A stretch of 64,000 nt of DNA from Dyadobacter sandarakinus (GTDB lineage: Bacteria > Bacteroidota > Bacteroidia > Cytophagales > Spirosomataceae). This document shows positions 1 to 64,000 of the stretch, one piece after another. The position numbers were made by a program, and so were the translations under genes. How positions within the stretch are numbered: position 1 is the first letter of the stretch; every line of letters starts with the position of its first letter. Below the pieces are notes generated by a model. It did no database searches and was not told the DNA's origin. It saw only the letters and a list, made by a program, of their open reading frames with translations. Where the stretch lies: NCBI RefSeq assembly GCF_016894445.1, contig NZ_CP056775.1, forward strand, positions 3,164,001-3,228,000, in the 5' to 3' direction.

Positions 1-716
1 TCAAAGAGAAACTTGAAACCAATGAAAAGCGGATCGTGAATGAAGCCAAACTGAAAGCTAAAAATCTTATTTCAGATGCAAACCAGCTCATTGAAAACAC
101 AATCAGGGAGATTAAGGAGAACAAGGCAGAGAAAGAAAAGACCCGCACTGCCCGCACAGGACTTGAAAACTTCGGCAAACAAAATCTCAAACTGGAAGAA
201 GTAGCTGCGCCGGTGGCGGAAGAAGAAGTATTTGAACCCGAGGTTGGCGATATTACTCCTGGAAGCTACGTCCGTATTACAGGCCAGACTGCCGTAGGTG
301 AAGTACTTTCAATCAAAGGCAAAGACGCTGAAATACGGATTGGGGAGCTTAAATCGAATGTAAAGCTGAACCGCCTCGAAAAGGTATCCAATAAGACCTA
401 CCGCGTAGCCACAGGCGAAAAGAAAGTTAAAACCGCCGCACGCGGCATTGACCTGAATGAGCGCATGCTCAATTTCAGCTTCAATCTTGATATGCGGGGC
501 AAACGCGGGGAAGAAGCTTTGGGCCTGGTGGATCAGTTTATGGATAACGCCATTATGCTCGGGTATGATGAGCTCAGGATCGTACATGGCAAAGGTGACG
601 GTATTTTGCGCACGCTTGTCAGAAATCACCTGCGCACGTATCCGCAGGTGGCCGGCATGACCGACGAGCATCCCGACCGGGGTGGCGCGGGAGTCACGAT
701 TGTGAAGTTGAAATAG
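1..716 (+). CDS. mutS2: Endonuclease MutS2, C-terminal part (cut by window edge)
   Basis: The 3' end of a MutS2 gene; the frame is open from base 3, so the real start lies upstream of the window. About 237 residues are visible: a charged helical stretch, a KOW-like beta segment (about 240-400), then a C-terminal Smr domain. The Smr signature is seen as an LDMRG box followed by HGKG (bases 585-596) and the family ending GGAGVTIVKLK. MutS2 proteins bind branched DNA or collided ribosomes, and the Smr domain is a nuclease domain. The gene ends at a symmetric terminator facing the MFS gene. Confidence 0.95.
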   Translation, partial: KEKLETNEKRIVNEAKLKAKNLISDANQLIENTIREIKENKAEKEKTRTARTGLENFGKQNLKLEEVAAPVAEEEVFEPEVGDITPGSYVRITGQTAVGEVLSIKGKDAEIRIGELKSNVKLNRLEKVSNKTYRVATGEKKVKTAARGIDLNERMLNFSFNLDMRGKRGEEALGLVDQFMDNAIMLGYDELRIVHGKGDGILRTLVRNHLRTYPQVAGMTDEHPDRGGAGVTIVKLK

Positions 717-730
717 TAAGCATAAAACAA

Positions 731-764
731 AAAAGGTAGACAGCTCGCACTGTCTACCTTTTTT
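731..764. terminator. Bidirectional terminator between mutS2 and the MFS gene
   Basis: A 9-bp perfect stem (735-743 with 750-758), extended by A-T pairs on both sides, with a 6-base loop. It has an A-run before and a T-run after, so it works in both directions for the convergent mutS2 (+) and MFS (-) genes. Confidence 0.85.
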
Positions 765-778
765 TATGTCGTGGCTGA

Positions 779-2029
779 TTACAGCTGCGGTTGTTCTGCT
801 ACCAGAGTTTCTTCAACATGTCCGCCCTTCGGATTTCCTGCCCAGAACCAAAGCACTGAGAACAATACGATCAGGATAATGGGGAAAGTAAGCATCGTTG
901 ACAAGGTTTCCTGACCAGCTGCCAATTCCAGTGCAGAACCGCTGAGTCCCTGCGCAGCGTACTCCGCATGCGCCTTGTCGATCCAGCTACCAATGAAAGG
1001 CTGGAAGATCGAAGTGGAAAGCATACCTACTCCACCAATGATGGACATCCCCAAAGCGCCGCTCAATGGAACGCGCTGTGCTACGAAGCCAATTACAGTC
1101 GGCCAGTTGAAACATACGCCCAAACCGAAGATGACGGCAGCCAGGTAGGCGGCAGGGCCTGTCACGGTGCTGAAAAGGTAGATGCCAATGGCAGCCAGGA
1201 ACGCTCCGCCTAGCAGAACACCTGTTTGACCTACTACATCCACAACCGGACCTGTAAAGAGGCGTCCTAATGTCATTACACCAAAGGTGAGCGCCAGTAC
1301 AAGCATTGGATCTGCGCCACTGCTGTTCAATACCACGTTCACCCACTGGTTAGGACCAAATTCCGTAATCGCAGTCAGTGCCATGCAGCAGAAAATGAAG
1401 ATATAAAGCGGAGTAAGCATCGCCTGGAAGTTTTTCGCCAGCGAAGTAACACCTTCTACTTTTGGTCTTGGGAAAGCCTGACCGAAGAACAGGAATGCAT
1501 AAATCACCGTAGGGATCATCAGCACCCAGATTTGTGTCTGCCACGAAGCTCCTGCATCGGTCATAAACTTGGATATAAGGCTTCCGATGACAATACCGCC
1601 CGGGAACCACATGTGGAACCGGCCAAGCATTTTGTTCAGCTTGCTGCTGGTGTACATATCGGCGATCATCGGGTTACAGGCCGCTTCTGTACAACCGTTA
1701 CCGAAACCGATGAAGAATGTCGAGATAAGAAGTCCCATGTACCCGCCGGCATAGATGGTCAGCAAAATACCGACGGTATGCGCTACAACAGCAACCTGCA
1801 TGATGATTTTTGGCCCGATCGAGTGGTAAACAATGCCACCGATCACCATCGAAATGGGGAAGCCAAAGAAGAACATGGAGTTGATAAAGCCCAGCTGCTC
1901 TGCGGTCAGACCGAATTCCGTTGCAAGCTGGGGAAGGATACCCGCCCTGATGCTGAAAGAAAAGGCTGTGGTGATAATCGCGAGACAGCTGGCATTAAAA
2001 AGTCTGCTGCTGTTAATGGTTTGAGCCAT
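779..2029 (-). CDS. MFS transporter, probable sugar or organic-substrate permease
   Basis: A 416-residue protein with about 12 hydrophobic segments, typical of the major facilitator superfamily. The N-terminal half has the family-style tight turns and small-residue helices (for example FFIGFGNG and FPGGIVIGS). It lies divergent from two Gfo/Idh/MocA dehydrogenases and a TIM-barrel isomerase, so the natural reading is uptake of the sugar or cyclitol those enzymes process. The substrate cannot be read from the sequence. The start at 2029 gives MAQTINSSRLF directly before the first membrane segment, which fits well. Confidence 0.9.
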   Translation of the reverse strand: MAQTINSSRLFNASCLAIITTAFSFSIRAGILPQLATEFGLTAEQLGFINSMFFFGFPISMVIGGIVYHSIGPKIIMQVAVVAHTVGILLTIYAGGYMGLLISTFFIGFGNGCTEAACNPMIADMYTSSKLNKMLGRFHMWFPGGIVIGSLISKFMTDAGASWQTQIWVLMIPTVIYAFLFFGQAFPRPKVEGVTSLAKNFQAMLTPLYIFIFCCMALTAITEFGPNQWVNVVLNSSGADPMLVLALTFGVMTLGRLFTGPVVDVVGQTGVLLGGAFLAAIGIYLFSTVTGPAAYLAAVIFGLGVCFNWPTVIGFVAQRVPLSGALGMSIIGGVGMLSTSIFQPFIGSWIDKAHAEYAAQGLSGSALELAAGQETLSTMLTFPIILIVLFSVLWFWAGNPKGGHVEETLVAEQPQL

Positions 2030-2171
2030 TGGAGTAAAGGGTTAAAAGAAGTTAAATGATAAACTGCTGACGGGAAGTCGTTTTTATTTTATTAATTCCC
2101 TGAAAAAACAAATAAAGGGCATTTCTACTGATGAGGATGCCCCTGACCCAATGTTTTTTGAGCGTGAAATT

Positions 2172-2179
2172 TATATTTG
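2172..2179 (+). promoter_or_regulatory. Probable -7 promoter element for the sugar dehydrogenase operon
   Basis: TATATTTG matches the Bacteroidota -7 consensus TAnnTTTG exactly and lies about 70 bases before the dehydrogenase start at 2251. A TTTG occurs at 2157-2160, but it is too close to act as a normal -33 box, so only the -7 element is supported. Confidence 0.45.
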
Positions 2180-2250
2180 TAAGAAGTAAGAGTCATCTAT
2201 ACTACTCTTTAATATTGTAAAATCTTTTTCAAAACTTTAAACCAGTACGA

Positions 2251-3402
2251 ATGTCACGTAAGATCAGGATGGGCATGGTTGGAGGCTCCCTCGACGCATT
2301 TATCGGCGGGGTACACCGGCGTGCAGCGATCATGGACGGAGAAATAGAGCTTGTTTGCGGGGTATTCAGCTCCGATCCGGTCAAGTCGAAAGATACAGGT
2401 AAAGCGCTTTATCTTCCGGATCACCGGGTATACGGCGACTATGAGGAAATGATCGCAAAGGAGAAGGAACTGCCGGAGGGTGAGAGAATGGATTTTGTGG
2501 CCATTGTGACGCCCAATCACATGCACTTTGGACCTACTAAGCTTGCGCTGGAAAATGGATTTCATGTGGTTTGCGATAAACCGATCACGCTGAATACTGA
2601 AGAAGCCGAAGAGATCGTCGCGCTGGTTGAAAAAACAGGGCTGGTCTTTTGTCTTACCCATAATTACACCGGCTACCCGATGGTAAAGGAAGCCAAAAAC
2701 CTGATTGCGTCAGGGGCGATCGGCGAGATACGGAAAGTCATTGTGGAATATCCGCAGGGCTGGCTCGCTACCCTGGTAGAGGTGACCGGCAACAAGCAGG
2801 CAGCCTGGCGTACCGATCCCAAGCGCTCCGGTGCTGCCGGCGGGCTGGGCGACATCGGTACACATGCCGAAAACCTGGCTGAATACATTACAGGATTGAA
2901 AATCACCCAGGTATGTGCCGATCTCACAATCTTCGTGGAAGGCCGCCTGCTGGACGATGATGCCAATGTGCTGCTGCGCTTCAATAATGGTGCAAAAGGT
3001 ATCCTGCAAAACAGCCAGATTGCCAATGGGGAAGAAAACGACCTGAATATCCGCGTTTACGGCGAAACGGGCGGGCTGCAATGGAAACAGCTGGAACCTA
3101 ATACTTTAATCCATAAGACTAACCAGGGCGCGCGCATTATCCGCACAGGTGTGGGCAATCTTTCCAAAGCCGCACAGGTGCATACCCGCATTCCTGCCGG
3201 TCACCCGGAGGGATATTTTGAAGCCTTTGCGAACCTTTACCGCAACTTCGCCATCCAGCTGCGTGCCTACTGGGATGGTACCAAAGCGGATCCCGTGTAT
3301 GACTTCCCTACGGCCCAGGACGGCCTGAGAGGAATGAAGTTTATCGACACGGTGATCGCTTCCAGCAATTCGGACACGAAGTGGACGGATTTTTCAGCAT
3401 AG
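2251..3402 (+). CDS. Gfo/Idh/MocA family oxidoreductase (first copy)
   Basis: A 383-residue NAD(P)-dependent dehydrogenase of the glucose-fructose oxidoreductase/inositol dehydrogenase family. The Rossmann nucleotide-binding turn is at the N-terminus (GMVGGSLDAFIGGVH, a looser form of GxGxxG). The EKP motif appears as DKP in CDKPITL near residue 112, and the catalytic region as GDIGTHAENLAEY near residue 210. The family oxidises or reduces sugar or cyclitol hydroxyls. It is the first gene of the run that continues with a second family member at 3477 and an isomerase at 5124. It is only weakly similar by eye to that second copy, so the two probably act on different intermediates rather than being a recent duplication. 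Confidence 0.95.
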   Translation: MSRKIRMGMVGGSLDAFIGGVHRRAAIMDGEIELVCGVFSSDPVKSKDTGKALYLPDHRVYGDYEEMIAKEKELPEGERMDFVAIVTPNHMHFGPTKLALENGFHVVCDKPITLNTEEAEEIVALVEKTGLVFCLTHNYTGYPMVKEAKNLIASGAIGEIRKVIVEYPQGWLATLVEVTGNKQAAWRTDPKRSGAAGGLGDIGTHAENLAEYITGLKITQVCADLTIFVEGRLLDDDANVLLRFNNGAKGILQNSQIANGEENDLNIRVYGETGGLQWKQLEPNTLIHKTNQGARIIRTGVGNLSKAAQVHTRIPAGHPEGYFEAFANLYRNFAIQLRAYWDGTKADPVYDFPTAQDGLRGMKFIDTVIASSNSDTKWTDFSA

Positions 3403-3476
3403 AACTCAATTAACTCTTTACAGTTTTTCTTCCGGCTCACCGGATTGTTTTTCCACCTATTTTTCCATACCCGTTT

Positions 3477-4622
3477 ATGAACAAAATCAAAGTCGGCGTC
3501 GTTGGTACTGGCTTTATTGGCCCTGCTCACATTGAAGCTCTCAGACGACTCCCGAATGTGGAAGTTGCTGCCCTTTGCGAAGTAACCGCTGAGCTGGCAC
3601 AACAAAAAGCAGACAGCCTGGGCATTCCCCGCGCCTATACTTTTGAAGAACTCCTCAAACAGGACGATATTCAGGCGATCCACATCTGTACTCCCAACTT
3701 CCTGCACTACTCCCAATCCAAAGCAGCATTGCTGGCCGGTAAGCACGTAATCTGCGAAAAGCCGCTTGCCAAAGATCTGGCCGAAGCAGAGGAACTGGTG
3801 GCCCTGGCTGCCGAAACGGGGCTGGTGAATGCGGTGCATTTCAACCTGCGTTATTATCCGCTGGCCCGTCAGATGAAATCCATGCGGGAAAACGGCGAGC
3901 TGGGAGAAATTTACTCCTTCATCGGCTCCTACCTGCAGGACTGGCTGTTTTACGAAACAGATTACAACTGGCGCCTGGAACCGGACAAGTCGGGAGATTC
4001 ACGGGCGATTGCCGATATCGGCTCTCACCTCATGGATATCCTGGAATACATTACAGGATTGAAAACCACCGAAGTACTTGCTGACTTCAATACCGTACAT
4101 AAAACGCGCAAGAAGCCGCTCAAACCGGTGGAAACGTACTCGGGAAAAATGCTGCAGCCTGAGGATTATGCGGACGTCCCCATCACTACAGAGGATCACG
4201 CCAATGTGCTCCTGCGCTTTGACAATGGAAGCAAGGGTGTCATCACCGTTTCCCAGGTATCGGCCGGACGCAAAAACCGGATGTCGCTTGAAATTGCGGG
4301 TTCAAAGAAAACGTTCAGCTGGTGCTCGGAATCACCCAATGAAATGTGGATTGGTAACCGTGATAAAAGCAATGAAATCCTGATGCGCGATCCTTCGCTG
4401 GTTAATCCGGACGTGCGTTCCACGATCACTTTCCCGGGCGGCCACAACGAAGGTTTCCCTGATACTTCAAAACAAATGTTCAAAGAGGTTTACGCCGCCA
4501 TTGCAGAAGGCAAACAACCCGAAAATCCAACATTCCCAACCTTCGCAGACGGGTATCGCGAGCTGCTCATCTGCGAGCGAATCCTGGAAAGCAACAAGAA
4601 GCAGGCTTGGGTGGAAGTTTAA
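3477..4622 (+). CDS. Gfo/Idh/MocA family oxidoreductase (second copy)
   Basis: A 381-residue protein with a canonical Rossmann motif (VGVVGTGFIGPAH), the EKP motif in CEKPLAKDL near residue 97, and the catalytic block IADIGSHLMDILEY near residue 182. It lies 74 bases after the first dehydrogenase and is followed by an IVS-like four-helix-bundle gene and then a TIM-barrel isomerase, so it probably belongs to the same catabolic unit. Paired Gfo/Idh dehydrogenases with an isomerase are typical of inositol, keto-sugar or glycoside 3-keto pathways; which one applies here cannot be decided from sequence. Confidence 0.95.
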   Translation: MNKIKVGVVGTGFIGPAHIEALRRLPNVEVAALCEVTAELAQQKADSLGIPRAYTFEELLKQDDIQAIHICTPNFLHYSQSKAALLAGKHVICEKPLAKDLAEAEELVALAAETGLVNAVHFNLRYYPLARQMKSMRENGELGEIYSFIGSYLQDWLFYETDYNWRLEPDKSGDSRAIADIGSHLMDILEYITGLKTTEVLADFNTVHKTRKKPLKPVETYSGKMLQPEDYADVPITTEDHANVLLRFDNGSKGVITVSQVSAGRKNRMSLEIAGSKKTFSWCSESPNEMWIGNRDKSNEILMRDPSLVNPDVRSTITFPGGHNEGFPDTSKQMFKEVYAAIAEGKQPENPTFPTFADGYRELLICERILESNKKQAWVEV

Positions 4623-4625
4623 TTT

Positions 4626-4654
4626 TGAATGAGTGAATGACTGAATGATTGAAT
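4626..4654 (+). repeat. Tandem TGAATGAN repeat, left flank of the four-helix-bundle gene
   Basis: Three and a half perfect units of the 8-mer TGAATGAN (4626-4633, 4634-4641, 4642-4649, then TGAAT), beginning four bases after the stop codon of the second dehydrogenase. The reverse-complement unit NTCATTCA is repeated on the other side of the small gene at 4692-5057, so the two arrays form an imperfect inverted repeat. Confidence 0.85.
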
Positions 4655-4691
4655 AGGTTCTTGTTCTAACTTTCTTACAACACACTAACTG

Positions 4692-5057
4692 ATGGCTGAT
4701 GATAACAAGAGGGATTTTGTCTCTCAGTTGCAGGACCGTACGAAACTGTTTGTACTGAGGAGCATTAAAGTTTTCAAGGCATTGCCGGCTACTGATGAAG
4801 CCCGGATTGTGGGAAAACAGTTTCTTCGATCAGCATCATCCGTTGGCGCCAATTACAGGGCGGTGTGCAGGGCAAGAAGCCAGAATGAATTTTTCGCAAA
4901 AATCAGCATTACCATAGAAGAAGCTGACGAATCGCTTTTCTGGATGGAAATCATGTCGGAAGCGAACATTTTACCTGTCGAAAAGCTGCGTGCACTCATG
5001 AACGAAGCGCAGGAGCTGGTAAAAATTCTGTCCAGAGCCCGAAAGAACACAAGATGA
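4692..5057 (+). CDS. Four-helix-bundle protein of the 23S rRNA intervening-sequence (IVP/S23) family
   Basis: A 121-residue all-helical protein. The family pattern is clear: LQDRTKLFVLRSIKVFKALP, then a GKQFLRSASSVGANYRA block, then a segment rich in E, S and W (EEADESLFWMEIM), and a final helix. These proteins were first described inside intervening sequences of 23S rRNA genes and are related to the accessory proteins of diversity-generating retroelements. Their molecular job is unknown; RNA or nucleic-acid binding has been proposed. Here the gene is free-standing, sits between a dehydrogenase and an isomerase, and is bracketed by inverted TGAATGAN arrays, which suggests an inserted element rather than a pathway gene. 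Confidence 0.85.
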   Translation: MADDNKRDFVSQLQDRTKLFVLRSIKVFKALPATDEARIVGKQFLRSASSVGANYRAVCRARSQNEFFAKISITIEEADESLFWMEIMSEANILPVEKLRALMNEAQELVKILSRARKNTR

Positions 5058-5065
5058 AACCTTCA

Positions 5066-5118
5066 ATTATTCACTCATTCAACATTCAGTCATTCAATCA
5101 TTGATTCATTCAATCATT
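5066..5118 (+). repeat. NTCATTCA-type repeat, right flank of the four-helix-bundle gene
   Basis: Degenerate copies of NTCATTCA, the reverse complement of the left-flank unit: CTCATTCA, GTCATTCA and GATTCATTCA, with intervening ATTCA and ATCATT pieces. It fills the gap between the small gene and the isomerase start at 5124, so the repeat ends almost at the next ribosome-binding region. In RNA the two arrays could pair to enclose the small gene in a long stem. Confidence 0.75.
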
Positions 5119-5123
5119 ACAAT

Positions 5124-6176
5124 ATGAAAACCATAAAAGGACCCGGAATATTTCTGGCGCAGTTTCTTGGCGACGAGGCGCCGTTTAATTCATTGGATAC
5201 TATTGCCGATTACATGGCCGGATTAGGCTACAAGGGTGTTCAGCTTCCGATCTGGGACCCGCGGGTAATTGATGTGAAACTGGCTGCCGAGTCGCAGACG
5301 TATGCCGATGAGCTCAAAGGAAAGCTGAAAGACAAAGGACTGGAAATCACGGAGCTTGCTTCGCATATCATTGGTCAGCTCGTTGCATCACACCCCGTGT
5401 ATGATGAAATGTACGACGGCTTTGCCATTCCCGAAGTTCGTAACAATCCGAAAGCCCGTGCGGAGTGGGCGACTCAGCAGCTGAAATACACTGCGGTAGC
5501 CAGCAAAAACCTGGGTCTGAAAGCAAGTGCGTCCTTCTCGGGCGCATTGGCCTGGCCTTTCCTGTATCCGTGGCCACAGCGTCCGGCTGGTCTGGTAGAA
5601 ACTGCTTTTAAGGAACTGGCAGCACGCTGGAAGCCCATTTTGGATGTATATGATGAAAATGGAGTGGATGTGGCTTACGAGCTGCACCCGGGCGAAGACT
5701 TGTTTGATGGCGCTACTTTTGAGATGTTCGTAGATTACCTCGACGGACATCCCAGGGCTAATATTAACTACGACCCGAGCCACTTCGTGCTGCAGCAGCT
5801 CGACTATCTGCAGTTTATCGACCTTTACCATGATCGCATCAAGGCATTTCACGTGAAAGATGCGGAATTCAACCCAACCGGTAAGCAGGGTGTTTACAGC
5901 GGTTTTGCCGGCTGGGCCGATCGTGCCGGACGTTTCAGGTCACTGGGCGACGGGCAGGTGGATTTCGGAAGTATTTTCTCCAAACTGTCGCAGTACGATT
6001 ATGACAGCTGGGCGGTACTGGAATGGGAATGCTGCATCAAATCACCTTCCCAGGGAGCTGCGGAAGGGGCTCCGTTTATCGCCAGCCACATCATTGAAGT
6101 CACTACAAAAGCATTCGACGATTTTGCAGGAACAGGTGCTGACGAAGCATTCAACCGCAAAGTCCTCGGCCTTTAA
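5124..6176 (+). CDS. Sugar phosphate isomerase/epimerase family protein (TIM barrel)
   Basis: A 350-residue member of the xylose isomerase-like TIM-barrel superfamily (AP endonuclease 2 fold). Candidate metal ligands are visible in order: Glu in VAYELHPGEDL, Asp-His in NYDPSHF, His in AFHVKDAEF and Glu in AVLEWECC. There is no secretion signal, so it should be cytoplasmic, unlike the isomerase at 37523. As the last gene of the run with two Gfo/Idh dehydrogenases and a divergent permease, it probably isomerises or epimerises the keto-sugar they produce. The start at 5124 is an ATG just after the repeat array. Confidence 0.95.
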   Translation: MKTIKGPGIFLAQFLGDEAPFNSLDTIADYMAGLGYKGVQLPIWDPRVIDVKLAAESQTYADELKGKLKDKGLEITELASHIIGQLVASHPVYDEMYDGFAIPEVRNNPKARAEWATQQLKYTAVASKNLGLKASASFSGALAWPFLYPWPQRPAGLVETAFKELAARWKPILDVYDENGVDVAYELHPGEDLFDGATFEMFVDYLDGHPRANINYDPSHFVLQQLDYLQFIDLYHDRIKAFHVKDAEFNPTGKQGVYSGFAGWADRAGRFRSLGDGQVDFGSIFSKLSQYDYDSWAVLEWECCIKSPSQGAAEGAPFIASHIIEVTTKAFDDFAGTGADEAFNRKVLGL

Positions 6177-6203
6177 TTAAAGGTACTGAGTACAAGTAAA
6201 TAG

Positions 6204-6237
6204 AAAACCTATCTCCCTTAATAGAGATAGGTTTTTT
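6204..6237 (+). terminator. Intrinsic terminator after the isomerase gene
   Basis: A 10-bp perfect stem (6206-6215 with 6224-6233), an 8-base loop and a T-run of six. It separates the sugar operon from the large multi-domain gene that follows. Confidence 0.85.
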
Positions 6238-6269
6238 GCAGTTTATAATCATTCATTCAGCACATTGTA

Positions 6270-9200
6270 ATGTTTCATTCTTTAAATCAAAAGTTTCGCA
6301 GAGGTGCAGCCCGGGCCGGGATGGCCGTCCTGCTTGCCTGCTCCGGTGCAGCCACTTTTGCGCAAATTGTTACGCCTCAGAAGCGGGTACTGGTGTTTTC
6401 CAAAACTGCGGGCTTCCGGCACTCGTCCATTCCGACGGGTAAAACAGCCATCATGAAGCTGGGCAAAGAGCAGGGTTTTGCTGTGGACACTACGGAAAAT
6501 GCTGCCGCATTTACTGACAAAAACCTGGGAAAATACGGAGCCGTCATTTTCCTGAACACCACCGGTGATATACTGGATGGTATGCAGCAGGATGCATTCG
6601 AGCGCTACATTCAGGCGGGTGGCGGATATGTGGGGGTACACGCCGCAACCGACACCGAATATGACTGGCAGTGGTACAACAAGCTGGCGGGTGCGCAGTT
6701 TATGAGCCACCCGGGTAATCCCAATGTACAGGAAGGTGAAGCGTACGTAGTAAATTCAGACCATCCTTCCATGAAGGATTTTCCTCAGAAATGGAAGATC
6801 AAGGATGAATTTTATGATTTCAAAAACTTCAACAACAAGGTAACCGTACTGGTCAAAATAGACGAGAAATCGTACAAGGATGGTAAAATGGGCGATGACC
6901 ACCCGATGTCCTGGTACCACGAGTTTGATGGCGGTAAAGCTTTTTACACCAACTTCGGGCATGAAGACGCTACTTATTCCAATCCTGTTTTTGTAAAGCA
7001 TTTCATAGGCGGCCTCAACTACGTGATGGCTGCCAGGCTGGATTATACGAAGTCACGGCCCGAAGAAAACCGGTTTACAAAGAAAGTACTTGCCTCCAAG
7101 CTCGACGAACCTACCGAACTGGTAGTACTGGACGATCAGCGCGTTCTTTTTGCTGAAAGAAAAGGCAAGCTGAAACTGTACAATCCAAAAACAGGCAAAA
7201 CCAAGGTTGTAGCCGACGTACCTGTTTACACCAAGCAGGAATATGGCCTCATGGGGCTTAATGTTGATCCTAACTTTAAGACCAACAAGCTGCTGTACAT
7301 GTACTACTCGCCCCCATCCTCCGAGGCGGATACTGCACAGCATTTGTCACGTTTCAAATACGATGATGTGAAGGACACGCTGCTTCTGTCCACAGAAGAA
7401 GTACTGCTTACCGTGCCTGTGAAAAGAACAGATTGCTGCCATACGGGCGGCTCCATTGCGTGGGATGCGAAAGGAAATCTGTACCTGTCGACCGGTGATG
7501 ATGTGAACCCTTTCCAATCCGATGGTTACGGCCCTATGGACGAGCGCCCTGGCAGAGAAGGTTGGGACGGACAGCACTCTTCTTCCAACACGAATTCACT
7601 CCGAGGAAAAGTATTGCGCATCAAGCCCCGATATGGAGACAGACGGGCAAACATGCCGGGCGGTACCAACCTGTACGACATTCCGGAAGGAAACCTTTTC
7701 CCGGCCGGAAACCCCAAAGCACGTCCTGAAATCTACGTAATGGGAACCCGTAATCCCTACCGGATTTCGGTAGATCAGCATACGGGATACCTCTACTGGG
7801 GCGATGTGGGTCCGGATGCATCGAATGATGATCCTAAACGCGGACCGCGCGGGTACGATGAGGTAAACCAGGCCCGCAAGGCAGGCTACTTCGGATATCC
7901 TCTTTTCATTGCGGACAACAAGCCATATGTGGACTTTAACTTTGCAGACAGCACCTCGGGCAAGCCGTTTGATCCTGCTGCGCCCATCAACGATTCACCG
8001 CATAATACGGGATTGAGGGAGCTCCCTCCCGCTCAGCCGGCTTACATCTGGTACCCGTATGCCGACTCTCCGGAATTTGGGGCGATCGTTGGAAAAGGCG
8101 GACGTAATGCCATGGCAGGACCTGTGTACTACGCAGCTGATTATCAGGGAACCAAGGACAAGTTTCCGACTTACTACGATGGTAAGTTCTTTACCTATGA
8201 CTGGATCCGGGATTACATCAATGTTGTAACGATGAATCAGCAGGGTGACCTCCTCACGATTGAGCGCTTTTTGCCAAACATGAAGTTCAGCCATCCGATT
8301 GATATGCAGTTTGCAAAAGACGGCTCACTGTACACGCTGGAATATGGCCCCAACTGGTTTGCGCAGAATGACGAAGCGAGCTTGTCGCACATCACCTTCA
8401 ATTCAGGAAACCGCACACCGCTGGCTGTTGCAAATGCCAGCACTACTACGGGATCAGTGCCGCTGAAAGTAACATTTTCTTCCAAAGGTTCAGTGGATTA
8501 TGATGGGGATATGATCAAGTACGAGTGGAACTTCGGTAAAGGTCTTCCTAAAAGCACGGTTGCCAATCCTGTTTTTACCTACACTAAACCGGGAGAATAC
8601 ACAGCTGTTCTGAAAGTAACTGACGCTGCCGGAAACAGCAATACTTCCGAGGTGGTTGTGAGAGCAGGTAATGCTGTACCCAAAGTGGATGTAGTGATCA
8701 AAGGAAATAAATCATTTTACTGGAACAACAAGCCTGTCGACTACGAGGTAATGGTATCTGACAAAGAGGATGGCAGCCTTGCAGACAAGAAAATTCCGGA
8801 AGATGAAGTAGTCCTGACCATCAATTACCTGGAAGGTTTTGATAAAACACAGCTCGCGCAGGGCCACCAGGCTAATACAGGCTTTGAAACAGGAAAGCGC
8901 CTGATTGAACTCAGTGACTGCAAAGCGTGCCACTCGATCGACAAAAAATCCATTGGACCGGCCTACCGCGAAGTAGCCAAAAAATACGAAAAAGAGCGCA
9001 ACTCACTGGCCCGTCTGACAGACAAGGTACTGAAAGGCGGAAGCGGAGTGTGGGGCGAGCAAGCCATGCCGGGCCACCCGCAGCACAAGCCCGAGGAAGT
9101 AGAGGAAATGGTGAAATACGTACTGTCACTTTCCAAAGAGCAGGTAGTTGACAAAAAACCACTGAAAAGCTCGTATGTGACAGAAGCTAAACAAAAAGAG

Positions 9201-9680
9201 GGCTCATACATTTTCACGGCCAGCTATACGGACAAGGGCAATGGTACGATTGGTCCTATGACAGGCGCAAAAACGGTTGCCTTACGGCCTTCGAAAATCA
9301 CTGCCAGCTCTTACGACGATGGCAGGGACGTTGCGAAGTTCAAAATTCCCGGAGGAGCAGAAGTAGTGCTGGGTACAAAGAGCGGTTCTTATATCACGTT
9401 CAATGACATTGACCTGAGTGGTGTAAGTGCCATTGATGTGGCGGCGGGATACCGGGAAGGCCCGACTGCAGGAGGAACACTTGAAGTGTACCTGGATTCT
9501 CCCGGCGGCACGAAAATCGGAGAAGCCAAAGTAGGCACTTCCGGTACCGTCAGCATTCCGGTGAAGACGGCCGCTGATAACAAGCTTCATCCGCTGGTAT
9601 TCGTTTTCAGAAACACGGCAGCCGGCAACAAACCTTTGTTTACGCTGGACTGGATTCAGTTTAACAGTGCCATACAGTAA
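6270..9680 (+). CDS. Five-module periplasmic protein: ThuA, glucose/sorbosone dehydrogenase, PKD, cytochrome c, CBM6-like
   Basis: A 1136-residue exported protein. After a signal peptide (about 1-31) comes a ThuA-like domain (about 35-255, starting RVLVFSKTAGFRHSSI), a PQQ-type glucose/sorbosone dehydrogenase beta-propeller (about 270-700, with GTRNPYRISVD), a PKD domain (about 713-800), a cytochrome c with the haem motif CKACH at residues 884-888, and a C-terminal jelly-roll resembling CBM6 (about 1000-1135). Such a chain could oxidise a sugar in the periplasm and pass electrons to its own haem while bound to carbohydrate. ThuA domains are linked to trehalose and other disaccharide use. No T9SS sorting tail is seen. 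It is flanked by terminators on both sides, so it is monocistronic. Confidence 0.93.
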   Translation: MFHSLNQKFRRGAARAGMAVLLACSGAATFAQIVTPQKRVLVFSKTAGFRHSSIPTGKTAIMKLGKEQGFAVDTTENAAAFTDKNLGKYGAVIFLNTTGDILDGMQQDAFERYIQAGGGYVGVHAATDTEYDWQWYNKLAGAQFMSHPGNPNVQEGEAYVVNSDHPSMKDFPQKWKIKDEFYDFKNFNNKVTVLVKIDEKSYKDGKMGDDHPMSWYHEFDGGKAFYTNFGHEDATYSNPVFVKHFIGGLNYVMAARLDYTKSRPEENRFTKKVLASKLDEPTELVVLDDQRVLFAERKGKLKLYNPKTGKTKVVADVPVYTKQEYGLMGLNVDPNFKTNKLLYMYYSPPSSEADTAQHLSRFKYDDVKDTLLLSTEEVLLTVPVKRTDCCHTGGSIAWDAKGNLYLSTGDDVNPFQSDGYGPMDERPGREGWDGQHSSSNTNSLRGKVLRIKPRYGDRRANMPGGTNLYDIPEGNLFPAGNPKARPEIYVMGTRNPYRISVDQHTGYLYWGDVGPDASNDDPKRGPRGYDEVNQARKAGYFGYPLFIADNKPYVDFNFADSTSGKPFDPAAPINDSPHNTGLRELPPAQPAYIWYPYADSPEFGAIVGKGGRNAMAGPVYYAADYQGTKDKFPTYYDGKFFTYDWIRDYINVVTMNQQGDLLTIERFLPNMKFSHPIDMQFAKDGSLYTLEYGPNWFAQNDEASLSHITFNSGNRTPLAVANASTTTGSVPLKVTFSSKGSVDYDGDMIKYEWNFGKGLPKSTVANPVFTYTKPGEYTAVLKVTDAAGNSNTSEVVVRAGNAVPKVDVVIKGNKSFYWNNKPVDYEVMVSDKEDGSLADKKIPEDEVVLTINYLEGFDKTQLAQGHQANTGFETGKRLIELSDCKACHSIDKKSIGPAYREVAKKYEKERNSLARLTDKVLKGGSGVWGEQAMPGHPQHKPEEVEEMVKYVLSLSKEQVVDKKPLKSSYVTEAKQKEGSYIFTASYTDKGNGTIGPMTGAKTVALRPSKITASSYDDGRDVAKFKIPGGAEVVLGTKSGSYITFNDIDLSGVSAIDVAAGYREGPTAGGTLEVYLDSPGGTKIGEAKVGTSGTVSIPVKTAADNKLHPLVFVFRNTAAGNKPLFTLDWIQFNSAIQ

Positions 9681-9705
9681 GCAGGATAGTCATCTATAAA
9701 TGCTA

Positions 9706-9742
9706 AAAAGCGCCGCCAGTAGCTACTGAGCGGCGCTTTTCT
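9706..9742. terminator. Strong bidirectional terminator
   Basis: An 11-bp GC-rich stem (9706-9716 with 9730-9740), continued inside by CAGTA/TACTG pairing with one bulged A. A-run and T-run flanks let it serve both the multi-domain gene (+) and the TIGR02757 gene (-). Confidence 0.88.
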
Positions 9743-9763
9743 TATGTAAGAAATCAAAATACC

Positions 9764-10576
9764 CTAGCTTGCATATCCCTCGATGCCCAATCCGAACAAT
9801 GCGAAGTCGTATTTGACAGGATCATGAGGATCAATAAGCCTGAGGGAGGCGGTAAGTTCCGTGGCGGTTTGCCAGTCGGTAACCGGCCGTTTGATGAGTC
9901 CCAGCAAACGGGCTACGCGATCAACGTGAACATCGCATGGGCAGACGAGCTGCGCGGGTTTGATCTTATTCCAAAGCCCGAAATCCACACCGCAGTCATC
10001 CTTTCTGACCATCCATCTGAGAAACATGTTCAACCTTTTGCAGGAAGATTTCCGCGCAGGGGTTGCAATGTGCTTGCGGGTACGCGCAGGGTAATCTTCC
10101 AGGCTGAAAAACTGATCATGAAATCCCAGCAGCGCATTTTCTATGGTAACATCACCAGGCTGCATATGGCTGGCAAATGCATCTTCCAGCGAGTTATAGC
10201 TTTGGTAATAATATTTGAAAAAGTAAAGAAAATACAGCGTATCCGTAGCATTGAAGGTACGATGCTTGAAGTTCAGGAAGGGTTTTAGATCGGAATCTTC
10301 ATGGTTCCGTACGAAATCGTAAGGAGCATGGTCCATCAATGCCGATAATTCAAGGCATTTGCTGATAATGGTTTTACGCTGCCCCCAGGCAAGTACTGCC
10401 GCCCAGAAGCCCATGATTTCAATATCCTGCTTACGGGAAAAACGGTGGGGAATGCTGATGGGATCAGCAGCGATGAAGTCGGGACGGTTGTACCTGTCGG
10501 CTCTGTCTTCCAGCAGGTCGATAATGTAGGAAGATACCGGTGCTGCTTTCGGGCCGCCAGGTTCCTTCTCAGGCAT
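9764..10576 (-). CDS. TIGR02757 (DUF2400) family protein
   Basis: A conserved Bacteroidota protein of about 270 residues and unknown function. Recognisable blocks are FWAAVLAWGQRKTII, KHRTFNATDTLYFLYFF, RLNMFLRWMVRKDD and the ending PCDVHVDRVARLLGL followed by DPVKYDFALFGLG. The fold may be related to helix-hairpin-helix DNA glycosylases (inference only). The open frame runs to 10693, but I place the start at 10576: that Met follows a GGAGGG ribosome-binding sequence, and the upstream residues only read through the overlapping membrane-protein gene. The two genes then overlap by 8 bases, which suggests translational coupling. Confidence 0.85.
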   Translation of the reverse strand: MPEKEPGGPKAAPVSSYIIDLLEDRADRYNRPDFIAADPISIPHRFSRKQDIEIMGFWAAVLAWGQRKTIISKCLELSALMDHAPYDFVRNHEDSDLKPFLNFKHRTFNATDTLYFLYFFKYYYQSYNSLEDAFASHMQPGDVTIENALLGFHDQFFSLEDYPARTRKHIATPARKSSCKRLNMFLRWMVRKDDCGVDFGLWNKIKPAQLVCPCDVHVDRVARLLGLIKRPVTDWQTATELTASLRLIDPHDPVKYDFALFGLGIEGYAS

Positions 10577-10775
10577 GCCGCCCTCCAAACAGGTACGCCA
10601 GCACCCGGGAGATCCCGGAAAAAAACATAACGATTCCTGAGAACAAGAAAGTAAATACCGCAATGAAGGGATAAAGGATCGTGAACATGACACTCCAGAT
10701 CTTGTATCCTGTTGTATTCTTCAACGCAGCTCTTTCCTCTTCTCTTTTGGACCTGAATTTCGGTGAATGTTTCAT
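10569..10775 (-). CDS. Small membrane protein of unknown function
   Basis: A 68-residue protein with a basic N-terminus (KFRSKREEERAALK) followed by one long or two short hydrophobic helices (about residues 27-62), ending in GGRHA. I do not recognise a named family. It sits between the LysM gene upstream (16-base gap) and the TIGR02757 gene downstream (8-base overlap), so it is very likely translated as part of that operon. Confidence 0.75.
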   Translation of the reverse strand: MKHSPKFRSKREEERAALKNTTGYKIWSVMFTILYPFIAVFTFLFSGIVMFFSGISRVLAYLFGGRHA

Positions 10776-10791
10776 GGGTGTGTATTGCTGA

Positions 10792-11775
10792 TTACTCCAG
10801 GTAACTTACTACGGCCCGAAAACGTTTGCTGTTGGGCGAAACTTTCTCAAATGCGCGGGAAGAAAGCTTGATGACGATATCATCATTGACGCTGGTATCC
10901 GGAATACGGCCGATAATGCGCACAATGATCTTCTCCTGATTGTATTCATTAAGGACTTCAACCAGCGAACCTACCGGCGCAGTCCTGTGCAGACCGAGGA
11001 ATTTACTTGTACTTTCATCCGTTTCGATTACTTCCGCAAGTCCGGACTCAGACTTCTTTTTTGTTTTGACTACTTTGGGCGGAGCCACTACCTCTTCCAC
11101 CGGTTTCATCACCTTTTCAGGTACAGCGGACTTGGCTTTTACCGAGTCTTTCACAACAGTAGTTGTAGTGACCTTGGCGGGTGCAGCCGGAGCGACCGGG
11201 GCAGTTGCCTTTTCAGCACCTTTTTCGCTGACAATAAGCTCCTGGCCTTCTTTGATATTGTCATCGGCAAGATTATTCCACTTGCGCAGATCTGCCATTA
11301 AAACACCATATTTTACAGCAACCCTGTAAAGTGTCTGGCCGGGTTCCACGCGGTGCAAGCCATTGGCAGGCGCCGGTGTGGATGAGGCTGCCGCGGGTGC
11401 GCTTGTTACCGCAGCCGGACTATTGGTTGTACTGGCTACGGTATTGGTTTCCTTTACCTCCGTTTTAGCAGCTTTTGCTTCTTCCTTTTTAGCGTCTCTT
11501 TTTCCACCTTTTGGCGTGTAAGGTACCCGGATGGTCTGCCCGGACTGGATCTGATCACTGATACCGGGATTAGCGTCACGGAGCGACTGAATAGTGATCC
11601 CGTACTGACGCACAACCGCAAACATGGTTTGTCCCGGATTTACTTTATGCAGGATAAAAACCCTGTCTCCGACTTTCTCAACGCCTACTGAGTCGGCAAC
11701 ATTTCCAATGGCCCGGGCACTTGCCGCACCTATACAAAGACCTGCCGCAATTGTCAGGCAAAAAAAGTATTTCAT
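10792..11775 (-). CDS. LysM-domain envelope protein with RlpA-like C-terminus
   Basis: A 327-residue exported protein. A signal peptide (about 1-22) is followed by LysM 1 (about 41-88, HKVNPGQTMFAVVRQYG), an Ala/Thr/Pro-rich linker, LysM 2 (about 144-187, HRVEPGQTLYRVAVKYG) and a second linker rich in Lys, Val and Pro. The C-terminal 70 residues (GLHRTAPVGSLVEVLNEYNQ onward) look like a double-psi beta-barrel as in RlpA. LysM repeats bind peptidoglycan, so the protein should sit in the periplasm on the wall. The RlpA-like part could be a glycan-strand enzyme or only a binding domain; I cannot confirm catalytic residues. It is co-transcribed with the DUF4905 gene just upstream. Confidence 0.88.
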   Translation of the reverse strand: MKYFFCLTIAAGLCIGAASARAIGNVADSVGVEKVGDRVFILHKVNPGQTMFAVVRQYGITIQSLRDANPGISDQIQSGQTIRVPYTPKGGKRDAKKEEAKAAKTEVKETNTVASTTNSPAAVTSAPAAASSTPAPANGLHRVEPGQTLYRVAVKYGVLMADLRKWNNLADDNIKEGQELIVSEKGAEKATAPVAPAAPAKVTTTTVVKDSVKAKSAVPEKVMKPVEEVVAPPKVVKTKKKSESGLAEVIETDESTSKFLGLHRTAPVGSLVEVLNEYNQEKIIVRIIGRIPDTSVNDDIVIKLSSRAFEKVSPNSKRFRAVVSYLE

Positions 11776-12564
11776 TTATTCGGGAAGAGTTAAACTCGAA
11801 AACTCATTATTATTTTTAAGATAAACCAGCGTTGAGCCGCGCAGCATCATGGTAGAACGTCCTATACCCTGGCGTTCCTCGGAAAGCCTTTCGTGAAGTA
11901 CCAGTTCCTGCTTTTTATTTACAATCAGCAAGTACTGAACTGATTTTTCCTGCTCGTAAATATAGTAAGAAAAGACAATATAGGGTCGCTTCTCCAGATA
12001 ATCGACGGCATCGGCCTTGTGCCCTGTGACCTTCTCGATAAAGGCAGCCAGCCTGTCGAAATAGGCATTTCTCACCTTGTAACGAACCGGTTCCTTTAAA
12101 ATTACCTCTGCATCTTCAAGCTGGGCGCCTGCTTCCCATGGAGTAGTTGCACCGGTATCCGGGTCACATGCCAGCTTACGGAAAGTTTCGCCTGATTTCA
12201 CAGCAACTTCCAGCAGACCCGCGCCATGCACACTTACAAGTATATGTCTGGGCAACACCCACAATTCGGAAGCATCAATGCCCGAAATACACAGGAGGTC
12301 GGAAGGCTCCGGCACTTCGGGTACGCGGTACTGGTGAATGTAAATCCGGTTGTAGGCGAATGCGGTGAGTGAGCTCCACCAGTCGGCTCCTTCCAGGTGC
12401 TTTTCCCAAAGCAGCCTTTGCTGATCCAGATCGAGGATCGCAAATGAAACCGACTTTGCCCCGATATGCCTGAGCTCTATGGCCCACCGGTTGCCGGCAG
12501 GGTCCGGGTCAGGGATCATGCGCCAGATGTTACCGGAAAACTGATGTGTGAAAGGATTTTGCAA
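11776..12564 (-). CDS. DUF4905 family protein
   Basis: A protein of about 262 residues with repeated WD-like beta segments (SVSFAILDLDQQRLLWEKHL, RIYIHQYRVPEVPEPSDLLCI). It is a conserved Bacteroidota family of unknown function with no signal peptide. The open frame extends to 12624, but an upstream start would overlap the divergent kdsB start codon. I choose the TTG at 12564 (LQNPFTHQFSGNIWRM), where the conserved sequence begins. A start at the internal Met further in (MIPDPDP) is also possible. The stop touches the LysM start with no gap, so the two are in one operon. Confidence 0.75.
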   Translation of the reverse strand: MQNPFTHQFSGNIWRMIPDPDPAGNRWAIELRHIGAKSVSFAILDLDQQRLLWEKHLEGADWWSSLTAFAYNRIYIHQYRVPEVPEPSDLLCISGIDASELWVLPRHILVSVHGAGLLEVAVKSGETFRKLACDPDTGATTPWEAGAQLEDAEVILKEPVRYKVRNAYFDRLAAFIEKVTGHKADAVDYLEKRPYIVFSYYIYEQEKSVQYLLIVNKKQELVLHERLSEERQGIGRSTMMLRGSTLVYLKNNNEFSSLTLPE

Positions 12565-12618
12565 TTTTTTTAGCCTTAATTTGAAACAAAATCTACCAGG
12601 CAAACAAAAAACCGACCA

Positions 12619-13356
12619 GTGCAAATCCTAGGAATTATTCCCGCGCGCTATGCATCCACCCGCTTCCCTGCCAAGGCGCTTGTTGATATCGGGGGCAAAA
12701 GTATGATCCAGCGGGTATACGAGCAATCCACAAAAGCCACAATGCTTCACCAGGTGATTGTTGCGACGGATGATCAGCGCATTCTCGACCATGTTACCGG
12801 CTTCGGCGGCCACGCTGTGATGACTTCAACATCCCACCACAGCGGTACCGACCGGTGTTTTGAAGCATTTACAAAGGTTGCCGGAAAGTACGACTATGTG
12901 ATCAATATTCAGGGTGACGAACCTTTTATCAGTCCAGAGCCCATAGACAGTCTTGCAAAGGTACTGGACGGAAAAACCGAGCTCGCGACACTGGTCAAGA
13001 TCATTGATCAGCAGGATATCCTTTTCAATGTTAATGTTCCTAAAGCTGTGCTGAACAGCCGCAATGAAGTTATGTATTTCAGCCGGCAAACCATCCCTTA
13101 CCTCCGCAATGCAGCAGAGAGTGAATGGCTGAAAACCCATACTTTTTACAAGCATATCGGCATTTATGCCTACCGTGCAGACGTACTGGAAAGCATTACC
13201 AGGCTGCCTGTTTCACCACTTGAAAAAGCGGAGGCACTCGAACAGCTCCGCTGGCTTGAAAACGGGTACGCGATCAAAGCGGTCATTACTTCGGATGACT
13301 CACATGGGGTGGATACGCCCGACGATCTTGAACGTGTAGCCCGCAGGTTTTTGTAG
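12619..13356 (+). CDS. kdsB: 3-deoxy-manno-octulosonate cytidylyltransferase
   Basis: A 245-residue CMP-Kdo synthetase, which activates Kdo for attachment to lipid A. The N-terminal nucleotide-binding motif is IIPARYASTRFPAKAL; further conserved blocks are VATDDQRI, NIQGDEPFI and KHIGIYAYR. The length is that of the family. The start is a GTG at 12619, giving MQILGIIPARYAS at the expected distance from the motif. It is divergent from the DUF4905 operon with only about 54 bases between them. Its presence shows that the cell makes Kdo-containing lipopolysaccharide. Confidence 0.97.
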   Translation: MQILGIIPARYASTRFPAKALVDIGGKSMIQRVYEQSTKATMLHQVIVATDDQRILDHVTGFGGHAVMTSTSHHSGTDRCFEAFTKVAGKYDYVINIQGDEPFISPEPIDSLAKVLDGKTELATLVKIIDQQDILFNVNVPKAVLNSRNEVMYFSRQTIPYLRNAAESEWLKTHTFYKHIGIYAYRADVLESITRLPVSPLEKAEALEQLRWLENGYAIKAVITSDDSHGVDTPDDLERVARRFL

Positions 13357-13506
13357 GAGGTTCCTTATTTTGGAACACTATTTGCAAACACTGCGTAACG
13401 TATAGAGGAAGGGAACAGTGTTATTAAAATATGTTAAAACCCATATTTTTATACGAGCACCCTCTCCGCCTCGTTAAACTTATAACTATTACGAAAACCC
13501 AGTTTT

Positions 13507-15072
13507 ATGCAATACAACATTCTTTGGGCAGATGATGAGATAGATCTTCTTAAACCGCATATCATGTTCCTGACAAACAAGGGATATGGTGTCACGCCTG
13601 TCAACAGCGGTGCCGATGCATTGGACCGCATTGAAAATGACCGGTTTGACATTGTTTTCCTGGACGAAATGATGCCGGGGATGACGGGGCTCGAAACCCT
13701 TGCGCAGATCAAGCAGCAGCAGCCCAACCTGCCTGTAGTGATGATCACCAAAAGTGAAGAAGAGCACATCATGGAGGATGCAATCGGTTCCAAAATCGAC
13801 GATTACCTGATCAAGCCACTGAACCCCAATCAGATCTTGCTATCGGTTAAGAAAATTCTGGACAACAAGCGCCTGGTGACCGAGAAAACCACGCTCAGCT
13901 ACCAGCAGGAATTCAGGAACCTGGCTATGCAGTACCAGGACAGGATCGGGCATGAAGAATGGGCGGATATTTATAAAAAGCTGATCTACTGGGAGCTCGA
14001 ACTGGAAAGCTCTGACGATCCGGGAATGGCAGAAGTTTTCAGCATGCAGAAAAGTGAAGCGAATGCCAATTTCTGCAAATTTATAGAGGATGAGTATGAA
14101 GACTGGCTGAATGATCCGCGCTCGGATAAACCGATTTTGTCGCATCAACTGATGAAGCAGAAGGTTTTCCCACATCTTAAAAATGCGAATGAACCCGTCT
14201 TTTTTCTGCTGATCGACAACTTCCGGTATGATCAGTGGAAGATGATCCAGCCGATTTTGCAGGAGTATTTTAACATTGAAGAAGAGTCATCTTATTACTC
14301 GATCCTTCCTACTACCACAGGCTATGCACGTAATGCTATTTTCTCGGGCCTGATGCCCAGTGAAATGGAGCGGAAACATCCGCAATGGTGGGTAAGTGAT
14401 GAAAATACCCCGGAAGGCGAGGAAGGGCTTAACAACCACGAGGCGGATTTTCTGCAGAAGCAGCTGGAAATGAACCACTTCAACATCAAGTTCTCCTACC
14501 ATAAAATTCTGAATACAAACCAGGGAAAAGCACTGATTGATAATTTCAGCAATCTGCTGACCAATCAGCTGAATGTGGTGGTGTACAACTTTGTAGATAT
14601 GCTGTCACATGCCCGTACCGATGTTCAGATGATTAAAGAACTGGCGCCGGATGAAGCTGCTTACCGCTCCATCACCAGGTCATGGTTCCAGCATTCGCCT
14701 TTGCTTGACTTTATCCGTAAAGTAGCCGAAAAGAAAGGCCGTCTGATTCTGACAACTGATCACGGGATGATACGTGTTCAAAAACCTGTGAAGATCATCG
14801 GGTACCGCGAAACAAATACGAATTTGCGTTATAAACACGGAAAAAACCTGGGATTTGACGACAATCACCTGATGGTATGCCGTAAGCCTGAGCGGATTTT
14901 TCTGCCCAAGCCGCATGTATCCACGTCTTATGTGTTTACCAAAGAGGATTACTTTTTCGCATACCCGAACAACTATAACCAATATGTGAATCTTTATCGT
15001 GACACCTTCCAGCATGGCGGGGTTTCATTGGAAGAGATGATCATCCCGGTGATCGATATGACAGCTAAGTAA
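13507..15072 (+). CDS. porX: PorX, response regulator with PglZ phosphatase-like output domain (T9SS control)
   Basis: A 521-residue two-domain regulator. Residues 1-120 are a CheY-like receiver with the acidic pair near residue 9-10 (WADDE), the phospho-acceptor Asp53 in FLDEMMPGMTG and the conserved Lys in YLIKPLNPNQ. The rest is a PglZ (alkaline-phosphatase superfamily) domain with metal-site segments such as LLIDNFRYDQW, NFVDMLSHARTD and TTDHGMIRV. PorX is needed for T9SS function in Bacteroidota, and its output domain is reported to act on small oligonucleotides. The partner histidine kinase PorY is not in the window. A PorW-like lipoprotein at 31859 and a T9SS-tailed protease at 51710 fit the same system. 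Confidence 0.93.
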   Translation: MQYNILWADDEIDLLKPHIMFLTNKGYGVTPVNSGADALDRIENDRFDIVFLDEMMPGMTGLETLAQIKQQQPNLPVVMITKSEEEHIMEDAIGSKIDDYLIKPLNPNQILLSVKKILDNKRLVTEKTTLSYQQEFRNLAMQYQDRIGHEEWADIYKKLIYWELELESSDDPGMAEVFSMQKSEANANFCKFIEDEYEDWLNDPRSDKPILSHQLMKQKVFPHLKNANEPVFFLLIDNFRYDQWKMIQPILQEYFNIEEESSYYSILPTTTGYARNAIFSGLMPSEMERKHPQWWVSDENTPEGEEGLNNHEADFLQKQLEMNHFNIKFSYHKILNTNQGKALIDNFSNLLTNQLNVVVYNFVDMLSHARTDVQMIKELAPDEAAYRSITRSWFQHSPLLDFIRKVAEKKGRLILTTDHGMIRVQKPVKIIGYRETNTNLRYKHGKNLGFDDNHLMVCRKPERIFLPKPHVSTSYVFTKEDYFFAYPNNYNQYVNLYRDTFQHGGVSLEEMIIPVIDMTAK

Positions 15073-15083
15073 TTATTGAAGGT

Positions 15084-15134
15084 TATAAAACAGAAAACCA
15101 CCTGTGTTTGACACAGGTGGTTTTCTGTTTTATA
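15084..15134. terminator. Long symmetric terminator between porX and ftsE
   Basis: A perfect 24-bp inverted repeat (15084-15107 with 15111-15134) around a 3-base loop. Its outer part is A/T-rich, giving U-runs in both directions, so it terminates both convergent genes. Confidence 0.9.
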
Positions 15135-15142
15135 GTGCTCAT

Positions 15143-15820
15143 TTATCCCTCGATAACATTCCCGTTTTCACATTTGATAACCCGTGAAGGAAATCTTTTC
15201 AGAAAATCGTGGTTGTGGGTTGCCATCAGAATGGCCGTACCCGCATTGTTGATCGTGCGGAAAACCTGCATGATCTGCTCTCCTACCTCGGGATCCAGGT
15301 TACCTGTCGGCTCATCAGCAATCAGAATGGAGGGCTCATTGAGCATGGCGCGTGCGATTACAACACGCTGCTGCTCGCCTCCCGAAAGCTGATGCGGCAT
15401 GCGTTTCTGGGCTGTACCCAGTCCCACCTGCATCAGTACTTCAGCGATCCGCTTGGAAATTTTGTTTTGCTGCTCCCAGCCGGTGGCCCGGAGTACAAAA
15501 GACAAGTTATCTTCTACGGAACGGTCAGACAGCAATTGAAAATCCTGAAATACAATCCCGATTTTACGTCGCAAAAAAGGAATCTGGCTCCGCTTGATAT
15601 TGTGCAGTTCGAAACCTGCCACCTTGGCGGATCCGGTATGCAGCCAGAGATCAGCATAGAGCGTTTTCAGCAGAGAGCTTTTTCCACTGCCCGTCCTGCC
15701 GATCAGGTACACGAACTCGCCTCTTTTCACTTCAAAATGGACGTCGTTCAAAACAGGCCGGTCGCCCTGGTAAATATCTGCGCGATCCACGACTATAATT
15801 GGCTCTGCCGACTCAGTCAT
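15143..15820 (-). CDS. ftsE: Cell division ABC transporter ATP-binding protein FtsE
   Basis: A 225-residue ABC ATPase of the FtsE/MacB type. It has Walker A GRTGSGKSS, the Q-loop VFQDFQLL, signature LSGGEQQRV, Walker B ILIADEPTGNLDP and the switch His in MATHNHDF. FtsE works with the membrane protein FtsX to control peptidoglycan hydrolases at the division site. No ftsX lies next to it here; the neighbour upstream is the aldolase gene fsa, 15 bases away, suggesting co-transcription. A LolD-like role is the main alternative, but the length and the GRTGSGKSS/TGNLDP pattern favour FtsE. Confidence 0.85.
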   Translation of the reverse strand: MTESAEPIIVVDRADIYQGDRPVLNDVHFEVKRGEFVYLIGRTGSGKSSLLKTLYADLWLHTGSAKVAGFELHNIKRSQIPFLRRKIGIVFQDFQLLSDRSVEDNLSFVLRATGWEQQNKISKRIAEVLMQVGLGTAQKRMPHQLSGGEQQRVVIARAMLNEPSILIADEPTGNLDPEVGEQIMQVFRTINNAGTAILMATHNHDFLKRFPSRVIKCENGNVIEG

Positions 15821-15835
15821 ATTATTCAGAATGGG

Positions 15836-16492
15836 TTATGAATTACCTTTTTTGTAGTCGGACAGGAACTTCTCGAGCCCGATATCGGTAAGCGGGTGTT
15901 TTAGCAATGCCTCCATCGCGCTCAGCGGGCCGGTCATTACGTCAGCACCTACTTCGGCACACTGGATGATGTGCATCGGGTGCCGTACGGAAGCCGCAAG
16001 TACTTGTGTTTCAAAATTGTAGTTTCGGTAAATGGTCAGAATCTGCTCGATGAGCCCGATACCATCCGTGGAAATATCGTCCAGGCGTCCAACAAACGGA
16101 GATACGTAAGTGGCACCGGCCTTGGCAGCCAGCAAAGCTTGTCCGGCCGAGAAAATCAATGTGCAGTTGGTACGGATACCTTTTCCTGAAAAATATTTGA
16201 GTGCTTTAACCCCTTCTTTTGTCATCGGGATTTTCACTACAATTTTATCATCAATCTCCACCAGCTCCTCACCCTCGCGGATCATTCCTTCAAGATCAAT
16301 CGATATTACCTCGGCACTTACGTCTCCATCCACGATATCGCAGATCGCTTTATAATGACGCATGATGTTTTCCCTTCCGGTAATGCCTTCTTTGGCCATC
16401 AAAGACGGATTGGTGGTTACGCCATCCAGTACGCCGAGTGCCTGTGCCTCCCGAATTTCTTGAAGGTTGGCAGTATCAATAAAAAATTTCAT
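15836..16492 (-). CDS. fsa: Fructose-6-phosphate aldolase / TalC-type transaldolase
   Basis: A 218-residue short transaldolase. The start [16 protein letters not shown] and the block [13 protein letters not shown] are typical, and the Schiff-base Lys is in [10 protein letters not shown]. The block [17 protein letters not shown] and [11 protein letters not shown] are also conserved. The length fits the FSA/TalC subfamily (about 215) rather than full-length transaldolase (about 317). These enzymes either cleave fructose-6-phosphate or transfer the dihydroxyacetone group in the pentose phosphate pathway; the two cannot be separated here. It lies between the SRP RNA gene and ftsE on the same strand. 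Confidence 0.93.
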
Positions 16493-16580
16493 ATCAGGAC
16501 TAATTGGTTAAGATATTCCACAAAAGTAGAAAACCCCCGACAAAACCAAAAAGAAAGAAGAAACGGGGTATGCAGAAAAC

Positions 16581-16678
16581 AAAAAAAGGCAAACCGAGAA
16601 TCTCACCGCATCGACCACCTACCCTTGCTTCCGTCAGGACCTGGGGGATTCGGCAGGAGCTGGTAGTTCCGATTTGCC
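16581..16678 (-). ncRNA. ffs: Signal recognition particle RNA, small bacterial type
   Basis: Read on the minus strand, the tip carries CAGGTCC-TGAC-GGAAGCA, the conserved SRP domain IV: the TCC/GGA stem, a UGAC tetraloop (URRC class) and the AGG/AGCA internal loop that binds Ffh. The ends GGCAAA (16673-16678) and TTTGCC (16588-16593) pair to close a single long hairpin of about 95 nt, and a T-run follows as terminator. A TAnnTTTG promoter box lies immediately upstream. Length and structure fit the 4.5S-type RNA of Bacteroidota. It targets the ribosome to the membrane together with Ffh. Confidence 0.85.
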
Positions 16679-16682
16679 GGTG

Positions 16683-16690
16683 CAAAGATA
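16683..16690 (-). promoter_or_regulatory. -7 promoter element of the SRP RNA gene
   Basis: TATCTTTG on the minus strand is an exact TAnnTTTG match, 5 bases before the first paired base of the SRP RNA, which is the expected distance to a transcription start. No clear -33 TTTG was found at the usual spacing. Confidence 0.7.
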
Positions 16691-16736
16691 AAGACATTTT
16701 GTTGAGAAAAAGAAACCCTGTTCACTGATTCCGGCT

Positions 16737-16744
16737 TATTTTTG
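16737..16744 (+). promoter_or_regulatory. -7 promoter element of the TPR lipoprotein gene
   Basis: TATTTTTG matches TAnnTTTG exactly and ends 28 bases before the chosen start at 16772. It also argues against the upstream TTG at 16742, which falls inside the element. Confidence 0.5.
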
Positions 16745-16771
16745 CAAGAACCATTTCCAGTACTGCCTGTT

Positions 16772-17485
16772 ATGCTGCGCTATTTTTACATCATTTTTCT
16801 GCTCCTGCCCTGGGCTTGTTCCCAATCATCGGACGCGTTTTTACAGAAGGGAAAATCATTAATGCAGGAGGGTAAAACCCTTGAGGCTATTGAGTTTATC
16901 AATAAAGCAATCGAAAAAAACACGGAGAGTGCAGAGGCTTTTAACCTGCGTGGCGTGGCCTACTTTGAACTGAAAGAAAATCAGAATGCAGCCCTGGATT
17001 TTGCCCGTGCAATTCAGTTAAATCCTTCGACTTACCGGCCCTATTTTAACAGGGCATTGCTTTATACCAATGAAAATAAACTCGATTCGGCCTTTGCGGA
17101 CTATAATAAATCAGCTCAGCTTGCGCCTGACACGGCGGATATTTATCTTAACCGTGGCCAACTGCTGGTGTTGATGGAAAAAATGCCGGAAGCAGTTGCC
17201 GATTTTGAAAAAGCAACACGCCTGGACCCTGAAAATAAGCAGGCATGGTATAATCTCGGCAACACGTATTTCCGTATGGAGGATTTTCAAAAGGCAACCC
17301 TGGCTTTCCGGCAGACGATCAAGCTTGACGGTCAGAATGGTAAAGCTTTTTACGGACTGGGGCTGGCTCAATGGAATAGCGGCGAGAAGGATCTGGGATG
17401 TACCAGCCTCAAACAGGCGCAGAACCTGGGATATGGTGATGCAGCAAATGCCCTGGCGCAATATTGTTCACAACAATCTTTATAA
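16772..17485 (+). CDS. Tetratricopeptide-repeat lipoprotein
   Basis: A 237-residue lipoprotein. The signal peptide MLRYFYIIFLLLPWAC has its lipobox Cys at residue 16. About five TPR units follow (AFNLRGVAYFELKENQNAAL, YFNRALLYTNENKLDSAF, YLNRGQLLVLMEKMPEAV, WYNLGNTYFRMEDFQKAT, and a last one). TPR lipoproteins of this kind scaffold protein complexes at the membrane; no partner can be inferred. I chose the ATG at 16772 because it starts the signal peptide and lies just behind a good -7 box. The next gene begins 14 bases after its stop. Confidence 0.88.
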   Translation: MLRYFYIIFLLLPWACSQSSDAFLQKGKSLMQEGKTLEAIEFINKAIEKNTESAEAFNLRGVAYFELKENQNAALDFARAIQLNPSTYRPYFNRALLYTNENKLDSAFADYNKSAQLAPDTADIYLNRGQLLVLMEKMPEAVADFEKATRLDPENKQAWYNLGNTYFRMEDFQKATLAFRQTIKLDGQNGKAFYGLGLAQWNSGEKDLGCTSLKQAQNLGYGDAANALAQYCSQQSL

Positions 17486-17499
17486 TTAATCCTAACCTT

Positions 17500-17829
17500 A
17501 TGAGACTATTCAAGATATTTTTCGGGATCGTTTTTGTGATTTTTTCGTATTTCCAGCTCAATGATCCGGATTCAGGAGTCTGGATTGCGATTTACAGCTT
17601 TGCCGCCCTGGCCTGCTTTATGAGCATCCGCAATTTATGGCCGTCGTGGGTATTTTATGTATTGGCGGGCGGGTACCTGATTGCTGCCGTCTTGCAGTGG
17701 CCACCACAGTTTGAAGGTATTTTCTTTGGTGAAACAGCCATGAGAAGTTTGAATATTGAACTTGCAAGAGAGTCCCTCGGCTTGACAATCTGCGCAGCGG
17801 TGATGGCAGTGATCGGTAAATGGGGTTGA
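17500..17829 (+). CDS. TMEM220-like membrane protein
   Basis: A 109-residue protein with four predicted membrane segments, opening MRLFKIFFGIVFVIFSYFQL and containing QLNDPDSGVWIAIY, which is the conserved start of the transmembrane family 220. Function is unknown. The open frame begins at 17464, but the ATG at 17500 gives the family start and avoids overlap with the TPR gene. It ends two bases before the stop of the convergent birA gene. Confidence 0.8.
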   Translation: MRLFKIFFGIVFVIFSYFQLNDPDSGVWIAIYSFAALACFMSIRNLWPSWVFYVLAGGYLIAAVLQWPPQFEGIFFGETAMRSLNIELARESLGLTICAAVMAVIGKWG

Positions 17830-17831
17830 AA

Positions 17832-18599
17832 TCAGTCCCAGACCCATTCAATCTCTTTCAGTCCGAATGCCCGGTCTTGTAATTCGTCAGTAAATCTGAC
17901 AAGCATTTTCCCTTGGGAAGTTACGCCTGTAACTTCCCCTTCCCTCATCTCTCCTTCAAGTAAAAACCGCCTTTTTGCACCAAAGCCAAAAAGGCTGGCT
18001 ATGTATTGTTCCCGGATCGTGCCCACTGTTTGAGGGTTTTTGAGCGCCAGGTAACACTGGTCCAGGTGCCGGCAGACTTTAACAAATTCTTCCTGAAGAT
18101 TCAGTACGCTTCCAGTTTCAAGAAAAAGGGAAGTTGCCTTGCCTGCAGAAAATGCTGCCTGATTAATATTTAACCCTATACCTGCTATGGCATGATGAAT
18201 CCGGCTTCCCTGAATGGAATTTTCAATCAAGATACCTGCGACCTTGCCCTGACCGATCAGAATGTCATTCGGCCATTTGACCGAGGCATCAGCGCAGTAG
18301 TTTTTGCAGTAACTACATACCGCAACTGCAATCGCCTGGCTCAAAAGGAACTGCTCTGAAACCGGCAAAAAGTCAGGCGAAAATATCACCGAAAATGTCA
18401 GGTTTTCACCCGGATTGGTGTTCCAGGACGTTCCGCGCTGCCCTCTTCCAACCAGTTGCTGATCGGTTATGATGACGGTTCCCTCTGCAAATAGGCCCGC
18501 CTGCACTATTTCAGCCGCTATGTCGTTTGTAGAGTGACAAGATGGCAGATATATAACTTTTTTGCCGATTATTACAGTATCCTGTATAGAGTTGTACAA
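17832..18599 (-). CDS. birA: Biotin-[acetyl-CoA carboxylase] ligase
   Basis: A 255-residue biotin protein ligase, which makes biotinyl-AMP and transfers biotin to the carboxylase carrier protein. The adenylate-binding motif is GRGQRGTSWNT, followed by LTFSVIF and VKWPNDILIGQGKVAGILIE. There is no N-terminal DNA-binding domain, so it is the monofunctional type and not a repressor. It is divergent from rsfS with 44 bases between the starts, a space that probably contains both promoters. Confidence 0.93.
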   Translation of the reverse strand: MYNSIQDTVIIGKKVIYLPSCHSTNDIAAEIVQAGLFAEGTVIITDQQLVGRGQRGTSWNTNPGENLTFSVIFSPDFLPVSEQFLLSQAIAVAVCSYCKNYCADASVKWPNDILIGQGKVAGILIENSIQGSRIHHAIAGIGLNINQAAFSAGKATSLFLETGSVLNLQEEFVKVCRHLDQCYLALKNPQTVGTIREQYIASLFGFGAKRRFLLEGEMREGEVTGVTSQGKMLVRFTDELQDRAFGLKEIEWVWD

Positions 18600-18643
18600 T
18601 TTTTTTGCTTTACTTTAGGGTTTAGAAATGGAAAAGATAACGA

Positions 18644-19030
18644 ATGAAAGAACGCAAAAATAAAGAACTATCCTCAAAAGACCTCTCAGAGCTTGTAGCC
18701 AAAGGGATGATAGAAAAGAAGGGCCTGGACATAGCAATACTTGACCTCAGAAACGTAAAGAATTCAATCACTGATTTTTTTGTAATTTGCTCGGGTAACT
18801 CCGACACCCAGATAGATGCTTTGGCCAACTCGGTCGAAGAAGAAGTTTACAAATCCTCCAATACGGAACCCTGGCAGAAAGAAGGGAAAGCAAACGGGGA
18901 ATGGGTTTTGATAGACTATGTCGATGTAGTCGCTCACATTTTCAACAAGGAACGCCGCAAATACTACGATCTTGAAGAACTTTGGGGAGATGCAGAGGTA
19001 ACATACCTGGAAGATTCCATGGTATCATAA
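18644..19030 (+). CDS. rsfS: Ribosome silencing factor RsfS
   Basis: A 128-residue protein of the RsfS/Iojap family, which binds ribosomal protein uL14 and blocks subunit joining under starvation. Conserved stretches are DIAILDLRNVKNSITDFFVICSG split across the core, SDTQIDALANSVEEE, WVLIDYVDVVAHIF and the ending YYDLEELWGDA. It is directly upstream of ftsH (71-base gap), an order often seen in Bacteroidota. Confidence 0.95.
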   Translation: MKERKNKELSSKDLSELVAKGMIEKKGLDIAILDLRNVKNSITDFFVICSGNSDTQIDALANSVEEEVYKSSNTEPWQKEGKANGEWVLIDYVDVVAHIFNKERRKYYDLEELWGDAEVTYLEDSMVS

Positions 19031-19101
19031 CCGGACAAGTTGAACAAAGTACTTTTCCGGCGCGTTGTTGTTTATATATTTCCTCTTAATTAATACACAG
19101 A

Positions 19102-21177
19102 ATGTCTGAAAACGATAACAAAAGGGGGCCTTTAAGTCCTAAAAGTCCTCAAAAGGGATATCAGGGCTGGATTATCGCGGCTTTGATCGCCACTATACTC
19201 GGAATAACGTACCTCAACAGGACATCAACCATAAGGGAGACTACTCAGAAGCGTTTTGAAAAGATGATGGCCGACAAAGAGGTGGAAAGAGTGACCATCG
19301 TCAATGATAAGTCGGTAGAAGTAACACTTAAACCCGAAGCGCTTAAACTTGATAAATACAAGGTTGTTGGCAAAGAGAACAGCTACTTCAGCGGGGAATC
19401 ACCTTCTCATTTCCAGTTTCAGGTAACCTCCGCGGAAACCTTCAAAAAGGATTTTGATAAAATGCAGGAAGGGGTACCTGACGATGACAAGGTACCTTTT
19501 GTAGTAGATACCCGTAATGACTGGACCAGCTTTCTCGGCACTTGGGGATTCTTTATTGTCATGATCCTGGTGATGTACTTCATTCTCGGCAGAATGTCAG
19601 GTGGTGTGGGCCCGGGTGGTCAGATTTTCAACATCGGCCGGTCGCGCGCTACACTTTTTGATGCTGAGAACAAGGTTAAAATCACGTTCAATGACGTAGC
19701 GGGTCTTGATGAGGCAAAAGAAGAGATCAAGGAAATTGTAGAATACCTGCAAAGTCCTGAAAAGTTTAAAAAACTGGGTGCAAAGATTCCAAAAGGCGCG
19801 TTGCTGGTAGGACCTCCGGGAACTGGTAAAACCTTGCTTGCAAAAGCTGTGGCTGGCGAGGCAGGTGTACCTTTCTTTTCGCTTTCAGGTTCAGACTTTG
19901 TGGAAATGTTTGTGGGTGTGGGTGCTGCGAGGGTACGTGACCTTTTTAAGCAAGCCAAAGAAAAAGCGCCTTGTATCATTTTTATTGATGAAATAGATGC
20001 GGTAGGACGTTCACGGGGACGTGGCGCAATGCCTGGTTCCAATGATGAGCGGGAAAATACATTGAATTCTCTGTTGGTTGAAATGGATGGATTTGCTACT
20101 GACTCCGGTATTATTATCGTTGCAGCAACCAACCGTCCTGATGTCCTTGACCCGGCTTTGCTGCGTCCCGGACGTTTTGACCGTCAGATTTCTGTTGACA
20201 AGCCGGATGTAATCGGCCGGGAAGCCATTTTCAAAGTGCATTTAAAGCCTTTGAAATTGTCAACTGATGTTAACATTCAAAAGCTTTCTTCTCAGACTCC
20301 GGGCTTTGCCGGTGCAGAAATTGCCAACGTTTGTAATGAAGCTGCATTGATCGCTGCACGCCGTAACCGAGATGAAGTTACCATGCAGGACTTTCAGGAT
20401 GCAATGGATCGTGTCATCGGCGGTCTTGAGAAAAAGAACAAGCTGATTTCACCCGAGGAAAAAGAAATTGTAGCGTATCACGAAGCAGGTCATGCAGTAG
20501 CTGGCTGGTTCCTGGAACATGCCGATCCTTTGGTTAAGGTATCGATTGTTCCCCGTGGTGTAGCGGCCTTGGGTTACGCTCAGTACCTTCCGCGTGAGCA
20601 GTATTTGTACCGTACGGAGCAGCTTTTTGATGAAATGTGCATGACGCTGGGCGGACGTGCTGCCGAGGATGTAGTGTTCGGAAAAATTTCCACCGGCGCA
20701 TTGAGTGACCTTGAACGTGTAACGAAGGTTGCTTACAGCATGGTTACCATGTATGGAATGAACGAGCGCATTGGTAACATTTCTTTCTACGATTCGAAAC
20801 AAGCTGATTACGCTTTTACCAAGCCTTATTCTGAAAATACCTCTCAGGCTATTGATGAAGAAGTAAGAAAGCTGGTGGATCAGGCATACCAGTTTGTGAA
20901 AGGTTTGCTTGCTGATAAGCGCGATGCATTGGAAGTACTTGCTAAAGAACTTCTTGAAAAAGAGATCTTATTCCAGAGTGATCTTGAAAAGCTGATCGGA
21001 AAACGGCCTTATGAGAAGGAAACAAGTTACCAGGCTTATATCAACCGTCGCTCCAATGAGGAGGCTGCTATTCATGAAGAAGTTCTGAAGCATACGCATG
21101 AAGGCGAGAAGAACAAATCTCAGGAAAGCAAGGAAGAAGAAATGGCAGAAGCTGCCAAAGAAGAATCCAACGACTAG
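19102..21177 (+). CDS. ftsH: ATP-dependent zinc metalloprotease FtsH
   Basis: A 691-residue membrane-anchored AAA+ protease that degrades misfolded membrane and regulatory proteins. It has a short N-terminal cytoplasmic tail, a first membrane segment (about 22-38), a periplasmic domain, a second membrane segment (about 148-163), and an AAA domain with Walker A GPPGTGKT at 237-244. The zinc site is HEAGH at 460-464. The C-terminal tail (last 40 residues) is rich in Glu and Lys. All catalytic elements are intact. Confidence 0.98.
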
Positions 21178-21195
21178 TATTGAAATAACAGTTAT

Positions 21196-21232
21196 AGTAG
21201 CCGGACAATGAACTTGTCCGGCTATTTTTTTA
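21196..21232 (+). terminator. Intrinsic terminator after ftsH
   Basis: An 11-bp stem (21198-21208 with 21214-21224), a 5-base loop and a run of seven T. It marks the end of the rsfS-ftsH unit. Confidence 0.85.
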
Positions 21233-21266
21233 TACATAATTTTCAATCAAATTAAATGTTGCAGAA

Positions 21267-22214
21267 ATGGCCTTCGAAATATTTGAACAGCACTTTGGAG
21301 AATTGACTGAATATGTCGTACAGGATGCTGCTACCGGCAACCGGTTCGTGGTGGTACCTGAACATGGCGCGATTATCCGGCAGCTCTCATTGCGTAAAAA
21401 CCTGACACTTTTTTCAATCCTAAAAACGCCGCCTACTCCTCAGGCAATACTGGCAGACACGAAGAGTCACAGCGAGCTCCTGTTCCCTTTTGCAAGCCGC
21501 ATACCTGACGGGAAGTACAAGTTTCTGGGCAAGGAGTACCAGCTGGAAAAAAATGAAGATGGTAACCTGAATGCTATCCACGGTCTTGTTCGCAAAAAGC
21601 ATTTTGAGTTGGGTGATCAGGTGATTGAAGCTGATCACGCATCGATCCAGCTGCATTATCATGTACAGGAAACAGCCGGATACCCGTTTGATATCACATT
21701 TTCCGTAAAGTACACGCTGCATGCTGACGGGCGGTTTGAGTTAACCTATGATGCCGTCAATAATGGTAAAGATCCGGCACCAGTTATGTTTGGATGGCAT
21801 CCCTACTTTTTTCTGGGCAATGAGGATGTGGATGCCTGGAAAATCAACATTCCTTCGGATACGGTTGTACGTTTTAACGAAAACCTGATACCTGTCGGAA
21901 AAGATCAATTTACCACAGAAATGCCGGTTCTGCTGCACCGCCGCGACTTCGATAACTGCTTTGTCGTAAAAACATCTGGTTCAGGAGTATCCACCGAGCT
22001 AATTTCCGCAAACCAGAATGTAACATTAAAAATAGATCAGGAAACAGGAGAAGGAAAGTTCAATTACCTCGTCGTGTACACGCCGCCTGCCCGGGACTGT
22101 GTTGCCATTGAGCCGCTTACTGCCAATGTGGATTCCTTTAATACAGGAGAAGGATTGAACATACTGGCGCATGGTCATCATATTTCCGGAACCATCAGCC
22201 TTCGACTTATTTAG
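21267..22214 (+). CDS. Aldose 1-epimerase family protein
   Basis: A 315-residue galactose mutarotase-like protein, which interconverts alpha and beta anomers of aldoses. Conserved positions seen are FPFASRIPDGKY, AIHGLVRKKHFE (catalytic His region), MFGWHPYFFLGN (second His) and a Glu in the C-terminal third (PLTANVDSFNTGEGL). No signal peptide. It converges on the nucleotidyltransferase gene and the two stop codons overlap by 4 bases. It could belong to the broader aldose epimerase group that acts on phosphosugars. Confidence 0.88.
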   Translation: MAFEIFEQHFGELTEYVVQDAATGNRFVVVPEHGAIIRQLSLRKNLTLFSILKTPPTPQAILADTKSHSELLFPFASRIPDGKYKFLGKEYQLEKNEDGNLNAIHGLVRKKHFELGDQVIEADHASIQLHYHVQETAGYPFDITFSVKYTLHADGRFELTYDAVNNGKDPAPVMFGWHPYFFLGNEDVDAWKINIPSDTVVRFNENLIPVGKDQFTTEMPVLLHRRDFDNCFVVKTSGSGVSTELISANQNVTLKIDQETGEGKFNYLVVYTPPARDCVAIEPLTANVDSFNTGEGLNILAHGHHISGTISLRLI

Positions 22215-23335
22215 AAGCAATTTTTTCGATACCACTTCCATTTGGCGACAAGTAGGCGCCAATGCAGGAAATAGGAAATGTGGGCTTTGACCAGACTTAG
22301 CCTGCATTCCCATCCATCACGGTATTTGAAGTTAAAAGAAAAAATTTGCCAGGTTTTCGTTTGCGGGGCAGGTCGGGCATTTTCCCAATGTCCAACCGTT
22401 GAAGTGATGAATGCTGCGCTCCTGAGCTGGTCAGCGGACGGACCAAGGTATGAGACATAATTTTCACCGGATACGACTTTAACCAGCTCCAGTGACTGTA
22501 CCAGTAGTCCGTAAAAGGATCCTGACCTGGCGGCAGCCTCGATGAAAGCCCAGTCAAGCTGGGGAGCAAACTTTCTCAACAGCCTCACGAAGTCGCCCAG
22601 GTACTTTAATTTATCCCACTGCTCTACCCCACCATGGTGAACAACCATCATGAGCAGCTGATTTTCCATGTTTGGAACATTCACCGTGCGCTGCATCATT
22701 TTAAAACTAATCATATTTCCAGCCAGATCGGCCCAAAAAAGGTTGTAGCAATACCGAGGGTAGCTGATACTCCATTGTACTTCCAGGGATTGAAGGGTAT
22801 GCTCGTCGGCCGGTACCAGCGGAAGCTGATAGTCGGTGTTCAGATAATCTTTTTCATGCTGGTCTAACAGGTATGCCCTGTACTTATCGGGATAGAAATC
22901 GTACTGCGCGAGAATATCCAAACTTTTGCGTACGCTGCTGCGCTCAATGAAGAAATCGATGTCGCCAAATTCCCGGTTCGTTGGTTTTTTGTACAGCATC
23001 CACGACCATAAGGCACCTTTCATCGGGAATACAGGTACGCCATTTTCCTGTAATGCATCGTACAACTTCACCGAAAGTCCGAGAAAAGCCATATTGGCCA
23101 CCGCTTGTCCCAGCGCGAACTCTTTTAGTGATTGATAAAAAGGAACTGCTGATTCAGGCACGCGCTCAGCTGGGATAAAATCGAAAAGTGATGGACGTAC
23201 CTGGTGCCATTTTGCCAGCTTGGCAATGCGCTTCCAGTTAATATGCTGCAAATCAGAATACCTTTCGCCGGGCTCATTTTCCAGCGTAGCATCAATAAGC
23301 ATTTGCAGCTCAGCAGAGACTTTCGGACTATGCAT
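22211..23335 (-). CDS. Nucleotidyltransferase family protein of the PqqD/B2 cassette
   Basis: A 374-residue protein of the NTP_transf_5 (PF14907-like) group. The start of the fold is FPMKGALWSWMLY (Lys106-Gly107), and the metal-binding acidic pair is FGDIDFF (Asp125, Asp127), preceded by the conserved R of NREFGDID. Members occur in peptide-natural-product clusters with PqqD, B2 and kinase genes, where they may modify the product; the reaction is not established. It is the last gene of the minus-strand operon, overlapping the kinase gene by 8 bases, so the proteins are probably made together. Confidence 0.85.
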   Translation of the reverse strand: MHSPKVSAELQMLIDATLENEPGERYSDLQHINWKRIAKLAKWHQVRPSLFDFIPAERVPESAVPFYQSLKEFALGQAVANMAFLGLSVKLYDALQENGVPVFPMKGALWSWMLYKKPTNREFGDIDFFIERSSVRKSLDILAQYDFYPDKYRAYLLDQHEKDYLNTDYQLPLVPADEHTLQSLEVQWSISYPRYCYNLFWADLAGNMISFKMMQRTVNVPNMENQLLMMVVHHGGVEQWDKLKYLGDFVRLLRKFAPQLDWAFIEAAARSGSFYGLLVQSLELVKVVSGENYVSYLGPSADQLRSAAFITSTVGHWENARPAPQTKTWQIFSFNFKYRDGWECRLSLVKAHISYFLHWRLLVAKWKWYRKNCF

Positions 23336-24248
23336 GGTGAGCTAGGGTGGGCTCATTGGTCAAATTCTCGGCAACCCAAAGTTCCAGCTCTGCGAAGCCG
23401 GCAGGCCGGCGCTTCTTCATAATTTGAGCATGGCTCGCGCATTGCAGACTTTCTATAAAATGCTTTTTCAAAGCCGGCGCGGCAAGAAGCTCTGCGGGTA
23501 ATGGAAAATTCCTCAGCATCTCGGCAGGAATGGCAGGAGCACTCAGTACCTCTTCCTTTTTACGATTGCGGATTTTATGCAAAAAATAAATACGCCCTAA
23601 CCTGACGGGCTCCTCCGGAAAACCAGCTTGGGGATGATAGGCAAACTTGTTCACTCCCTCGCTCACCGGACTAAGATGAGCAGTATTGTAGCCCAGCCCT
23701 TCTACTGTTTTTTCCCAGATTTTAAGCTGCGGATAGGCGGGTACGATATAGGGGACTCCGTGCTTAAAGCTTATTGCTGTGAGGTCATCGCTCAATAATG
23801 CACACCCGGCCTTGACAAACGCTGCTGCTGTGGTGGATTTGCCGGCACCAGGCGTACCCATGAAGCACCAGCTTTCCTTACCAATCTGTACTGCACTGGC
23901 ATGCAATAAAAACATGCCCCGCTGAAAGAGGATCAGGCCCAATGCTTCACTTACCGTAAAGAGGCTGAGCAAAGAAGGATCGCTAGTAAACGGTTGTACA
24001 TAAAGCATATTACCATCTGCCGCTTTGTAGCTTGCCAGGCCTTTCCAATGCAGGAAAAGGCTGTTCTCACTTTGTGCAAAATCCGCACAAATCCCACGTC
24101 TGTAAATATGCGTTGGCCTGACTGCCGGAACTGGAAATGCAGCTTGCACAATGTGCAGGTCGTAAGGATCCTCGGAACTGACAGGTACCAGCTCCGGCAG
24201 CTCGATTTCTGAAAATATATGCAGTCCGAAAGCGCGGTAAGAATACAT
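23328..24248 (-). CDS. HPr kinase-like P-loop kinase of the PqqD/B2 cassette
   Basis: A 306-residue protein with the C-terminal fold of HPr kinase/phosphorylase. A His is at residue 116 (LLHASAV), Walker A is GTPGAGKST at 131-139, and the second acidic motif is LLSDDL (Asp154-Asp155), matching the HPrK order H, P-loop, D-D. The regulatory N-terminal domain of true HPrK is replaced by an unrelated beta-rich segment. Such kinases occur in lasso peptide clusters, where the paeninodin-type enzyme phosphorylates the precursor C-terminus. The open frame starts at 24296; I chose the ATG at 24248 because the earlier residues would overlap the B2 gene. Confidence 0.85.
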   Translation of the reverse strand: MYSYRAFGLHIFSEIELPELVPVSSEDPYDLHIVQAAFPVPAVRPTHIYRRGICADFAQSENSLFLHWKGLASYKAADGNMLYVQPFTSDPSLLSLFTVSEALGLILFQRGMFLLHASAVQIGKESWCFMGTPGAGKSTTAAAFVKAGCALLSDDLTAISFKHGVPYIVPAYPQLKIWEKTVEGLGYNTAHLSPVSEGVNKFAYHPQAGFPEEPVRLGRIYFLHKIRNRKKEEVLSAPAIPAEMLRNFPLPAELLAAPALKKHFIESLQCASHAQIMKKRRPAGFAELELWVAENLTNEPTLAHHA

Positions 24249-24265
24249 GAATAGAGGTTCAAAGC

Positions 24266-24709
24266 TTAGCTCCACACCCAGATGCGCTGATAACACACCG
24301 AATCGGACCAGTCGCCGATCAGGATTGTACCGTTGCGCTCTACCCAGGCATGGGCTTCAAATGATTTATTAGGATTAATTTCAACGCCAATTTCCAGTGT
24401 CAATGCTTGGGCATGGCGAAGTATATATTTCAGCGCCAGTGCTCTTGGCAGGCAAAGCAGCTTCAATGGCAGCAGGTTGGCAGCCGTATCCACCGCCCAA
24501 ACCGCAGCATTGATATCTGCTGATGGAAGATCAGGCAACTTAGGGCCTTGACTCAGGTAGTGGAAGATGTTTCTGAATGTTGAAAAAGGCAGTACCGTTA
24601 ATCCGCATTTTACCAGTACCAGCACCACAGCAGCCCGCAGGAAGAACTTTCTTTCCAGCTGAGACAATGCAGCCCATTTGGCAAAATATGTCCGGCTCTT
24701 CCTGAACAT
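24266..24709 (-). CDS. Lasso peptide biosynthesis B2-type protein (transglutaminase-like protease)
   Basis: A 147-residue protein matching the B2 leader peptidase of lasso peptide pathways. The cysteine-protease triad is complete: Cys86 in LLCLPRALALKY, His120 in FEAHAWVE, and Asp133 in LIGDWSD. One hydrophobic helix (about 22-44) precedes the domain, as in the family. B2 proteins remove the leader from a precursor delivered by the PqqD-like B1 partner. The ATG at 24709 overlaps the PqqD stop codon as TAATG, a sign of coupled translation. A longer frame to 24781 would run through the PqqD gene and is not used. Confidence 0.85.
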   Translation of the reverse strand: MFRKSRTYFAKWAALSQLERKFFLRAAVVLVLVKCGLTVLPFSTFRNIFHYLSQGPKLPDLPSADINAAVWAVDTAANLLPLKLLCLPRALALKYILRHAQALTLEIGVEINPNKSFEAHAWVERNGTILIGDWSDSVCYQRIWVWS

Positions 24710-24978
24710 TACTCCTTGATTACCCTGACAAGCTTTTCCGACACCAGATCTTTCAGTAATGCATCCACATCCCTGCGGCACGTAAGCTCGTCAACCTCGT
24801 ACTCGCTGATCACCGCGTCACAAAGCTCATCCACGGTCTGCGGCCCCTGTTCCAGCGTATCCCAGACAACGAGACCCACCTGGTTAAGTCCGTAATAGGC
24901 TCCTTTATTATGGTTTAAAATGACAGTGTCCTCTCCTACTTTGGAAGAAATCTGGTCTTCGGTAAGCTCGTATTTCAT
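24709..24978 (-). CDS. PqqD family leader-binding protein (lasso B1-like)
   Basis: An 89-residue PqqD-like domain. It shows the typical pattern of three strands then helices: VILNHNKGAYYGLNQVGLVVW followed within the chain by TVDELCDAV and CRRDVDALLKDLVSEKLV. PqqD domains (RiPP recognition elements) bind the leader of a peptide substrate and present it to partner enzymes. It is the first gene of the operon PqqD, B2, kinase, nucleotidyltransferase. I chose the ATG at 24978; a TTG at 25008 would place the start inside the promoter's -7 region. Confidence 0.88.
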   Translation of the reverse strand: MKYELTEDQISSKVGEDTVILNHNKGAYYGLNQVGLVVWDTLEQGPQTVDELCDAVISEYEVDELTCRRDVDALLKDLVSEKLVRVIKE

Positions 24979-25005
24979 ACAAATGCACTTTGGTGTGGCT
25001 ATATA

Positions 25006-25036
25006 CAAAGTTAATTTTTAATCTACCGTCTCCAAA
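25006..25036 (-). promoter_or_regulatory. Complete Bacteroidota promoter of the PqqD/B2 cassette
   Basis: On the minus strand a -33 TTTG (25033-25036), a 19-base spacer and a -7 TAACTTTG (25006-25013, exact TAnnTTTG). The transcript would start near base 25001, about 25 bases before the PqqD start codon, so no other gene is transcribed ahead of PqqD from this promoter. Confidence 0.75.
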
Positions 25037-25181
25037 CTTTATCATCCGGCTGGAAAATACTACGCAATGTACCAGCGGCAGTACTTATTTTTCTTTCGGA
25101 AAGCAAAAAGCCAATTTGCGGATGCTGCGGAATTTCATTCGCTGAAACCTTATGCTGCGGCATAATCCATTGCAGCTGCAT
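25023..25181 (-). CDS. Possible small protein upstream of the PqqD gene (52 residues)
   Basis: An open frame on the same strand as the PqqD operon, from an ATG at 25181 to a TAG at 25023-25025. The product begins MQLQWIMPQHKV and ends IFQPDDKVWRR. It lies where a precursor peptide would be expected, but it lacks the usual lasso signs: no Thr at position -2 before a core Gly, no acidic residue 7-9 positions after a Gly, and no C-terminal Ser for the kinase. Its 3' end overlaps the -33 box of the operon promoter. It could be a chance frame or a gene remnant. Confidence 0.25.
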   Translation of the reverse strand: MQLQWIMPQHKVSANEIPQHPQIGFLLSERKISTAAGTLRSIFQPDDKVWRR

Positions 25182-25296
25182 TCGCTTTTTGGTTCAGTAC
25201 TTTTTTACACCAGCCATACGAATTGATAAATCATATACCGTTGCCTAGCTATTTATCAATCTTAGCGTCAATTTTGTACAACAAAAACATCTTGTC

Positions 25297-26517
25297 ATGC
25301 AGATAGCAGTAATTGGGGGAGGCGCTTCGGGATTTATGGCTGCTATTACGGCAGCCGAGGCTTTCCCGGAAGCACGGGTTATGATCATTGAAAAAAGCAG
25401 GACAGTACTGAATAAGGTAAGAATCTCAGGTGGAGGAAGATGCAATGTAACGCACCAGCCTTCCGACATTCGTTTTTTTGTAAAAAACTATCCCAGGGGT
25501 GAAAAGCTGCTGCGCCGGATGCTGAACACATTCAGCGCCGAAGATACGGTCAGGTGGTTTGAAGGGAAAGGTGTAAAGCTTAAAACTGAGCCCGACGGCC
25601 GCATGTTTCCTGTTACCGACTCCTCTCATACCATCATCGAATGCATGTTGCGTACTGCCAAAAACCTGAACATCGATATTGTGACAAGCACGGGCATACG
25701 CAGCTTTTTGCGTAGGGAAGATGGCAGGGGGTTTTTGTTAAATACAGACCGTGAAGACGTGATTTCTGCTGACCGGCTTCTGATTGCTACCGGTGGCTAT
25801 CCCAAAGCTGAAAGTTTTGAATGGGTGGCCCGCCATGATCATGAAATTATCAGTCCGCTGCCTTCGCTTTTTACTTTTAATACTCCTGACAACTACCTGC
25901 TTCCGCTTGCGGGCGTGTCGGTGCCGGATGCATCCGTAAGAATTTCGGCCAGCAAGCATGAGTGGCGCGGGCCGCTGCTGGTTACGCACTGGGGATTCAG
26001 CGGACCGGCTGTTTTAAAGCTTTCAGCATTTGCTGCGCGCGAACTGGCAAATATGGATTACAACTTTACATGCAGGATCAACTGGCTTCCTGCACTGACC
26101 GAGCAGCAGATCCGTTATTTCCTGCTGGGAGAGAAAACCAACACACCCAAACAGCAGATAAGCTCTCACGCCCGCTTCGGACTGCCTGCCAGGCTGTGGA
26201 AAGCTTTTACCGAAAAATGTGAAATACCTGACAATTTACGGTGGGGTGATGCCGGCAATAAGGTGCTGAACAGACTAGTAGAACTGCTTATCAACAGTCA
26301 GTTTGAAGTGCGTGGTAAAACGACTTTTAAGGAAGAATTTGTGACCTGCGGCGGCATTGCATTGCAAAATATTGACCCCGAAACGCTTCAAAGCAAGACT
26401 GTTCCAGGCGTGTTCTTCGCAGGTGAAGTCCTGGATGTAGATGGCATTACGGGAGGCTTTAACTTTCAGAATGCCTGGACCACCGGATACATTGCCGGAC
26501 AAAATATTGGAAAATAG
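25297..26517 (+). CDS. BaiN/HI0933-like flavoprotein (NAD(P)/FAD-dependent oxidoreductase)
   Basis: A 406-residue flavoprotein. The FAD-binding motif is at the start (IAVIGGGASGFMAAI), followed by KVRISGGGRCNVT, which is the HI0933/BaiN family signature, then LLIATGGYPKAE and, near the end, GVFFAGEVLDVDGITGGFNFQNAW. The family includes bile-acid dehydrogenase-like and other reductases, and the cellular substrate is not known for most members. No signal peptide. It converges on uvrC with 3 bases between the stops and is divergent from the PqqD operon. Confidence 0.9.
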   Translation: MQIAVIGGGASGFMAAITAAEAFPEARVMIIEKSRTVLNKVRISGGGRCNVTHQPSDIRFFVKNYPRGEKLLRRMLNTFSAEDTVRWFEGKGVKLKTEPDGRMFPVTDSSHTIIECMLRTAKNLNIDIVTSTGIRSFLRREDGRGFLLNTDREDVISADRLLIATGGYPKAESFEWVARHDHEIISPLPSLFTFNTPDNYLLPLAGVSVPDASVRISASKHEWRGPLLVTHWGFSGPAVLKLSAFAARELANMDYNFTCRINWLPALTEQQIRYFLLGEKTNTPKQQISSHARFGLPARLWKAFTEKCEIPDNLRWGDAGNKVLNRLVELLINSQFEVRGKTTFKEEFVTCGGIALQNIDPETLQSKTVPGVFFAGEVLDVDGITGGFNFQNAWTTGYIAGQNIGK

Positions 26518-26520
26518 CTC

Positions 26521-28329
26521 TTACTCAGCCATTGCATCAAAGTACGCCCGCACCTTTCTGGCCCGGTCGAGACCGATCAGGCCGGCAAGTTCTTCCAGGG
26601 AACTTTCACGTATGCCGCGTACCGTACCGAAGTGTCTGAGCAACTTGGCGGCAGTTACCTTCCCTACCCCATTCATACCTTCCAATTCACTCACCAGGCT
26701 GCTCTTGCTGCGTTTATCCCGGTGAAAAGTAATCGCAAACCGGTGAGCTTCGTCCCTGATCTGCTGGATCAGTTTCAGTGATTCCGATTTCTTATCAATA
26801 TATAAAGGCAGTGAATCTTCCGGGAAATAGATCTCTTCCAGCCTTTTAGCAATACCAATCACTGGTACCTGACCGTAAATACCCAAACTTTTCAATGCAT
26901 CACACGCGGCTCCAAGCTGTCCCTTACCGCCATCTATTACAATCAGGTCGGGCAAAGGTTGCTCCTCCGCAATCAGCCTCAGGTACCTGCGGCCAACTAC
27001 CTCGTTCATAGACGCAAAGTCATTGGGTCCCTGTACTGTTTTGATGTTAAAATGCCTGTAATCCTTTTTGGAAGGCTTGCCCTCCTTGAAGCACACCATC
27101 GCTGCAACCGGGTTCGTACCCTGAATGTTGGAGTTGTCAAAACATTCAATGTGGCGCGGAAGGGTTTTGATCTGCAAATCGGCTTTTAGGCGAATGAGTA
27201 CTCTGTCTTTTTTGGATGCCGACGCAGATGCTTCGACTTCGCGGCGCTCGGCCTTTTCACGGCGGAAGTACATCACATTTTTCATGGACATATCCAGCAG
27301 CTTCTTCTTATCGCCGATCTGCGGAACAATCACGTCAAGGCGCATTTCCAGCTCGGGCTTGATGTTGCAGATCAGTTCACGCGACTCAGTTCCATATACA
27401 GACCGCATTTCCACGATCATCATGGCCAGGATTTCGGCATCGCTTTCTTCCAGTTTTTTCTTGACTTCAAGGGTCTGGGTAGCGACCATGTACCCTTGTT
27501 TTATTTTCATAAAATTAAGGTACGCTGCCTCCTCGTCGGACACAATCGTGAGCACATCTACATTCCCGATTCTGGGATTGATTACCGTGGCTTTACTCTG
27601 AAAGCTGGAAAGGTGCTCAATTTTCGTTTTCCAGGCGTGCGCATGCTCAAATGCCATTTGTTCCGCGGCAGCAAGCATTTTTTCCTTAAAATATTGCTGC
27701 GGCGCAGACAGATTTCCTTTCAGGATATGCTGTACCTGATCAATTTCTGCATTATAATCAGCTTCGTCCTGAAAGCCTTCACAAGGTCCTTTGCAGTTAC
27801 CGATATGAAATTCGAGACAAACCTTCCACTTGCCGGCCCCGATGTTCTGCTTGTTCAGCGGCAGCTGGCAGGAACGTATCTGATACAAAGATTTGAACAT
27901 ATCCAGCAGCGTATGCATAGACCGCAGATTGGCGAAAGGACCATAGTAAGTTCCTTTGGTACGGTCCATGTTCCGTGTAGGATATACTCTTGGAAAAGGC
28001 TCGTCGGTTACGCAGATAAACGGGTAAGTCTTATCATCTTTCAGCAGGATGTTAAACTTAGGCTGCAATTGCTTGATCAGCTGGTTTTCTAGCAGCAATG
28101 CATCCCACTCACTGTGAACAATGGTATATTCAATCCGGCGGATCTGGCTTACGAGCCGCTTGGTCTTCCGGTCGTGCTGGTTAGATTTTAGAAAGTAGCT
28201 GGAAACCCGGCTTTTCAGGCTTTTTGCTTTACCGACATAAATCACCTCGCCGGTCTCATCGAAGTACCGGTAAACCCCTGGCTCGGTAGGTATTTTTGAA
28301 AGTTCTTCTTTATAATTAAACTCGGACAT
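26521..28329 (-). CDS. uvrC: Excinuclease ABC subunit C
   Basis: A 602-residue UvrC, which makes both incisions in nucleotide excision repair. It has an N-terminal GIY-YIG nuclease domain (PGVYRYFDETGEVIYVGKAK, residues about 15-34), a Cys-rich middle (CLEFHIGNCKGPCEGF), a UVR-type segment, the RNase H-like C-terminal nuclease (ECFDNSNIQGTNPVAAM, IDGGKGQL), and a C-terminal helix-hairpin-helix (MNGVGKVTAAKLLRHFG). Length and domain order are those of the family. Confidence 0.97.
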   Translation of the reverse strand: MSEFNYKEELSKIPTEPGVYRYFDETGEVIYVGKAKSLKSRVSSYFLKSNQHDRKTKRLVSQIRRIEYTIVHSEWDALLLENQLIKQLQPKFNILLKDDKTYPFICVTDEPFPRVYPTRNMDRTKGTYYGPFANLRSMHTLLDMFKSLYQIRSCQLPLNKQNIGAGKWKVCLEFHIGNCKGPCEGFQDEADYNAEIDQVQHILKGNLSAPQQYFKEKMLAAAEQMAFEHAHAWKTKIEHLSSFQSKATVINPRIGNVDVLTIVSDEEAAYLNFMKIKQGYMVATQTLEVKKKLEESDAEILAMMIVEMRSVYGTESRELICNIKPELEMRLDVIVPQIGDKKKLLDMSMKNVMYFRREKAERREVEASASASKKDRVLIRLKADLQIKTLPRHIECFDNSNIQGTNPVAAMVCFKEGKPSKKDYRHFNIKTVQGPNDFASMNEVVGRRYLRLIAEEQPLPDLIVIDGGKGQLGAACDALKSLGIYGQVPVIGIAKRLEEIYFPEDSLPLYIDKKSESLKLIQQIRDEAHRFAITFHRDKRSKSSLVSELEGMNGVGKVTAAKLLRHFGTVRGIRESSLEELAGLIGLDRARKVRAYFDAMAE

Positions 28330-28367
28330 CTGCGGCCTCTGATCGTTTGAGCATTGTAAAATTTGCC

Positions 28368-29501
28368 CTATCTATTGTAAAAAAACAACCTCGCCAGGTG
28401 AAAAGTTGCGTCACTGACCAGCCTGGGGGCATTTTGCTGCGCCTGTTCAAGCGTCACAGGGCGGTCGAGCACGGATGTTACAAAGGTCATGCCCGCAGCA
28501 GCGGCAGCTTCGGGTTTTATATGCAATGTTCCGCAAATAACAGCCAGCGGCACACCCGCGCTGGTACATGCATCGGCGAGGCCCTTTACTACTTTTCCGC
28601 TCAGAGTCTGATTATCCACTTTTCCTTCGCCGGTAATGACCAGATCGGACTGCCGGATCAGCTCGAAAATCCGGGAGTACTCCATGACAATGCTTACGCC
28701 GTCGCGCAGGGTGGCATTCAGAAACCAGATTGCGCCCGCACCCAGCCCGCCAGCTGCGCCTGCACCAGGCAAGCTGCTCGCTTTTTTACCGAAATGAGAT
28801 TCAGCTATGCCTGCAAAGTGCTTTAAACCCGCATCTAGGCGTTGCACCATCGCTGGATCAGCGCCTTTTTGCGGACCATAAATGACGGCTGCACCTGTAC
28901 TTCCAAAAAGAGGATTGGTTACGTCGCAGGCAACAGTGACGGAAGTTTCTGCAAGACGGGGATCTGCCTGTGAGCTGTCGATAAATGCAATGCTGGAAAG
29001 AGCATGGCCAGCCGGACTGACCGGCCGGCCATTTTGATCTTTAAATAAAAATCCGAGTGCAGCTGCCATTCCGATGCCTGCGTCAGTAGTGGCGCTCCCT
29101 CCTATGCCGAGCACCAACTTTCTGGCACCGCGGTCCAATGCATCACGGATCAGCTGCCCGCTGCCAAAGGTGCTGGTACGTTCGGGATTCCGCTCCATTT
29201 TGGATAACAAAGCAAGGCCCGAGGCAGCAGCCATTTCAATAAAGGCAGTGGTACCATCGGCAGAAAGGCCGTAAGAGGCTTCAATCGGTCTGCCCAGCGG
29301 ATCATTTACCTGCGTAGAAACAGATACTCCTCCCGCATAGTGCGTTAAAATAGCGGCAGTACCTTCGCCTCCATCCGCGAGCGGAATGCATGTAACTTCG
29401 GCTTGCGGAAAGGCGCGCAGAATACCCTTTTCTGCTGCCTGACAAACTTCGTCAGCTTCAAGGGAACCACGAAATTTGTCAGGAGCAATCAGAATTTTCA
29501 C
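28368..29501 (-). CDS. glxK: Glycerate kinase, type II
   Basis: A 377-residue glycerate 2- or 3-kinase, which phosphorylates glycerate from sugar-acid or glyoxylate breakdown. The start MKILIAPDKFRGSLEADEV is diagnostic; further blocks are IPLADGGEGTAAIL, LVLGIGGSATTDAGIGMAAALG, GAGAAGGLGAGA and LVITGEGKVDNQTLSGK. The gene is between the penicillin-binding protein gene (5-base gap) and uvrC on the same strand, so it may be read from the PBP promoter. Confidence 0.94.
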   Translation of the reverse strand: MKILIAPDKFRGSLEADEVCQAAEKGILRAFPQAEVTCIPLADGGEGTAAILTHYAGGVSVSTQVNDPLGRPIEASYGLSADGTTAFIEMAAASGLALLSKMERNPERTSTFGSGQLIRDALDRGARKLVLGIGGSATTDAGIGMAAALGFLFKDQNGRPVSPAGHALSSIAFIDSSQADPRLAETSVTVACDVTNPLFGSTGAAVIYGPQKGADPAMVQRLDAGLKHFAGIAESHFGKKASSLPGAGAAGGLGAGAIWFLNATLRDGVSIVMEYSRIFELIRQSDLVITGEGKVDNQTLSGKVVKGLADACTSAGVPLAVICGTLHIKPEAAAAAGMTFVTSVLDRPVTLEQAQQNAPRLVSDATFHLARLFFYNR

Positions 29502-29506
29502 AATTT

Positions 29507-31807
29507 TCAGAAAAGAACGCCTTCGTCGTCAGAGCGGGACGGAGGAATGTAAGTGTCGGTACTGTCAGAAACCACGCCTCCACAACCCTGCACATAGTTT
29601 TCAGGCTTGATAAACGGACCTTTGCGATATTGGACAAGGCTGGGATCAGCATATACTTTTTGCATAAATAATCCCCAGGCCGGCATTGCAATGCGTCCAC
29701 CCTGACCATAAGTAATTGTCCGGAAGTGGATACTCCTGTCTTCTCCCCCAACCCAGATCCCCGAGACCAGGTGCTGGGTCATGCCCATAAACCAGCCGTC
29801 AGAGTAATTGGAGGTAGTACCAGTTTTGGCAGCAATTTCATTACCCTCAGTCACGCCAAACTGCCGCAGCCTCCCGGCAGTACCACCCGGATCTTCCACC
29901 GCTCCGCGCATCAGGTATAGCATGTTGTAAGCCATATTCTCGCTGATTTCCTGATTTTGCTTCTGAAAAAACTCCTGCAGGACATTACCATAGCGATCTT
30001 CAATGCGGAGCACGGTCATGGGTTCAGTGCGATGACCACCATTTGCAAATGCGCAATAGGCCCCTACCATCTCAAATACCGACACATCACTGATCCCAAG
30101 ACACAAAGACGGAACTTCCTGAAGACGGCTGTCAATTCCCAGCTTGTGTGCATACTCAATCACAGTTTTAGGCCGTACCATCTTCATCAGGTAAGCGCTT
30201 ACCGTATTGACCGATTTACCCAAAGCCTGCCGGAGAGACAGTGACTGATACGAATACTTGTTTGTAGAGTTATGCGGCGACCAGCCATTGGGTCCTCCTC
30301 CTTCCTCCCGGGAGAAGTAAACAGGTTCGTCCACAACATGGTCACAAGGGGTAAGAAAGTTTTTGTCCAGCGCAGATACATACACAAATGGCTTGAACGT
30401 GGAGCCTGGCTGGCGTCTTCCCTGTTTTACGTGGTCGTATTTGAAATATTTAAAATTAATACCTCCTACCCACGCTTTCACATGCCCATTGCGCGGATCC
30501 ATGGACATGATACCAGCCCGCAGAAAGCGCTTGTAGTAGGCAATGGAATCAATCGGACTCATGGTCACCTCTTTCTCCCCATTCCATGAAAAAACCTTCA
30601 TTTTGTAGGGCTTCTTCATAATTTTCCAGGCTTCCTCCTCGCCCAGGTCACGTTTCAACGCCAGGTAATGAGGGGATTTCCGGGCGGCTGCATTGATGAA
30701 GCCGGGAATTTCCTTACCTGTATCGTAGGTCCACGGGTTACGGCCCTTCCAGTGGTCATCAAACAACTTCTGCTGCTGTTTCATGTGCTGCGTCAATGCA
30801 TCTTCCTGGTAACGCTGCATGCGTGAATCAATGGTCGTGTAAATACGCAGACCACTGGTATACAGATCATAGCTGGTTCCGTGCTCTTCATTGTAGATTT
30901 TGACCCAGCTTTTCAGATATCCCCGCATTGATTCACGGAAGTAAGGGGCCAGTCCCGTATTGTGACTATCTACCGTAAATTCAAGTCCCAGCGGTTTTTC
31001 TTTCAGCTTATCAAAATCTTCACGTGGCAGGTATTCGTATTTGGCCATCTGGGCAAGTACTGTATTCCTGCGGTTCAATGCATTGGTCGGAAAGCGAAGC
31101 GGATTGAAGAGCGTGGGATTCTGCAGCATTCCTACAAGCAACGCCGCCTCGGTCACATTCAGGTCCCAGGCTTCCTTGTCGAAGTACGTCTTGGCAGCGA
31201 CCTTGATACCATAGGTATTGTTACCAAATGACACCGTGTTCAGGTACATCTGCATAATTTCCTGCTTGGTATATTTCCTTTCCAGGATTACCGCCAATAT
31301 CCATTCTTTGGTCTTGGCAATGACAATCCGGACAACCGGAATTTTCCCGAATATACCTTCAAACTCCTCGGATCGCGTATTGAACAGGTTTTTGGCGACC
31401 TGCTGGGTAAGCGTGCTACCTCCGCCGGAACTTGAATTTCCACTTACAACCCCCTTGAAAACCCGCAGCAGACTTCGCGGGTCAATGCCCGAGTGATTTA
31501 CAAACCGGGCATCCTCGGTAGCTACAAGCGCATCAATCAGGTTGGGCGAAATCTGCGCAATATCAATCTGGGTGCGGTTTTCAAAAAAGTACTTTCCGAG
31601 CGACTTGCCATCTTCACTGATCAGCTCGGATGCCAGTTCACTTTTGGGATTTTCCAGCGTTTTTAGGTCGGGCATGCCACCAAAAAGCCACAAAAAATTA
31701 AATCTGACGGCAACGATGTAAAGAATCAAAAGACCCAGACCGAACGTAACAATTTGCCATAGGCGGATAATGTTGCGACGATACCTTCCAGGCTGCAATT
31801 CAATCAT
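29507..31807 (-). CDS. Class A penicillin-binding protein 1A (transglycosylase and transpeptidase)
   Basis: A bifunctional peptidoglycan synthase of about 766 residues. It has one N-terminal membrane anchor (about 12-35), a GT51 domain (EDARFVNHSGIDPRSLLR with the catalytic Glu, then GGSTLTQQVAKNLF), and a transpeptidase domain with SxxK as STFK in RQPGSTFKPFVY, the SVN triad member in GKSVNTV, and KTGTT. The frame extends to 31840, but a -7 promoter box at 31838-31845 implies a start downstream, so I use the ATG at 31807 (MIELQPGRYRRN). Confidence 0.95.
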   Translation of the reverse strand: MIELQPGRYRRNIIRLWQIVTFGLGLLILYIVAVRFNFLWLFGGMPDLKTLENPKSELASELISEDGKSLGKYFFENRTQIDIAQISPNLIDALVATEDARFVNHSGIDPRSLLRVFKGVVSGNSSSGGGSTLTQQVAKNLFNTRSEEFEGIFGKIPVVRIVIAKTKEWILAVILERKYTKQEIMQMYLNTVSFGNNTYGIKVAAKTYFDKEAWDLNVTEAALLVGMLQNPTLFNPLRFPTNALNRRNTVLAQMAKYEYLPREDFDKLKEKPLGLEFTVDSHNTGLAPYFRESMRGYLKSWVKIYNEEHGTSYDLYTSGLRIYTTIDSRMQRYQEDALTQHMKQQQKLFDDHWKGRNPWTYDTGKEIPGFINAAARKSPHYLALKRDLGEEEAWKIMKKPYKMKVFSWNGEKEVTMSPIDSIAYYKRFLRAGIMSMDPRNGHVKAWVGGINFKYFKYDHVKQGRRQPGSTFKPFVYVSALDKNFLTPCDHVVDEPVYFSREEGGGPNGWSPHNSTNKYSYQSLSLRQALGKSVNTVSAYLMKMVRPKTVIEYAHKLGIDSRLQEVPSLCLGISDVSVFEMVGAYCAFANGGHRTEPMTVLRIEDRYGNVLQEFFQKQNQEISENMAYNMLYLMRGAVEDPGGTAGRLRQFGVTEGNEIAAKTGTTSNYSDGWFMGMTQHLVSGIWVGGEDRSIHFRTITYGQGGRIAMPAWGLFMQKVYADPSLVQYRKGPFIKPENYVQGCGGVVSDSTDTYIPPSRSDDEGVLF

Positions 31808-31837
31808 AAATGGTAGGGTTATTTGAGGTACAAAGGA

Positions 31838-31845
31838 CAAAGATA
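31838..31845 (-). promoter_or_regulatory. -7 promoter element of the PBP1A gene
   Basis: TATCTTTG on the minus strand, an exact TAnnTTTG, 30 bases before the start codon at 31807. The -33 box at the usual spacing is weak. Confidence 0.55.
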
Positions 31846-31858
31846 CTATTTCGGGAAG

Positions 31859-34066
31859 TTATCTTTTCCCCATCGAAAGTGAATTAAGCTCCTGCATTTC
31901 TTTGAGACGGGGCAGGTAAATACTATCCGGATAAAGGCTGATGAACTCGGCAATAGCTTGTGAATAAGCATCTTTACCTCTCACTTTTCCTATCAGAAAA
32001 ACGCGCAGCAGGGCAAACTTGTCTTCCAGCGGACCACCTTTATAGGCAGGCAGATTGGCTTCAATATCTTCAAGCGCCTTGGTATAATTACCCTGCGAAT
32101 ACAGACTGTATGCGGCTTCGTACTCTTTCAACTGACTGCTGGCTCCCTCGGGACCGGCGCTCCCGGGCTTCGTCACAAGCCGCGCGTAAGTAGAATTTGG
32201 ATACTCTTTCAATAGTCTATCCTTGTACGTGTTTTTGGCGGCATCATTGTCCGGGTAGGTCAGGTACAGCAGGTAATAAAGCTCCTCCTTATACGTAGTA
32301 CCCGGATAATCGGCTAACAAACGCTCGAAGCTTGCGATGGACCTTTGTGGTTCCTGCAAGTCAAACCGGTAAATTTTTCCTAGCTGGTACAATGCATTTT
32401 CTTTCCGGCCCTGTGACTCGGCCATGGTTTCAGCCGTAAGCGGAATATCCTGTTTGAGACGGTCATGCATTTCCTGCCAGGCAGGCGTACCTTTTACAAG
32501 ACTTTTGTTCTCCGGTTCTTCCTGCTCCATGGTCAGAGAGTCTGCCGCAGCAGCCGGATTACCGCTGGCCAGCGCGCGCATCTGGCGCTTGCTTCGCCGC
32601 CAGTCATCTTCGAGTGCCCGGTTTCCCCAGATTCTCTTGAAGTCAATTTTACCCTGATTTACGAGTGCAGGATCATACAGCTCCCACCTTCGTTCATTTG
32701 GGCCTAAAAGCGGGCTGGGATTACTCTGCGGATTCAGGGCCTGAGCCGCCTCGGCTTCCTTCCTGGCTTTTTCTTCCTCTTCCTGCCGCGCTTTTTCCTG
32801 CGCTTCCATGTAGGTATCAATGTAGTTGTCCAATGCGGCGGGATTCATTCCTGCAAGCTTTTGAAGGCTATCTTCCCTTGCCACAACTTCGTATTTTGAA
32901 ACAAATTCATCCAGGGCCATCTTGCGGTCGGCTACCAGCCGGTACTCCGGTGCGGTTTCGGGCATTAAGGCAAGTGCGCTGTCATAATAGGATTTGGCTG
33001 CATTGAATTTCTCAAGACGCTCGTAGTTGATCCTGGCAAGTTGCAGGTAGGTGTATGCTTTTTGTTGCGGATTGGTTCCCTTGGAGGCTGCCGCAGACTT
33101 CTGAAGATAGCCGAGTGCTTCCGGGATTTGCTTCCGGTGCTCAGCAAGCAAACCCATCGTGAAGTAAATTTTGTCTTTCAGATCATCATTTTTACGATCA
33201 TTCAGCATTTTACTGAAACCCACCTCATTCAGGTCTTTTTCAGGACTGAGTACCACCTGGTTCTGCAGGGAATTCATGGAGGCGTAAAAATTCAGGTCGT
33301 AGCCTGCGCGATTTTTACTTACTGCTTTATAATGCCTGTTCGCCAATGCATACTGACCGAGCTGATCATACATTTGTGCCGCTGCAAAATGGATACGTGC
33401 AGTCTCAGGCGATTTTCCAAGTAACGGGAACGTCTCTTCCAGGATCGCAACCGAAGTCAGGTATTCCCCGCTTTGCTGGTGGAGGTAAGCTTTTGTCAGG
33501 TAAAAGTCCCTGGTGGATGATTTGTCAAGCGGCTGCTGGCTCAGGTATTCCGCCACGCCCAATGCATTCGAATAGTCCTTTCTGGTTATGTAAGCACGCA
33601 TCAGCAGGATCAATGCATCATTCTTATCTCCTTCGTCTTTGCCATTGGCATATATATAACGAAGCGCTTCCAGACCATCGGCCCACTGTCCCATATAAAG
33701 GCGCGCTTTCCCGAGTATCAGGTAACTGTTGTCGAGCCATTTACTGTTCTGGTGCTTTTCCGCCACGATGGATGCTTTGCGCACGGCATCTTCCAGCTTC
33801 GCCTTCACCGGCCTGAAAAGCACGGAATCCATCGGAAGTAATAGGGGCAAAAGCTGGTTGTAGTTTTCCTTATAGGCCTTCTGAACATCATACTCGGCAT
33901 TCAGCAGGTCCTGCTGCGCCATAAAATAGGCATTATAACGTGCAGAAAGGTTGTGAAAGCTGATCGCTCCGGGCCTCGTACTATATTGGGAGCAGGCCGA
34001 AAGCAAAACGCCGGCAATCATCAGAGAGGCTGTGCAGCGCGAAAAGATGTAGAATATACGGTTCAC
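31859..34066 (-). CDS. porW: PorW/SprE-like TPR lipoprotein of the type IX secretion system
   Basis: A 735-residue outer-membrane or periplasmic lipoprotein with lipobox Cys at residue 25 (GVLLSACSQ). The segment right after it (FHNLSARYNAYFMAQQDL) matches the start of PorW/SprE proteins, where HNLTARYNxYF is conserved. Tetratricopeptide repeats fill most of the chain, including clear units near 105-230 and 540-720. A central insert of about 420-510 is rich in Glu, Ala and Lys. PorW/SprE is a periplasmic partner of the T9SS trans-envelope complex and, in gliding species, of motility. Assignment is by pattern, not by search. It is shorter than SprE of Flavobacterium (about 870 residues). Confidence 0.82.
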   Translation of the reverse strand: MNRIFYIFSRCTASLMIAGVLLSACSQYSTRPGAISFHNLSARYNAYFMAQQDLLNAEYDVQKAYKENYNQLLPLLLPMDSVLFRPVKAKLEDAVRKASIVAEKHQNSKWLDNSYLILGKARLYMGQWADGLEALRYIYANGKDEGDKNDALILLMRAYITRKDYSNALGVAEYLSQQPLDKSSTRDFYLTKAYLHQQSGEYLTSVAILEETFPLLGKSPETARIHFAAAQMYDQLGQYALANRHYKAVSKNRAGYDLNFYASMNSLQNQVVLSPEKDLNEVGFSKMLNDRKNDDLKDKIYFTMGLLAEHRKQIPEALGYLQKSAAASKGTNPQQKAYTYLQLARINYERLEKFNAAKSYYDSALALMPETAPEYRLVADRKMALDEFVSKYEVVAREDSLQKLAGMNPAALDNYIDTYMEAQEKARQEEEEKARKEAEAAQALNPQSNPSPLLGPNERRWELYDPALVNQGKIDFKRIWGNRALEDDWRRSKRQMRALASGNPAAAADSLTMEQEEPENKSLVKGTPAWQEMHDRLKQDIPLTAETMAESQGRKENALYQLGKIYRFDLQEPQRSIASFERLLADYPGTTYKEELYYLLYLTYPDNDAAKNTYKDRLLKEYPNSTYARLVTKPGSAGPEGASSQLKEYEAAYSLYSQGNYTKALEDIEANLPAYKGGPLEDKFALLRVFLIGKVRGKDAYSQAIAEFISLYPDSIYLPRLKEMQELNSLSMGKR

Positions 34067-34104
34067 GAATAATGTGTTAGGGCCCTGTCTGAGATCAAAA
34101 CAAG

Positions 34105-34112
34105 CAAAAATA
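34105..34112 (-). promoter_or_regulatory. -7 promoter element of the porW-like gene
   Basis: TATTTTTG on the minus strand, an exact TAnnTTTG, about 38 bases upstream of the start at 34066 in the 131-base space shared with the ATP synthase operon. A -33 box is not obvious. Confidence 0.5.
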
Positions 34113-34197
34113 AAACGGCTAATTTTACATTAACGTATCGAATATAGCGCATTTGTAAAATTTGGCTCAATTTTACAAGAATAAAACAGCGCAGGAT

Positions 34198-34440
34198 ATG
34201 GAACCAGATGATAGAAAAATGCCGCACAAGCCAGGGCTCCCTGCCAGAGAGTCAGCGAAATGGATGCGTTACTCCGGTGCTGCCATGCAAATGCTGGGAA
34301 CAATTCTCGCATTTACCTATGCAGGCTACTGGCTCGATGGCCGCTCGGGAAACAAGATTCCCGTTTGGACGCTCGTACTTTCCCTGCTTTCCATTGCAGC
34401 TTCGCTCTACATGCTGATCAGAAGCTTTACCAAAAAGTAA
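34198..34440 (+). CDS. AtpZ/AtpI-like ATP synthase accessory protein
   Basis: An 80-residue protein with two membrane helices. It contains AAMQMLGTILAFTYAGYWLDGR, here read as the conserved core of the AtpZ/gene-1 family that precedes atpB (the Gly-Tyr-Trp-Leu-Asp motif). Family members are thought to help c-ring assembly or divalent-cation uptake. The frame is open from a TTG at 34162, but the first ATG in a good context is 34198 (MEPDDRKMP). It is the first gene of the ATP synthase operon. Confidence 0.75.
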   Translation: MEPDDRKMPHKPGLPARESAKWMRYSGAAMQMLGTILAFTYAGYWLDGRSGNKIPVWTLVLSLLSIAASLYMLIRSFTKK

Positions 34441-34456
34441 GTACATACAACCAGAC

Positions 34457-34816
34457 ATGCTCCGGACCTTCATTGCTACCCTCCTACTCGGAATTGTATT
34501 TTTCCTTGCCAGGTATTTTCATGCCGATTCCATTCTCCATCCCTATATCTGGTACATACTCGCATTTTTTGCAGGACTCTCTTTTTTCCAGCACCAGCTG
34601 ATGGAAGTTGGCCTGCGCAACAGGCGTGAAAAATTCGTGACTTTTTACATGGCTACCATTGCGGGCCGGATTGTTCTCAGCCTGATTTTCATCGGCGTTT
34701 TTTTATACCGCGGGCTAACCGATTCATTCTTATTTGTTACCAACTTTTTTGCACTCTATTTATTTTATACCTGCTTTGAAATATATGGTTTGTATCGTAA
34801 CTTGCGCCGCGATTGA
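34457..34816 (+). CDS. Small membrane protein in the ATP synthase operon
   Basis: A 119-residue protein with about four hydrophobic helices (residues 4-20, 30-46, 64-84, 90-110), ending YGLYRNLRRD. It is placed between the AtpZ-like gene and atpB, the position taken by AtpI in many operons. It may be a divergent AtpI, which is inference from position and hydrophobicity. There is a 16-base gap to the gene before and 25 bases to the atpB start. Confidence 0.75.
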   Translation: MLRTFIATLLLGIVFFLARYFHADSILHPYIWYILAFFAGLSFFQHQLMEVGLRNRREKFVTFYMATIAGRIVLSLIFIGVFLYRGLTDSFLFVTNFFALYLFYTCFEIYGLYRNLRRD

Positions 34817-34841
34817 CAAAGCCAATGTATTTCAAGCCTTT

Positions 34842-35933
34842 ATGTATACTCGTTTCCGCCTGTTTTTTACTGCATTTATCGCGATAGCCTGCCTTTTCAG
34901 CCCGCTCGCGAAGGCCGCTGAACCAACCCAGCACGAAGCTGAGAAAGTGGAAAGCAGCGTCCATGAGAAGGAGCAAGAAATTGAACATAATCTTGAAGAG
35001 AACGAGCAGAAGTTCAACATCGGTGATATGATCATGCACCACATTGCGGATTCCCATGAGTGGGAGTTTTCACATGGTGCTGTCCTCCCGCTTCCTGTGA
35101 TCCTGTACTCACAAGATCGCGGCCTGGAAGTTTTCTCCTCTTCCAATTTCCACAACGAACACCACGAATACAATGGTTATCACTTGGTACACGGTGATTC
35201 TGAAGTGATTCAGCCGGTAGATGAAAGCCGTAAAGTTTACGACTTTTCCATTACCAAGAATGTGGCGTCCATGCTGCTGAGTGCATTGATCCTGATCCTG
35301 GTATTTACAAGCATCGCAAGCTGGTATAAAAACAACAAGGGTAAGGCGCCGAAAGGATTCCAGTCTGCCATGGAGGTGATCATCCTGTTCATTCGTGATG
35401 AGGTGGTTAAACCGAATGTAGGTCCCAAATACGAGAAATACCTTCCCTACCTGCTGACATTGTTTTTCTTTATTCTGATCAACAATATCCTGGGTCTCCT
35501 TCCGGGGTCAGCCAACCTCACCGGTAATATCGCCGTGACGATGACACTGGCAATACTTACATTTATCATCGTTCACCTGAATGCGAATGGTAACTACTAC
35601 AAGCACTTGCTGAGCCCTCCGGGCGTACCGGCACCGCTGTTGCTGATCATGATTCCGGTTGAGATTGTGGGTGTATTCATGAAGCCGTTTTCACTGATGG
35701 TCCGGTTGTTCGCCAACATTACCGCAGGCCACATTATCCTCCTGAGCTTGTTCGGTCTGATCTTTATCTTTCAAAGCATTTTCATTGCGCCTGTTATTTC
35801 CCTTTTCGCGCTGTTCCTGAACTTTATCGAGATCATGGTAGCGTTTATCCAGGCATTTATCTTTACCCTGTTGTCGTCCATGTACATCGGCAGCGCCATC
35901 GAAGAGCATGGCCACGCTGATCACGGACATTGA
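34842..35933 (+). CDS. atpB: ATP synthase F0 subunit a
   Basis: Subunit a of the proton channel, about 363 residues. The membrane core begins near residue 140 and contains the essential Arg in LMVRLFANITAGH, with the family blocks FFFILINNILGLLPG and MIPVEIVGVF. Unlike enterobacterial subunit a (about 270 residues) it has a long N-terminal part: a cleavable-looking signal peptide (MYTRFRLFFTAFIAIACLF, to about residue 25) and about 100 polar residues rich in Glu and His. The frame is open from 34734, inside the preceding gene; I chose the ATG at 34842 because it begins the signal peptide. Confidence 0.95.
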   Translation: MYTRFRLFFTAFIAIACLFSPLAKAAEPTQHEAEKVESSVHEKEQEIEHNLEENEQKFNIGDMIMHHIADSHEWEFSHGAVLPLPVILYSQDRGLEVFSSSNFHNEHHEYNGYHLVHGDSEVIQPVDESRKVYDFSITKNVASMLLSALILILVFTSIASWYKNNKGKAPKGFQSAMEVIILFIRDEVVKPNVGPKYEKYLPYLLTLFFFILINNILGLLPGSANLTGNIAVTMTLAILTFIIVHLNANGNYYKHLLSPPGVPAPLLLIMIPVEIVGVFMKPFSLMVRLFANITAGHIILLSLFGLIFIFQSIFIAPVISLFALFLNFIEIMVAFIQAFIFTLLSSMYIGSAIEEHGHADHGH

Positions 35934-35965
35934 TCTGAATCTCTTTTTTATTAATTATATTTTAA

Positions 35966-36241
<276 letters not shown>

Positions 36242-36310
36242 CAAAAAATCTGCGGGAAGACGATCCCTGCCTGTTTTCACATTAGGTAAAAACTGGTAAA
36301 GAAATTGAGC

Positions 36311-36338
36311 GTGGAAGCATTAGGCTTCCACACTTTTT
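36311..36338 (+). terminator. Hairpin with T-run between atpE and atpF
   Basis: An 8-bp perfect stem (36311-36318 with 36324-36331), a 5-base loop, then ACTTTTT. It could be a partial terminator or an RNA-stability hairpin that leaves more atpE message than atpF message, as subunit c is needed in more copies. Confidence 0.55.
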
Positions 36339-36392
36339 AGTAAAAAAAGAGACAGTTACTACGAACAGTTTAACTCAAAACATTTACAAAAC

Positions 36393-36887
36393 ATGTCATT
36401 GCTAACCCCCAACCCCGGACTTATTTTCTGGATGATTGTGGTCTTTTTACTGGTTGTTTTCATCCTGGCCAAATTTGCATGGAAGCCGATTATCAAAGGA
36501 TTGAAAGACCGTGAGAATGAAATTCAGGGTGCGCTGGACCTTGCTGAAAGGACACGTGCCGAGATGATTCAGCTTAAATCCGACAATGAAAAACTGATCG
36601 CAGAAGCGAATGCTGTACGTGACCGCATTTTGCGCGATGCCAAAGAGGCAGCCGACCGCAACATTGAAGAGTCAAAAGAAAAGGCTGCTGTCGAGGGACA
36701 AAGAATCATTGATGCAGCCCGTGAAACAATCCGTAACGAGCAGCAGACTGCAGTTGCCAAAATCCGTAAGGAAGTAGCTACCCTGTCGCTGGAAATCGCT
36801 GAAAAAGTATTGCAGCGTGAACTGAAAGACAAGGAAGCACAGGAGCAACTTATCGGCGAACTGGCTTCCACTGCCCGCCTTAACTAA
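36393..36887 (+). CDS. atpF: ATP synthase F0 subunit b
   Basis: A 164-residue peripheral stalk subunit. One membrane helix near the start (PGLIFWMIVVFLLVVFILAKF, about residues 8-28) is followed by a long charged coiled coil with many Ala, Glu, Arg and Lys. The length is usual for subunit b. It follows atpE after 151 bases and precedes atpH after 39 bases. Confidence 0.95.
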   Translation: MSLLTPNPGLIFWMIVVFLLVVFILAKFAWKPIIKGLKDRENEIQGALDLAERTRAEMIQLKSDNEKLIAEANAVRDRILRDAKEAADRNIEESKEKAAVEGQRIIDAARETIRNEQQTAVAKIRKEVATLSLEIAEKVLQRELKDKEAQEQLIGELASTARLN

Positions 36888-36926
36888 GCCGGCTGTACTT
36901 TTTACTCACTTTCAATTTAAGATTCC

Positions 36927-37463
36927 ATGTCAGTAAGTATAGTTGCTTCCAGGTACGCAAAGTCGTTGATCGAGCTGGCCAAAGAACAAAACTCTTTAGA
37001 GGCAGTGTACCAGGATATGCTTTTGTTCAAAGATACAGCCGACAAGAACCGCGGCCTGATGCTTGCGCTGAAAAGCCCAATCGTTCGTCATGAGAAAAAA
37101 CTGGGTATACTCAAATCCCTTTTTGAAGCACGCGTCAATCCCATCACTTACGCGATCTTTACCATTATTACGCGTAAAAACAGGGAGTCGATCCTGGATG
37201 AAATTGCATTGGAGTTCATTAAGAGCTACAACCTTTACAAAGGCATTCAAAATGCCACAGTCGTAAGCTCTACTCCATTGACAGATGAGCTGCGCCAGCG
37301 GATTTCCAACCTTGTATTATCATCTACCGGAAAACAGGTACAACTTTCCGAAAAAGTAGATCCAAGCCTGATCGGCGGCTTTTTGCTGCGCATAGATGAC
37401 CGTCAGATTGACGCATCGCTCCGCAGCAGATTGAACGAACTTAAATTACAGTTAACAAACTGA
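36927..37463 (+). CDS. atpH: ATP synthase F1 subunit delta
   Basis: A 178-residue subunit that links the stator stalk to the catalytic head. The N-terminal part starts VASRYAKSLIELAKEQ and the C-terminal part contains DPSLIGGFLLRIDDRQIDASLRSRLNEL in family order. It is the last ATP synthase gene in the window. A terminator follows at 37485, and no atpA or atpG is next to it. Confidence 0.95.
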   Translation: MSVSIVASRYAKSLIELAKEQNSLEAVYQDMLLFKDTADKNRGLMLALKSPIVRHEKKLGILKSLFEARVNPITYAIFTIITRKNRESILDEIALEFIKSYNLYKGIQNATVVSSTPLTDELRQRISNLVLSSTGKQVQLSEKVDPSLIGGFLLRIDDRQIDASLRSRLNELKLQLTN

Positions 37464-37484
37464 TATTTTTATCTGCATAATTTG

Positions 37485-37518
37485 GAAAGACCCGGCTGCT
37501 ATGCGCCGGGTCTTTTTT
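37485..37518 (+). terminator. Terminator ending the ATP synthase operon
   Basis: An 11-bp stem (37486-37496 with 37505-37515), GC-rich in the middle, followed by a T-run to 37518. It closes the atp operon and faces the convergent isomerase gene. Confidence 0.88.
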
Positions 37519-37522
37519 TATG

Positions 37523-38410
37523 CTATACCTTCATCTTGGCGATATTCTTATAGCTGATTTCAATCGCTTCCAGCGGCGGACGTTTCGCGACGTCCTGCTC
37601 TACGAAAAAGTGCGTCAATCCTGCTGTTTTCCGGGCAGCAAATATTTTTCCAAAGTTAATGGAGCCCGTACCTACTTCAGCAAAGGATTGATCTCCCTTA
37701 TCCATATCCTTCACATGCCATAAAGGGAACCGTCCGGGATATTTTTTGAACAATTCAACCGGATCAAGGCCGGCACGGACAGCCCAGTACAGGTCAAGCT
37801 CCAACTTTACCAGGTTAGGGTCTGTTTGCCCTGCGATGATGTCATAAGGAATTTGACCGTCCAGTTTTTTAAATTCAAAGTCATGGTTGTGGTAGCCAAA
37901 TTGTAGTCCTGCTTTCTTAGCTACTTCTCCCGATTTGTTAAAAAGATCTACGTATTTCTTGTAGTCATCGATGGACTTACGTTCGGTATCTGTGAGATAG
38001 GCACAGTTGACATATTTCTGACCAATTTCTGCCGCGTCGTCCACTGCGCGCTGCCAGTCATTGCTGAGTGTACCTTTTACATCTTTACGCTCCACACCAG
38101 CTCCATAATGCCCGCTTACAGGATCAAGGCCCAAGCCTTTCAGCAAAGCTTTAAACTCCTTCGGTGTTTTTCCGAAAAACTTGCCGTCTGTATAGCCAAA
38201 AAGCTCCACTTCTTTATAGCCGATCTCAGCCACTTTTTTGAGGGTACCTTCCAGATCTTTCGAAAGTTGATCACGAAGGGTATATAACTGCAAACCTACC
38301 TTTGAGGAAGCTTTTACATCCCAATCCAACCGGGACACTGCTGGCGCCATGAGGGCAAAGGCGCTGGCTTTGATGAATGATTTCCGGGAAATCTTTACGC
38401 TGCTTTTCAT
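37523..38410 (-). CDS. Exported sugar phosphate isomerase/epimerase family protein
   Basis: A 295-residue TIM-barrel protein of the xylose isomerase-like superfamily. The N-terminus (KISRKSFIKASAFALMAPAVS) resembles a Tat or Sec signal, with an RK rather than RR pair, so it is probably periplasmic. Candidate metal ligands are Glu in YKEVELFGY, His-Asn-His in FGYHNHDFEF, Glu-Asp in LELDLYW, His in LWHVKDMD and Glu in FVEQD. Such exported isomerases are common in Bacteroidota carbohydrate loci. It is transcribed after the esterase gene at 38441 (30-base gap), likely in one operon. Confidence 0.88.
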   Translation of the reverse strand: MKSSVKISRKSFIKASAFALMAPAVSRLDWDVKASSKVGLQLYTLRDQLSKDLEGTLKKVAEIGYKEVELFGYTDGKFFGKTPKEFKALLKGLGLDPVSGHYGAGVERKDVKGTLSNDWQRAVDDAAEIGQKYVNCAYLTDTERKSIDDYKKYVDLFNKSGEVAKKAGLQFGYHNHDFEFKKLDGQIPYDIIAGQTDPNLVKLELDLYWAVRAGLDPVELFKKYPGRFPLWHVKDMDKGDQSFAEVGTGSINFGKIFAARKTAGLTHFFVEQDVAKRPPLEAIEISYKNIAKMKV

Positions 38411-38440
38411 CTTTATAATTCAGTAATTAGATGGTAAATG

Positions 38441-40117
38441 CTACTTGTTAAAATTAACGGCACCTGATAGCTTCTGCTGAGCCTCGGGAGTTACTTTCCA
38501 TTGTTCCGTAAAATAGCCGTCGGCTACTACATTGGAGGCATTGTCCTTGAAAAGAATATAATCTTTATACCCCGCTAGTTTGCGATGGTTGACCGGCATA
38601 AACGGATAATCATGGCTTTGATCCCCACTCCACCAGGGTAGGCCCGAATTAATCGCCACATAATGCGTACCCACCGGAAACACATAGAAAAGCCCGTAAT
38701 CACCGGCACCGGCATTCAGATGCATAGGCAGCTGAGCGGCATATTTGTTGATCAGCAGGTTATCTTCTTTGGTACCAAACAATATGAGATTACAGCTTTC
38801 CAGATCGCTGGGCCGTACATCTTTGTCTGCGACTACCCTTGGAAAAAACATGACCCTGCCCGGAAACGTACCCCTGTAATAAGCCCAGTCAGCAGCCTGG
38901 CTGGCCGTTGTCATGCGCTTCTTTAATTCTTCGGGCGAGGGATTGCCTGCCGTCCCATATACATAAATGTGCCTGGATGAGAATGCATCGAATATAGGTC
39001 CCTCGGCTCCCTTTTTCTTCACCAATTCTTCCGTAGCAGATACTTTACCAACTCGCCAGGCGCTGCCGGCCTTATTGAATGAAACCGTACTGTCCGTTTT
39101 GGCAGTCAGTGTCGCTCCGTCTACTTTCAATGTAAGTGTTGATCCTGCCTTAAATTTCGGATGTCCTTTCAGGTTTAATGTGAATGCATTCAGGTTTTCA
39201 GAAGTAATCGTAATTATGTTGCCGGATGTGATCCTTGCCTCGATTTTGGCTACTGCACCCTGTACGATTTTATCAAACGTTACCCAGTATGCCTTATTAT
39301 ACTTGTACTGCTTAGCGGAAAAAAATACGCGATCAGGATGCGGATCACGCACGGCATGGCTGAACCACTCAAAGATAAATTCATTATCGTAGGCACTTAC
39401 CCAGCTATCGTGCTTCACATCCACAAACTCCTTATAACTTACCTCAGCACCGATCTGCTGCAAATGCTCCACCCACTTGCGCGTACCTGCAACAGGTACA
39501 ACCGGGTCGGCATCGCCATGAAAAAAGTGGATTGGAAAATTCAATGCATTGGAAGCAAGATCAAAGGTACCTTCTGGTGGTGCCGGACATACCGGCGCGA
39601 TGGCTGCCCAGATATCCGGGCGGGTAAGTCCAATCCACAGGGTACCTCCTCCTCCCATCGACAATCCTGTGAGATAAATCCTGTTTTCATCAATCTGAAA
39701 GCGTTTTTGTACATCGTCGAGTACATCATACACGTCCTGTTCCGGAATGCCCTGGTACCCGATCGTACCGCGCGCAAGCGGTGCGGCTACGATAAAGTCC
39801 ACATCATCCCAGGCCGGAAAGTACCTGGTAGCTTCTACGTCCGTCTCTTCATTCTGGTTACTTTTACCAAACACACGTCGCAGATCAAGCCGGTGATTGG
39901 AGCCTGCTCCATGCAACATGATAACCAGAGGGTACTTTTTATTTTCATCGTAATTTTTGGGGAGATACAGTCCATAAGGCTGATCAGTATCATCAGCATC
40001 CGAAAAGAAGGTCAGTACCTGCGGTCCGGATTTTAGTTTTTGGGCCTGTGAATGCTGCGGCAGAAGTACCAATGCAAACAATAACGTGAACAAGAATCCT
40101 TGTACGAAGTGCTTCAT
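38441..40117 (-). CDS. Secreted alpha/beta hydrolase (PHB depolymerase / S9-like esterase)
   Basis: A 558-residue exported hydrolase. After the signal peptide (about 1-26) comes an alpha/beta-hydrolase domain with oxyanion motif HGAGSN, nucleophile Ser153 in GLSMGG, acid Asp in HGDADPVVP and His in VDVKHDSW. A second part (about 270-558) contains beta-rich segments and no recognised domain. The family includes polyester and feruloyl esterases and prolyl-peptidase-like enzymes; the substrate is open. It is likely co-transcribed with the exported isomerase, suggesting use of an esterified carbohydrate. Confidence 0.85.
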   Translation of the reverse strand: MKHFVQGFLFTLLFALVLLPQHSQAQKLKSGPQVLTFFSDADDTDQPYGLYLPKNYDENKKYPLVIMLHGAGSNHRLDLRRVFGKSNQNEETDVEATRYFPAWDDVDFIVAAPLARGTIGYQGIPEQDVYDVLDDVQKRFQIDENRIYLTGLSMGGGGTLWIGLTRPDIWAAIAPVCPAPPEGTFDLASNALNFPIHFFHGDADPVVPVAGTRKWVEHLQQIGAEVSYKEFVDVKHDSWVSAYDNEFIFEWFSHAVRDPHPDRVFFSAKQYKYNKAYWVTFDKIVQGAVAKIEARITSGNIITITSENLNAFTLNLKGHPKFKAGSTLTLKVDGATLTAKTDSTVSFNKAGSAWRVGKVSATEELVKKKGAEGPIFDAFSSRHIYVYGTAGNPSPEELKKRMTTASQAADWAYYRGTFPGRVMFFPRVVADKDVRPSDLESCNLILFGTKEDNLLINKYAAQLPMHLNAGAGDYGLFYVFPVGTHYVAINSGLPWWSGDQSHDYPFMPVNHRKLAGYKDYILFKDNASNVVADGYFTEQWKVTPEAQQKLSGAVNFNK

Positions 40118-40183
40118 ATTATGAGAATTTTCGAGGGCTAAATATAAAGGAATTCATAAGGAATTACCGGTAAGTTGGAAAAC

Positions 40184-40214
40184 AAAAAGGCAGGTCATGA
40201 TGACCTGCCTTTAA
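40184..40214 (-). terminator. Terminator after clpC
   Basis: A 12-bp perfect stem (40186-40197 with 40201-40212) with a 3-base loop and, read on the minus strand, a T-rich tail. It lies 27 bases past the clpC stop. Confidence 0.8.
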
Positions 40215-40238
40215 TATGTATTCAGAGAAACTGCTCAC

Positions 40239-42782
40239 CTAGTCGGCCAGCTGCTCTTCTTTTTTCCGAACAGTAATTACAAGCTGCTCGCTGTTTTCTT
40301 CATGATCAGCAACCAGTACATCGCCTTCGCGAAGGTCACCTTTCAAAATTTCCTCAGCGACGGGATCTTCCAGGTATTTCTGGATCGCCCTGTTTAAAGG
40401 ACGGGCTCCATACTGGGGATCATATCCTTTGCCTGACAGGAAATCTTTAGCAGCAACGGTCAGCTCGATTTCATATCCCAATCCTTTCACGCGGCTGAAC
40501 AGTTTGCCAAGTGAAATATCAATGATGCGGTGCAGATCTTCACGTTGGAGCGAATTGAATACAATCACATCATCAAGACGGTTGAGGAACTCAGGAGAGA
40601 AAGCCTTCCGCAGTGCACTCTGAATTGTCCCTTTCATGATCTCGTCCTGGTTTTCAGATCTGGCGCGGGTTGAAAAACCAATACCTGATCCAAAATCTTT
40701 CAAGTCACGGGCACCAATGTTGGAGGTCATGATAATGATCGTATTCCGGAAGTCTACGCGACGTCCGAGACCGTCAGTCAAAATACCATCATCCAATACC
40801 TGCAACAGGATATTGAATACATCCGGGTGCGCTTTCTCGATCTCGTCGAGCAGTACTACACTGTATGGTTTTCTTCTGATTTTCTCTGTCAGCTGACCAC
40901 CTTCTTCGTAACCCACATATCCCGGAGGCGCTCCTACCAGACGTGATACACTGAATTTCTCCATGTATTCACTCATGTCAATACGAACCAGCGAATCGTC
41001 TTTATCAAATAGATAAGTTGCCAGTACCTTTGCAAGCTCTGTCTTACCTACCCCGGTTGGTCCAAGGAAAATAAATGAACCAATTGGCTTTTTAGGATCT
41101 TTCAGACCGACACGCGTGCGCTGAATGGCTTTCACCAGCTTCTCGATAGCAGGATCCTGGCCAATTACCTTGTTTTTCAACTCTTCGCCCATGTTCAGCA
41201 GCTTTTTGCCTTCGTCCATGGAAACGTTGGTAACAGGAATGCCTGTCATCATCGCTACTACTTCCGCAACATTCTGCTCTGTTACCGTGTAGCGTTTTTG
41301 CTTGGTTTCTTCTTCCCAGGCTTGTTTTGCACGTTCCAGCTGGTCGATCAGCTTTTTCTCACGATCTCTCAGCTGTGCAGCTTCCTCGTATTTCTGGCTT
41401 TTTACAACCCGGTTTTTCTCCTGCTTGATATTCTCGATCTGCTCTTCAAGCACAAGAATGTCTTCAGGAACCGTAATGTTGCTGATATGCACCCGTGCAC
41501 CTACTTCATCCAGTACGTCAATTGCTTTATCTGGTAAAAACCTGTCGGTAATATACCGTTCCGAAAGTTTCACAGCCGTGCTGATGGATTCCGGTGTATA
41601 GTTTACATGGTGGTGATCTTCATACTTGTCTTTGATGTTCTGAAGAATCTGAACAGTTTCCTCAATGGAAGTTGCATCTACCATGACCATCTGGAACCGG
41701 CGGGCCAGGGCACCGTCTTTCTCGATGTACTGACGGTACTCATCCAGCGTAGTAGCACCAATACATTGAATCTCTCCGCGTGACAATGCAGGCTTGAACA
41801 TGTTAGAAGCATCCAGGGAGCCGGAAGCGCCACCAGCACCTACAATCGTATGCAGCTCATCAATGAAAAGGATCACATCGGGCGACTTTTCAAGCTCGTT
41901 CATTACAGCTTTCATACGCTCTTCAAACTGGCCGCGGTACTTGGTACCTGCTACCAGCGATGCCAGATCCAATGTGACCACACGTTTTCCAAAAAGTACG
42001 CGTGATACCTTTTTCTGAACAATGCGCAGAGCAAGACCTTCTGCAATCGCTGTCTTACCAACACCAGGCTCACCGATCAGGATCGGATTATTTTTCTTAC
42101 GACGGCTCAGGATCTGCGCTACACGCTCAATTTCCTTTTCACGTCCTACGATCGGGTCAAGCTTGCCCATCTCGGCCATTTTGGTAAGATCACGGCCAAA
42201 ATTATCTAAAACCGGTGTACGCGATTTCTCTGCTCCTTTTGATTCCTTTCCGGATGAAGAGCCACTGCCGCCACCTCCAAACATTCCGCCTCTTGCTTCG
42301 TCATCTCCGTCTTCGGTCTCAGGACCCATATGAGGTCTTGATCCGGATGATTGATATTCTAACATCTCTTTAATGACTTCGTAGTTAACATTAAACTTGT
42401 GCAATATCTGCGTTCCTACATTGTCAACATCCCTAAGAATGGACAGCAGCAAATGCTCTGTACCAATGAGGCTGCTTTTAAATATCTTGGCTTCCAGGTA
42501 GGTAATTTTCAGCACTTTTTCAGACTGCCTGGTAAGAGGAATATTCTGCAGATTTTTTACATTGTTGGTAGCTGCACCCTTGGTTGCCTGCTCAATTGTT
42601 TGCCGCACATCGTCCAGCGAAACCCCGAGCTTTTTCAACAACCCAATTGCAACACCATCGCCCTCACGAATCATTCCCAATAACAAGTGCTCTGCTCCAA
42701 TGTAATCATGGCCGAGGCGAAGGGCTTCCTCACGGCTCATTGAAATTACTTCCTTCACTCTATTCGAAAATTTTGCTTCCAT
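40239..42782 (-). CDS. clpC: ClpC, ATP-dependent Clp protease ATP-binding subunit
   Basis: An 847-residue Hsp100 unfoldase. It has a double Clp-N repeat at the start ([28 protein letters not shown] and [11 protein letters not shown]), AAA-1 with Walker [10 protein letters not shown], a central UVR-like coiled segment ([16 protein letters not shown]), and AAA-2 with Walker [10 protein letters not shown]. The IGF loop that docks on ClpP is in [14 protein letters not shown]. It degrades proteins together with ClpP, which is not in this window. The gene has its own terminator. Confidence 0.97.
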
Positions 42783-42842
42783 TATGCAGCAATAAAAGTG
42801 TTATAGTATTGTAAACGCTGAGTGAATCTACTTTGTTCAATT

Positions 42843-43475
42843 TCAGCTCGAAAGCGATTTGCAGGATCTAGACAAAATCAGGCGGGACTCAGGACCCATA
42901 TTAAACAACAAATCAACGATGCTTAAATTACCCACAAAATCATTCCCGAAAGTCTGATAATATGGCTCCGGCTGATAAAAATCAGAAGATTTTGACGCTT
43001 TGCGGTTGTTAATTAGAGATATAGCATTAAAAGTGCCTTTTTCCTCTTCGGAGTAACCTGACAAATTGTACTGAATATCTTTCTTTATTCCTACCAATCT
43101 AAGACAAAATGTCAATAATTCATAATTCAGATCGACCAGAAATGACAACTTTCTTTGAAAAACATCCAGCAATTCAGGCGCATAATATTCGTAAAAAGGC
43201 GACTTCCCATATGCTGATTTGAAGCACCCCAAATGCCGGCGCATCCAATCCTGGCTGTAATCAATTTGTATGTCTCGGGTAAGGCTGGCCGCTTCGTAGC
43301 TTTTGACCGGAACTGTTAAAGTATCAACTTTATTTGCAGTGAGTACACTGCACCGGTTCCGGTAAGTTTGCTTCTGATACTTTTCGTTAACATCAATGTA
43401 AATCCGGTCGGAGGAAAGAATACAGGCAAAATATTCTAGACAAGGAAGATACTGTAACTCTATTTTAACCTCCAC
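42843..43475 (-). CDS. WbqC family protein
   Basis: A 210-residue protein of the WbqC-like family. The start IELQYLPCLEYF, and the blocks YQKQTYRNRCSVLTANKVDTLTVPV and RRHLGCFKSAYGKSPFYEYY, are conserved. WbqC proteins are found in polysaccharide and amino-sugar loci, but the reaction is not well defined. The start is a GTG at 43475, which places the conserved sequence at the N-terminus. It is separated from the YciO-type gene by 136 bases in which I see no gene. Confidence 0.85.
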   Translation of the reverse strand: MEVKIELQYLPCLEYFACILSSDRIYIDVNEKYQKQTYRNRCSVLTANKVDTLTVPVKSYEAASLTRDIQIDYSQDWMRRHLGCFKSAYGKSPFYEYYAPELLDVFQRKLSFLVDLNYELLTFCLRLVGIKKDIQYNLSGYSEEEKGTFNAISLINNRKASKSSDFYQPEPYYQTFGNDFVGNLSIVDLLFNMGPESRLILSRSCKSLSS

Positions 43476-43611
43476 GGATAATCGCGACCACTGATGAACT
43501 CTGCTTTAACCAAATATGGCGAAGCACAGGCACAATGTCAAAAAAATTCTGATAATTATTTTCACTGTTAAAGAATATGCGGCACATGCCTGTACGGGCA
43601 CAATTTAGCGC

Positions 43612-44238
43612 TTACATGAAAATGCTGGCATCGCCCAATCCTTCCCGTATGACCTCAAAAGTATCCTGATCAGCCTGTACAATGGTAGATGGAATGTTAC
43701 CTCCGTAACCGCCGTCCACAACCATGTCTACCTGGTGCTGAAACTTCTCGTAAATGAGCTCAGGATCTGTAGAGTACTCGATAATTTCATCATCGTCTTT
43801 GATGGAGGTAGTCACAATGGGATTACCCAGCTCTTTGACGATCAGGCGGGGAATCATGTTGCCGGGGACCCTGATACCAACTGTTTTTTTATTGGTATTC
43901 AGCAGTTTGGGAACATTGCTGTTGGCTTCCAGAATAAAGGTGTAAGGACCCGGAAGCACTTTTTTCATCGTCTTAAATGCGATGTTTCCCACCTTTGCAA
44001 AATCTGCAATGTGGCTGAGATCGTAGCAGATAAAGGAGAAATCATTTTTTTGAGGCTTGATCCCCTTGATGCGCGCAATCCGTTCCACCGACCGGGTGTT
44101 GTAAATATCACACCCAAGCCCGTAAACAGTATCGGTAGGATAAATGACAAGTCCTCCGTCACGAAGGCAGTCCACTACCTGACGAATACGCCTTTCGTCA
44201 GGATTTTTCGGGTATATCTTTACAAATTCGGCAGCCAT
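43612..44238 (-). CDS. Sua5/YciO/YrdC family protein, YciO clade
   Basis: A 208-residue protein of the family that makes threonylcarbamoyl-AMP for the t6A modification of tRNA. It is closest in pattern to Yci[51 protein letters not shown] and the ending VIREGLGD. YciO-type proteins differ from TsaC in the substrate-binding KxR loop and may have weaker activity in vitro, so it may not be the cell's main t6A enzyme. It is followed upstream by the glycosyltransferase gene on the same strand. Confidence 0.92.
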
Positions 44239-44269
44239 AATCAGAATTTATCTTTTCAGGAGAACAATC

Positions 44270-45274
44270 CTAAAAGCTAAATCCTTCCTGTCTGAATGCT
44301 TTTTTTAGATTTTTAAGATAAAAACGGTAGGCAAAATTAACCGGCAAATGGAGCCTGCAAAGCAGCACAACGAGGTCCGTCGCCAGTCCCGGATTCTCAA
44401 TAAAGTTGAGCAATTTCCTGAAACGGAGTGCCAGCTCAAACTCCTGTGCATACAAACATTTACGGATGAAAGTACGGATGCGGGCTGCAAGCAAATCAAA
44501 CTCCTCCTGGTCGCGGTTAAGGTCGTAGGCTTTGTTACAGACCGCATAATAAGAGTCGAGCATGCCGCTGCCTTTCTGATAAACGCGGGAAGCCAGTGAC
44601 TTCGGCAGAATTCTTTTCCTGGTCAGGATTTCATCCTGGTAAAAATATTTGAAACGTACGGCCGAGCGTATCCAGAAATCAAAATCTTCAAAGCAAAGTG
44701 ACTCATCATACCCGCCCAGCTGCCGCAAAACGGACGTGCGGATCATCATGGTAGGCGTGCAGATAAAATATCTTTGCAGGATATTTTTGTAAACGTCCCC
44801 TGACGGTACCCTGCGCAATGCACACCCGTTTTTACCCACCGGAAAATGCTTGCGCAGCTCCCTTCCCTCCGCATCCATGTAAGCTGCATTGGAAAAAACC
44901 ACAGCATAGTCGTCGGGCAGGGATTCAAACAATGCGACCTGGTGCGCAATGCGCTCCGGCATCAGTGTGTCGTCGCCGGAAAGATCAATAATATACTTGC
45001 CTCCTGCCAGTGCCAGCCCCTGGTTGAATGCTTTGCAGAGTCCGTAATTACTGTTATTCCTGATCAGTTTGAAGTAGGGCAGAATTTCCTGCTGGCATTC
45101 CAGCACACCCAGCGTATGATCGGTACTTCCATTATCAATAACGATCACCTCGATTTGGCGGTACGTTTGCTGGAAAACCGATATGAGTGCTTCCTGTATG
45201 TATAGTTCATGATTGTAAGCCGTCACAATGACGCTTACCAGCGGCTGCTTATCCTGTTTCATTTTGCTTAGCAA
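44270..45274 (-). CDS. Glycosyltransferase family 2
   Basis: A 334-residue GT-A fold transferase. The N-terminal nucleotide-sugar site is VSVIVTAYNHELYIQEAL, followed by VIVIDNGSTDHT, and the metal-binding acidic motif is DLSGDDTL. The C-terminal third is helical and basic, likely membrane-associated. The sugar and acceptor are unknown; kdsB and wbqC in the same window make a role in surface polysaccharide plausible. The start at 45274 gives MLSKMKQDKQPLVSVIV; the Met at residue 5 is also possible. Confidence 0.92.
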   Translation of the reverse strand: MLSKMKQDKQPLVSVIVTAYNHELYIQEALISVFQQTYRQIEVIVIDNGSTDHTLGVLECQQEILPYFKLIRNNSNYGLCKAFNQGLALAGGKYIIDLSGDDTLMPERIAHQVALFESLPDDYAVVFSNAAYMDAEGRELRKHFPVGKNGCALRRVPSGDVYKNILQRYFICTPTMMIRTSVLRQLGGYDESLCFEDFDFWIRSAVRFKYFYQDEILTRKRILPKSLASRVYQKGSGMLDSYYAVCNKAYDLNRDQEEFDLLAARIRTFIRKCLYAQEFELALRFRKLLNFIENPGLATDLVVLLCRLHLPVNFAYRFYLKNLKKAFRQEGFSF

Positions 45275-45383
45275 AGTCCTGACTCCGTCCGTTAATGGTG
45301 CGGTTTGAAAGCACCATTAAGGCAAAACTACCAACAATAAACAGAAGTGATCCAAACAGTTATTATCCGGCCGGCAAGAGTTT

Positions 45384-46298
45384 TCAGGCTGTTTTTCTCA
45401 TTGAGGCAGCGCGAATACTGGCATTGATTTCAAACCCCAGGATGATCACTAGGGCCAGCAGGTACAGCCAGATCATGAGTGCGATCATCGTACCTATAGA
45501 CCCATAAAGCTTGTTGTAGGAGCTGAAACGGGAGAGATAATACGAAAAGCCGTATGTCGAAAGAAGTATCAACACAGACGCGATCACTGAGCCTGCATTG
45601 ACAAACCCGTACTGCCTTCCATGAGAAGGAGCAAAGCGATACACGAGTGAAATTGCCAGCATCAGCGAACCGAAACTGATCAGGTAGCGCGTCATGTTCA
45701 GCAGGAAAATTACCCAGTTTTCCTGGATGATATTCCACTCTCCGATCAGGTGCATCACAGCATCACCCACGATCAGCAAAATGACTGAGAGGAAAAGCAC
45801 GGCAATCAGCAGCAGTGTCAGTACAATTGCAATACCCCGGGTTTTCAGGAAACCCCTCGTCTCTTTATCCTCATAAACCATATCAAACGAGCGCATCAGC
45901 GACAGCATGCCATTGGTCGATGCGAGCAGTGCAAAGAAGAAACCCAATGAAAGTACGCCGCTTCTCGGCCTGCCGATGATATCCAGGATAGTCTGGTCGG
46001 CATCCTGGTAAATACCCTTGGGAATGTTTTCGCGCAGTACTTCCATGATCTGCATGTCCAGATGCTCGATCGGAATGTAGGGGATCAGTGTAAAAAGAAA
46101 GATGATACCCGGAAAAAGGGCGAGGGTCAGGCTGTAAGCCACAGCAGAGGCACGCTGGTCGATATCGTAATCGCGGTTGCTCTGGATCAGGTTCTGAAGA
46201 ATGTCGTACAGGGAAGCCGTTCCTCTCCCGAGCCTGGTTTGCTGTAACCACACAATAATGCGACCGACAAACCGGATTCTGAGCAATCTTTCACGCAT
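45384..46298 (-). CDS. YihY/virulence factor BrkB family membrane protein
   Basis: A 304-residue integral membrane protein with about six hydrophobic segments. The family start is RASAVAYSLTLALFPGIIFLF, and the end has the block SIGTMIALMIWLYLLALVIILG read across the last helices. BrkB/YihY proteins are widespread and their function is not settled; some reports suggest transport or a role in membrane integrity. It is followed 9 bases upstream by the thioesterase gene on the same strand. Confidence 0.9.
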   Translation of the reverse strand: MRERLLRIRFVGRIIVWLQQTRLGRGTASLYDILQNLIQSNRDYDIDQRASAVAYSLTLALFPGIIFLFTLIPYIPIEHLDMQIMEVLRENIPKGIYQDADQTILDIIGRPRSGVLSLGFFFALLASTNGMLSLMRSFDMVYEDKETRGFLKTRGIAIVLTLLLIAVLFLSVILLIVGDAVMHLIGEWNIIQENWVIFLLNMTRYLISFGSLMLAISLVYRFAPSHGRQYGFVNAGSVIASVLILLSTYGFSYYLSRFSSYNKLYGSIGTMIALMIWLYLLALVIILGFEINASIRAASMRKTA

Positions 46299-46307
46299 GG
46301 CGTTTTT

Positions 46308-46724
46308 CTATTTGCCTTCAAAATAAGGCCTTAGCTTTTCCAGCAATGGACCGGGCGCCGCACACAGCCTGCCATTATCCCGCCTCTGAAATACAAGCTT
46401 TGTTTCACCCGTATTCAGCAGCACATCATCCTGATTGCGGATCTCATAATGAAAGGTAACCCGCACACCGGGCAGTTCCTGAAGGCTGACGCGGATACTC
46501 AGCAGGTCATCATAGCGCGCAGGCCTGATGTAGCGCGAGTGGTTTTCATAAACCGGCATCATCACGCCTTCATCCTCCATGGCTTTATAATGAAAGTCGA
46601 GGCTCCGCAATGCCTCTACCCTGCCGATTTCATAGTAGCGTGCGTAATTTCCATAATATACATAACCCATCTGGTCAGTATCCGCATACCGGACGCGCAC
46701 TCCTTTTACTTCATAGGTAAACAT
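46308..46724 (-). CDS. Acyl-CoA thioesterase, YbgC-like 4HBT hotdog fold
   Basis: A 138-residue single-hotdog thioesterase. The active-site Asp is in VRYADTDQMGYVYYGNYARYYE, split here across residues 11-32, with the family His replaced by Tyr-Tyr after Val. It hydrolyses short or medium acyl-CoA, and YbgC is linked to the Tol-Pal system in proteobacteria; no tol genes are nearby. The frame extends to 46871, but this would overlap the MltG gene; I chose the ATG at 46724 (MFTYEVKGVRVRY). Confidence 0.88.
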   Translation of the reverse strand: MFTYEVKGVRVRYADTDQMGYVYYGNYARYYEIGRVEALRSLDFHYKAMEDEGVMMPVYENHSRYIRPARYDDLLSIRVSLQELPGVRVTFHYEIRNQDDVLLNTGETKLVFQRRDNGRLCAAPGPLLEKLRPYFEGK

Positions 46725-46756
46725 GCAGTACCTTGGTTTACAGGTTCGTGGAGACC

Positions 46757-47794
46757 CTAGTTCATGATCTGAAGACGGTTCAACTCGGCCTGGTACATCC
46801 GTGCATTTTTCAAGTGATCGGTGTAATTGGTAGCAAATGCATGGTAGCCCGACAAGTCTGCCTTCGCGCACATGTACACATAGTCATGCTTTTCATAATT
46901 AAGAACCGCATTCAATGAATTAAAGTCAGCCACACGGATCGGGCCGGGAGGAAGGCCTGTATTGACATACGTATTGTAAGGAGAAATAATCCGCAGCTGA
47001 TCATTTAAGATCCTTTTTATACCAAAGTTCTGCAATGCAAACTTGATGGTCGGGTCAGCCTGTAAAGGCATCTGAGCACGCAGCCTGTTGATGTACAATC
47101 CTGCTACCCGGGCACGCTCGTCCACTTTCCGGGCCTGCTCCTCTTCCACAATCGATGCCAGTATCGACACCTGTACCGGCGTGAGACCAATCTCTTTGGC
47201 TTTGGCCAGGCGCTCGTCGGTCCAATACTTTTTGTACTCACTATGCATTCTGTCCAGAAACTTCTCGGTGCCGGTAGTCCAGTACACATCATAGGTATTT
47301 GGTAAAAACATGGACACGATCGTCAGTGTATCCAGGCCGTACTTTTCACAGACCTTGGGGCTGTCGAGTGCTTTTCTGAAACCATCTTCCCCGAACGCAA
47401 ACCTGTTACCGATCCTTTTGATCAGGTCCTCTTTCAGCCTGATGTTGTTGAATGTAAGCCGTACCGCATCCTGGCTGCCCGCACTCAGTTTTCTTACAAT
47501 CGTATAGTTATTGGAGTTGGGCTTGATCAGGTAGCGGCCTGCCTTCACCTTTTCAGGATACTTCAGCAACTTGGCCAGAAAGCGGAAAGAAATGTGGTCA
47601 TTAATAACCTCATGCTTATTAAGGGTATCTATCACAGATTCGTACGATGCTCCTTCCGGGATCAGCAGTGCAAAGCTGGACTGCTTGTCGACCATGAGGT
47701 TAGGCGTTTTGAAAATCTGCCAGAAATAGAAAGAGAATGTGGTAAAAAGGATTGCAATGGTAACAAACAACCCGATCTTGAAATTACGAGACAT
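46757..47794 (-). CDS. mltG: Endolytic murein transglycosylase MltG
   Basis: A 345-residue membrane-anchored lytic transglycosylase that cuts nascent glycan strands. One N-terminal membrane segment (about 7-28) is followed by a LysM-like subdomain (LIPEGASYESVIDTL) and the YceG core. The catalytic Glu is in ASIVEEEQARKVDERARVAGLYINRL (within SIVEEEQ), with the block ADPTIKFAL and the conserved NTYVNTGLPPGPI. No catalytic residue is missing. It is 62 bases downstream of the Ldh-type gene on the same strand. Confidence 0.95.
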   Translation of the reverse strand: MSRNFKIGLFVTIAILFTTFSFYFWQIFKTPNLMVDKQSSFALLIPEGASYESVIDTLNKHEVINDHISFRFLAKLLKYPEKVKAGRYLIKPNSNNYTIVRKLSAGSQDAVRLTFNNIRLKEDLIKRIGNRFAFGEDGFRKALDSPKVCEKYGLDTLTIVSMFLPNTYDVYWTTGTEKFLDRMHSEYKKYWTDERLAKAKEIGLTPVQVSILASIVEEEQARKVDERARVAGLYINRLRAQMPLQADPTIKFALQNFGIKRILNDQLRIISPYNTYVNTGLPPGPIRVADFNSLNAVLNYEKHDYVYMCAKADLSGYHAFATNYTDHLKNARMYQAELNRLQIMN

Positions 47795-47846
47795 ATTGTG
47801 CTGGCTGTCAGCTTCCGGCTATGGGCCGTCGGCTGGTTAATGTTTT

Positions 47847-48926
47847 TTATAAATTAATCTCAAAAGGTATGCTGAACCGCTTGGCAAGCTCATCGAGTGA
47901 CAAAACTACCGGTTCCAGCAATGCAATCCCATTTACACGGCGCTCGGCTTCAATTTCCCGCTCGGGATCGCCGGGCACCAGTACTTTCCGGCCATCGACC
48001 GGACGTGCATTCTGGAATGCCCTGATCCACTTGTCCATATCTTTTTTGAACTCATCTGCCGGCCTGAACCCATCCACACGCATAGCACCGACAAAATGTC
48101 CGGTTCCCAGACCCACACCTTCACCCGCACTCATGAATCCAGCCGTTGCAAAAGGAGGCACCCAAGGCCCGAAGTTCGCACCAGACAACACACCTGAAAA
48201 TATATCGACAATCGCGCCCAATCCATAACCTTTGTGACTGCCATGCTCTCGATCCGAGCCCAGCGGCAACAAACCGCCCCCGCTTTTAACTGCATTGGAG
48301 TCTGTGGTGGGATTGCCATCCGCATCCTGCGCCCATCCCAGCGGCGCGGGCAATCCTTTCCGCTGCAGAATTTCAAATTTCCCGTAAGCTACCGCAGTAG
48401 AAGCAAAGTCGGCCACGAAAGGAGTCTCTTCTCCAGCAGGTACCGCAACCGCAATCGGGTTTGTACCCAGCATTTTATCCAACGAAAAAGTAGGTGTCAC
48501 GAGCGGAGCCGCATTGGTCATCGTCCAGCCGATCATATCATGCTCCAATGCCATCATGGCATGATAGCCCGCAATGCCAAAGTGATTGGAGTTCCGTACT
48601 GAAATCCATCCGGAGCCCGCCACTTTCGCCTTTTCGATCGCGATCTGCATGGCTTTGGGAGCAACTACCAGGCCCAACCCGCGGTCCCCGTCCACCACCG
48701 CTGTACTTGGCGTTTCATACACCACCCTGATATCAGGATTGGGATTGAGCCTGCCATGATCATAAAGCCTGACATACCCCGCAAGCCGCGCAATTCCGTG
48801 GGAGTCCACCCCGCGCAGGTCGGCACTGATCAGTACCCGGGCAGCCAGCTGCGCATCAGCCTCGGAACAGCCCAATGCCAGAAAAACCTGCTCCGTAAAA
48901 TGTTTTAAATAACCCGCCTGGTACAT
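47847..48926 (-). CDS. Ldh family NAD(P)-dependent oxidoreductase (malate/L-lactate type)
   Basis: A 359-residue enzyme of the malate/L-lactate dehydrogenase type-2 family (distinct from classical LDH). Conserved blocks are LRGVDSHGIARL with the catalytic His, VRNSNHFGIAGYHAM, and SDREHGSHKGYGL. Members reduce or oxidise 2-oxoacids such as oxaloacetate, ureidoglycolate or 2,3-diketogulonate. The substrate is not clear here. A sugar-acid route is plausible given the other carbohydrate genes in the window. Confidence 0.92.
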   Translation of the reverse strand: MYQAGYLKHFTEQVFLALGCSEADAQLAARVLISADLRGVDSHGIARLAGYVRLYDHGRLNPNPDIRVVYETPSTAVVDGDRGLGLVVAPKAMQIAIEKAKVAGSGWISVRNSNHFGIAGYHAMMALEHDMIGWTMTNAAPLVTPTFSLDKMLGTNPIAVAVPAGEETPFVADFASTAVAYGKFEILQRKGLPAPLGWAQDADGNPTTDSNAVKSGGGLLPLGSDREHGSHKGYGLGAIVDIFSGVLSGANFGPWVPPFATAGFMSAGEGVGLGTGHFVGAMRVDGFRPADEFKKDMDKWIRAFQNARPVDGRKVLVPGDPEREIEAERRVNGIALLEPVVLSLDELAKRFSIPFEINL

Positions 48927-49088
48927 ATACGTTAATGAGATAACTTCTTTCTAATTTTACCAGACACAGGTCCGTGCGGCGCTGCGTGGCGCTGCAAATA
49001 TCCAAATTCGATTGGCACTGTCCAATATTCTACGCCGATCGGCTGATTTATTCGGGTCCGTTTATTCTTTGCAGACACCATCATCCCC

Positions 49089-49712
49089 ATGGAAATCAAA
49101 AATTCTTTTGCCAAGCGGATTGTCAGCTACTTCATTCGCGGACTGGTGCTGGTTGCTCCTATTTACGCCACAATCATCATCATCTGGAGCGGTGTCGGAT
49201 ACCTTGACAACATTCTTAACACCGAGATTCCGATTTCGGGAAACCGCACGCTGTACATGCCGGGACTGGGTGTGCTCGTGATCTTTGTCGGTATTATCCT
49301 GCTGGGCTTTTTCTTTTCCACGATCGTTCCCCAATCGTTTTTTTCCTTCGCCGAGCGACTGCTCCGGAAAGTACCGCTGGTCAGTATCATTTATTACTCC
49401 ATCAAAGACCTCATACTTGCTTTCGTAGGAGACAATAAAAAATTCAACCAGCCCGTGCTGGTAACCATGTACCGTGATACGGGCATTAAAAAAATTGGTT
49501 TTATCACACAAACAGATCTCAGTCACCTGAAAATCAGCGATCATGTAGCCGTGTACATGCCGCTTTCGTATTCGCTTTCCGGTGAGCTCTTCATTGTGCC
49601 GGGTGATCAGGTTACCGTACTGGATGCATCCGCCACCGACGTGATGAAAATGCTTGTTTCGGGTGGAATATCCATGAAAGTACCCAAAGAAGAAGCCCCT
49701 GAAAGCCTTTAA
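49089..49712 (+). CDS. DUF502 family membrane protein
   Basis: A 207-residue protein. Two membrane segments near the N-terminus (about 17-37 and 53-75) are followed by a soluble C-terminal part with conserved SIYYSIKDLILAF-like and PGDQVTVLDASATDVMKMLVSGG patterns. Related membrane proteins in plants are called LIKE-COV. Function in bacteria is unknown. It is divergent from the Ldh-type gene and starts at a well-placed ATG. Confidence 0.9.
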   Translation: MEIKNSFAKRIVSYFIRGLVLVAPIYATIIIIWSGVGYLDNILNTEIPISGNRTLYMPGLGVLVIFVGIILLGFFFSTIVPQSFFSFAERLLRKVPLVSIIYYSIKDLILAFVGDNKKFNQPVLVTMYRDTGIKKIGFITQTDLSHLKISDHVAVYMPLSYSLSGELFIVPGDQVTVLDASATDVMKMLVSGGISMKVPKEEAPESL

Positions 49713-49772
49713 GTTGATTGTATCCGGCAGCAACAAAGCGGGCATTTTAGCCGTTTAAAAGAATGGATTCCC

Positions 49773-49780
49773 TATCTTTG
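49773..49780 (+). promoter_or_regulatory. -7 promoter element before the secreted protein gene at 49798
   Basis: TATCTTTG, an exact TAnnTTTG, 17 bases ahead of the start codon, so the leader would be only about 11 bases. No good -33 box was found. Confidence 0.5.
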
Positions 49781-49797
49781 ACCATTCTTACCGGCTT

Positions 49798-50412
49798 ATG
49801 AGACAACTTTCTGTTATTGTCGCCCTTTTTCTGCTTGGGAATCTCCCCGCCTGGTCGCAGGACCGCTACGACTCCACCAAAGTGATGTCCAGCGAAGCAC
49901 TTTTCCTCAAACAGGGCAACAGCAGCAGGGCCATTTCGTCGCCTGGCCAGAAGTACCTTGTCCTCGACGCCTCCCCTTTCCTGGGCGGCTTTCACCGGTA
50001 CCGCTTTTTTCCGGGAGACAATATCAAGTTCAGGATGCGCAATGAAACCATCCGGTTCAATGAAACCATAGCCGCTGTTTCGGACTCCTCGTTTACCATC
50101 GGGATTGTCAATGAAGCGGTCGGCAGGGTGGATTACCAGGAAATCCTGCTGAAAGATGTAAGGCTGATGAAAGTCTCCCGCAACATCCCCTTTATCTCCC
50201 AGGCTGCGCCGCTCCTGCCCCTGGCCGGACTGATTTACATGGGTGCCGACTTTTTTAATAAAGGTGTTGATAATAAGCGGTTCACCACAGACGGCTCATC
50301 GCTGATCGTGGGCGGAGCACTGATTGCAGCGGGCATTATCTGCTATAAACTGACATTTTCTTCCCTGAAAATCAACGGGAAAAACAAACTTAAGGTACTC
50401 GAAACCTACTGA
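49798..50412 (+). CDS. Secreted or membrane-associated protein of unknown function
   Basis: A 204-residue protein with a signal peptide (about 1-20, ending AWSQ), a beta-rich middle containing FFPGDNIKFRMRNETIRFNETI, and two hydrophobic stretches near the end (about 130-150 and 165-185). I do not recognise a named family; similar proteins occur in Bacteroidota. It may be transcribed together with aroA, which starts 45 bases later, but there is no functional link. Confidence 0.8.
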   Translation: MRQLSVIVALFLLGNLPAWSQDRYDSTKVMSSEALFLKQGNSSRAISSPGQKYLVLDASPFLGGFHRYRFFPGDNIKFRMRNETIRFNETIAAVSDSSFTIGIVNEAVGRVDYQEILLKDVRLMKVSRNIPFISQAAPLLPLAGLIYMGADFFNKGVDNKRFTTDGSSLIVGGALIAAGIICYKLTFSSLKINGKNKLKVLETY

Positions 50413-50457
50413 CATAAAACGCCGGCAGTGTTCACTGCTGTATAATCCGATTTTATA

Positions 50458-51693
50458 GTGAACTCCATTCTCGTACATTCCCCCCAGCAACCCATACGTG
50501 CCGAAATCAGGCTTGCAGCTTCCAAAAGTGAATGCAACCGTGCACTGATCATCAATGCACTTACCGGATTTGCCTGTGAGCTTTCCAATATTTCGGAAGC
50601 ACGTGACTCCCAAACCATGCTCCGCCTGCTCAATGATGACGGTCCGGTAGCGGATGTAATTGATGCGGGCACTACCATGCGTTTTCTCACAGCCTACTTC
50701 GCTGTGACCAATCAGCAAAAACGCATGACAGGCACGCCGCGAATGTGCGAGCGGCCGATCGGGATACTGGTGGACGCATTACGGACATTGGGTGCAGACA
50801 TTACTTACGAAAAAGTACCCGGCTATCCTCCTTTGCAGATCAATGGGTTTACCTACTCGGGCGTTAACGAACTGACCATGCGCGGCGATGTGAGCAGCCA
50901 GTATATCTCGGCGCTTCTGCTGATCGCTCCGCAGCTCCCCGATGGTCTGAAGATCACGCTGGAAGGAGAAGTCGGCTCGCGGCCCTATATAGAAATGACA
51001 TTGAACCAGATGGCGCATTTCGGAATCGAATACCATGCTGACTGGACGCACAATATTTTACACATACCCCCATTTAAATACCATCCCAAACCCTACGCCA
51101 TCGAGTCGGACTGGTCGGGTGCGAGCTACTGGTACAGCATCGTAGCGCTGGCCAAAAGTGCCGAAGTAGAGCTGCTGGGGTTGAAAGAAAATTCTCTCCA
51201 AGGCGACAGTGCGATTGTCCAGATTATGGAGCTTTTGGGTGTAAAAAGTGTATTTACCGAAAAAGGAGTCAAACTATCCAAGATTCCTCATGCAGCGGCA
51301 GTAGCCTGGGATTTCAGTGCCTGCCCCGACCTGGCACAAACAGTGGCCGTATGTGCGGCTGTGAAAAAGATCAAACTGACATTGACCGGCATCGAAAGTC
51401 TGAAAATCAAAGAAACGGACCGGGTTCTTGCATTGCAGCAGGAGCTGCACAAACTTGGAGCGGAACTGATTGAAGTTGAGACAAACCATTTGTATGAAGT
51501 AAGCCCGGTAGCCGGCGAAGCCTGGCCTGCTACCACTTCCATCCATACCTATGATGACCACCGCATGGCAATGGCATTTGCGCCTGCGGCAATGGTGAGC
51601 CCGCTTATCATTGAAGAGCCAGGCGTCGTTGTGAAATCGTATCCGGGCTACTGGGATGATCTTGCAAAAGTTACCCAGTGGGAGGAAGTATAA
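50458..51693 (+). CDS. aroA: 3-phosphoshikimate 1-carboxyvinyltransferase (EPSP synthase)
   Basis: A 411-residue EPSP synthase of the shikimate pathway, joining shikimate-3-phosphate and PEP. The key parts are present: AASKSECNRALI (PEP and shikimate site Lys), DAGTTMRFLTAY, GDVSSQYISALL, SLKIKETDRVLAL and the DDHRMAMAF block. The start is a GTG at 50458. It is slightly shorter than the E. coli enzyme (427), in line with Bacteroidota homologues. The subtilase gene begins 16 bases after its stop. Confidence 0.96.
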   Translation: MNSILVHSPQQPIRAEIRLAASKSECNRALIINALTGFACELSNISEARDSQTMLRLLNDDGPVADVIDAGTTMRFLTAYFAVTNQQKRMTGTPRMCERPIGILVDALRTLGADITYEKVPGYPPLQINGFTYSGVNELTMRGDVSSQYISALLLIAPQLPDGLKITLEGEVGSRPYIEMTLNQMAHFGIEYHADWTHNILHIPPFKYHPKPYAIESDWSGASYWYSIVALAKSAEVELLGLKENSLQGDSAIVQIMELLGVKSVFTEKGVKLSKIPHAAAVAWDFSACPDLAQTVAVCAAVKKIKLTLTGIESLKIKETDRVLALQQELHKLGAELIEVETNHLYEVSPVAGEAWPATTSIHTYDDHRMAMAFAPAAMVSPLIIEEPGVVVKSYPGYWDDLAKVTQWEEV

Positions 51694-51709
51694 CCCTAAA
51701 CAAGCTGCT

Positions 51710-53371
51710 ATGAACCGGATTTTGCTCCTGACCCTCTTTGTGTTCAGTGTTTATACAAACTGCCGCGCGCAGAGCAATCCACGGTACCTGATTTTATTTA
51801 AAGACAAAAAGAATTCTCCCTACTCCATTGAAAAACCGGCTGAGTACCTTTCGCAACGCGCAATTTCGCGGCGGAACCGCCAGGGTATTGCGCTGACAAC
51901 AGCCGATCTGCCGGTGAATCCCGCCTATGTGGATGCCGTACGAAAAACAGGGGCAATGGTCATTTATACCTCCCGCTGGTTCAACGGTACGCTTGTGGAA
52001 GCTTCGGATAGTCAGTTAAAGGCAATTAAAGAGCTGTCCTTTTACAAAGGAACCGAGCTGAACCTCCCCGTTGCCAATCTGACCATGCCTTCGGAAGGAG
52101 TGTTGCGGTCCGCAGCGGTCACCCACAAGTTCGGTACTACGGAAGATATTGATTACGGAAATGCCCGGGCGCAGCTTGCCTTAATGCAGGTGCCTGTGCT
52201 GCATCAAAGGGGGTTTGAGGGACAGGGTATGATCATCGCTGTGCTGGATAATGGCTTTGTGAATGGAAATACAGTAGGGTACCTGAAAGCATTAAGGGAT
52301 GAAAACCGCATTGCTGATACGCATGACTTTGTAGCCAGGGACGGCGATGTATATAACGATGGTTCGCATGGACTCAATGTGCTTTCCACCATGGCTGCCT
52401 ATGATCCGGGCCGCATGGTAGGCGGTGCTTTCAAAGCAAGCTACGCCCTCTACCGCACCGAAAACGACGACATTGAAGCCCCCTATGAGGAAATTACCTG
52501 GCTGCTTGCCGCAGAGCGAGCCGATAGCCTGGGAGCCGATGTGATCAACTCTTCACTGGGCTATAATACTTTTGAAGGACCGTTTAACAATGCCGCGTAC
52601 AATCATACTTATGCGGATATGGATGGCAAAACCACGATCATCAGCCGGGCAGCACGGTATGCTTCGCGCACGGGTATGGTGGTGGTAACAGCAGCCGGAA
52701 ATGAAGGCGGGAACTCCTGGCGGTACATTACCGCTCCTGCCGATGTGGACTCGGTACTTACGGTAGGTGCCAGTACCTACGACAGAAGCTATGCTTCGCT
52801 GAGCTCCGTAGGTCCTAATGCAGCCGGCCAGCAAAAACCGGACGTCGCGGCAGTAGGGGTAGGTGCCATTATAGGAGGTATCTCCGGCAATGTGTCCAGC
52901 GGGAACGGGACCTCTTTTGCTTCTCCCCTGGTGGCCGGCCTGGCTGCAATCTTATGGCAGGCGCACCCTGAACTCACAGCCCAGCAGCTGATTTATGCAT
53001 TGAAACATTCCGGCCACCAGGCCGACAGGCCCGATAATTTCCTTGGATACGGCGTTCCCGACGTTGTCAGGGCAGAGACCATTATTGAAGAGCAGTTTAC
53101 ACCGCTGGGTACCGAACCCGAAATCATCGGGCAAATGGCACTGTCGCCCAATCCTACCCAAAAAGAGATCAGCATTGCAGTACCCGCTGCATTAGCAGGA
53201 AAGCAGGCTTCATTCAGCCTTTTTTCCGTGAGCGGGGCAAAGTACTGGTCGGCGGCCCGGCGCCTGCAGACAAAAGAGATGATTGCAATAGCAGATCTTC
53301 CCTCCGGCATTTACCTGCTGCATGTGATGGTTGAAAACCAGGAAAAAACTTTTCGCTTTTTCAAACAGTAA
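51710..53371 (+). CDS. Subtilisin-like serine protease (S8) with T9SS C-terminal sorting domain
   Basis: A 553-residue secreted protease. Order: signal peptide (about 1-21), an inhibitor-like propeptide (to about 130), S8 catalytic domain with Asp180 (AVLDNGF), His220 (NDGSHGLNV), oxyanion Asn331 (AAGNEGG) and Ser402 (GNGTSFASPLVAG), then a tail of about 80 residues with LSPNPT and the final LPSGIYLLHVMVENQ...FFKQ. The tail fits the type A T9SS sorting domain (TIGR04183). The protein should therefore be exported by the system that PorX and the PorW-like lipoprotein serve. The frame is open from 51656 within aroA; the ATG at 51710 begins the signal peptide. Confidence 0.92.
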   Translation: MNRILLLTLFVFSVYTNCRAQSNPRYLILFKDKKNSPYSIEKPAEYLSQRAISRRNRQGIALTTADLPVNPAYVDAVRKTGAMVIYTSRWFNGTLVEASDSQLKAIKELSFYKGTELNLPVANLTMPSEGVLRSAAVTHKFGTTEDIDYGNARAQLALMQVPVLHQRGFEGQGMIIAVLDNGFVNGNTVGYLKALRDENRIADTHDFVARDGDVYNDGSHGLNVLSTMAAYDPGRMVGGAFKASYALYRTENDDIEAPYEEITWLLAAERADSLGADVINSSLGYNTFEGPFNNAAYNHTYADMDGKTTIISRAARYASRTGMVVVTAAGNEGGNSWRYITAPADVDSVLTVGASTYDRSYASLSSVGPNAAGQQKPDVAAVGVGAIIGGISGNVSSGNGTSFASPLVAGLAAILWQAHPELTAQQLIYALKHSGHQADRPDNFLGYGVPDVVRAETIIEEQFTPLGTEPEIIGQMALSPNPTQKEISIAVPAALAGKQASFSLFSVSGAKYWSAARRLQTKEMIAIADLPSGIYLLHVMVENQEKTFRFFKQ

Positions 53372-53897
53372 CCTTCCTTACCATTCTGAGGATAGACTCT
53401 GAATGGTTGTACTGCGGTACCTCTTCCAGTGGTATCCAGCGCACATCCCGCGACTCATTATTGATAACCACCTGCTGGCTTTCGGAAGCAAGGAATGCAA
53501 ACCGGACATCGAAATGCTCATGTTCCCCGGTGTCCTTGCCTGCCGGTATGGTATGAATATCAACATCAAAAACACCTTCCTGTAAAAATTGCAGACTGGT
53601 AAGTCCTGTTTCCTCTTCCACTTCCTTCCGCGCAACACGCACTACATCGGGGTCGCCGTCACAATGCCCGCCGGGCTGGAACCATTTGTCGAGTTTACGG
53701 TGGTGCAGCAATAGTACCGAGTTTTTATCAGGTGAAAGTACCCACCCCGACGCTGTTACGTGACCTTTCAGCAATGTGCGTTCAAAACAGTCGGGTTCAG
53801 CTTTCACAAATGCGAGTGTACGCAGGTACATACCGGCCTCTTGCCCGGGTTCGGGCTGGTATGCTTCCAGCAACCTGATCAAACTGTCTCTTTCCAT
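53361..53897 (-). CDS. Nudix hydrolase
   Basis: A 178-residue Nudix-domain protein. The Nudix box is GGHCDGDPDVVRVARKEVEEETGL, seen here as GGHCDGDPDV then ARKEVEEETGL, with the REVEEETG-type catalytic Glu residues complete. Family members hydrolyse nucleoside diphosphate derivatives or act as housecleaning enzymes; the substrate is not predictable. It overlaps the 3' end of the convergent subtilase by 11 bases. Confidence 0.9.
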   Translation of the reverse strand: MERDSLIRLLEAYQPEPGQEAGMYLRTLAFVKAEPDCFERTLLKGHVTASGWVLSPDKNSVLLLHHRKLDKWFQPGGHCDGDPDVVRVARKEVEEETGLTSLQFLQEGVFDVDIHTIPAGKDTGEHEHFDVRFAFLASESQQVVINNESRDVRWIPLEEVPQYNHSESILRMVRKVTV

Positions 53898-53967
53898 AGT
53901 AGCGAATTGACTTTTTCATTCTATTTTCACCGCAAGTTTAACATTTCAGCTGCATAACAGCCATCAC

Positions 53968-54876
53968 ATGAAGAAGTATATCCTCGCCATAATCCTGTCC
54001 GTATACCTGCTTACCACCGTCTCTGCCCAGCGCATCCCGGCAGCAAGTCCCTCTGCCACTGTGTCCCAGACCATCGGAATTACGGATTTCACAGTGCATT
54101 ATTCCAGGCCGTTTTTAAAAGGAAGAAAAGTGTTTGCAGACAGTGCTGCGCTGGCGCCCTACAACCAGCTGTGGCGTACCGGAGCCAACATGCCGACTAC
54201 CTTCGAGGCTTCCACCCCATTCATGTTCGGCGACCGTAAAGTGCCCGCAGGCAAGTACGCCCTGTACAGCATTCCTTCCGGCGCAGCCTGGACTGTTATT
54301 TTAAACAAAAACTACCAGACCGGCGCAGATACGTACTCAGCTGATAATGACGTGGCGCGCATCATGGCGGTACCTTCCTCATCCGATTTTCACGAGGCCT
54401 TCACCATTTCCATTGATCCCATAACCGATAGCACCGCTGCATTGAACCTGGCATGGTCGTCGGTGAATGTGACCGTACCGCTCGCTGTGGAAACCGGCTT
54501 GCTGACGATGACTGCCCTGAATAAAGCAGTTGCAGAAAACCCTGAGGATGTTGCGGTATTGCAAAGTGCAGCCGGATTTCTGCTGAGTAAAGGCAAAGAT
54601 CTGCAGATAGCGCTCGGTATGGCCGACAAAGCCATCGGTTTGAAGGAAACTTATATGAACCTGTGGCTCAAAGCGCAAATCCTGAACAAGCTGGGAAAGA
54701 CAGCGGAAGCATTGCCCGTGGCACAAAAGGCACTTACGCTTGGGCCGGCAGCCAATGATCAGGCTTTTGGTTTTTACAAAGGACAGATCGAGAAGGGCAT
54801 TGCAGACATGCAGGCAAAAATCCCTGCGGGAAAAGCGGTTGCAGCAAAAACTAAAAAGAAGAAAAACAACCGGTAA
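53968..54876 (+). CDS. DUF2911 family secreted protein with TPR-like C-terminus
   Basis: A 302-residue exported protein. After the signal peptide (about 1-20) comes the DUF2911 region (TDFTVHYSRPFLKGRKVF, LWRTGANMPTTFE, KVPAGKYALYSIPSG), then a helical TPR-like segment (about 185-285), and a basic tail (KTKKKKNNR). The function of DUF2911 is unknown; it is common in Bacteroidota. Its stop codon is adjacent to that of the convergent thyA gene. Confidence 0.9.
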   Translation: MKKYILAIILSVYLLTTVSAQRIPAASPSATVSQTIGITDFTVHYSRPFLKGRKVFADSAALAPYNQLWRTGANMPTTFEASTPFMFGDRKVPAGKYALYSIPSGAAWTVILNKNYQTGADTYSADNDVARIMAVPSSSDFHEAFTISIDPITDSTAALNLAWSSVNVTVPLAVETGLLTMTALNKAVAENPEDVAVLQSAAGFLLSKGKDLQIALGMADKAIGLKETYMNLWLKAQILNKLGKTAEALPVAQKALTLGPAANDQAFGFYKGQIEKGIADMQAKIPAGKAVAAKTKKKKNNR

Positions 54877-55698
54877 CTATACAGCTACCGGTGCCTTGAT
54901 ACCCGGCCACGGATGGTAGTCCCGCAGCTCAAAATCTTCATACCGGAAGTCAAGTACATTTTTCACGTCCGGATTCAGGTGCATGGTGGGCAATGGGCGC
55001 GGCTCGCGGCTGAGTTGCAGCTCCACCTGTTCCAAATGGTTGAGGTAAATGTGCGTATCTCCGCCTGTCCACACAAAATCTCCCGCCTCAAGCCCGCATT
55101 CCTGCGCGATCATGAGGGTTAGCAATGCATAGCTCGCAATATTGAAAGGCACACCCAGGAACACATCCGCACTACGCTGGTAAAGCTGGCATGAAAGCCT
55201 GCCTTTTGTCTCACCTTTCTCCGTATCAGGAGGTGCTACGTAAAATTGGAACAGCGCATGGCAGGGTTGCAGCTTCATATCCGGAAGCTCAGCCGGATTC
55301 CAGGCCGAAACGAGTATCCGCCGGGAATCGGGTGTATTTTTCAGCAGCTTCAATACTTCCTGAAGCTGGTCCACCGACTTCCCGTTTGCTCCCTCCCACG
55401 ATCTCCATTGCTTGCCGTAAACCGGCCCAAGGTTACCCTGCTCATCCGCCCATTCATCCCAGATCGACACGCCGTGATCTTTCAGGTACTTGATATTGGT
55501 ATCCCCCTGCAGAAACCACAGCAGCTCATAAATGATCGATTTGGTGTGTACTTTCTTGGTGGTAACCAGTGGAAAGCCCTTGCTCAGGTCAAAACGCATC
55601 TGGTACCCGAACACGCTGAGCGTGCCCGTACCTGTGCGGTCTGTTTTACGGACGCCATTGTCGAGAATGTGACGTAGCAAATCGTGGTACTGCTGCAT
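54877..55698 (-). CDS. thyA: Thymidylate synthase
   Basis: A 273-residue ThyA that methylates dUMP to dTMP using methylene-tetrahydrofolate. The catalytic Cys is in [12 protein letters not shown], with [16 protein letters not shown] and the C-terminal ending [10 protein letters not shown]. Length and motifs are standard. A hairpin (54869-54875 with 54886-54892) covers both facing stop codons but has no T-run. Confidence 0.98.
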
Positions 55699-55729
55699 AT
55701 CGGAAGTAATTGGAAAATATGTAGCTGCC

Positions 55730-56158
55730 TCAGGCAGCAGCTATTTCAACATCATAAGTTATGGCTGCAAGCGCTTCCAGCTGGGCTGTCGCAGAGCAAT
55801 ATTTTTCCATCGAAAGTGCGATTGCCCGATTGACCTTGTTTTCGTCGAGCTGGTTTCCGGTAAGCTTGAAAGTCAGGTGGATCTTACGGAAAGGCTTGCG
55901 CTGCGTATCGGCTTCCTGCTCACGATCCCCGTCGGCAACGATCCGGAAATCCGTAATTTCCTGGCGTTGTTTTTTCAAAATTAAAACAACATCGATCGCA
56001 CTGCAGCTTGCCAGGCCCATCAGCAATAATTCCATGGGTCTTACCCCCTGGTTGCTACCCCCGATTTCAGGAGACCCATCGGTATGTACTTTGATTTCAG
56101 ATGACCCGCTGCCTTCAAAGTGGAAGGCGTCATCAACGCGGACAAGTTCAACTTTCAT
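55730..56158 (-). CDS. OsmC family protein
   Basis: A 142-residue OsmC-like peroxidase or redox protein. The conserved parts are [24 protein letters not shown], here holding the first Cys in LASCSAID, and the C-terminal [18 protein letters not shown] with the second Cys. The two Cys residues form the peroxidatic pair in OsmC/Ohr proteins, so it may reduce hydroperoxides. It is 31 bases upstream of thyA on the same strand. Confidence 0.92.
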
Positions 56159-56290
56159 ATTCTAATATCCTGAACCGCAGGAAGGTTAGTTAAAATGACC
56201 AGATACTGGCAGGAAAAACGCGCAAAAGTTTTGCATTTGCAGGCATTTACCCGTCATGCTTTTTATAATGCATGCGGGCCGATCAAAGTT

Positions 56291-56324
56291 CAAATATAGT
56301 CTTTACGACCTACTTCGCACCAAA
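56291..56324 (-). promoter_or_regulatory. Promoter for the OsmC family gene
   Basis: On the minus strand a -33 TTTG (56321-56324), a 22-base spacer and a -7 TATATTTG (56291-56298). It would give a leader of about 125 bases before the OsmC start at 56158. Confidence 0.5.
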
Positions 56325-56392
56325 CAGAATAATTTAAAAAACCAGCGTAACCTTTGTATATTCGTTTTGTCAAATAGAACAAGCCAAATTAT

Positions 56393-56821
56393 ATGTTGAA
56401 GATATATCTTCCGTTCCTGTTTTGTTTTTTTCTGTTTTCCCAATGCCAGTCCGCGGGCGACGAAGAGCCTGCTTCCGGGGAAATTGATTCAGAAAAGGGC
56501 CTCACGGGTGAGTACGAAGGCTTTAAGGTTTTTGATAAATCCAGCACCGACTCTCTGCAGGTATCCCTGAAACTCGACTGGATTTCTGAACATGAAATGA
56601 AGCTTGAAGAGCTCAAACCCTTTAACCACATCAAGCAGATCCGTATGAATGGCATGGAGTTTACCTACGACCGCGGCATTGGCGAAGATGATTGCGGCGT
56701 AATCTCGATGAAGGGTACGGGGGTATTTAAAGGTAAAAATCTGTATGTGATTGAAACGATCCATTGCGTCAAAAACAATGGTCCGGACAGAATTATCGAG
56801 TACCGGGTCACCAAGAAGTAA
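56393..56821 (+). CDS. Lipoprotein of unknown function
   Basis: A 142-residue lipoprotein. The signal peptide MLKIYLPFLFCFFLFSQCQS has its lipobox Cys at residue 18. The mature part starts with an acidic stretch (DEEPASGEIDSEKG) and has a beta-rich domain (LTGEYEGFKVF, RMNGMEFTYDRG, GTGVFKGKNLYVIE). I do not recognise a family. It is followed 21 bases later by the pterin dehydratase gene. Confidence 0.75.
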   Translation: MLKIYLPFLFCFFLFSQCQSAGDEEPASGEIDSEKGLTGEYEGFKVFDKSSTDSLQVSLKLDWISEHEMKLEELKPFNHIKQIRMNGMEFTYDRGIGEDDCGVISMKGTGVFKGKNLYVIETIHCVKNNGPDRIIEYRVTKK

Positions 56822-56842
56822 TCCGCAAATCATTCATCAGCC

Positions 56843-57085
56843 ATGTGGAAGGAAGAAGATAACAAGCTGAAAAATACATTCGAGTTCAGGGATTTCAAGG
56901 AAGCGTTTGCCTTTATGACCGACGTGGCTTTTGCAGTGGATGAGCTCGACCATCATCCTACCTGGACCAACACCTACAACAAGGTCAGTTTTGAACTCCA
57001 TACCCACGACGCGGGCAATATCGTCACCGACAAAGACCGGGAACTCGCCCGGATCGTTAACGAAATCTTTGAAAAAAGAAAGTAG
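56843..57085 (+). CDS. 4a-hydroxytetrahydrobiopterin dehydratase
   Basis: An 80-residue pterin-4a-carbinolamine dehydratase, which recycles the cofactor of aromatic amino acid hydroxylases. The active-site motif is DELDHHPTWTNTYNKV followed by LHTHDAGNIVTDKD. It has the short form often found in Bacteroidota. No hydroxylase gene is in the window. rsmI starts 21 bases downstream. Confidence 0.92.
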   Translation: MWKEEDNKLKNTFEFRDFKEAFAFMTDVAFAVDELDHHPTWTNTYNKVSFELHTHDAGNIVTDKDRELARIVNEIFEKRK

Positions 57086-57106
57086 TTTGCCCGTCCATAT
57101 ACCTGA

Positions 57107-57808
57107 ATGAAACTTTACCTCGTACCAACTCCCATCGGGAACCTCGAAGATATTACCCTGCGCGCCATCAATGTGCTGAAAAGCGTGGACGTGGTGCTGG
57201 CCGAAGACACGCGCACCTCGGGATCGCTCATGAAGCACCTGGGCATTTCCCGGCCCATGCAGAGCTATCATATTCACAACGAACACCAGACCGTCGTGCG
57301 GCTGGTTGACCGGATCCTGAAAGGAGAAAAAATGGCCCTCGTCTCCGATGCCGGTACTCCCTCGGTTTCGGACCCGGGCTTTCTGCTGGTGCGTGAATGC
57401 ATCAGGCAGGGTGTGGAAGTAGAATGCCTGCCCGGCCCCACAGCTTTTGTTCCGGCGCTGGTCAATTCAGGCCTTCCCTCCGACCGCTTTGTTTTCGAAG
57501 GTTTTTTACCGCATAAAAAAGGCAGGCAGACCCGGCTGCAGAACCTGGCCGATGAAGAAAGGACCATGATTTTCTACGAATCGCCGCATCGGCTGCTGAA
57601 AACTTTGCTGCAATTCGAGGAGTTTTTCGGGGCTGAGCGGCAGGTGAGTGTTTCCCGGGAGCTGACCAAGATTTATGAAGAAACCGTCAGAGGTACCGTG
57701 CAGGAAGTTGGCCGGTATTTTTCTGAAAAGACGATAAAAGGAGAAATTGTCATTGTCCTCGCCGGCAAGGAGGAGGAAAAAAAGAAGGTGGAAAAATATG
57801 AGGATTAG
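57107..57808 (+). CDS. rsmI: 16S rRNA (cytidine-1402-2'-O)-methyltransferase
   Basis: A 233-residue RsmI that methylates the ribose of C1402 in 16S rRNA. The SAM-site blocks are VPTPIGNLEDITLRAI, VLAEDTRTSG, LVSDAGTPSVSDPG and LPGPTAFVPAL. It is somewhat shorter than the E. coli protein (286). The next gene overlaps it by 11 bases. Confidence 0.96.
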   Translation: MKLYLVPTPIGNLEDITLRAINVLKSVDVVLAEDTRTSGSLMKHLGISRPMQSYHIHNEHQTVVRLVDRILKGEKMALVSDAGTPSVSDPGFLLVRECIRQGVEVECLPGPTAFVPALVNSGLPSDRFVFEGFLPHKKGRQTRLQNLADEERTMIFYESPHRLLKTLLQFEEFFGAERQVSVSRELTKIYEETVRGTVQEVGRYFSEKTIKGEIVIVLAGKEEEKKKVEKYED

Positions 57809-58985
57809 CAAAGTCCTGGCGCTTTTCGTGATGCTGCTTGTGGCTCAGGCTGCCCATGCACAATCTTTTGCCACGCTCAGCCGCGAGGCCAAAGTGAGCC
57901 TGGTGACCTTCGGGCCCGGTAACGAGCTTTACTCGGGTTTCGGTCATAGTGTACTCTGGATTTACGATCCGGTACTGCGGCTTGACAATGCATACAGCTA
58001 CGGGACTTTCAGCTTTGACCAGGGTAACTTTTACATCAACTTCATGCGGGGCTACCTGCCATACAGCATTTCAGTGTCGCCGCTCGGTCCGCAGCTGGAA
58101 TACTACAAGGCCGAGAACCGGTCTATCAGCGAGCAGGTACTCAACCTCAGTCAGGCCCAGAAACAGAAGCTTTATACCTACCTTGAAACCAACTACCTGC
58201 CGCAGAACCGCATTTATCCCTACAAGTTCTTCTATGACAACTGCGCCAGCCGCCTCGGTGTTGCCCTGAAAGAAGCTTGCGGCGACAGCCTCTCCTATCA
58301 GGGATATACCCATGAAAAGCTGAGTTTCCGGCAGTGGATAGACCGGTATGCCTATAAACAGAATCCCTGGGCGGATTTTGGAATGGACCTGGCACTGGGT
58401 ACGCCGGCCGACCAGATTGCCACGCCTGTTCAGGCTACTTTCCTGCCCGACAATCTGGCAATCGCATTTGCGGATGCAAAGCTGAAAACGCCTTCCGGGA
58501 CGATCCCGCTCGTAGCCGCTACCAACCATTATTTTGAAGCAGAACCGATTGTATATAAGGGTATTTTCACACCTATGGTCGTATTCTGGCTCCTGGCGGC
58601 AGTGACGCTGGCATTTACCTACTGGCAGATTTCCGCAAAGAGGATCAGCTTTATCTACGACAAAGTCCTGTACGGCGCGGCAGGCATAGCTGGCTGGATC
58701 CTGGCATTGCTCTGGTTTGCTACCGAGCATGGCGATACCAAATGGAACTACGACCTGCTCTGGGCATTCCCGTTCTGGATGCCGCTCATATTCTTTATTT
58801 CGCCTCGAAAAAAGCCCGCCTGGTTTCAGTTCTTATTGATATTCTATGGATTTCTTTTACTTTGTGCGACAGCTAATGTTGATAAACACAATGGTGTGGT
58901 GATCCCGATCCTGCTGTCATTGATCATCCGGCTGTATTATATCAATAATTCACTTTCCAAAATCCCGCAAACGGAGCCCGCATAA
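57798..58985 (+). CDS. DUF4105 family membrane protein
   Basis: A protein of about 395 residues with a signal peptide (about 1-22), a DUF4105 lumenal domain (LVTFGPGNELYSGFGHSVLW, YFYDN-like FYDNCASRLG), and about five membrane helices in the last third. The DUF4105 core has a Cys and a His, as in papain-like folds, but no activity is established. The frame is open from 57747; I chose the ATG at 57798 because the earlier residues lie in rsmI and lack a signal sequence. Confidence 0.88.
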   Translation: MRISKVLALFVMLLVAQAAHAQSFATLSREAKVSLVTFGPGNELYSGFGHSVLWIYDPVLRLDNAYSYGTFSFDQGNFYINFMRGYLPYSISVSPLGPQLEYYKAENRSISEQVLNLSQAQKQKLYTYLETNYLPQNRIYPYKFFYDNCASRLGVALKEACGDSLSYQGYTHEKLSFRQWIDRYAYKQNPWADFGMDLALGTPADQIATPVQATFLPDNLAIAFADAKLKTPSGTIPLVAATNHYFEAEPIVYKGIFTPMVVFWLLAAVTLAFTYWQISAKRISFIYDKVLYGAAGIAGWILALLWFATEHGDTKWNYDLLWAFPFWMPLIFFISPRKKPAWFQFLLIFYGFLLLCATANVDKHNGVVIPILLSLIIRLYYINNSLSKIPQTEPA

Positions 58986-59776
58986 TGGATTTAGAACTCC
59001 TGACCCAGCAAACGATTGAAATTGTAAGGAAGGCTTCCACTTTTATCCAGCAGGAAGCAGCCGGATTTTCCCGGGATAAAATCGAGTACAAGGACCTGAA
59101 TAACCTGGTTTCGTACGTGGACAAGGAAGCCGAGAAGATGCTGGTGGCCATGCTGAGCGAGTTACTGCCCGAAGCCAGCTTCATCACCGAGGAGGGCACC
59201 ACCGGCATGACGCCCGACCCCACTGCCCTCAACTGGATCATCGACCCGCTTGACGGTACTACAAACTTTATCCATGGCATCCCGGTATACTGCGTAAGCG
59301 TGGGATTAGCCAGGGGTAAGGAGCTGCTGGCGGGTGTCATTCACGAGCCCAGCCTCGATGAGATGTTCTATGCCTGGCAGGGCGGCGGAGCCTGGTGCAA
59401 TGGAAAGCGCATGCAGGTGTCCAAAGTGCCCCAGCTGAGCGACAGCCTCATCGCTACCGGTTTTCCCTACTACAAATTCGAAAAGCAGAAACGTTACATG
59501 TATATCCTCGAACTGCTCATGCAGCGAACCCACGGTATCCGGCGGATGGGCGCAGCAGCCGTGGACCTGGCGTACGTAGCGGCGGGAAGGTTTGATGGTT
59601 TTTACGAATACAATCTCAACTCCTGGGATATGGCTGCCGGCACACTGATGATCCGTGAGGCCGGCGGCAAGGTAACCGACTTCAAAGGAGGCGACAACTA
59701 CCTGTTCGGAGGTGACATCGTGGCCGGTGCCGGCGCGCACCAGGAACTGATGGAGGTACTGCGGGAAAATTTCTGA
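58985..59776 (+). CDS. suhB: Inositol-1-monophosphatase family protein
   Basis: A 263-residue IMPase. The metal-binding motifs are ITEEGTTG, IDPLDGTTNFIHG and WDMAAGTLMIREAGG. The enzyme removes phosphate from inositol monophosphates or related sugar phosphates. The start ATG overlaps the DUF4105 stop as TAATG. Together with the MFS and Gfo/Idh genes at 0.8-4.6 kb it may hint at inositol use, but IMPases are also common housekeeping proteins. Confidence 0.94.
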   Translation: MDLELLTQQTIEIVRKASTFIQQEAAGFSRDKIEYKDLNNLVSYVDKEAEKMLVAMLSELLPEASFITEEGTTGMTPDPTALNWIIDPLDGTTNFIHGIPVYCVSVGLARGKELLAGVIHEPSLDEMFYAWQGGGAWCNGKRMQVSKVPQLSDSLIATGFPYYKFEKQKRYMYILELLMQRTHGIRRMGAAAVDLAYVAAGRFDGFYEYNLNSWDMAAGTLMIREAGGKVTDFKGGDNYLFGGDIVAGAGAHQELMEVLRENF

Positions 59777-59801
59777 AAGCCCGGAAAATTTAAAAATCAC
59801 C

Positions 59802-60341
59802 ATGGACATAGAACAACTGAAGTATCCTATCGGCAGGTTTGTCAGACAGGACAGCTACTCGATTGCAGAAGTAAAAAGCAACATTCAGATCATCAGCGCA
59901 CTGCCATCGCGCTTTATCAATCTGCTCGGAGGCTGGAACGATGAGCAGTACAATACGCCGTACCGGCCGGATGGCTGGACAATCAGGCAACTGATCCATC
60001 ACGTGGCCGATAGCCATATCAATGCATATACCCGCTTCAGGCTTGCACTGACAGAGGACAATCCGGTGATTAAACCTTATGAAGAGCAACTGTGGGCCGA
60101 GCTGCCCGATGCCAAAGCCGCGCAGGTAGAGCTATCGCTGCAGCTGATGCGGTACGTGCATCTTCGCTGGGTTTTGCTGCTTAATTCATTCGGACCGGAG
60201 GAGCTTGCCCGTACTTACGTTCACCCGCAGTCGGGCCGTACTTTCAGGCTTGATGAGGTGATTGCCAATTATGCCTGGCATAGTGAACACCACTACCAGC
60301 ATGCATTTCAATTAGCCGGAAGGAACAATTGGATAGGATAA
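59802..60341 (+). CDS. DinB/YfiT family putative metal-dependent hydrolase
   Basis: A 179-residue four-helix DinB-superfamily protein. The metal-binding His residues are in LIHHVADSHINAY and in the C-terminal YAWHSEHHYQHAFQL. YfiT/BstA-like proteins transfer bacillithiol or act as metal-dependent hydrolases. Substrate unknown. It follows suhB after 25 bases. Confidence 0.88.
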   Translation: MDIEQLKYPIGRFVRQDSYSIAEVKSNIQIISALPSRFINLLGGWNDEQYNTPYRPDGWTIRQLIHHVADSHINAYTRFRLALTEDNPVIKPYEEQLWAELPDAKAAQVELSLQLMRYVHLRWVLLLNSFGPEELARTYVHPQSGRTFRLDEVIANYAWHSEHHYQHAFQLAGRNNWIG

Positions 60342-60355
60342 TATGTTAACCTTAT

Positions 60356-60511
60356 ATGGACTTTCAAGCAATTATCGTGCTGATTTTATTTCTGGCTGCT
60401 GCTGGTTATATCTCCTGGCGAACCTGGAAAGCATTTGACCGGCGTAATTCCGGAGGTTGTGCAAAAGGTTGTGGTTGTGCTTCGGACAAGGCGCCGGTTA
60501 TGAAAGTCTGA
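60356..60511 (+). CDS. Small Cys-rich membrane protein, FeoB-associated type
   Basis: A 51-residue protein. An N-terminal membrane helix (QAIIVLILFLAAAGYISWRTW, read within residues 4-24) is followed by a basic patch and the Cys-rich tail GGCAKGCGCASDKAP. This is the layout of FeoB-associated Cys-rich membrane proteins, which normally accompany the iron transporter FeoB. No feo gene lies nearby, so it may act alone or with a distant feoB. It is 14 bases after the DinB stop and before the terminator. Confidence 0.75.
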   Translation: MDFQAIIVLILFLAAAGYISWRTWKAFDRRNSGGCAKGCGCASDKAPVMKV

Positions 60512-60535
60512 TGTTTTGATGTATAGAGATAAATG

Positions 60536-60570
60536 AAAAAAGGAGGCCGTTTGGCCTCCTTTTTCTTTTT
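60536..60570. terminator. Bidirectional terminator before acs
   Basis: A 12-bp stem (60537-60548 with 60553-60564), GC-rich at the tip, with A-run and T-run flanks. It serves the Cys-rich membrane protein gene (+) and acs (-). Confidence 0.88.
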
Positions 60571-60571
60571 G

Positions 60572-62461
60572 CTACAATGCCCCTTTCCTGATTTCTTCAA
60601 TCACATTCGGGTCGAGCAATGTGGAGGTATCACCAAGATTGCCGGTGTCTCCCTCTGAAATTTTTCGTAAAATCCGCCGCATGATTTTGCCTGAGCGTGT
60701 TTTCGGCAACCCGGTAACAAACTGTACCTTGTCCGGCTTGGCAATGGGGCCAATAATCCGGGAAACCGTGGCAGCAATGTCTTTCCTGAACATTTCAGCA
60801 TCATCGGGCTCATGCTCGGCGATCACGTAGGCGTAAATTCCCTGCCCCTTAATATCGTGTGCATAACCCACCACCGCAGATTCCACCACGCCAAGGTGCA
60901 TGTTGATGGCATTCTCAACTTCCGCCGTACCGATGCGGTGACCGGACACGTTCAGTACGTCGTCCACACGGCCGGTAATGCGGTAGTAACCGCTCTCGTC
61001 CCGCAAGCAGCCGTCGCCTGTAAAGTATTTACCCGGGTAGGCAGAAAAATAGGTTTGCTTGCAGCGCTCGTGGTCGCCGTAAGTAGTGCGGACAATGCCC
61101 GGCCATGGGAACTTCACGCAAAGGTTGCCACTTACGCCATTTCCTTCCAGTTCCTGCCCGTTTTCATCCATCAATGCCAGTTGTACGCCGGGTAGCGGGA
61201 GTGTTGCAAAAGTGGCTTTCTCCGGCGTGATACCCGCCAGCGGCGCGATCATGATTCCTCCTGTTTCAGTCTGCCACCAGGTATCGGCGAGCGGACAATG
61301 GTCTGCTCCGATATGATGTTTAAACCACTGCCAGGCTTCTTCATTAATCGGCTCTCCTACTGATCCCAGCTTGGTAAGTGAGGAAAGATCATGGTTTTTA
61401 ACATAATCCAGCCCGAAACTCATCAGTGAACGGATAGCGGTAGGCGCTGTATAAAGAATATTTACCTTGTGTTTTTCTACAATCTGCCAGAAGCGGCTCG
61501 CATCCGGGTAAGTAGGCACGCCCTCGAAAATCACACAGGTAGCCCCACTGCACAAGGGTCCGTATACAATGTAGCTGTGACCCGTGATCCAGCCGATATC
61601 CGCAGTACAGAAATACACCTCGCCCGGCTCATACTGAAATACATTGGTAAAGGTATAGGTGGCATACACCATGTACCCGCCGCAGGTATGCACCACACCT
61701 TTGGGCTTACCCGTGGATCCGGATGTGTACAGGATGAAAAGCTCGTCCTCCGCATCCATCGGCTCGGCCGGACAAATGGAATCCACGTGTTTTACCTCCT
61801 CTTCCCACCAGAGATCCCTGCCTTTGAGCATGGAAACCGGCGTACGGGTGCGTGTCATCACAATCACTTTCTGCACGGTATCGCAGGTTACCAGGGCTGC
61901 ATCCACAGTATCCTTCATCGGAATTACCTTTGAGCCGCGGTAAGCCCCGTCGGACGTGATCACCAGCGTGCAGGCTGCATCATTAATGCGGTCGGCAATG
62001 GACTTGGCTGAAAAACCGCCGAATACCACGGAGTGAATGGCACCGATCCGCGCACAGGCCAGCACAGCTACGGTAAGCTCAGGCACCATCGGCAGGTAAA
62101 TGCAGACCCGGTCGCCTTTTTTTACCCCATATTTTTTAAGAACATTGGCAAAACGACAAACACGTTCGTGTAAGACGCGGTATGTGATCGTAACTGAGCT
62201 GTCTTCGGGATCATTGGGTTCCCAGATGATGGCTGCCTGATCACCCCTTACTTCCAGATGACGGTCAAGGGCATTTTCAGTGACATTCAGTACACCGCCT
62301 TCAAACCATTTGGTACGGCCTTCATTGAAGTCCCAGCTCAGGACCCTCTTCCACGGTTTTTTCCATTGAAATTGTTGGGCTACTTCCGCCCAGTAACCTT
62401 CGGGATCGTCTACACTTTGCTTGTAGGCAGTCTGATACTCTTCAAAGGTTCTGATTCTCAT
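60572..62461 (-). CDS. acs: Acetyl-CoA synthetase
   Basis: A 629-residue AMP-forming acetyl-CoA synthetase. The adenylate motif is ILYTSGSTGKPKGVVHT, with WWQTETGGIM and the C-terminal GLPKTRSGKIMRRILRK, whose Lys is the acetylation site that controls activity. It turns acetate into acetyl-CoA for growth or assimilation. Length is typical (about 650). The 250 bases upstream (62462-62712) show no gene and no clear promoter box. Confidence 0.97.
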   Translation of the reverse strand: MRIRTFEEYQTAYKQSVDDPEGYWAEVAQQFQWKKPWKRVLSWDFNEGRTKWFEGGVLNVTENALDRHLEVRGDQAAIIWEPNDPEDSSVTITYRVLHERVCRFANVLKKYGVKKGDRVCIYLPMVPELTVAVLACARIGAIHSVVFGGFSAKSIADRINDAACTLVITSDGAYRGSKVIPMKDTVDAALVTCDTVQKVIVMTRTRTPVSMLKGRDLWWEEEVKHVDSICPAEPMDAEDELFILYTSGSTGKPKGVVHTCGGYMVYATYTFTNVFQYEPGEVYFCTADIGWITGHSYIVYGPLCSGATCVIFEGVPTYPDASRFWQIVEKHKVNILYTAPTAIRSLMSFGLDYVKNHDLSSLTKLGSVGEPINEEAWQWFKHHIGADHCPLADTWWQTETGGIMIAPLAGITPEKATFATLPLPGVQLALMDENGQELEGNGVSGNLCVKFPWPGIVRTTYGDHERCKQTYFSAYPGKYFTGDGCLRDESGYYRITGRVDDVLNVSGHRIGTAEVENAINMHLGVVESAVVGYAHDIKGQGIYAYVIAEHEPDDAEMFRKDIAATVSRIIGPIAKPDKVQFVTGLPKTRSGKIMRRILRKISEGDTGNLGDTSTLLDPNVIEEIRKGAL

Positions 62462-62712
62462 GATTGATTAAAGGTTAACTTAGGAAAACAGGATATTGGA
62501 AGACAATTTATAATTTTCATTTGGTTAGTCCTACTCCCCCTAAAATGGATTTGCAGGCACCAGAACGTGACCAAACTGATAATCAGGACAAACTGGCGGG
62601 CCTTCCGGGCAGATTACCGCATTAAAGTTTCTGTTCCTTTTTTAATGCTCCGGCATTTGCCTCTCCCTGCCAAAAAGAAGTACTTTCGGGTGTAGAAACA
62701 GTTTGCAGAAAG

Positions 62713-63948
62713 TTGGAAAAGGATCAGCAAGGTCACGAAATACATCAGCAGGGCCCCGACCTGACGCAAGAAGAGGTCGCTTTTATCCAGGCTCACCTGC
62801 GCGACGATCCCGGCCAGCTTGTTCTCCGGGCAGCACAGTTCAAGGGGCTCGATGTCCGGAAGCTTGCCGCCCAAATCCTGTCCAGGCAAAAAGCAGTACG
62901 CAAGCTTCCGGAGTGGACTGCCCGGCCCGAACTGGTGTTTCCGCCCCCGTTGTCTGTGGAGCAATGCTCCTCGGAAGCCACAGCCCGGTACAAGGCATCC
63001 CTGGTTTCGGGGAACGTACTGACGGACCTCACAGGCGGCATGGGGATCGACTGCTTTTATATGGGACAAAAATTGCGGACTGTCCACTACTTTGAGCAGC
63101 AGGAGCAGGTTGCCCGTACAGCTGCCTTTAACTTCGGAGTACTTGGTGCTACTCACATTCAGGTGCATGCAACCGACGCAATGCAGGCCATGGGCCACGG
63201 CAGCCTTCCTTCTTCGGACTGGATCTTCGCGGACCCGGCCCGGCGCGATGCCAACAAAAACAAGGTCGTACTCCTGCGCGACTGTGAGCCGGACATGACT
63301 GTGGCAGTACCCTCACTGTTCCGTTTTGCACCCAAAATTTTAGTTAAAACTTCCCCCTTACTCGATATTGATCAGGCAGTGGCCGACCTCCGGTTTGTCA
63401 CAGAAGTACATGTGATTGGCTATGAGCAGGAATGCAAGGAACTGCTTTTTGTTCTGGAAGAAGATGCTCCTGCGAGCGAATTAACGATCCGGGCCAGGGT
63501 GATTAATGCTGAGGGAGCGGTCATGCACGAAGTTTGTTTTGACCGCCAGGCAGAGCGGGAAACAGCGGTTTCTTTCTCCGGTCCTCAGCAGTATTTGTAC
63601 GAGCCGCACGCCGCTGTACTCAAATCGGGAGCATTCAGGACGGTAGCGGCAACTTTCGATGTAAAAAAGCTGGCCTTAAACAGTCACTTGTATACTTCGG
63701 AGCAGCTGCAATCCGGTTTCCCGGGGAGAATCTTCGAAGTAGTGGCTGTATGCAAGCCCGATATGAAGGAAATTGCACGGATAATGGGCGGGGATAAAGC
63801 CAACCTGACTACCCGCAACTTCCCCGCAAAGACAGAAGACCTGCGCAAGAAGTGGAAACTGAAAGAGGGCGGAGCGTTTTACCTGTTTGCCACTACCCTT
63901 TCCGACCAGTCCAAAGTGGTAATTGTAACCAGAAAAGCAGGTTTTTAG
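62713..63948 (+). CDS. Class I SAM-dependent methyltransferase with THUMP-like domain
   Basis: A 411-residue protein. The N-terminal helical region (FIQAHLRDDPGQLVLRAAQFKG) is followed by the Rossmann SAM site VLTDLTGGMGIDCFY, the active-site-like FADPARRDANK, and a C-terminal THUMP-like domain. The family probably methylates RNA; the target is unknown. The start is uncertain: the frame is open from 62626 but has no ATG or GTG, and the TTG at 62713 gives the residues that precede the conserved region. Confidence 0.88.
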   Translation: MEKDQQGHEIHQQGPDLTQEEVAFIQAHLRDDPGQLVLRAAQFKGLDVRKLAAQILSRQKAVRKLPEWTARPELVFPPPLSVEQCSSEATARYKASLVSGNVLTDLTGGMGIDCFYMGQKLRTVHYFEQQEQVARTAAFNFGVLGATHIQVHATDAMQAMGHGSLPSSDWIFADPARRDANKNKVVLLRDCEPDMTVAVPSLFRFAPKILVKTSPLLDIDQAVADLRFVTEVHVIGYEQECKELLFVLEEDAPASELTIRARVINAEGAVMHEVCFDRQAERETAVSFSGPQQYLYEPHAAVLKSGAFRTVAATFDVKKLALNSHLYTSEQLQSGFPGRIFEVVAVCKPDMKEIARIMGGDKANLTTRNFPAKTEDLRKKWKLKEGGAFYLFATTLSDQSKVVIVTRKAGF

Positions 63949-64000
63949 AGAAACTTGTCTTGGTACTCTTTTTCTGAAAAGCCCAGCGTCACGGCCTTAC
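63945..64000 (-). CDS. Possible C-terminal end of a gene entering from the right edge
   Basis: On the minus strand the frame is open from the window edge to a TAA at 63945-63947, giving the C-terminal residues KAVTLGFSEKEYQDKFL. The stop overlaps that of the convergent methyltransferase gene by 4 bases, a common arrangement here. The fragment is too short to name. Confidence 0.35.
   Translation of the reverse strand, partial: KAVTLGFSEKEYQDKFL

Follow-up and report, generated by a model that had tools for sequence, protein, structure and literature searches.

The B1-B2-K-N gene cassette of Dyadobacter sandarakinus very probably provides, in trans, the processing steps of a lasso-peptide pathway that is split in two, as judged from sequence, with the precursor (A) and the cyclase (C) supplied from a separate locus. 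The initial annotation was right in that the window (the whole stretch of DNA analysed, 64,000 nucleotides) holds neither a cyclase nor a precursor. The genome, which is a single contig of 6.07 Mb, holds one of each, and the two lie together 2.27 Mb from the cassette. This strongly supports the earlier suggestion that the cassette acts on a precursor encoded elsewhere, and the gene set that had been described as reduced is complete but split. In the window, the cassette and its promoter are arranged as follows:

25006..25036, minus strand: Bacteroidota-type promoter TTTG-N19-TAACTTTG, upstream of B1, read from the sequence
24709..24978, minus strand: B1, PqqD-like RiPP recognition element, 89 aa (PF05402, E 7.9e-20)
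24266..24709, minus strand: B2, lasso leader peptidase (transglutaminase-like), 147 aa (PF13471, Transglut_core3, E 6.7e-20)
23328..24248, minus strand: K, predicted HprK/PEPCK-fold kinase, 306 aa (TIGR04352, E 3.6e-8, below cut-off; PF07475, E 0.003)
22211..23335, minus strand: N, NTP_transf_5 nucleotidyltransferase-like, 374 aa (PF14907, E 3.9e-40)

These family matches confirm the identities originally given to the four minus-strand genes, and the junctions read from the sequence are those of the one transcription unit that had been claimed, with a 1-base overlap between B1 and B2, a 17-base gap between B2 and K and an 8-base overlap between K and N. The promoter upstream of B1 also stands: both boxes are kept in 18 of 20 relatives and the -7 box TAACTTTG in all 20, at about -36 to -62 relative to the B1 start, with a chance-match frequency of ~0.0025 in the shuffled upstream region of our genome. 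The best NCBIfam match of B1 is NF033536 (lasso_PqqD_Bac), with a score under the cut-off of that model. B2 passes the lasso B2 model NF033537 (82.6 bits, cut-off 33). The link to lasso peptides was drawn correctly. The pair of B1 and B2 that is required for lasso biosynthesis is present, although only part of the catalytic triad described as intact in B2 holds among relatives: Cys and His are invariant (alignment A2), whereas the Asp (D131) is replaced by other residues. No solved structure was matched by the B2 sequence.

The P-loop of K is intact, as had been proposed, and its Lys137 is invariant in alignment A1 along with His116 and Asp154-Asp155. This His-Lys-Asp-Asp motif occurs in all 48 genomes of the genus, in one of them (G012) within a split ORF. 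The sequence-family match of K is weak; its PDB matches by sequence are to HprK, and its AlphaFold model (pLDDT 93.6) retrieves PEPCK and HprK folds in Foldseek, so that the fold model supports assigning K to the HprK/PEPCK fold. In N, the KG, R and GDxD residues are invariant (alignment A4), and in Foldseek the AlphaFold model (pLDDT 92.2) weakly resembles ANT(2'')-Ia and MenT-type nucleotidyltransferases.

A genome-wide search of the kind proposed in the initial annotation, for an asparagine-synthetase-like C protein and an ORF with a leader motif, yielded exactly one PF00733 (Asn_synthase) protein in the chromosome, and one precursor beside it:

genome 5,457,631-5,459,750, minus strand: A-C locus (precursor and cyclase)
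genome 5,457,631-5,459,571, minus strand: C, Asn-synthetase-like macrolactam synthetase, 646 aa (PF00733, 134.7 bits)

The precursor is a 51-aa ORF, MRTVTAHSTQTKKSYVKPALVKHGKVSKLTKGKQGSSLDDDGGEFNYTADA, located directly upstream of C on the same strand, ~23 bases apart. It passes the NCBIfam lasso leader model NF033521 (23.9 bits, cut-off 19) and is the single precursor in the genome under profile A5, with 89 bits against 12 bits for the next match, which lies inside a 496-aa frame. It carries the YxxPxLxxxG leader, the penultimate Thr and an acidic ring acceptor at core position 7-9; in alignment A5, Y15, P18, L20, G24 and T30 are invariant and D39 (core Asp8) is nearly so. The best NCBIfam match of C is the lasso cyclase model NF033535 (157 bits, under the strict cut-off). 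Its SGGxDS motif is invariant, and the Cys2 glutaminase residue is absent (our protein starts MVNVEG). B2 (PF13471), N (PF14907) and PqqD, the latter searched with B1 as the query, are likewise present in single copies. From a window without cyclase or precursor it had also been proposed that a reduced cassette makes a linear peptide that is cleaved and phosphorylated or nucleotidylated but carries no macrolactam. This proposal retains very little probability, given that every genome holds both a cyclase with an intact SGGxDS motif and a precursor whose Asp8 ring acceptor is near-invariant.

With these components in mind, we infer that the two halves act jointly, in the following order. A and C would be made from the distant locus, B1 would bind the leader of A (Y-x-x-P-x-L-x-x-x-G), B2 would cut A after LT-K, and C would join Gly1 to Asp8 (or Asp9) in the core GKQGSSLDDDGGEFNYTADA to close the ring. 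K may then phosphorylate a core hydroxyl, and N may extend the product by another group; by analogy with PsmN of pseudomycoidin, this would probably be a sugar attached to the phosphate.

Lasso genes usually share one locus, although clustering is not what defines them chemically. No such clustering is found in our genome, and the same division runs through the genus. A, C, B1, B2, K and N were all found in 48 of 48 Dyadobacter genomes, where the count for A combines the results of several searches and includes a copy with an apparent frameshift in G012. The cassette sits between an ftsH-adjacent epimerase and FAD/uvrC genes in all 20 genomes inspected, and A-C usually lies between udk/lipoprotein and two C25 peptidases. 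In the 20 genomes that have both loci on one contig the distance between them is at least 559 kb, and no cyclase occurs within ~8-10 kb of the cassette in the named Dyadobacter species.

One may ask whether the cassette instead acts on a different, unrelated peptide, with A-C forming a separate lasso system that has its own unrecognised peptidase or none. The 2.27 Mb between the loci would fit this explanation, as would the promoters: 39 of the 40 loci lack the B1 promoter motif upstream of A, and co-regulation of A and the cassette is therefore not evident. Pseudomycoidin synthesis in vivo is, moreover, reported to need no leader peptidase, by the title of the paper. Yet PqqD, B2, the cyclase and a recognisable lasso precursor each occur just once in the genome, the six genes co-occur in every one of the 48 genomes, and related genera hold a homologous C adjoining a homologous B1-B2-K-N. 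We consider two unconnected systems quite improbable.

These related genera are Spirosoma, Fibrisoma and Runella, where at most a few kb separate C from B1-B2-K(-N) in one contiguous cluster (for example L105, L108, L119, L140, L151); in several Spirosoma clusters a lipoprotein and a C25 peptidase adjoin C, as in Dyadobacter. The difference is that these genera keep in one place what Dyadobacter keeps in two. The neighbourhoods inspected were those of B2 in the family's other genera and of K in named genomes; among them, C is also close to B1-B2-K(-N) in Acidobacteria, in cyanobacteria and in a Methanothrix MAG. In another three genera (G072, G080, G086) the cassette again adjoins ftsH and lacks a neighbouring C, which is encoded at a different place, next to a lipoprotein and a C25 peptidase of the Dyadobacter kinds. 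Among genomes of the family, 9 of the 10 with B2 carry a high-scoring C (best match at least 490 bits), whereas none of the 14 without B2 does (best 125 bits).

The initial annotation had conceded that a C adjacent to these genes in other strains, with the present locus merely truncated by rearrangement, would speak against it. An adjacent C does exist in the three genera named above, but our locus is untruncated and the split is fixed in 48 of 48 genomes. Another explanation holds the cassette to be what is left, in decay and without function, of a formerly contiguous lasso cluster that rearrangement has broken up. The contiguous clusters of relatives could be read in this way, as could the long end branch of our own cassette (0.98 against a median of 0.16) and the lesions seen in two genomes, an apparent frameshift in A with a split K in G012 and a stop in C in G030, which may be assembly errors. 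Such decay appears extremely improbable, however, since the four cassette ORFs and their catalytic motifs are present in 46 of the 48 genomes despite ~60% identity between species (the exceptions being the split K of G012 and a variant N motif in G060), and since the leader and ring motif are conserved.

The C-terminal Ser is the residue that PsmK phosphorylates in the pseudomycoidin pathway, where PsmN then adds one or two hexoses (PMC9266682, PMC8498205). The cluster of Bacillus pseudomycoides resembles the Dyadobacter genes in combining lasso core enzymes with an HPr-kinase homologue and a nucleotidyltransferase; it differs in that its genes form one cluster and its target is the C-terminal Ser, whereas Dyadobacter has two loci, no exporter nearby and mostly lacks that residue. 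Paeninodin-type clusters (PadeK/ThcoK/SyanK) similarly share the HprK-homologous kinase with His-Lys-Asp-Asp and the separate B1 and B2, but their precursors keep the C-terminal Ser, which occurs in only ~7 of the 40 Dyadobacter precursors extracted. Our predicted core ends TADA and so lacks this acceptor; the predicted main core of D. crusticola DSM 16708 is GKIGSAQDLGPTFDFSE. A Ser near core position 4-6, on the other hand, is found in all 40 extracted precursors, and in two genomes with an intact K (G007, G068) the ring Ser5 is the only core hydroxyl. Because the C-terminal Ser is mostly missing and the ring Ser is kept, K presumably acts on the ring Ser or on something else.

A wider model may be put forward tentatively, and we regard it as possible rather than likely. 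According to this speculation, a single B1-B2-K-N hub that the whole genus keeps at a fixed chromosomal site would serve in trans one precursor-cyclase pair or several, encoded elsewhere, and the residue modified by K and N would be the ring Ser5/6 and not the C-terminal Ser, resulting in ring-phosphorylated, possibly glycosylated lasso peptides. One genome (G026) has a single B2 in a single B1-B2-K-N cassette, together with three C and at least four precursor candidates (L070, L085-L087, L282).

For A-C the nearest ABC_membrane protein is ~88 kb away, and for the cassette ~130 kb. The lack of a nearby exporter counts against the split-pathway reading, as do an A without the B1 promoter motif, a C that scores under the strict cut-off and a core without the C-terminal Ser.

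Division of a lasso pathway has a precedent in the cebulassopins, lasso peptides that, by the title of the report, come from a 'split biosynthetic operon' and thus from a pathway divided between places in the genome (Um et al. 2026, J Am Chem Soc 148, 6739). A citing Saccharopolyspora paper suggests an actinomycete as their source, and neither Bacteroidota nor K/N genes are known to be involved. As that operon was reported in 2026, the Dyadobacter arrangement is a variant and not the first split. In the case of citrulassin, a tailoring enzyme (peptidyl arginine deiminase) is encoded outside the cluster (PMC8498205); there, one tailoring enzyme is distant, whereas in Dyadobacter the leader-processing pair is distant too. 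Both split lasso operons and distant tailoring enzymes are therefore already known, and what is unusual in Dyadobacter is a split that is fixed across a genus. Our search of the literature for Dyadobacter together with lasso peptides gave a single match, on another RiPP class; pairing lasso peptides with Spirosoma or Cytophagales yielded no relevant paper.

Lasso peptides are mined through clustered A, B and C genes. Dyadobacter and at least three sister genera keep their lasso genes in two places, and to a miner that relies on clustering either half would look incomplete. This culturable genus offers a natural case in which to test leader processing in trans, the sharing of a peptidase by several cyclases and the action of a kinase without its usual acceptor.

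Several minor observations concern the cassette itself. The end branch mentioned above, measured in changes per column, is that of 22211-24978, and the neighbouring ftsH is ~95% identical to its relatives. An initial impression that G012 has no precursor was rejected, its precursor being present with the apparent frameshift; this frameshift and the split K (L066, L091), like the stop in C of G030 (L225), reflect either decay or assembly errors. The N genes of the 48 genomes (the 22211-23335 slot) fall into two lineages, ~30% identical between and ~50% within, while K stays ~61% identical as the N lineages differ; on the cassette tree, 5-9 switches are required. N type and core class seem linked, but this link is not separable from relatedness, the independent pairs being too few. 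The 2.7 kb that separate B1 from the FAD gene in relatives were considered as an exporter candidate and rejected, as they hold a lysine-degradation gene pair: most relatives carry a saccharopine dehydrogenase-like gene and an aldehyde dehydrogenase gene there (L064:7769-10384 and equivalents), and in our genome this pair is absent at 24979-25296.

At the other locus, the flanks of A-C in Dyadobacter include two C25 peptidases that match the NCBI model 'putative T9SS sortase PorU2' (L033:3206-9635, plus strand) and a ~230-aa lipoprotein with no family match (L033:11879-12583, minus strand). Similar peptidase and lipoprotein genes adjoin C in the sister genera and in Spirosoma clusters. The C25 peptidases and the lipoprotein could conceivably stand in for an exporter or an immunity protein.
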